Virus record (IMG/VR): IMGVR_UViG_3300023223_001313
Location: 1 to 20,950 of that record
Length of the DNA stretch: 20,950 nt
Direction: 5' to 3' (one strand)
DNA from: a virus
Every line of letters begins with the position of its first letter. Position 1 is the first letter of the stretch. The notes beneath the pieces were generated by a model. That model worked only from the letters and a program-made list of their open reading frames with translations. It was not told the DNA's origin and did not search any database. Of this stretch, positions 1 to 20,950 are shown one piece after another. The translations under genes and the position numbers were made by a program.

Positions 1-1
1 G

Positions 2-817
2 GAACAGGAAAATGAAGAGTCAGCATTTCGCGCCTCTCGCGAGCAGCTTGAACGAGACCGGCTAACTTCACAGACTGAAGATCGGGAAGCTGGCCGAGCA
101 TTTGATTTAGACCTGTTCGAACGCGGTGAGGCTGGTGCAGAACGTCGTGCTACTGAGGAACGTGAATTCATCAGTGGCGAGTCTGAGCTAGACCGGGCCA
201 ATCGAATCGAGTTGGAGGGCTTTCGTAACAGTGCCAATGTGAGTGCTGAACGTGATCAATTCTCACGGATGTCAGGGCATGCTCAGGCGCAGTTAACTGG
301 AAATCCTCGGCAAGGAATTCCTGGCTCGGACCCAGCATCTGTAGTGCAGCAACTTGTTGAAGATTTTGGTGTGGACCCCCTTGATGCTCAGTTAATTGTC
401 AGTGATGCGTCCAATGCGGTAGCAGCACTTGAGCAGGAGAAGGCTGAATCTGAACTCCGTAACTTCAACATCCTTGCGCAGAGTGGTCTTGCTGGAGGAG
501 GCCCTGTTGGTGCTCCTGCCGACGCTACCAACGCTGGCCCACAAGTACAGGCCAGCGCAGCAGACGCAGCAAAGGATCAAATGCTACAGCAACTACTGTT
601 GGATGTGCTAGGTGGCAATCGCACAGGTGATGAAGCTTTGGCTGAAATGGAGTCCAAGCGGCAAATCTTCAGCGAATCTGACATCCGCGAAGCGAAGGAA
701 GCTCTGCGGAGCCTTGAGATCGAATTCACCGAAACAGACGTAATTCGACGGCTTGACCGTGCTCCTGAAGGTGAAGAAGTACCACTCAGCTTCCTACAGG
801 GACTGACTAACAACTAA
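2..817 (+). CDS. C-terminal part of a charged, coiled-coil virion protein (5' end outside window)
   Basis: The reading frame is open from the first full codon at position 2, so the gene starts before the window; a TTG at 212 is only an internal codon. The visible 271 residues begin with a very Glu/Arg-rich stretch of about 85 residues with the look of a long helix or coiled coil. An Ala/Gly/Gln-rich linker follows (roughly residues 155-190), then a charged helical end. No catalytic motif is recognised. The stop TAA shares its last A with the ATG of the next gene (TAATG), and no strong Shine-Dalgarno lies before that start, so the two are probably translationally coupled. Being paired with a large virion-type protein, it is likely a structural or ejected protein, but this is inference. 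Function unknown. Confidence 0.8.
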   Translation, partial: EQENEESAFRASREQLERDRLTSQTEDREAGRAFDLDLFERGEAGAERRATEEREFISGESELDRANRIELEGFRNSANVSAERDQFSRMSGHAQAQLTGNPRQGIPGSDPASVVQQLVEDFGVDPLDAQLIVSDASNAVAALEQEKAESELRNFNILAQSGLAGGGPVGAPADATNAGPQVQASAADAAKDQMLQQLLLDVLGGNRTGDEALAEMESKRQIFSESDIREAKEALRSLEIEFTETDVIRRLDRAPEGEEVPLSFLQGLTNN

Positions 818-3495
818 TGGCACACCAGGATGATTTAGCCTCCCGAGTCCGTCGCGCACACGCAGCACGTCAGCAGCAGACCTTTGGAGGCCCGAACAGT
901 GATAGTATGCTGCAAAGCGTGCGAGATGCATTGCGTGCAGCACGGGGAGATACTGTACCCAAGCGCCGGAGCCCGAACCGTGGGGCAGTAGAGAACTTCC
1001 TGCGCGCGGGAGCCGCAAGTGGTGCCAAGTCCGTGACATCGTTGGTTGGCCTTCCAGGCTTGCTAATCCCTGGTGATGACATTTTTGAGCGTACTGCCGC
1101 TTCGGCAGGTGCCGATGTGACAGAGTTTTTCGATGCGGATCTGGAACGAAAGTCCGGTCGCGCAGGTAACATCGCAGGTACCATCGTAGGTGAAGGTAGC
1201 CAGGTATTGCTAGGCGGTGCTGGCATTCTCAAGGGTGTTGCTAAGCTTGGCCAGCGAGGTGCTCGTACAGCCGCTCGGCTCCAAGCACTGCGAGCATCTG
1301 GTCTGAAGGGTCGAGCAGCAGTAGACGCTCTGACCTTCGCGCCAATTGATTTCATGCAGGGTGCAGTAAGTGCTGGGCCAGGTGAAGACCCACTCAAGAC
1401 CGGGTTAACTACTGCTGCCATCGGTGCAGCAGCCGGTGGAGCCCTCGACCTTGTACTAACCATCGCAGGGCGTGCATCAGGTGCGCTGCTGGACGAGCTA
1501 GGCCGTCGCAGTGAAATCGTCCAGTCTCTCCGCAGCCCAACTGGTGGTGCTGTCTCACCATCTCAGCTATCTCTGGCTGGGTTCGGAACCTCAGTGCCCG
1601 CTAAGCCGTCCCTAACACGCTTTCAGAAGATGGTAACACTGTGGAAGGCCGGGCTACTTACCAACCCCAAGACTCACGTGCTAAACGTAACGGGTAACAC
1701 AACTATGCTCGCGCTTCAGGAAGCTTCTAAGGCTCCCTCTGCTTTCTTCGACCGGCTGCTGAACCAGGCAATGACCGGACGGCGTATCCGCGCGGGCTCG
1801 TCTATTGATCAACTACGCGGCCAGTTCAACGCGTTCCAACGCGGTGGTAAGTTCACTGGCACGCGTGGCGGCGGCATCCCATTCGGCATGCGCAGCTTCC
1901 GTGAAACGATGCAGGGCCGCGCTCCAATCACACCAAAGGCTGATCTATTCAAGGCATTCAACGAAGGTGGCACGCTGGGCAATGCCTATCTCGATATCTA
2001 CGCTCGTACAATTTTCCGCGGGCTGAGTGCAGGCGACCAAGTATTTAAGGGAGTGGCAGTGGAATCTTCACTGCGAAATTCACTGCGTGCTCAGGGAATT
2101 GATCAGGGCTTGCGGGGCAAACCACTTGACAATTTTGTGGATAAGACAATGCAGCGGAAGGCGTTTGATGATGAAATGGTCTTCACAGCTATTCACGATG
2201 CTGAAGTAGCAACGTTTACTGATGCTACTGGCTTTGGTAAACTGCTCAACAACCTCGTACGTGAATTTCCAGCGGCCGAATTCATCTTCCCATTCCGAAC
2301 AACACCCTCAGCCCTATTCCAACGTGTGCTAGAGTATTCACCGCTTGGTTTCATGATGGGTGCTGTGCACGTGCGACAGGGCGCGAAGCTAGCAGGTATT
2401 GCTCGTAAAGGTGTGAAGGGCGCGGAGATTCCAAAGGGTAGTAAGCAATTCGACACCATCTTCAAGCATCAGCGCGATGCAGTAGACCTACTCGGGCGAG
2501 CTACTACGGGTGCTGGTCTAATCTCTCTTGGTTGGATGATGGCTGAGCATGGAGTGCTAGTTGGCGAAGCGCCTAAGTTCGGGACATCAGAACGTAATGT
2601 GTTTGATGCATCCGGTATGCAAACTAACAGCGTTCGTATTGGCGACAATTGGCACAAGGTTGGGTCTATCATGCCGGGCGGTAATCTACTCGCCATGGGC
2701 GCGACCATCCGCGAACTCGTGCAGCAGGGGCGTCCAGGGCCGGGTGGTGTGGCCAGTGGTCTCGTTCTCGGTTCTGCACAAGCGTCTCTACGATCAGTTG
2801 CGGAACAACCGTTCTTTACTGGTATCCGCGAATTCATCAATCTCTGGAACAAGCCTGTGGAATCAGCAGGAGGCCCGATCCAGGATCTCGTGGGTAGCTT
2901 CATCCCAGCCGGTGTAGCCGCTCTCACACGATCACTCGACGCATCGATTCGCAATCGCGATGGTGTGCACGAAGAGTTCCTATCACGCCTACCTGTGCTC
3001 AGCAAGACTTTACCACAGAAGCGTAATGCTTTTGGTGAAACTATCCAACGGACACCAGGCGCGATTGCAAACATGCTATTGCCAACCACACCGCGTAAGG
3101 CTACTGATAATCCAATTATCATTGAAATGCAGCGAGTAAAAGCTGGTGTGCCAACACTTAAGCGACGAACACTAGCTGGTGGTACACCGGAGGCGCTAGA
3201 AGTCTTCCAGATGCGCCAGCGCTACTTCGGCGCGTCAGCGTTGGCTGGTGCTGAAGCGATTATGAATTCACAAGTGTATGTCAATGCCGATCAGTTGGCT
3301 GACCAACTACGTGCGCGGTTCAATACTATTGGACCGTCAATCACACCACAATTGGCTTTGACACTGGGTAATCAGGAAGAGGCTATCTTCAAAGCATGGT
3401 TCGAAGACAAGCTAACCGGCGACGACCTACGACGAATGTTGTTGGAGTGGGGAGTCAATTCGGCACGCGCCCAAACAGGACGATTGCTATTCTAA
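817..3495 (+). CDS. Large polyvalent-type phage virion protein, probable internal/ejected protein (892 aa)
   Basis: Several sequence signatures recall the large polyvalent proteins found in phage particles. GLLTNPKTHVLNVTGN lies at about residues 279-294, FPFRTTPSALFQRVLEYSPLG at about 491-511, and RATTGAGLISLGWMMAEHG near 561-579. This is followed by a SVRIGDNWHKVGSIMPGGNLL block at about 605-625. Those proteins are thought to be packaged and delivered with DNA. Several glycine/alanine-rich hydrophobic stretches (about 73-86, 119-140, 196-220, 560-582, 640-655) could contact membranes, as internal virion proteins of podoviruses do. No lytic transglycosylase or protease motif was recognised. 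The ATG overlaps the preceding stop by one base. The family likeness is from memory of conserved wording, so the role is moderately supported; that the gene is real is near certain. Confidence 0.8.
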   Translation: MAHQDDLASRVRRAHAARQQQTFGGPNSDSMLQSVRDALRAARGDTVPKRRSPNRGAVENFLRAGAASGAKSVTSLVGLPGLLIPGDDIFERTAASAGADVTEFFDADLERKSGRAGNIAGTIVGEGSQVLLGGAGILKGVAKLGQRGARTAARLQALRASGLKGRAAVDALTFAPIDFMQGAVSAGPGEDPLKTGLTTAAIGAAAGGALDLVLTIAGRASGALLDELGRRSEIVQSLRSPTGGAVSPSQLSLAGFGTSVPAKPSLTRFQKMVTLWKAGLLTNPKTHVLNVTGNTTMLALQEASKAPSAFFDRLLNQAMTGRRIRAGSSIDQLRGQFNAFQRGGKFTGTRGGGIPFGMRSFRETMQGRAPITPKADLFKAFNEGGTLGNAYLDIYARTIFRGLSAGDQVFKGVAVESSLRNSLRAQGIDQGLRGKPLDNFVDKTMQRKAFDDEMVFTAIHDAEVATFTDATGFGKLLNNLVREFPAAEFIFPFRTTPSALFQRVLEYSPLGFMMGAVHVRQGAKLAGIARKGVKGAEIPKGSKQFDTIFKHQRDAVDLLGRATTGAGLISLGWMMAEHGVLVGEAPKFGTSERNVFDASGMQTNSVRIGDNWHKVGSIMPGGNLLAMGATIRELVQQGRPGPGGVASGLVLGSAQASLRSVAEQPFFTGIREFINLWNKPVESAGGPIQDLVGSFIPAGVAALTRSLDASIRNRDGVHEEFLSRLPVLSKTLPQKRNAFGETIQRTPGAIANMLLPTTPRKATDNPIIIEMQRVKAGVPTLKRRTLAGGTPEALEVFQMRQRYFGASALAGAEAIMNSQVYVNADQLADQLRARFNTIGPSITPQLALTLGNQEEAIFKAWFEDKLTGDDLRRMLLEWGVNSARAQTGRLLF

Positions 3496-3708
3496 TGCCG
3501 TCATTACCGCAGCCCACCGAAGCAAGGGATACATACTGGGGCTAGCCCACCCACCACCACTGTGAAAAGGTGAGGATCAACCACGCTATTGAGCGCCGTC
3601 GACCTCGCCCCCCACCCGCATACTGTGCGTAGTGACGACGCTGCGAGACAACCGGAGGTGCTGCTACAGCATCTCCGCGTTGTCGCGGGAAGAACTTCAG
3701 TAGCAACA
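3496..3708. other. Non-coding gap between convergent transcription units
   Basis: These 213 bases separate the stop of the plus-strand virion gene from the stop of the minus-strand tail-type gene. They are the largest untranslated stretch in the window. Short frames cross it on both strands but none has a ribosome-binding site or a recognisable product. The gap holds a 10-base palindrome GGGCTAGCCC (3538-3547) and a much stronger hairpin (3647-3684, listed separately). No tRNA or promoter is visible. Confidence 0.7.
3647..3684. terminator. Long hairpin between convergent genes, possible bidirectional transcription end
   Basis: GACAAC (3647-3652) pairs with GTTGTC (3679-3684), and GGAGGTGCTG (3654-3663) pairs with CAGCATCTCC (3667-3676) around a CTA loop, with one G-T wobble and a 1x2 internal loop. 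It starts 25 bases past the minus-strand stop and 152 bases past the plus-strand stop. Neither strand has the U-run of a classic intrinsic terminator. It could be a U-less terminator, an mRNA 3' stability structure or a processing site. The structure is clear; its function is inferred from position. Confidence 0.5.
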
Positions 3709-5028
3709 TTATGCCGGATCGATCTGTGTAATCGGATCACCAGCAGCCGTACTTACAGCCGCAGTCCAAGCAGCAGTAGAATCATTTTCCTGATACACAG
3801 TCATTGTACCACCAACGATATCTACTCGATTACGAACAGCCCGCAGTGCACTCGTAACATCTCGTCCGCCATTGCTGCCTCCAGCAATGTTTCGACCAAG
3901 CAAAACATCAGCGAATTCTTCTCCCAAATCTGCTGCAGCGGCTGCCGCAGTCATCACATTTGCACCCATTGCCTGAGTGTTAGAATCAACACGCCCAGCA
4001 ATCAAAGCATTCACTGCACTGCCCAACCAGTTACCAACATCTACGCGTCCGGTTGTGACGGTGATTGCCAAATCACCGAAATTAGTTGGTGCGCTTGCTG
4101 CTAGCAATGCAGAATCCGTTCCGCGCATTGCAGAACCCGCAACTCCAGTGACATCATCACTAATTGCGCGAATTGCCTCAGCCAAACTCACATTGTTAGC
4201 TGGATCAACACTTGCAGGATACGTAGGAATACCCACGGTACCCTCAAGTGTGTTAATCAACTGTTTCAAATACTGCATTATTGTGTCCGCACTGGTAGGA
4301 TCACCGGCTGCAGCAGCATCGGCAAGTGCGCCTAGTACTGAAGCAAGAGCGGCTGAATCTGTACCACGCATATCAGTATTGGTCGTTGTTGTGTCTACTA
4401 GCTGAATATCTGTTCCCGCCAAGTCCAAAACCGTTGTGGGATTTTCAACGTTTGCCCAATCAATTCCCGCATTACCTGCTGCCGTTATGTCCAAAGTACG
4501 CGCTGCTACCGTAGGAGCCAACCGGCTCGATACATCAGCATCTAAGCGGCTGTCCAAATCCAATCCACCCGCATCTGAAAGTGGCAAGCCACCTGCAGCA
4601 TCGGCAGCAGCATTCGGCAGTGCTGTCATACCTCCCCGCACAGCATCTCGCAGATCAACAGCAAGGATCTGCACCTTTAATGGAGCCGCGACCGCATTAT
4701 TAGCAGAGGCTATCACCAATGCCAACGACACTTCGTCCACACCTGTTGCAAATGCCAAATCGGGAAAATCACACCGATAGACGCCCGGCATATTCGTATC
4801 ATCAACTAGGATAAATCCACCATCAGCATGCGCAGCCGAAGCAGAAGCTAGAGTGATAAGTGTAAGGTCTACACGAGCCGCACCTTGACGTGCGTAGGAA
4901 GCCGAACCACCTGTTTCGATATCACTGAACAACAATCCTGTTACTGGTTCACCAGGTGAGGTTGCACTTGCGTCTTGTACAATGTAAAAGTAGACTGATA
5001 CATTGGTCTTTCCAGCGGTAACAATCAT
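3709..5028 (-). CDS. Tail-fibre/baseplate-like structural protein (439 aa)
   Basis: The N-terminal ~120 residues form a beta-rich module (VSVYFYIVQDA, ASYARQGA, GGFILVDDTNMPGVYRCDFPD, VAAPLKVQIL). It resembles modules repeatedly seen in environmental phage tail or receptor-binding proteins. The middle is Ala/Asp/Thr-rich linker, with the motif MRGTDSA present twice (about 220-226 and 301-307). The second copy leads into LLAASAPTNFGDLAITVTTGRVDVGNWLG. The C-terminal ~60 residues (GGRDVTSALRAVRNRVDI..GGTMTVYQEND..TAAWTAAVSTAAG) look like a conserved terminal module. The ATG overlaps the upstream stop (ATGA), and GGAGG sits nine bases before it. The fibre-like role is based on resemblance and modular low-complexity architecture; receptor binding is inferred. 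Confidence 0.7.
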   Translation of the reverse strand: MIVTAGKTNVSVYFYIVQDASATSPGEPVTGLLFSDIETGGSASYARQGAARVDLTLITLASASAAHADGGFILVDDTNMPGVYRCDFPDLAFATGVDEVSLALVIASANNAVAAPLKVQILAVDLRDAVRGGMTALPNAAADAAGGLPLSDAGGLDLDSRLDADVSSRLAPTVAARTLDITAAGNAGIDWANVENPTTVLDLAGTDIQLVDTTTTNTDMRGTDSAALASVLGALADAAAAGDPTSADTIMQYLKQLINTLEGTVGIPTYPASVDPANNVSLAEAIRAISDDVTGVAGSAMRGTDSALLAASAPTNFGDLAITVTTGRVDVGNWLGSAVNALIAGRVDSNTQAMGANVMTAAAAAADLGEEFADVLLGRNIAGGSNGGRDVTSALRAVRNRVDIVGGTMTVYQENDSTAAWTAAVSTAAGDPITQIDPA

Positions 5029-5759
5029 GCGGAGAATCCTCCATGTAATCGATTAAAGCCAGCGCGCATGTGATGCGGAAGCTGGAGCAATTCTGTAATA
5101 ATACCTGATACTGCTTCGGCAATCTCTGCCGCGTACGTAATGTGGGTTTGGCTCGCGGAGAAACTAAAATCAACAGTAGTATCTTCGCCAGCTTGAGCTT
5201 CACACTCAACATGATCACCCATGCTGCTATCACCAATGAGTGTAAATCCTGAACCAGCAGTAACAGCGGTCGCACCTGAATATGTCATAACACAACCAAA
5301 TGTTGCATTGTTCACCGCATCGGCAAAGCTCGCTAGTGTATGAGAAGGAGCCGTGCCTGTCGCCAACGTCCCACCTGATTGCACGACCGCATCCGCACCG
5401 TTCGTTCCACCCGTGTTAATATTGGCTACATTCTCAACTTCAACAGCACATGAAGTCATATCATCGCCGCCAAAGTCAATAACGATATTCGTCCCGCTTG
5501 GACTGGCATCTAAACACCGAAAGAACCAGGATCGTTGAAACGAACTCACGGAAATATTGACTTCAAGAGACATTGTGATACCAGATAGTGTAACATCGGG
5601 CGTTGGAGGATCAGCATTCTGAACGTTTTGTGCTCGGATAGCAGCTAAACCTAGCTCACTCGCTGTCAATGCCGCAGAAAGCCCAAACGTGTACGAGTCA
5701 AGATCGGTATCATCTTTTGCATCAACCAGAGTCGTGAAATCACCAACGGCCAGCGCCAT
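5025..5759 (-). CDS. Beta-rich phage structural protein of unknown role (244 aa)
   Basis: The protein is rich in Ser, Thr, Gly, Ala and beta-strand-forming residues and has few lysines, as in many phage surface or tail proteins. Strand-like segments include ITMSLEVNISVSSF, TNIVIDFGGDDMTSCAVEVE, and GFTLIGDSSMGDHVECEAQ followed by DTTVDFSFSAS. The overall pattern recalls beta-sandwich proteins found in virion gene clusters, but no named family is certain. The start lies two bases beyond the preceding gene's stop, with GGAGA about ten bases upstream. Its end overlaps the fibre-like gene by four bases (ATGA), so the two are likely made together. A binding or particle-decorating role is a guess. 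Confidence 0.65.
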   Translation of the reverse strand: MALAVGDFTTLVDAKDDTDLDSYTFGLSAALTASELGLAAIRAQNVQNADPPTPDVTLSGITMSLEVNISVSSFQRSWFFRCLDASPSGTNIVIDFGGDDMTSCAVEVENVANINTGGTNGADAVVQSGGTLATGTAPSHTLASFADAVNNATFGCVMTYSGATAVTAGSGFTLIGDSSMGDHVECEAQAGEDTTVDFSFSASQTHITYAAEIAEAVSGIITELLQLPHHMRAGFNRLHGGFSA

Positions 5760-5760
5760 C

Positions 5761-6243
5761 CTAGAGTTCTCCAGTCCGTTTCAGCATCCGGATGTCACAG
5801 GCCGCGATCTGGCGGTTGTATCGCGCTACAGTATCTACTGTGAGTGTCTTACCCCGTATCGGATGCGCATCAGGGTTGTCGCGAAAGCGGATAAGATCAG
5901 CTTTGCGAGCCGCGATGGCTACGTTCCGCGATGAGTCCAGTACACGTAGTGAGTCGTGAAACGCACCGCGTTTCCAAATCGCCGGTTCTTCCTCAGCAAG
6001 AATCGACCGCCCGATCTGCGCCTCCCACCGCGTGCGCATCGACACCGACAGCAGTTGCCCGTAAGCATACCACCCGAGAACTCGATCCTGTCGCAGGTCG
6101 CGAATCTTTTTGACGTGGCGCATGATGCCAGTAAGCACACATTTGTCGATCAGTTCGTCATTAGGATGGAGGCGAGTGAAGAACGATTCAACTTCAGTTG
6201 GCTCACCATCAATGATCACGCGATCGCCTAAACTCAACGGCAT
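5761..6243 (-). CDS. Hypothetical protein in structural operon (160 aa)
   Basis: No family is recognised. The N-terminus (GDRVIIDGEPTEVESFFTRLHP) looks like a short beta-rich fold. The rest is alpha-helical and rich in Arg, with WYAYGQLLSVSMRTRWEAQIG and RNVAIAARKADLIRFRDNP. The ATG follows the upstream stop with no gap and is preceded by AGGAGAG at nine bases, which supports this start. Its place between a small membrane protein and two virion-type genes suggests a head-tail or connector role, but size and context are the only arguments. Confidence is high that it is coding and low on function. Confidence 0.65.
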   Translation of the reverse strand: MPLSLGDRVIIDGEPTEVESFFTRLHPNDELIDKCVLTGIMRHVKKIRDLRQDRVLGWYAYGQLLSVSMRTRWEAQIGRSILAEEEPAIWKRGAFHDSLRVLDSSRNVAIAARKADLIRFRDNPDAHPIRGKTLTVDTVARYNRQIAACDIRMLKRTGEL

Positions 6244-6549
6244 TTACTCTAACTCTCCTACTTGCACATTTGTAGTAACTCCATAAGACACAAATTCCAT
6301 CCGACTTCCATTCGGTACCAACAATTTCCCTTGCTCCCAAGCTCGCTTAGCCTCTTTCGCATCATCCGTATCGACTAGAGCTTGTAATTCGTTTTCTATT
6401 CCGTACAGCGCGACCTGATAATTCTTTGTGCCAGCATTGAGTTGGCTGACACGCCAAATCTTGTATCGCTGCATCAATAGCAATCCTACAAACATCCCTA
6501 ATGCTCCGGCAATAAATCCTATTACTAGAAAAATCACAATCACTTCCAC
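6244..6549 (-). CDS. Small single-pass membrane protein, GTG start (101 aa)
   Basis: Residues 4-26 are an uninterrupted hydrophobic helix (VIVIFLVIGFIAGALGMFVGLLL) followed by QRYK and a soluble, partly acidic domain of about 75 residues. The only good start is GTG, placed six bases after GGAGG, which argues strongly for translation here. The positive charges right after the helix favour a cytoplasmic C-terminus. A spanin or holin role cannot be excluded because no lysis partner of the endolysin is otherwise obvious, but the gene sits within structural genes. Function unknown. Confidence 0.65.
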   Translation of the reverse strand: MEVIVIFLVIGFIAGALGMFVGLLLMQRYKIWRVSQLNAGTKNYQVALYGIENELQALVDTDDAKEAKRAWEQGKLLVPNGSRMEFVSYGVTTNVQVGELE

Positions 6550-6576
6550 TGTAACCTCCTGGCTAAGTAATATACT

Positions 6577-7179
6577 CTAGGTTATAGGCAAAACGCTATA
6601 GGCAAACCACCATGCCAATTCTCCAAGAGTTCCAGCATCAATCTGTACCACAGTCAAGCCTTCATTAGGATTCAAATCAAAAGGCCCAACTCCAAAACCG
6701 AAGGGAAACATCAAATCAGCCCCGGTCTGCCCGGCTGTAGTTGGTGTGACTTCATCCGTGCCAATTACGATTGGGAAAATTGCTTCTTCTGAAGCACCGC
6801 CAGCAACAGTGCCTCCCCGCTTCATTGTTACACCCGTTGCTCCAACTGCGGTGGCAATAACTGTAGCACCCACATGCAAATCAGCCTGGCGACTGTTGAA
6901 CTTGAACGGTGTCAAATTTGTCCCACCAGTATCTGGAGCTAGGGTCGTACGCCGAACTTCAAACTCCTCAGCAGTACCGGCTAGTGCAGCAGTAGTCAAA
7001 TTCACTACCCGTATATCATGCACCATCAGCACCATTTTACTATCGGATGGATTGAATATGTGCAAATGACGAACACCTGCACCTAAAGTTGTCCCTCGAC
7101 CGAGCACAAGATATGACTGTGCCCCACCAAAGGCATTCACCATCGCGCGATTCAGATTTTCTAGCGGCTTAACGCTCAT
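6577..7179 (-). CDS. Beta-rich head-region protein after scaffold, possible decoration or atypical coat protein (200 aa)
   Basis: The gene directly follows the scaffold-like gene, where the major coat protein normally lies, but at 200 aa it is shorter than usual HK97-fold coat proteins. It has many beta-prone segments (RHLHIFNPSDSKMVLMVHDIRVVNL, ATVIATAVGATGVTMKRGG, AIFPIVIGTDEV) and ends with LTVVQIDAGTLGELAWWFAYSV. This suggests a compact beta-sandwich, as in capsid decoration proteins. No E-loop or other coat-specific feature was identified. AAGGAG eight bases before the ATG supports the start. A decoration protein or an unusual coat are the two main readings; neither is proved. Confidence 0.65.
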   Translation of the reverse strand: MSVKPLENLNRAMVNAFGGAQSYLVLGRGTTLGAGVRHLHIFNPSDSKMVLMVHDIRVVNLTTAALAGTAEEFEVRRTTLAPDTGGTNLTPFKFNSRQADLHVGATVIATAVGATGVTMKRGGTVAGGASEEAIFPIVIGTDEVTPTTAGQTGADLMFPFGFGVGPFDLNPNEGLTVVQIDAGTLGELAWWFAYSVLPIT

Positions 7180-7190
7180 TTTCCAACTCC

Positions 7191-8345
7191 TTACATACCA
7201 AAGGTTTCTTTCGGATCGCTCAGGGCTTCCATAACTTCAGCCGCTGACTTTGCCGAATCAATTCGATTCTTCCCAGTTTCTCCACCCGTTGCTCCAACTC
7301 CACCTCCACCTGCATCGGGGGCGCTAGCAAGTTTCCGTTTTGTCAACTCTCGCTTCATATTCCCCACCTGAGCCTTGAGAGCAAGAGTTTCATCACTATC
7401 AGTACTCTGCGTCGCGGGGGCAATCACGCCCACACCCTTCCAACCGGCCCCACGAATCATGTCTGGCAGGTCGAACTGGAAAATCTCACGAAGGCGGGGT
7501 TCTGACAAGAACCGACCTTCCTTCTCCAGCAACCCACCCAGAGCAGTCTCGATCTGATCTTCTAAGAACTGTGCATCCGCCGCCGTAGTTGGCGACCCCT
7601 CTCGACTGAACGACCGTGCCATTTCTCGCACTGGTCCCTTCAGTGTCTTGTTGTAGAAGTCCCAACCTGCCTTCGTTTCCGCAGCCGTGTACTCACCGGT
7701 TGCGGCTGGGGCTACTGTCGCCTGCTCTGGCCCCGCATCCAGAATCGCCTTGCTATATGCCTTGCGGGCTTCTAGGAACCGACCGCCAGTCTCGTCGTCC
7801 ATCACCCACTTCCAGTACTTCGCGTCCTTCTGAAGTGCTGTCAGTTCCTCGCCCTGCTTGGTGTTGGCGTCTGCAAGCTCATTACGCTGAGCCACGGTTG
7901 CATTGATCCGCTGTTCATTCAGCGCTGCCCGCTCCACCGCGCGCTTGGCTTCGGCAACGGTTACTTCTGTCTCTTGGCCGTTCACCGTAATCTTCATGGT
8001 ATGGCCCATGAAAGCCTCTTCGTTGGCGAACTCCATCGCCTCAGGCTTCGACTGATCCTCCGGCTTCTCAGCTTTCTCGCCGCTCTCTTCCGCTTCCTTC
8101 TCACCCTCAGCGGGCTTTTCCTCTTCACCCTCCTTTTCTTCGGGCTTTGCTTCATTGTACAGAGTGGTAATCTCTTCGTCTGACAACCCCTTGGCATCAT
8201 CACCAAGCTCAGCCTTGATCGCTTCTAGATCAAGTTCCTTCCCTTCTTCTTCTCCACTCTTGTCATCAGGATCTACCAGCGACTGCTCGTAGACCTCCAC
8301 TCCTTCATCCATCAATTTGCCAAAATCCAATGCTCCGTCAGACAT
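7191..8345 (-). CDS. Capsid scaffolding-like protein (384 aa)
   Basis: Residues 1 to about 110 are extremely acidic and low in complexity (EEEGKELDLEAIKAEL, EEKEGEEEKPAEGEKEAEES). A beta segment (MKITVNGQETEVTVAEAKRA) follows, then a helical, coiled-coil-like region (about 130-175), a folded-looking middle, and a Gly-rich linker before a short helical end (KSAAEVMEALSDPKETFGM). This pattern of acidic start, helical core and small C-terminal helix fits phage scaffolds, which guide coat assembly and are then removed. The place right after portal supports this. AGGAGG lies five bases before ATG, a strong ribosome site consistent with high expression. The alternative of another head-associated acidic protein is less likely. 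Confidence 0.75.
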   Translation of the reverse strand: MSDGALDFGKLMDEGVEVYEQSLVDPDDKSGEEEGKELDLEAIKAELGDDAKGLSDEEITTLYNEAKPEEKEGEEEKPAEGEKEAEESGEKAEKPEDQSKPEAMEFANEEAFMGHTMKITVNGQETEVTVAEAKRAVERAALNEQRINATVAQRNELADANTKQGEELTALQKDAKYWKWVMDDETGGRFLEARKAYSKAILDAGPEQATVAPAATGEYTAAETKAGWDFYNKTLKGPVREMARSFSREGSPTTAADAQFLEDQIETALGGLLEKEGRFLSEPRLREIFQFDLPDMIRGAGWKGVGVIAPATQSTDSDETLALKAQVGNMKRELTKRKLASAPDAGGGGVGATGGETGKNRIDSAKSAAEVMEALSDPKETFGM

Positions 8346-8357
8346 GTTGCCTCCTAG

Positions 8358-10799
8358 TTATTGTGGCGGTAGATCACTGCCACGTCGTTCTACTGCTCCG
8401 AACTCACCAAGAGCCGGTGCCTGTTGCTGTGGTACTGCTACTGGTCCTGCGTTCGGAATAGCGCTTGCCTGCGGTGCTCCCGCCGAACCTACGTTACCTG
8501 GTGCCGGGGGTGAGCCCGGTGTGCCTGGCGGTTGTGCTCCGATTGCTTGTGCTACGCCACCTGGCCCCGGTTGTTCAGGAATCTGAGCAATCGGCTGAGG
8601 CGGCTGAGCCTGCGGTAGCATATCTAGTGGCACGCCACGAGCAACCAACGCCAGCGGCTCGTCCAGCGGTACTACCTGACCTGTAGTCGGATCAGGAACC
8701 TTCGTTCGGTTCAACTGATCATACAGCCCCCAACGCTCTGACGCAATGTCTCGTAGTTGTACTGGCTTACGCTCATCGTGAATAATTTCCTCCAACGCCA
8801 TCTGATGCGTAGTTGGATCATCCTGCCACCACACAGGCGCACCTACACCGGGCGCGTATCGTTCGATGAACTGGACCTGCGAAAGCGTCTGCCAGTTTTC
8901 TTCCAAGAACGTGTTAATCCACTGCGCCCGCTCCCATTGGCCTTGTTCGCCAAAGTGAACATTTCGAATTTCTGCGAATGGTGCTCGCCGCTTATACTCG
9001 TTTATTGTAATCAATCCTTGCTGCAATAGATCAAACAACATCTGATTACGCAGTGCGCGAGGTAGTGGTGTCAGAGTTTCAGGATCAACATACACTACAT
9101 TCTCTTCACCCAAATCCTTACCCTCAATCTTCTTCGCAAGATCACCACGGCCAGTAATTGGAATCATTCGCGGTTCGTCAAACAACCACCGCGCGTAGTC
9201 CACAATTAGCGTTGACCAATCCGACATACCCATAGCGGCTGCGCGAATGTCGAGGCTGAAGTTACGTTCGAACAACTCCCGCGCACCAAGCAACGCCCGG
9301 CCGCTGACATCGCTGAAACTCCCGCTACCAGTCACCTGACCACGGGCAAGATCGTTCCACCCGGTCTTGTCCTGGATCATCTTGATCGCCATCTCCAATT
9401 GCTGCCACGTATCACCGGCCGCACGGGTGCCCGGTAGATACTCTGGTTTTGCACCGGTATACTCCAGCACGCTAGCGACGATGTTGCTGTATGTTTCTGT
9501 GATCAACGTACCCTTTTGAGCCATCACCCGACCGGTACCAAAGATCCGTGCGTGTTCAAGTAGCTTGCTCCACAGTGCGTTGATCGATAACTGGTCATTG
9601 ATCCACGTGGACATTACTGGACGCGGGTAGAACTCTGGGTCAGTACTGCCATCAGTAATTCGCGCAATTGGAATCTTACCACCGGGCAGTTCGTTATCAC
9701 CCGCTACTACCTTGTTACCTATGATTCGCCGCCACAGACCATCAGGATTCCCAGCTTCTGCTGCAGGCGCGATGTAAACTAGGTAGTCGAACACCGACTC
9801 CTTTACAACTCGGCTCCGAAAACGCGAGGCTGGGAAAGGAGGCAGTCCACGCGAGTAACCACCGGAAGTCGAGGGGGTCCCGGCAAAGTCGATTGCGTCA
9901 AGTACGGGGTCCACAGCCATACTGGTGCTATCCGCTTCCAAATTAGGATTGCCTGTTTCGATCCGTGCACTGGAAAGGTCACGAATTCGTCGAATGATAA
10001 GCCACTTGGCACGGTCGTATGGCCCGTTGACTGTCTTGGCTTCGGCATCTACAAACACCTCGCTGGCCATCACCACTCGTGTGGCAATGTCGCCTGTTGG
10101 AAATTCACGTGTTTCTTCGCCCAGAGGCATGTGGTCGCCGGATTCGGCCAACCCAATGCGCAACAACCCGTCCGCACCAACCTCATATCCCTGCGCCTTC
10201 ATCATCTCAAACCGCTGATCACCTGGTGGAATCAACTCCACATCCTCACGGGTTGGGCCTGCGTTTTTGTCAACAAACACATGCAAAAATGCTACACCAT
10301 CGGTATACGCGTTGCTCTTGGCATCGGTCAGCAGCTTCAGCCCATTCTGCTTATTGTAATAATGTTCGGCCAGCGCCTGCTGCGCTTCAGCAGTCTCCTT
10401 CGCGCTGATACCAGTACCCAGCGGGTGAGTACGGAACCCCGGCTTCTGCTCGGTGATGATCGCAAGTCGGAAGTCAATGGCAGGACCAATCTGATCCAGT
10501 ACCGCCCGAATGCTATTCTTATCACCCTGCGGTTCACGCCATGTACGCCCATCTCGCGTACTGATCCACTGCCGCCCCTGTCGAAAGTGCCGATGTCGCG
10601 TCCAATGCAACCGCTTATCCCGCATCACACCGTTCTGCTCACTCATTCGATCAGTAATCCACTTCCGCCAATCAGTCCCGTTACGGGTCTTGCCAGGAAA
10701 GTTACTGCCATACAACTTTACACCCTTGCGTGTTGCGTCCTTACCATCACCGGACGAATCTGCCTGATTAACATCTGTAAATTCGTTGTCCTGAGCCAT
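8358..10799 (-). CDS. Portal protein (813 aa)
   Basis: The portal forms the ring at one capsid vertex through which DNA enters and leaves. Recognisable features are the N-terminal helical region with RKWITDRM..RHRHFRQGRQW (about 45-78) and the block LDQIGPAIDFRLAIITEQKPGF (about 101-122). Later come YNKQNGLKLLTDAKSNAYTDGVAF and PRPVMSTWINDQLSINALWSKLLEHAR, all of portal type. Its length resembles the large portals of P22-like phages more than the ~500-aa siphovirus type. The last ~95 residues are Pro/Gln/Gly/Ala-rich and probably disordered. The ATG overlaps the upstream stop by one base (TAATG). Terminase upstream and scaffold downstream agree with the assignment. Confidence 0.88.
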   Translation of the reverse strand: MAQDNEFTDVNQADSSGDGKDATRKGVKLYGSNFPGKTRNGTDWRKWITDRMSEQNGVMRDKRLHWTRHRHFRQGRQWISTRDGRTWREPQGDKNSIRAVLDQIGPAIDFRLAIITEQKPGFRTHPLGTGISAKETAEAQQALAEHYYNKQNGLKLLTDAKSNAYTDGVAFLHVFVDKNAGPTREDVELIPPGDQRFEMMKAQGYEVGADGLLRIGLAESGDHMPLGEETREFPTGDIATRVVMASEVFVDAEAKTVNGPYDRAKWLIIRRIRDLSSARIETGNPNLEADSTSMAVDPVLDAIDFAGTPSTSGGYSRGLPPFPASRFRSRVVKESVFDYLVYIAPAAEAGNPDGLWRRIIGNKVVAGDNELPGGKIPIARITDGSTDPEFYPRPVMSTWINDQLSINALWSKLLEHARIFGTGRVMAQKGTLITETYSNIVASVLEYTGAKPEYLPGTRAAGDTWQQLEMAIKMIQDKTGWNDLARGQVTGSGSFSDVSGRALLGARELFERNFSLDIRAAAMGMSDWSTLIVDYARWLFDEPRMIPITGRGDLAKKIEGKDLGEENVVYVDPETLTPLPRALRNQMLFDLLQQGLITINEYKRRAPFAEIRNVHFGEQGQWERAQWINTFLEENWQTLSQVQFIERYAPGVGAPVWWQDDPTTHQMALEEIIHDERKPVQLRDIASERWGLYDQLNRTKVPDPTTGQVVPLDEPLALVARGVPLDMLPQAQPPQPIAQIPEQPGPGGVAQAIGAQPPGTPGSPPAPGNVGSAGAPQASAIPNAGPVAVPQQQAPALGEFGAVERRGSDLPPQ

Positions 10800-11185
10800 T
10801 AGCTATCTTCCTGTTCCTTTTCCCACCCTCCGGTGACTAACGCCTGCAGCATCGGCATCACCTTGTCCCAATTTTTGTACTCACGGTACATGTGGTGCGC
10901 TCGACGCAGCAGATCCTCCTGCATCCACTCCTCGCTCTCCTGCGCGATGAACAGTTGAATCTCCATCGGCAGGTTCGGCAACGCGTTGTTCTCATTCACC
11001 TCAACCACGGGCTCGGGCTGTGGGTGTACATTCAGCGCGATTGCTGGAAAGTGCATTTCAGGCCACGGCCATTCTGGCAGAGTGATTTCTACCTTCGGCC
11101 GAAATGACAGTTCTGACTTAGCCACCAGCCGCACCATCATGTACACTGTCACGCACCATGCGGCGGTCCCTAGGAACTCGTACAA
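10799..11185 (-). CDS. Small membrane-anchored protein before portal, TTG start (128 aa)
   Basis: An N-terminal hydrophobic segment (residues 4-21, FLGTAAWCVTVYMMVRLV) is followed by a proline-rich linker (TLPEWPWPEMHFP) and an acidic helical end (EESEEWMQEDLLRRAHHMYREYK type composition). The likely start is TTG, with GAGGGGG about seven bases upstream. The first in-frame ATG would delete half the membrane segment. The frame continues open to a CTG farther upstream. The stop overlaps portal's ATG by one base. The protein belongs to no family I recognise. A membrane protein between terminase and portal is unexpected for head assembly and could serve lysis, but this is speculation. Confidence 0.6.
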   Translation of the reverse strand: MYEFLGTAAWCVTVYMMVRLVAKSELSFRPKVEITLPEWPWPEMHFPAIALNVHPQPEPVVEVNENNALPNLPMEIQLFIAQESEEWMQEDLLRRAHHMYREYKNWDKVMPMLQALVTGGWEKEQEDS

Positions 11186-11222
11186 TTTCGCCCCCTCAGC
11201 GTTAAGGTAGTAATATGGCAGT

Positions 11223-12656
11223 CTAGCTCCACCCTGGCAAGCCCAGTTCGTCCCCAGGCCGCGTCATTGGCAAGAAGTTCCCACGAGAATCCACGCCAGG
11301 ATCTCGGTTCATCGACCCGTGAATCGGCAGATCCTGCTGCTCCGCGGCCTTCAGCGCCCCCTCCAGCATCTTATCCCAGAACTCCATAACCCCATACCGC
11401 AGGCATTCAGCCGCGTGATCGTCCGTTCCCTTGACCTTGATATCATTGGGCTTGTTGACATCCCGTGGCAGCTTCGTCAGCGTACGCTTGAGATGCGGGG
11501 CTCGACCCTGCCACATACGTAGTTGGCCGCGCGAGATAAGCAGGGCAATCCGCGCCCAGCCTGACACCCGGTCGTTGTTGGCCCGCGTAAACCACACCCC
11601 CTTTTCGTTCAGCATGGTCGGGATACTCTGGTTATTGTTGCGCTCAGTCTCCTTGAATATATCCGGTGACAGCACGCTAAAGATCACCTTGTTCGTCCAC
11701 CCGTTCTCCTTCTCGGTATGCTGCACCATCTGAGCAATGCTGTCAGTGGTCATCCCCGCGCCGTATAGCTCGCTGGCAACATCCACAAACCCCAACGTTG
11801 GGTACACGATCAAATGCATAACGCAGGTGGGATCTCCCCAGCCGTAATCCATGCACCGGATGATGTAGTAGTTTCGATCAGCCAGTACCGCAGGGACTTC
11901 GATTGGGTTCTTTGGGAAGTACTGTCCTCGGAACTTGCCCCACTTGCCCTCAAGGTACGCATCGGCCAGCACGCCCTCGGTCTGAGCAATGCCCGCAATA
12001 TACTCTTCCTTGTTCGGCAGCTTGGGATTGTCGTACACTGTGCTGGGAATGAACTGGCGGGTGATGCTTAGATTCTTGTTCTTCCAGGGCACTTCGATCT
12101 TCTCGATCTTGTAAGGCACATGTCCCTTTTCTTCATCAATGAACCGGTCGAACACCCATGCCATGCCCTCGCCGCCAGGATTCGTCGCGGCTCGGATAAT
12201 CGCAGGCAGGTTCCCGTCCTTACTACGGTTACGGAGAAACATGTACTCGTACTGGTACTTGGTGAACTCGGTCAATTCTTCGAATTCGATCAGGTCAAAT
12301 TCGAACGACCGGAACTTTTCGATATCCAACTCGTGCTCGGCATATCCCATCCAAGTCTTCGCGCCACTACTCCATTGCCAGTACCACTTGTCCTTGGATT
12401 CGTACCAACGGGCACCAGGGTCCACCAACGGGTAGATCAGCTTCTGACGGTCGATCAGTTCGCGCAGATACTTCGACTCGCGCCGGAGAATGATACCCTG
12501 GTGCTTCGGATTCTGCATACGGTAAAGCGGCAGTTGAATCAGCGCCTCCGTCTTGCCGCCGCCAACTGCACCACCGTACAGCACTTCACGTGATGTCGCT
12601 GTGAGAAAATACGTTTGGGGGCCAGGATTCGGCTCCCAGATCACCTTCCGCTTCAT
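11223..12656 (-). CDS. terL: Terminase large subunit, ATPase and nuclease (477 aa)
   Basis: This is the packaging motor that moves DNA into the procapsid and cuts concatemers. The ATPase half shows Walker A GGAVGGGKT (residues 28-36), a Walker B-like FDLIEFEEL (120-128) and coupling motif ATNPGG (157-162). The nuclease half shows candidate metal ligands D270 (RCMDYGWGDP), D332 (SPD) and D412/D413 (TDDHAAECLRYG). In Walker B the usual Asp before the catalytic Glu is Glu126. ATG at 12656 overlaps the MazG stop by one base (TGATG); a GTG at 12659 would add one residue and give a four-base overlap. Length is normal for the family. Confidence 0.93.
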   Translation of the reverse strand: MKRKVIWEPNPGPQTYFLTATSREVLYGGAVGGGKTEALIQLPLYRMQNPKHQGIILRRESKYLRELIDRQKLIYPLVDPGARWYESKDKWYWQWSSGAKTWMGYAEHELDIEKFRSFEFDLIEFEELTEFTKYQYEYMFLRNRSKDGNLPAIIRAATNPGGEGMAWVFDRFIDEEKGHVPYKIEKIEVPWKNKNLSITRQFIPSTVYDNPKLPNKEEYIAGIAQTEGVLADAYLEGKWGKFRGQYFPKNPIEVPAVLADRNYYIIRCMDYGWGDPTCVMHLIVYPTLGFVDVASELYGAGMTTDSIAQMVQHTEKENGWTNKVIFSVLSPDIFKETERNNNQSIPTMLNEKGVWFTRANNDRVSGWARIALLISRGQLRMWQGRAPHLKRTLTKLPRDVNKPNDIKVKGTDDHAAECLRYGVMEFWDKMLEGALKAAEQQDLPIHGSMNRDPGVDSRGNFLPMTRPGDELGLPGWS

Positions 12657-12991
12657 CACGCCCGCTTGTTACCGTGTCGGTAGGACCGTGTGCGATTGAA
12701 CGCCAGCTTCTGCGACACTTCCTTCTCCAGATCGATACCCAGCCGCGCAGCCAGCCCGGCCGTACGGATCATAATGTCCGCAAGCTCAGTTGGGAAACCC
12801 TCGGGCTTGCCTTCATCACTGATCACTGTGCCCATAGCCCGCACGCGAAAATCCTCCATCGCTTCCGCAACCTCAGTCACGATCAGCATCAACTTCTGAG
12901 GAATGATCGTATCGTCCTGCCCAGGCGCGTACCAACCCTTCTCGTTCTCGTTCTTGAACGCCTGCTTTTGCAACTCACTGATCGCTAGCAT
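12656..12991 (-). CDS. MazG-like nucleoside triphosphate pyrophosphohydrolase (111 aa)
   Basis: Enzymes of this all-alpha family hydrolyse (d)NTPs to the monophosphate and pyrophosphate, cleaning the nucleotide pool. The metal-binding pattern is visible as LIVTEVAEAME (E40, E43) and FPTELADIMIR (E69, D72), the ExxE...ExxD motif. The basic end with KLAFNRTRSYRHG is also typical of short MazG-like proteins. GGAGGA six bases before ATG supports the start. It overlaps the terminase small-subunit gene by 17 bases and the large-subunit start by one to four bases. A metabolic gene between the two terminase genes is unusual. Substrate cannot be told from sequence. Confidence 0.85.
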   Translation of the reverse strand: MLAISELQKQAFKNENEKGWYAPGQDDTIIPQKLMLIVTEVAEAMEDFRVRAMGTVISDEGKPEGFPTELADIMIRTAGLAARLGIDLEKEVSQKLAFNRTRSYRHGNKRA

Positions 12992-13619
12992 CGTCTTCCT
13001 CCCGAATGAAATGTACTTTCTCTCCGCAGTTAGAGCATGTTAGTGTCTTCAATACTTCGATATGCGCTCCTGCTGTATGCCCAACCACCGGTAGTAGAAC
13101 AACCCCCTGAACCGAACTGTCATCATCCTCCTCCTTCACCCGCTGCCCAGCCTTGCCATATGCTCGATCCATAATGTTCTGCAACACCATGCGCTGACCC
13201 TGATTCGCGTCCAGCCAGCCGGTTGCGATATTCTTGTAGATTGGGGTCAGTCGCTGCGCAACCACCACCCACTTCTCTTGCTCGTTCGGATCACCCGGTT
13301 CGGGGAAGTCCACACCCTCTAGCGCGTCCCGCATCTCGTTCTGCATCGCAAGTTCTTGTGTCTCACGAAGCTCAGCGTCGGGATCGACTGCTGTAATCAC
13401 CTCCTCAGGCACTTCAATACGGTGATGGTTTGATACTGGCTCAAACTCCTCCGGCACCGTACCCCCTTCGCGTGCGATCAAATCCCGCAACTCAGCATCG
13501 TTTATGCTAGGCGGATCTTTGTACCCAGCCAACTCACTCGTCTTTGCCCAATTCCCCCGCTCGGGACCATGGACATACAGGCTTGCGAACCGCTTCTTCT
13601 TGATGCTCGGGCGTGCCAT
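12975..13619 (-). CDS. terS: Putative terminase small subunit (214 aa)
   Basis: The N-terminus KKKRFASLYVHGPERGNWAKTSELAGYKD (residues 8-35) matches the helix-turn-helix start common in small terminases (RF..Y...G....A...AGY), which bind the packaging site on DNA. Later LQNIMDRAYGKAGQ (146-159) recalls the conserved RAYGKP-type segment of such proteins. The middle is acidic and helical. The C-terminus carries one CSNC pair (C195, C198), which could bind zinc in an oligomer. AGGAG lies ten bases before the ATG. The position just ahead of the large subunit, separated only by MazG, supports the role. Small terminases diverge strongly, so this stays probable. Confidence 0.75.
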   Translation of the reverse strand: MARPSIKKKRFASLYVHGPERGNWAKTSELAGYKDPPSINDAELRDLIAREGGTVPEEFEPVSNHHRIEVPEEVITAVDPDAELRETQELAMQNEMRDALEGVDFPEPGDPNEQEKWVVVAQRLTPIYKNIATGWLDANQGQRMVLQNIMDRAYGKAGQRVKEEDDDSSVQGVVLLPVVGHTAGAHIEVLKTLTCSNCGEKVHFIREEDDASDQ

Positions 13620-13632
13620 TGAACGTACTCTC

Positions 13633-13698
13633 CTAGTTTAGATCGAACTGCTCCTGATCACAAACGCCAAATGGACGACGCTTGTGTCCCTTGCTCAT
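13633..13698 (-). CDS. Possible 21-aa coupled mini-gene
   Basis: ATG overlaps the stop of the preceding gene (ATGA), and the purine run GGAGGAG sits immediately upstream, at a spacing shorter than ideal. The frame gives MSKGHKRRPFGVCDQEQFDLN and ends at TAG. The stop overlaps the AGGAG that serves the terminase small-subunit gene. It fills most of the 75-base gap before that gene. The basic start and acidic end show no family likeness. It may be a real micro-protein or just a re-initiation relay keeping ribosomes moving to the next gene. Confidence 0.35.
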   Translation of the reverse strand: MSKGHKRRPFGVCDQEQFDLN

Positions 13699-14111
13699 AC
13701 TCCTCCACCGAGTGCAAGAGCATCTTTCCGAAGTTCGGGGCTTCGCTGATCCATGTTACTATTAGCCACGCCACTGCTGCCAACAGCAAGCACACCAGCG
13801 CTATCACTCGGAAGGGCAGGCTTAACCCGTACCGCATTTGCAGCCTCCAGTAAGTGTCGAATGTTCATTGCTTCTGCACTCCGGTGCATTCGTTTAATAG
13901 TACCAATGCTGTAGCCAAACTGCCGGAGCAGCATGTAAAAGTGCTGGTAGAAGAAAGCGGCTGCGGTTGGCTCGTCAATCTTTGCCAAATTCTCCCACAC
14001 GGCCTTACCTAACGTAAGCTCGACGGTGGTACCGATCATATACTCCTCAGGATCAACACTGTAGCTCGTACTCGCTCCGATACGTGCGTCGATATGGTCA
14101 ACGTTGTTCAT
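13695..14111 (-). CDS. Hypothetical protein (138 aa)
   Basis: No family is recognised. The centre is helical (TTVELTLGKAVWENLAKIDEPTAAAFFYQHFYMLLRQFGYSIG, about residues 28-70, then IKRMHRSAEAMNIRHLLEAANAV). The last 40 residues are Ala/Gly/Ser-rich and look disordered. The ATG at 14111 overlaps the stop of the 53-aa gene (ATGA), with AGGA eight bases upstream. An in-frame ATG at 14120 is too close to that AGGA, so the 14111 start is preferred. It sits just ahead of the packaging genes. The aromatic helical core might mediate protein contacts, but no function is claimed. Confidence 0.65.
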   Translation of the reverse strand: MNNVDHIDARIGASTSYSVDPEEYMIGTTVELTLGKAVWENLAKIDEPTAAAFFYQHFYMLLRQFGYSIGTIKRMHRSAEAMNIRHLLEAANAVRVKPALPSDSAGVLAVGSSGVANSNMDQRSPELRKDALALGGGV

Positions 14112-14269
14112 ACCAACCATCCTAGGAATAATACTCGGTCCCACAGCGAAACAGCGATGCCGAAAGCGCTCTTCGCGAGAATCACTGCCAGCGCAAGATT
14201 GCGGGTATCTGTTGGGTCATACACTTCCAAATGCAAACCCACATGCCAGATTTCCCATGACTTTTCCAT
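14108..14269 (-). CDS. Small hydrophobic protein, candidate membrane/lysis peptide (53 aa)
   Basis: The ATG shares one base with the kinase stop (TAATG) and the TGA overlaps the next ATG (ATGA), so the frame exactly fills the space between its neighbours. The first 23 residues are polar (MEKSWEIWHVGLHLEVYDPT). The remaining 30 are hydrophobic (NLALAVILAKSAFGIAVSLW, then RVLFLGWLV) with only K33 and D43/R44 as charges, which could form an amphipathic or membrane helix. It lies two genes after the endolysin. A holin-like role is possible but it is shorter than most holins and no family is recognised. Confidence 0.6.
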   Translation of the reverse strand: MEKSWEIWHVGLHLEVYDPTDTRNLALAVILAKSAFGIAVSLWDRVLFLGWLV

Positions 14270-14817
14270 TATCGCGTCTCCAGATAACTGATTACATGCC
14301 GCCGTACTTCATCCTCAGCATCATCATCGGTAAAGTCATTACCAACCACAATGGGAAAACTATACGTGTCCAGTGCAGTCTCGCTGCTGTGCTGTCGCCC
14401 GTGCGTGTCAAGCCCACTGTCATTTTCTCGGCCAGGTGCCCACATGCGAATCAATAAGCCGCCCATTCGCTTCACCCATTCCACTTCGTGCGGAAAACGA
14501 ATATCAGGTACCACGAATCGATCCACCCCATTGAATGTCCACATAGTATCCATCCACGCCTTGGCCATATCCACCCAGTAGTCCTTACCGTGGATCATCC
14601 ATCCACGCTCGGTCCCGCGTTGTTGCAACCAATCGCGCATTTCAGGCGGCTTATAAAGGTGAGCGTCTTGCCAAGTACCGATACCCTCAGCCACGGCCTC
14701 ATTCTTCATCGGCCAAGCGAGGCTCCAGCGCATGAACCCCAATGGCTGCACTACCTCCTCAGCCATGTAATCTTTGCCGGAGCCCGCCTTACCGCTAATC
14801 GCTACCAGGTTCCACAT
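14269..14817 (-). CDS. Deoxynucleoside monophosphate kinase-like P-loop protein (182 aa)
   Basis: This family phosphorylates dNMPs to dNDPs with ATP, feeding phage DNA synthesis. A P-loop GKAGSGKD (residues 9-16) is at the N-terminus. The block VVPDIRFPHEVEWVKRMGGLLIRMWAPGR (about 102-130) matches the D-R-F-x-x-E and GG..I.. segments characteristic of phage dNMP kinases. A His/Ser stretch (HGRQHSSETALD) resembles the segment after it in relatives. ATG is preceded by GGAGG at nine bases and overlaps the endolysin gene by 23 bases. Which base it acts on is not visible. The closest alternative is another adenylate-kinase-fold NMP kinase. Confidence 0.82.
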   Translation of the reverse strand: MWNLVAISGKAGSGKDYMAEEVVQPLGFMRWSLAWPMKNEAVAEGIGTWQDAHLYKPPEMRDWLQQRGTERGWMIHGKDYWVDMAKAWMDTMWTFNGVDRFVVPDIRFPHEVEWVKRMGGLLIRMWAPGRENDSGLDTHGRQHSSETALDTYSFPIVVGNDFTDDDAEDEVRRHVISYLETR

Positions 14818-15313
14818 ACTTACTTGCCTCCGCGCGCGCTTGACGTACCATTGAATTCATTGGGAACATTGGACCGGGATCGTGCTTGCGCTCGGGGTCC
14901 AACTTCTCGTGCGTGGTGAACTCCACATTAGGATAATCATGCAAGATTTGTGCCAGAACCTGAACACCCATACGCATTGCATGCTGCGTTACCCATGGTT
15001 CCTTCATGCGTGCCAGAAATGACTCGTAATCGTGGGCACCTGGCACCATAAACTCCACACCGAACGATTGTGCGTTCCACCCCTTGGCATGCCAGGCAAC
15101 ATCCTTCGTTCGTACTTGCCGAATGACAGGGCCTCGCGGTGTGATATAAGCATGAGCGCTGAGTCCGATGGATTCCACGTAATATGGCCCGTAGTTGGCC
15201 TGGTTGTTATCAATAACGTACTCGGCAAGTGCATGGATCACCACCAATGACAAAGTTGCTCCACGCGGCCGACGATTCGTGCTCGGCATCCAGATTTCTG
15301 TATACGGTTCCAT
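14795..15313 (-). CDS. N-acetylmuramoyl-L-alanine amidase endolysin (172 aa)
   Basis: The enzyme cleaves the bond between MurNAc and L-alanine in peptidoglycan, releasing progeny phage. It is a single Amidase_2 (AmpD/T7 lysozyme type) domain. Zinc ligands are H27 (LVVIH), H135 (TTHEKLDP) and D145 (KHDPGP). Probable catalytic residues are E87 (GVEFMV) and K143. The middle motif SAHAYITPRG..RQVRTKDVAWHAKGWN is also family-typical. No signal peptide, membrane segment or cell-wall-binding domain is seen, so a separate holin is expected for access to the wall. AGGAG, overlapping the previous TAG, lies six bases before ATG. A single-domain enzyme suggests, but does not prove, a Gram-negative host. 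Confidence 0.9.
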   Translation of the reverse strand: MEPYTEIWMPSTNRRPRGATLSLVVIHALAEYVIDNNQANYGPYYVESIGLSAHAYITPRGPVIRQVRTKDVAWHAKGWNAQSFGVEFMVPGAHDYESFLARMKEPWVTQHAMRMGVQVLAQILHDYPNVEFTTHEKLDPERKHDPGPMFPMNSMVRQARAEASKYVEPGSD

Positions 15314-15322
15314 TACTGTCTC

Positions 15323-16201
15323 CTATGTTGCCTTGTAAATGTTCTCCCGAAATACAGCCTTACCCTTGTGAATATACACGAACTCAGGGGCAGGCGCCGC
15401 AGTCTCAGGATCAAACGTAATCACCACGAACCCTTGCTGCCAGTCCACATCGCGCTGGTTACCATACCATGATTGGGTGCTGCATGTGCACCCGGTCTCC
15501 ACCCACATGTGGTTACCATTGTGGTCGCTCGCCATGTGCATCCCCAACCGATGGCTATGCCCACTGGCTCCGCTACGCCGGTATGTATCCAACTCAGCGC
15601 GAGCAGTATACGCGCTGTGCTTACGAATCACTGTCCCGTGCTTGAGCAGGAACTTTGGTAGGCCATCGCGCACGGGCTGATCCTGATAGCTCGTGAAGTC
15701 CCAGCCGATTTCGTCTAAGTGCAGCAGTGATGGCCACGTGGCTGCTGCACGGATGTCTTCCAATTCATTCAGCACCTCAGCCCCATCCTTCAACCCCCAC
15801 AGCAAACGCCGTAATCGATCCTCGTGGTTACCTTCAAGAAAATGGCGGCGACTAAGCGGCGACGCTTCGGACATCGCGGCCAAATGCGCCCGCCCCATGT
15901 TGATCTCCTCTTGCAACGTATGATCTAGCGCAGGGTCGTTCGGAAACGCCTTGGGCCGATTCACATCCATTAGATCCCCGATGTGTGTAATTCCATGGGG
16001 TTGCAAGTCCTGTGCCACTGCCTGGACGATCTGCAATGGATCTAAATCCTGCCCAGGATACAGATGCGAGTCTCCGTAAATCAACTCCGTCCACGTTTCG
16101 CCATCTGTTGGTTCTGCTCGGTTAAAATCCCACTGTGATACGAACGGCTGCACGATCTGCGTCGGATCAAGCACATCGTAAATTGTCTTAGGCTTCGTCA
16201 T
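15323..16201 (-). CDS. Calcineurin-like metallophosphoesterase (292 aa)
   Basis: All five blocks of the metallophosphoesterase fold are present: GDSH (D44, H46), GDLMD (D76), EGNHEDR (N125, H126, with D128), KHG (H188) and GHSH (H215, H217). The dinuclear metal centre therefore looks intact. Family members hydrolyse phosphomono- or diesters of nucleic acids, nucleotides or proteins, and the substrate here is unknown. The start at 16201 (MTKPKTIYD) is chosen because GGAGAG lies six bases upstream; the longer frame to 16237 lacks this. It overlaps the Cys4 gene by 14 bases. The neighbourhood of replication and nucleotide genes suggests a nucleic-acid or nucleotide substrate. Confidence 0.85.
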   Translation of the reverse strand: MTKPKTIYDVLDPTQIVQPFVSQWDFNRAEPTDGETWTELIYGDSHLYPGQDLDPLQIVQAVAQDLQPHGITHIGDLMDVNRPKAFPNDPALDHTLQEEINMGRAHLAAMSEASPLSRRHFLEGNHEDRLRRLLWGLKDGAEVLNELEDIRAAATWPSLLHLDEIGWDFTSYQDQPVRDGLPKFLLKHGTVIRKHSAYTARAELDTYRRSGASGHSHRLGMHMASDHNGNHMWVETGCTCSTQSWYGNQRDVDWQQGFVVITFDPETAAPAPEFVYIHKGKAVFRENIYKAT

Positions 16202-16526
16202 TCTTCTCTCCAAAGTCTTCGGCTGGTAGGTGTTCATTCGCCCCCGTTACCTCCAACTGATCTAGCAATACGTCGATTGTGGCCCAGCAAGCGAAGCATA
16301 GCTTGCGCTTCTTTGCCTTCGCCGTATTCTTGCTTGGCGCCCGTAGCGTAACTTCCCCATATGCGCCAGTTCGCTTCTCCTCGTTGCCGATTGGCCGCTT
16401 GCAAATCTCGCAAACCCATCGTGCCCCCTTTCGACGCGCAAGCGCCAGTGCCTTCTGCCGCCAGCGCCAGAGCGTTGCCTTGTCTGGCATCACGCCCTTG
16501 TAGCCTCGCCATGGTGTGTCGCTCAT
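16188..16526 (-). CDS. Small Cys4 zinc-ribbon-like protein (112 aa)
   Basis: Two CxxC pairs, CEIC (C39, C42) and CFAC (C77, C80), probably hold one zinc ion. The spacer of about 34 residues is basic (RAPSKNTAKAKKRK). The N-terminal WRWRQKALALARRKG is basic and helical, and the end is acidic. Such small zinc proteins in phages often bind nucleic acid or proteins, but this one has no recognised family. GGAGG five to six bases before ATG gives a good start. The ATG overlaps the stop of the 57-aa gene (ATGA). Its place in the replication block is the only other clue to function. Confidence 0.7.
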   Translation of the reverse strand: MSDTPWRGYKGVMPDKATLWRWRQKALALARRKGARWVCEICKRPIGNEEKRTGAYGEVTLRAPSKNTAKAKKRKLCFACWATIDVLLDQLEVTGANEHLPAEDFGEKNDEA

Positions 16527-16696
16527 GTTGCCTCCAGTGGAAAACCCGAGTGATCACTGCACAAGTAGACCTCTACCCATCCCGCCAGTTTCGGGTAAAC
16601 AACTATATGATCCTCATTGCCATGGTATTCACTCGTTTCCTCAACTTCGGCTGCGCATCGTACAGCATCATCATCTAGTGCTTGGCATTGTGGCAT
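16523..16696 (-). CDS. Small acidic protein coupled to the helicase-type ATPase gene (57 aa)
   Basis: The frame starts with an ATG that shares one base with the ATPase stop (TAATG) and stops with a TGA that overlaps the next gene's ATG (ATGA). It accounts for the whole space between those genes. The product is acidic in its first half (ALDDDAVRCAAEVEETSEY) and beta-prone in its second (DHIVVYPKLAGWVEVYLCSD), with cysteines at 4, 14 and 46. No family is recognised. The exact double overlap makes coding likely despite the small size. It may be an accessory to the neighbouring ATPase or zinc protein. Confidence 0.65.
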   Translation of the reverse strand: MPQCQALDDDAVRCAAEVEETSEYHGNEDHIVVYPKLAGWVEVYLCSDHSGFPLEAT

Positions 16697-17496
16697 TATC
16701 GCAAATCCTCCGTATCCCGAAACCCCAGATCATCGCCCAGGTCGTCAATCAAAATCGGCCCACCGAACCGTTTTCGCCCGGCGCGCAGTAGCTTGAGCTT
16801 CCGCATGTCCCCATCGTCTCGCAACACATGTAAGTACAGTGCCCCATCCACCAGCGAAGGAAGGTCAGTATTGCCTCGGCTCCACGTCGCAATCCGTTCC
16901 ATATCCGCATCATCGCTCAAATGCCCAGTATGGTGCAGTAGCCCAAGCCCCACACCGAATCGGTCTGTCCAATAACGGAAGCTGTTGTGCATCTTCGCCA
17001 TGGCTGTGTTATCATTTTCTTCTCCGCTGTGTACACGTCGTAGTGGATCGATCAGGATTAGGTCGTAGCGCTGTGATTCAATATACTCCTTTTGAAACCA
17101 CATGCGCGACCCTTCACCTTGCACGCTATCCAGTCGCATTCCCATCGCGTCGATGAAGTCAATGGGCAGAGTCCGCGTATACGCCTCGTCATCCCCCATC
17201 AAGTGCAGATACCCCTTAATACGATCCTGCACCTCGGCCTGATCCTCCTCACCTCGCAAATAAAGCACCCGCTTTGGCCGCTGGGCATCAATCACCTGCT
17301 CACCGAGCACTGTGTGGGCAGGGCTGAACATGGATGCAATTAGCCAGTTCAAAATTCGGGACTTGCCCGACTTCTCCGCACCAAAGAACGCCATGATCTT
17401 ACCGCGTCCTAGCCATAATCGATTAACAATCCATGGTACAGGCGGGGCGACTAGATCAGGATTCCACTGGCTCAATTGAAATCGACTCTTCGCCAT
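16696..17496 (-). CDS. RepA/AAA_25-type RecA-fold ATPase, probable replicative helicase or recombination ATPase (266 aa)
   Basis: A RecA-like core is evident: Walker A GAEKSGKS (residues 39-46), the strand LYLRGEED (78-85) carrying the probable catalytic glutamate, and Walker B YDLILIDPLRRV (144-155). A HHTGH segment (188-192) is placed like the sensor motif of RepA-type helicases. Members unwind DNA at forks or load repair proteins. No primase domain or zinc-binding domain is attached, and no separate primase is visible in the window. A TTG at 17520 would extend the protein, but ATG at 17496 with GGAAGG/AAGGTGG upstream is preferred. It overlaps the 73-aa gene by 41 bases. The helicase role is inferred from family and from the polymerase neighbour. 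Confidence 0.8.
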   Translation of the reverse strand: MAKSRFQLSQWNPDLVAPPVPWIVNRLWLGRGKIMAFFGAEKSGKSRILNWLIASMFSPAHTVLGEQVIDAQRPKRVLYLRGEEDQAEVQDRIKGYLHLMGDDEAYTRTLPIDFIDAMGMRLDSVQGEGSRMWFQKEYIESQRYDLILIDPLRRVHSGEENDNTAMAKMHNSFRYWTDRFGVGLGLLHHTGHLSDDADMERIATWSRGNTDLPSLVDGALYLHVLRDDGDMRKLKLLRAGRKRFGGPILIDDLGDDLGFRDTEDLR

Positions 17497-17677
17497 TCGC
17501 CCCCACCTTCCAGATTTCAATGACAGTGAGCGTGATACTGACCAAATGCCGATCCTTAAGTATCTCAGTATGGATCGTCACTAAATGTATGACAGTTTTG
17601 AGTGGCCCCTGCATATACAGTATTTCGGGCTTTTGATTCTTCCAAGTGAATTCAACCTTGAAGATGTTATCAACCAT
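17456..17677 (-). CDS. Small hypothetical protein between polymerase and ATPase (73 aa)
   Basis: The ATG at 17677 overlaps the polymerase end by eight bases (ATGGTTGA), and GAGG/GAAGG lies just upstream. The open frame could extend to 17719, but this would run deep inside the polymerase gene. The product has alternating beta-prone stretches (NIFKVEFTWKNQ, PEILYMQGPLKTVIHLVTIH, HLVSITLTVIEIWKVG) and looks like a small beta-sheet protein. No family is recognised. Tight coupling with polymerase and ATPase suggests a replication accessory, but this is context alone. Confidence 0.6.
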   Translation of the reverse strand: MVDNIFKVEFTWKNQKPEILYMQGPLKTVIHLVTIHTEILKDRHLVSITLTVIEIWKVGANGEESISIEPVES

Positions 17678-20369
17678 CCTTCGCCTCTTTCCAGTTCTCC
17701 AACGGTACAGGGGCCTCAATCGGATACTCCATCCCCCACTGATTGACGATCATGCTTCGCTGAATGCCTTCCAGTGCTTCATCCACCAACCGTCCTGGGC
17801 CTCGCGGGATCTGGATCACCAATTCATCATGCACATGAATCTTCGGCCGCGCCAATTCCAATGGCATATTATCCTTGATGTTCTTTAACCCCAACGCCAA
17901 CACCCATGCTCCCATATCCTGTGGGAAGTAGCTTAGACCCTCATTCAGGATCTTCTGAATCAACCGCCCTTGCCGGTCCAGCACATACATGTTCCACTTG
18001 CGCACACGCCCGGTAGGGCTAACCAACTGGCGGCTGCTCCGTAGTGCGTCCCGCGTACTCGTATGCCAGCGACTAAGGCCCGGCCAAATCTTCTTCAGCA
18101 ACATCTGTACCAGCATGTTGCCCTGTTGCACACTAACGGCAATTCCCTTATCAGTGGCAAATGCCTTGCTCGTCATCTCCTTCGACAACTGGCTCCCCTG
18201 CCCACCATACATCCCACCGTATACCCAAATCTTGCACTGTTCCCGGTGTAGCATGATATCCATCCCATGCGCATGTTGCTGCAGTACCGTATGCGTGTCA
18301 ATTGTCCCGTGACGCTCGTTGCCCGGCCAATCAACAGGGATCACGAAAGCGTCCAGCATCTGTTGATCCTGCGATACTACCGCGACGTTCCGCGTTTCGA
18401 TCTGCGAGTAGTCAGGCGCTACGAAGTAGAATCCGAACTCAGGCACGATGATATACCGGTGCTTAACAGGGATATTCTGCAGATTCGTCCCCACCTGCAG
18501 CAACCCTTCTTTGCTCGCCACTCGACCACTCACTGTCCCCCACGGGTCAAACACACAATGCAGCATCCCATCGTCATCTGGCTGCAGCCGCAGCATCGTT
18601 GTTAGATCCGCACCGGCCTTGCTGAACGCCAGTACCGCTTCTACTGCCGCGCGCTGCTCGCCATTCAGCCAGTCCTTGTCTAGCAAGGGTGCCAACTGCG
18701 ATGCCCGTGTGGTCGTCTTACCGTCAAACTTGCGGGGTGAAATCCGCAGGCCCTTGTACAGAATGTCCTTGAGTTGGTCCGGTGACTCGGGATTGATTTC
18801 CTTCCATCGCATGACCTTCTTCTTGCCACTGCATGTGCGGCAGACTGGCATTAACTCCTTGAGTTCGCCTACAGTATAGTCACCTAGATCAGCCTTAAGC
18901 AGCATCCCACTATTCTTGCTCGTGGTCATTCCTACGTAATCCGCCTTTTTCTTCGGAGTCATGTTCAACCCAGCGCACGTTGCGCACTTCTTCGCGCCTC
19001 GGCAACATGTGCACTGCGGAAAGGTCTGGAACAAGTGCGGCTTGTCGAACCGGCGTAGCTTGCTCTCCACCACACTACGGGCGAGCGTCTGAAACTCCTT
19101 ACGATACCGCTTATAATCCCGGCCCAACGTAACTGCTGCCTCTTCCCGAAGCTCCTCATTAATCAACACCCCGCTCCATTGCATTTCCAGCAAATCATAC
19201 AGCAATCGATGATCATGCTCGCTAACTTCATCCAGTCCGCGCAATTTTAGCTGCTCTCGCTGGGGCTTGTAGGCATCGGCTGCTACACATGTGTCTAACC
19301 CACAGTAAATCTTCGGATCGTGGTCTACCAACCATTTGTGGTACGGATATGCCGTCCACCAACTGGCGATGGCCGGGCTCAGATTCTTCTGCAGCGCACC
19401 ACCGTGGATAATATGATGCCCACCCCCAGTATCAAAATGCGGCAATTCGATCTTGATTCCCATCTTCCAGAAAAACGTCCAGTCATGGGCGGCATTGTGC
19501 GCAACCTTGACCACTCGACTCGACTTCAACAGTCGCTCCATTGGCCCTGCGCACCACGGCTCCCATGCGAACGTGTGCACTTCGCTAGCCCCTACCAGCG
19601 CAACGATCTTGTACGGAGAAGACTCCGTGTCAATCGATACTACGTGTTCATCGCGAATTAGCTTGTCGATGAAATCGCTTAGTAGGTCATAGCGGTTTAC
19701 GAACCACTCACGTTCGACCGGGAATTCATGCGTACCTGCTACGAGTGCACGAGCCTTCTGGAAGTCGCGAATGCTCAGCGGGTTCCAGGAAAACTGACGT
19801 GCTACTGCAGCAGGGTGGTACGTAGGAAGCACCCACACGACACCCTTGCCTGAGATGGCATGATAGTAATCCTCCACGCTCTGCATATCATTCCCGTACT
19901 GGAATACACTGCCGCGCCATGCGCCGATGCGGGACTTTTCTGCAGTGGCAGTCTGCTTAGTCTCGTCGTCGCTATAGGTCGGCGGTGCTGGTAGCGTTGG
20001 AGCAATCCACGCCAACGGGTTGTTCCCCATCGGCATGATCACTCGTGCACCGGCATCGACGGCCCGGCGCAGTTCCTGTTGCATCAACGTCTTCCCCCAC
20101 TCACGATCCTCCCATGTGTGGCGGCTGAACTTGTCCCCAGGTGCGCGGACGGGTACCGCGTTAACGATCCGCACGCTGCTGCGCGAGATGCTGGCTGCAT
20201 TGAGAATCGCATCCCACATCTTCCCAGCCCGGCCAACCAACGGCCGACCCTGCTGCATCTCTACTTCGGCTGGTGACTCGGCTACGACAACGATCTCCGC
20301 ATCCAATGGTCCCTCGTAAGGAACAACTCGCTTACCGGTCGGAGAGACTGAAGGGAGTACGTCCATCAT
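17670..20369 (-). CDS. Family A DNA polymerase with N-terminal UDG-like domain and 3'-5' exonuclease (899 aa)
   Basis: This is the phage replicative polymerase. Residues 15-215 form a family 4 uracil-DNA-glycosylase-like domain (AESPAEVE..GRPLVGRAG at 30-49, RIVNAVPVRAP near 67-77, LPTYHPAAVAR at 181-191). The domain contains no cysteine, so it cannot hold the usual 4Fe-4S cluster. A DEDDy exonuclease follows, with D247/E249, D296, Y355 and D359. The polymerase domain has motif A DYSQIE (653-658), motif B R709-K713-Y717-Y721-G722 and motif C HDE (847-849). Three CxxC pairs (453/456, 462/465, 510/513) lie in an insertion between exonuclease and palm. There is no 5'-3' exonuclease. The layout recalls SPO1-type polymerases. 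GGAG six bases before ATG supports the start. Confidence 0.93.
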   Translation of the reverse strand: MMDVLPSVSPTGKRVVPYEGPLDAEIVVVAESPAEVEMQQGRPLVGRAGKMWDAILNAASISRSSVRIVNAVPVRAPGDKFSRHTWEDREWGKTLMQQELRRAVDAGARVIMPMGNNPLAWIAPTLPAPPTYSDDETKQTATAEKSRIGAWRGSVFQYGNDMQSVEDYYHAISGKGVVWVLPTYHPAAVARQFSWNPLSIRDFQKARALVAGTHEFPVEREWFVNRYDLLSDFIDKLIRDEHVVSIDTESSPYKIVALVGASEVHTFAWEPWCAGPMERLLKSSRVVKVAHNAAHDWTFFWKMGIKIELPHFDTGGGHHIIHGGALQKNLSPAIASWWTAYPYHKWLVDHDPKIYCGLDTCVAADAYKPQREQLKLRGLDEVSEHDHRLLYDLLEMQWSGVLINEELREEAAVTLGRDYKRYRKEFQTLARSVVESKLRRFDKPHLFQTFPQCTCCRGAKKCATCAGLNMTPKKKADYVGMTTSKNSGMLLKADLGDYTVGELKELMPVCRTCSGKKKVMRWKEINPESPDQLKDILYKGLRISPRKFDGKTTTRASQLAPLLDKDWLNGEQRAAVEAVLAFSKAGADLTTMLRLQPDDDGMLHCVFDPWGTVSGRVASKEGLLQVGTNLQNIPVKHRYIIVPEFGFYFVAPDYSQIETRNVAVVSQDQQMLDAFVIPVDWPGNERHGTIDTHTVLQQHAHGMDIMLHREQCKIWVYGGMYGGQGSQLSKEMTSKAFATDKGIAVSVQQGNMLVQMLLKKIWPGLSRWHTSTRDALRSSRQLVSPTGRVRKWNMYVLDRQGRLIQKILNEGLSYFPQDMGAWVLALGLKNIKDNMPLELARPKIHVHDELVIQIPRGPGRLVDEALEGIQRSMIVNQWGMEYPIEAPVPLENWKEAKDG

Positions 20370-20619
20370 TGCTGGCTCCGTGCTGGATAAGGTAGAGATG
20401 GTAGCAACCGATGCGACCGTTGACTGAAACTAGCGTGCCTTGAACGCTGAAGCATGCCTGCTCGCGGGCTTGGGCAAATGCACGATTTTGGAAACCTGTG
20501 CGAACAGCTACTGCGACCAAACCAACAAGTACTAGTAGCACCGTTGCAACTGCTGCACGCGCTACTCGCTGCCACGCCTTCTGATTGTCGTTCCCGCTAT
20601 TGTAATCATAGGGCTCCAT
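20332..20619 (-). CDS. Small single-pass membrane protein upstream of polymerase (95 aa)
   Basis: The start at 20619 has AGGAG seven bases upstream, whereas the longer frame to 20649 would run into the tRNA-like element. A polar N-terminus of 18 residues precedes a hydrophobic helix (about 19-39, VARAAVATVLLVLVGLVAVAV). A short domain with two cysteines (C56, C72: ACFSVQGTLVSVNGRIGCYHLYL) follows, which could form a disulfide if outside the membrane. The gene overlaps the polymerase start by 38 bases. No family is recognised. It could be a holin, a spanin-like or a superinfection protein, with nothing to decide between them. Confidence 0.65.
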   Translation of the reverse strand: MEPYDYNSGNDNQKAWQRVARAAVATVLLVLVGLVAVAVRTGFQNRAFAQAREQACFSVQGTLVSVNGRIGCYHLYLIQHGASNDGRTPFSLSDR

Positions 20620-20640
20620 TGTCCCACTCCTGTGAAAGTA

Positions 20641-20707
20641 GTGCCCCAAGCGGAATCGAACCGCGAAGCCAGTGAAGGGAAAGAAACTGGCTCACCCTGG
20701 TGGGGCA
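20641..20707 (-). tRNA. tRNA-like element with full acceptor and T-arm but abnormal centre (67 nt)
   Basis: Read on the minus strand, TGCCCCA (20707-20701) pairs perfectly with TGGGGCA (20648-20642) as a seven-base acceptor stem. GCGG-TTCGATT-CCGC (20664-20650) is a canonical T-arm placed one base before the 3' acceptor strand. C73 would be the discriminator, and no CCA is encoded. The centre is not normal: no D-arm pairs, and a six-base stem GCCAGT/ACTGGC closes a 12-base all-pyrimidine loop (TTCTTTCCCTTC) instead of a seven-base anticodon loop. It may be a degenerate tRNA, a D-armless tRNA or a tRNA mimic. No anticodon is assigned. Confidence 0.45.
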
Positions 20708-20725
20708 GGACGAGGTAGGAGCGCT

Positions 20726-20748
20726 GGTAGCTACCCCTACCCCTACAC
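20726..20748. repeat. Palindrome and short C-rich direct repeat upstream of tRNA-like element
   Basis: GGTAGCTACC (20726-20735) is a perfect ten-base palindrome. It runs into CTACCCCTACCCCTACACC on the plus strand, that is, repeats of CTACCC with a six-base period. The element lies in the 145-base gap between the partial right-end gene and the membrane protein gene. It could be a protein-binding site or a spacer; no promoter boxes were found around it. Confidence 0.35.
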
Positions 20749-20768
20749 CTAATCTTCCCTGCGATTAG
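20749..20768. other. Small hairpin across the stop codon of the right-end gene
   Basis: CTAATC (20749-20754) pairs with GATTAG (20763-20768) around an eight-base loop. The structure contains the TAA stop of the partial gene. There is no U-run after it on the minus strand, so it is not a classic terminator. It may be chance. Confidence 0.25.
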
Positions 20769-20950
20769 ATGCCCGGTACTGTAGTTGCCGGTGAACTCCC
20801 GACTCCAACTACTACTCCTGGTACTCCGCTGGACCCCTTCACTGCAGCGGAACGAATCCGCTTCAACGTCCGAAATCCCCGGTTATCCTCCCCACCTTCG
20901 GCACTCAACTGCTTGCCGATCAGTGCCGGGACATTACCCTTGGCGGTGCC
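20765..20950 (-). CDS. C-terminal end of an unknown protein (5' end outside window)
   Basis: The frame is open from the right edge to TAA at 20765 and gives 61 residues. The first 40 are basic and mixed (VPALIGKQLSAEGGEDNRGF, then RTLKRIRSAAVKG). The last 22 are a low-complexity Gly/Val/Ser/Pro/Thr tail (SSGVPGVVVGVGSSPATTVP) that looks disordered. No family can be named from this part. It is the first gene seen of the minus-strand cascade and is separated from the polymerase block by the tRNA-like element. Confidence 0.55.
   Translation of the reverse strand, partial: GTAKGNVPALIGKQLSAEGGEDNRGFRTLKRIRSAAVKGSSGVPGVVVGVGSSPATTVPGI

Follow-up and report, generated by a model that had tools for sequence, protein, structure and literature searches.

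A tRNA-like acceptor/T-arm element in the DNA polymerase operon of a tRNA-rich phage family: a possible anticodon-less punctuation mark

Introduction

The punctuation of messages by tRNAs is classic in mitochondria, and acceptor/T-arm minihelices can be bound by several tRNA enzymes. The tRNA-like domain of tmRNA has an acceptor and a T-arm with no D-stem, and bacterial RNase P usually prefers an RCCA end. Hairpins consisting of an acceptor stem, a T-stem and a T-loop are established model substrates of RNase P (McClain, Guerrier-Takada and Altman 1987, reviewed in PMC11143913), and several phage RNAs are cut by host RNase P, i.e., the C4 antisense RNA of P1/P7, the M3 RNA, and T4 gene 32 mRNA (PMC11143913). 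Known bacterial tRNAs are all canonical, and a D-arm-less tRNA can function in E. coli after one mutation (PMC11551756).

Here we describe a tRNA-like element in a virus record of 20,950 bases, the whole of which we call the window, together with elements at the same site in related phages. Like D-arm-less mitochondrial tRNAs and the engineered mini HisT (PMC11551756), the window element has an acceptor and a T-arm without a D-arm, plus one hairpin in the middle; unlike them, it has no 7-nt anticodon loop, and its relatives have no anticodon arm. The combination of an acceptor and a T-arm without a D-stem also recalls tmRNA, but the window element has C3-G70 rather than G3.U70 and no tag reading frame, and ARAGORN called no tmRNA in the window. 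A ~12-bp stacked helix capped by a T-loop is the known minimal RNase P substrate, and the elements of two relatives (G001 and G003) are exactly so, with nothing inserted. The phage elements differ from the model substrates in being natural, in lying within an operon, in lacking an encoded RCCA, and in being only predicted substrates. The role of substrate, documented for C4, M3, and T4 gene 32 transcripts, is likewise a prediction here. To our knowledge, no report describes any of these three as an intergenic acceptor/T-arm module that a phage family has retained.

Results

A tRNA-like element lies upstream of the DNA polymerase gene

The window comes from a podophage-like genome and encodes a terminase, a P22-like portal, an amidase, a dNMP kinase, an AAA ATPase, and a family A DNA polymerase, with nearly all genes on the minus strand. 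Its family comprises ~50-kb podophage-like genomes; the relatives are labelled G001 to G008. On the minus strand, the order is upstream gene, tRNA-like element, small membrane-protein-like gene, and DNA polymerase (Table 1). The polymerase is fused to an N-terminal uracil-DNA-glycosylase-like domain, and the polymerases of the relatives align with it over nearly their full length. Elsewhere in the window, 16 nt within a coding gene (8040-8025, minus strand) match part of the fluoride riboswitch consensus exactly, almost certainly by chance.

An initial annotation had described a tRNA-like element at these coordinates, which hold on the minus strand, and was largely right about what is there. 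All seven acceptor pairs are Watson-Crick, as in the 7-bp acceptor stem of a tRNA, and the T-loop is an exact match to the GGTTCGATTCC consensus. The annotation had called both arms exact; compared with canonical tRNA (RF00005, TTCRANN loop on 5 bp), however, only four of the five T-stem pairs form, the outermost being C.U. As it had noted, the middle lacks a D-arm, and an 8-nt linker is all that stands in its place. The linker is followed by a hairpin, AGCCAGT-TTCTTTCCCTTC-ACTGGCT, whose 12-nt loop is indeed all-pyrimidine, but whose stem has seven Watson-Crick pairs rather than six (eight including a G.U pair in the predicted fold); a single T separates it from the T-arm. Instead of a 5-bp anticodon stem carrying a 7-nt loop with U33, the element thus has a 7-bp stem and a 12-nt loop, and no decoding loop. 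The discriminator-like end reads C, or A-C if the acceptor is taken one base shorter, and the encoded 3' end is C-U-A, the sequence ending ...GCACT.

Table 1. Features of the window and of the corresponding site in relatives
Feature	Position	Strand	Remarks
Family A DNA polymerase, UDG-like N-terminus	17670..20369	-	anchor for finding relatives
Small membrane-protein-like gene	20332..20619	-	ATG (20619) 22 nt downstream of element; AGGAG at 20631-20627
tRNA-like element	20641..20707	-	acceptor stem, 8-nt linker, hairpin, T-arm, discriminator-like C
Acceptor stem 3' strand TGGGGCA	20642..20648	-	20648-20642 pairs with 20707-20701
T-arm CGCGG-TTCGATT-CCGCT	20649..20665	-	4 pairs + C.U mismatch, consensus loop; core GCGG-TTCGATT-CCGC (20664-20650)
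7-bp hairpin, 12-nt pyrimidine loop TTCTTTCCCTTC	20667..20692	-	
8-nt linker CCAGGGTG in place of D-arm	20693..20700	-	
Acceptor stem 5' strand TGCCCCA	20701..20707	-	
Second strong hairpin	20712..20743	-	immediately 5' of tRNA-like element
Hairpin overlapping upstream gene's stop codon	20745..20772	-	
Upstream gene, 3' end	20765..20950	-	rest beyond window edge; stop codon 20765-20767; best coding score among six frames; homologous to same-place gene in six relatives
G004 element	directly after upstream gene		TCGCCAG-ACGGAAGTTGGAATCTT-GCAGG TTCGAAT CCTGC-CTGGCGA
G007 element	directly after upstream gene		GTACCGG-ACGGAAGTTGGAACCTT-GTGAG TTCGAAT CTCAC-CCGGTAC
G001/G003 element	directly after upstream gene		13-bp acceptor/T-arm minihelix TTCGGCGAGTAGG-TTCGACT-CCTACTCGCCGAA, then six T

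The 67-nt element has a fold stability of z = -2.6, and the 153-nt intergenic region is unusually stable (z = -3.2), with none of 200 shuffles as stable. The pair probability of the acceptor is ~0.43 in a 165-nt context and drops to near zero in contexts of 241-371 nt, because alternative pairings compete, strongly so in longer stretches with coding flanks. In dinucleotide shuffles of the window, a T-loop with a T-stem of at least four pairs and a 7-Watson-Crick-pair acceptor arose in 33 of 16,944, and when a hairpin of 6 bp or more between the stems was also required, in three of 16,944; these numbers are optimistic, the module having been defined after the element was seen. Given that post hoc definition, the shuffle count alone would not settle a non-chance origin.

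The element is not a callable tRNA

ARAGORN found no tRNA in the window element at default thresholds in bacterial, intron, or mitochondrial mode. A local Rfam scan returned sub-threshold matches only (tRNA-Sec reached 16.7 bits; gathering score, 47), and in the whole-window scan canonical tRNA (RF00005) was not listed, its gathering threshold not being reached. Plastid-ycf2 5'UTR (RF04354) gave a weak match of 19-24 bits (gathering score 65.7) on the opposite strand, antisense to the tRNA-like 3' half of the element; this match reflects generic tRNA-likeness.

A second unusual element occurs elsewhere in the family. On the minus strand of L127 at ~4753-4690 (G008 ~11989-12052), a 61-nt tRNA-like element follows a stop codon and consists of an acceptor stem, a 9-nt linker, an arm with the loop GTCGCAC (U33, CGC, A37), and a T-arm, with no D-arm. 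It is a candidate for a natural D-arm-less tRNA or for a further mark of the same kind as the window element. In G003 and G001, a T-arm CCTAGG-TTCAAAT-CCTAGG lies outside the tRNA array (L109 minus strand 215-233 and L110 6499-6517), accompanied by a small hairpin and a short acceptor that contains a bulge. Another candidate D-arm-less tRNA, at L109 6455, was rejected, since it reads as a tRNA-Thr of normal length whose acceptor has one mismatched pair.

Could the window element be a functioning, non-standard tRNA without a D-arm? Such a molecule works in E. coli after one mutation (PMC11551756), and the 61-nt element of G008 does have a plausible 7-nt anticodon loop. In the window, however, the 12-nt pyrimidine loop offers no 7-nt anticodon loop, the relatives have no anticodon arm at this site, and known bacterial tRNAs are all canonical (PMC11551756). 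We regard this explanation as highly improbable.

Relatives carry an acceptor/T-arm module at the same site

Exact-pattern DNA searches and single-protein searches found no close relatives. Relatives from a first terminase alignment were only ~30-34% identical, and 860 kb of their DNA contained no such module. A terminase-motif pattern yielded contigs in which identity is ~44% for the terminase, ~50% for the portal, and 40-41% for the polymerase; a polymerase alignment added further relatives. When the upstream gene's homologues in six relatives were combined into a profile, the window's upstream ORF scored best among 403 ORFs (E = 0.002, against 1.6 for the next), the match aligning over the conserved C-terminus.

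At the site after the stop of the upstream gene, which is small, and upstream of the DNA polymerase, G004 and G007 carry 49-nt elements with an acceptor and a T-arm, and G001/G003 carry the bare minihelix (Table 1); no anticodon arm is present in the relatives' elements at this site. In G003/G001, an SPFH/stomatin-like membrane protein gene (L111 ~4760-5980), judged by eye from its translation, lies between the minihelix and the polymerase. In three of the seven lineages (G002, G006, and G008), the strong hairpins found there carry no T-loop, and a strong hairpin follows the upstream gene in all seven. Apart from these, the family DNA examined outside ARAGORN tRNA calls contains only a handful of T-arm elements whose acceptor pairs well.

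What the window, G004, G007, and G001/G003 have in common is a T-loop on an acceptor/T-arm stack of ~12 bp (pairs formed: 11 of 12 in the window, 12 of 12 in G004 and G007, 13 in G003). The anticodon region, the discriminator base (position 73), and pair 3:70 are not common to the four. Beyond the T-loop consensus, the window element shares no sequence with the 49-nt type, a covariance model built on the 49-nt type fails to detect it, and the relatives have nothing at this site that corresponds to its 7-bp hairpin with the pyrimidine loop. The window element is tied to the relatives' elements by place and acceptor/T-arm structure, not by sequence.

The lack of any specific common sequence would fit a chance fold in the window, unrelated to the relatives' syntenic elements, and patterns expected once in 5,000 would surface in a large scan. 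But the window element occupies the exact site of the other lineages' module, and such a module arises per 200-nt site in only 12-52 of 20,000 shuffles (0.06-0.26%), a per-site chance of ~0.1-0.3%. We therefore consider chance a poor explanation, with little probability.

A remnant of an attachment site copied from a host tRNA, one of the options raised in the initial annotation, is scarcely credible. Integrating elements often leave 3' tRNA fragments (PMC9897764), but the 5' acceptor strand is present here too. The window encodes no integrase, as the annotation had observed, and tyrosine and serine recombinases (PF00589 and PF00239) are absent from all eight records, i.e., the window and those of seven relatives, which are mostly incomplete. 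The annotation had also proposed comparing the 3' half with host tRNAs; its pattern GCGGTTCGANTCCGCNTGGGGCA, with two free positions, had no match in an exact-pattern scan of genome_contigs (84,980 species).

The stems of the module change in a compensatory manner

Related phages had been suggested as the place to look for compensatory changes, and loss of the stems at homologous loci as grounds for abandoning the idea; the stems proved to be conserved in structure. Between G004 and G007, all 12 pairs are intact although seven of the 12 have changed on both sides, so that both stems show compensatory change at syntenic positions. Acceptor pairing had not been selected for in these two elements, both of which were found by the T-arm alone. 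Meanwhile, 16 of their 17 linker bases and the whole T-loop are identical. When the window, G004, G007, and G003 are taken together, 47 of 48 cells pair (97.9%) and nine of 12 pairs show double changes, a covariation inflated by the fact that stem pairing was partly a selection criterion for the elements; with the partner strand slid, pairing in this comparison falls to 43.8% or less.

The linker of the 49-nt elements contains a D-loop-like motif, AAGTTGGAA, seen in 1.2% of shuffles, which we treat as a lead only. Their similarity to the 3' half of a family tRNA-Leu falls short of significance, shuffled linkers scoring as high in 121 and 255 of 1,000 cases, and no sequence resembling their linker plus T-arm was found in genome_contigs.

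These changes bear on whether a phage tRNA gene, copied from an array into the intergenic space, is simply decaying there and losing its D- and anticodon arms. Copies are available, since several family members have 30-33 tRNAs, other odd tRNA-like pieces occur elsewhere in the family, and the pieces between the stems differ among lineages. Yet decay would not be expected to keep 12 of 12 pairs through seven double changes with 16 of 17 linker bases fixed, nor to leave four lineages with an intact stack in one shared position. Decay is thus unlikely, though it deserves more weight than the other alternatives, and the initial annotation's view that random decay does not account for the element is supported.

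The element might instead mimic a tRNA, or serve as a decoy, for one of the proteins that act on tRNAs (a synthetase, EF-Tu, the CCA-adding enzyme, a modification enzyme, or an anticodon nuclease). Several of these can bind minihelices, and the hairpin loop of the window element is unusual. However, the relatives lack any anticodon arm, which disfavours the decoy for tRNA-cutting enzymes that had been envisaged, and neither pair 3:70 nor position 73 is conserved, so the elements preserve the identity of no one synthetase. We rate a mimic or decoy as very improbable.

The strong hairpin after the upstream gene in seven of seven lineages would also suit an element that ends or protects that gene's mRNA, as a terminator or as a barrier to exonucleases; the shape of the T-loop would then be incidental or would help to protect the message. 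The G001/G003 minihelix followed by six T has a textbook terminator shape, and the 61-nt element of G008 also follows a stop codon. On the other hand, the U-tract of an intrinsic terminator is found in G001/G003 only, being absent after position 20641 in the window and after the elements of G004 and G007, and a plain terminator leaves the T-loops of four lineages unexplained. Overall, this role seems rather improbable.

The family is rich in tRNA genes

Three relatives of ~47-51 kb, G002 (L107), G003 (L109), and G007 (L125), have 33, 30, and 30 predicted tRNA genes, respectively, which cover most isotypes, a very high density for the genome size. Their arrays span about 4-6 kb, and the window phage may carry such an array beyond the right end of the window. 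The canonical tRNAs of the family mostly lack an encoded CCA: 85 of 115 end in C74-T75.

Discussion

We tentatively favour, at somewhat less than an even chance, the reading that the DNA polymerase operon contains an acceptor/T-arm module derived from a tRNA, kept so that its shape is recognised by host tRNA-maturation enzymes, most likely for cutting by RNase P. Of the four roles offered in the initial annotation, whose interpretation is partly supported overall, a processing signal appears to fit best, because the relatives keep the acceptor/T-arm stack at the site with compensatory changes while the part between the stems is free to change. A shared stack with a variable anticodon region, discriminator, and pair 3:70 points to a reader that recognises shape, and the variable parts are those needed for aminoacylation or decoding. 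The 30-33 tRNA genes of three family genomes give a source, and the end ...GCACT in the window resembles the C74-T75 end of most family tRNAs. From these comparisons we infer descent of the element from a phage tRNA, and its recognition and cleavage by RNase P.

In the proposed mechanism, host RNase P would cleave the polycistronic transcript so that T20707 becomes a new 5' end, and RNase Z or exonucleases, which trim the 3' side of tRNAs, would remove what follows about 20642-20641. Cutting would separate the upstream gene's message, and the downstream message would then begin ~22 nt before its start codon. A further idea, that a leader CUCCU hides the ribosome site until cutting frees it, was dropped; a 14-bp upstream hairpin outcompetes that pairing.

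Several observations weigh against a processing mark. First, no T-loop is present at the site in three of the seven lineages. Second, longer folding contexts favour other pairings. Third, the window element has no sequence tie to the 49-nt type, and its pyrimidine-loop hairpin stands alone. Although the ~12-bp stack capped by a T-loop is of the minihelix type cut by RNase P, the 3' RCCA of RNase P substrates is missing (the ends are C-U-A in the window and A-U-U in G004, G007, and G003). The absence of an encoded CCA weakens the processing reading, yet the same 85 of 115 family tRNAs likewise end without it.

On a broader view, which we hold more loosely still, this tRNA-rich phage family may have reduced a tRNA to an anticodon-less punctuation element between two replication genes, maintained by compensatory evolution, such that host tRNA-maturation enzymes set mRNA ends. 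If true, these phages would reuse a tRNA purely as a cutting mark, with the anticodon arm absent, kept by compensatory change at one operon site, and the 67-nt element, the 49-nt elements, and the bare minihelix would form a substrate series for asking what RNase P needs in nature.
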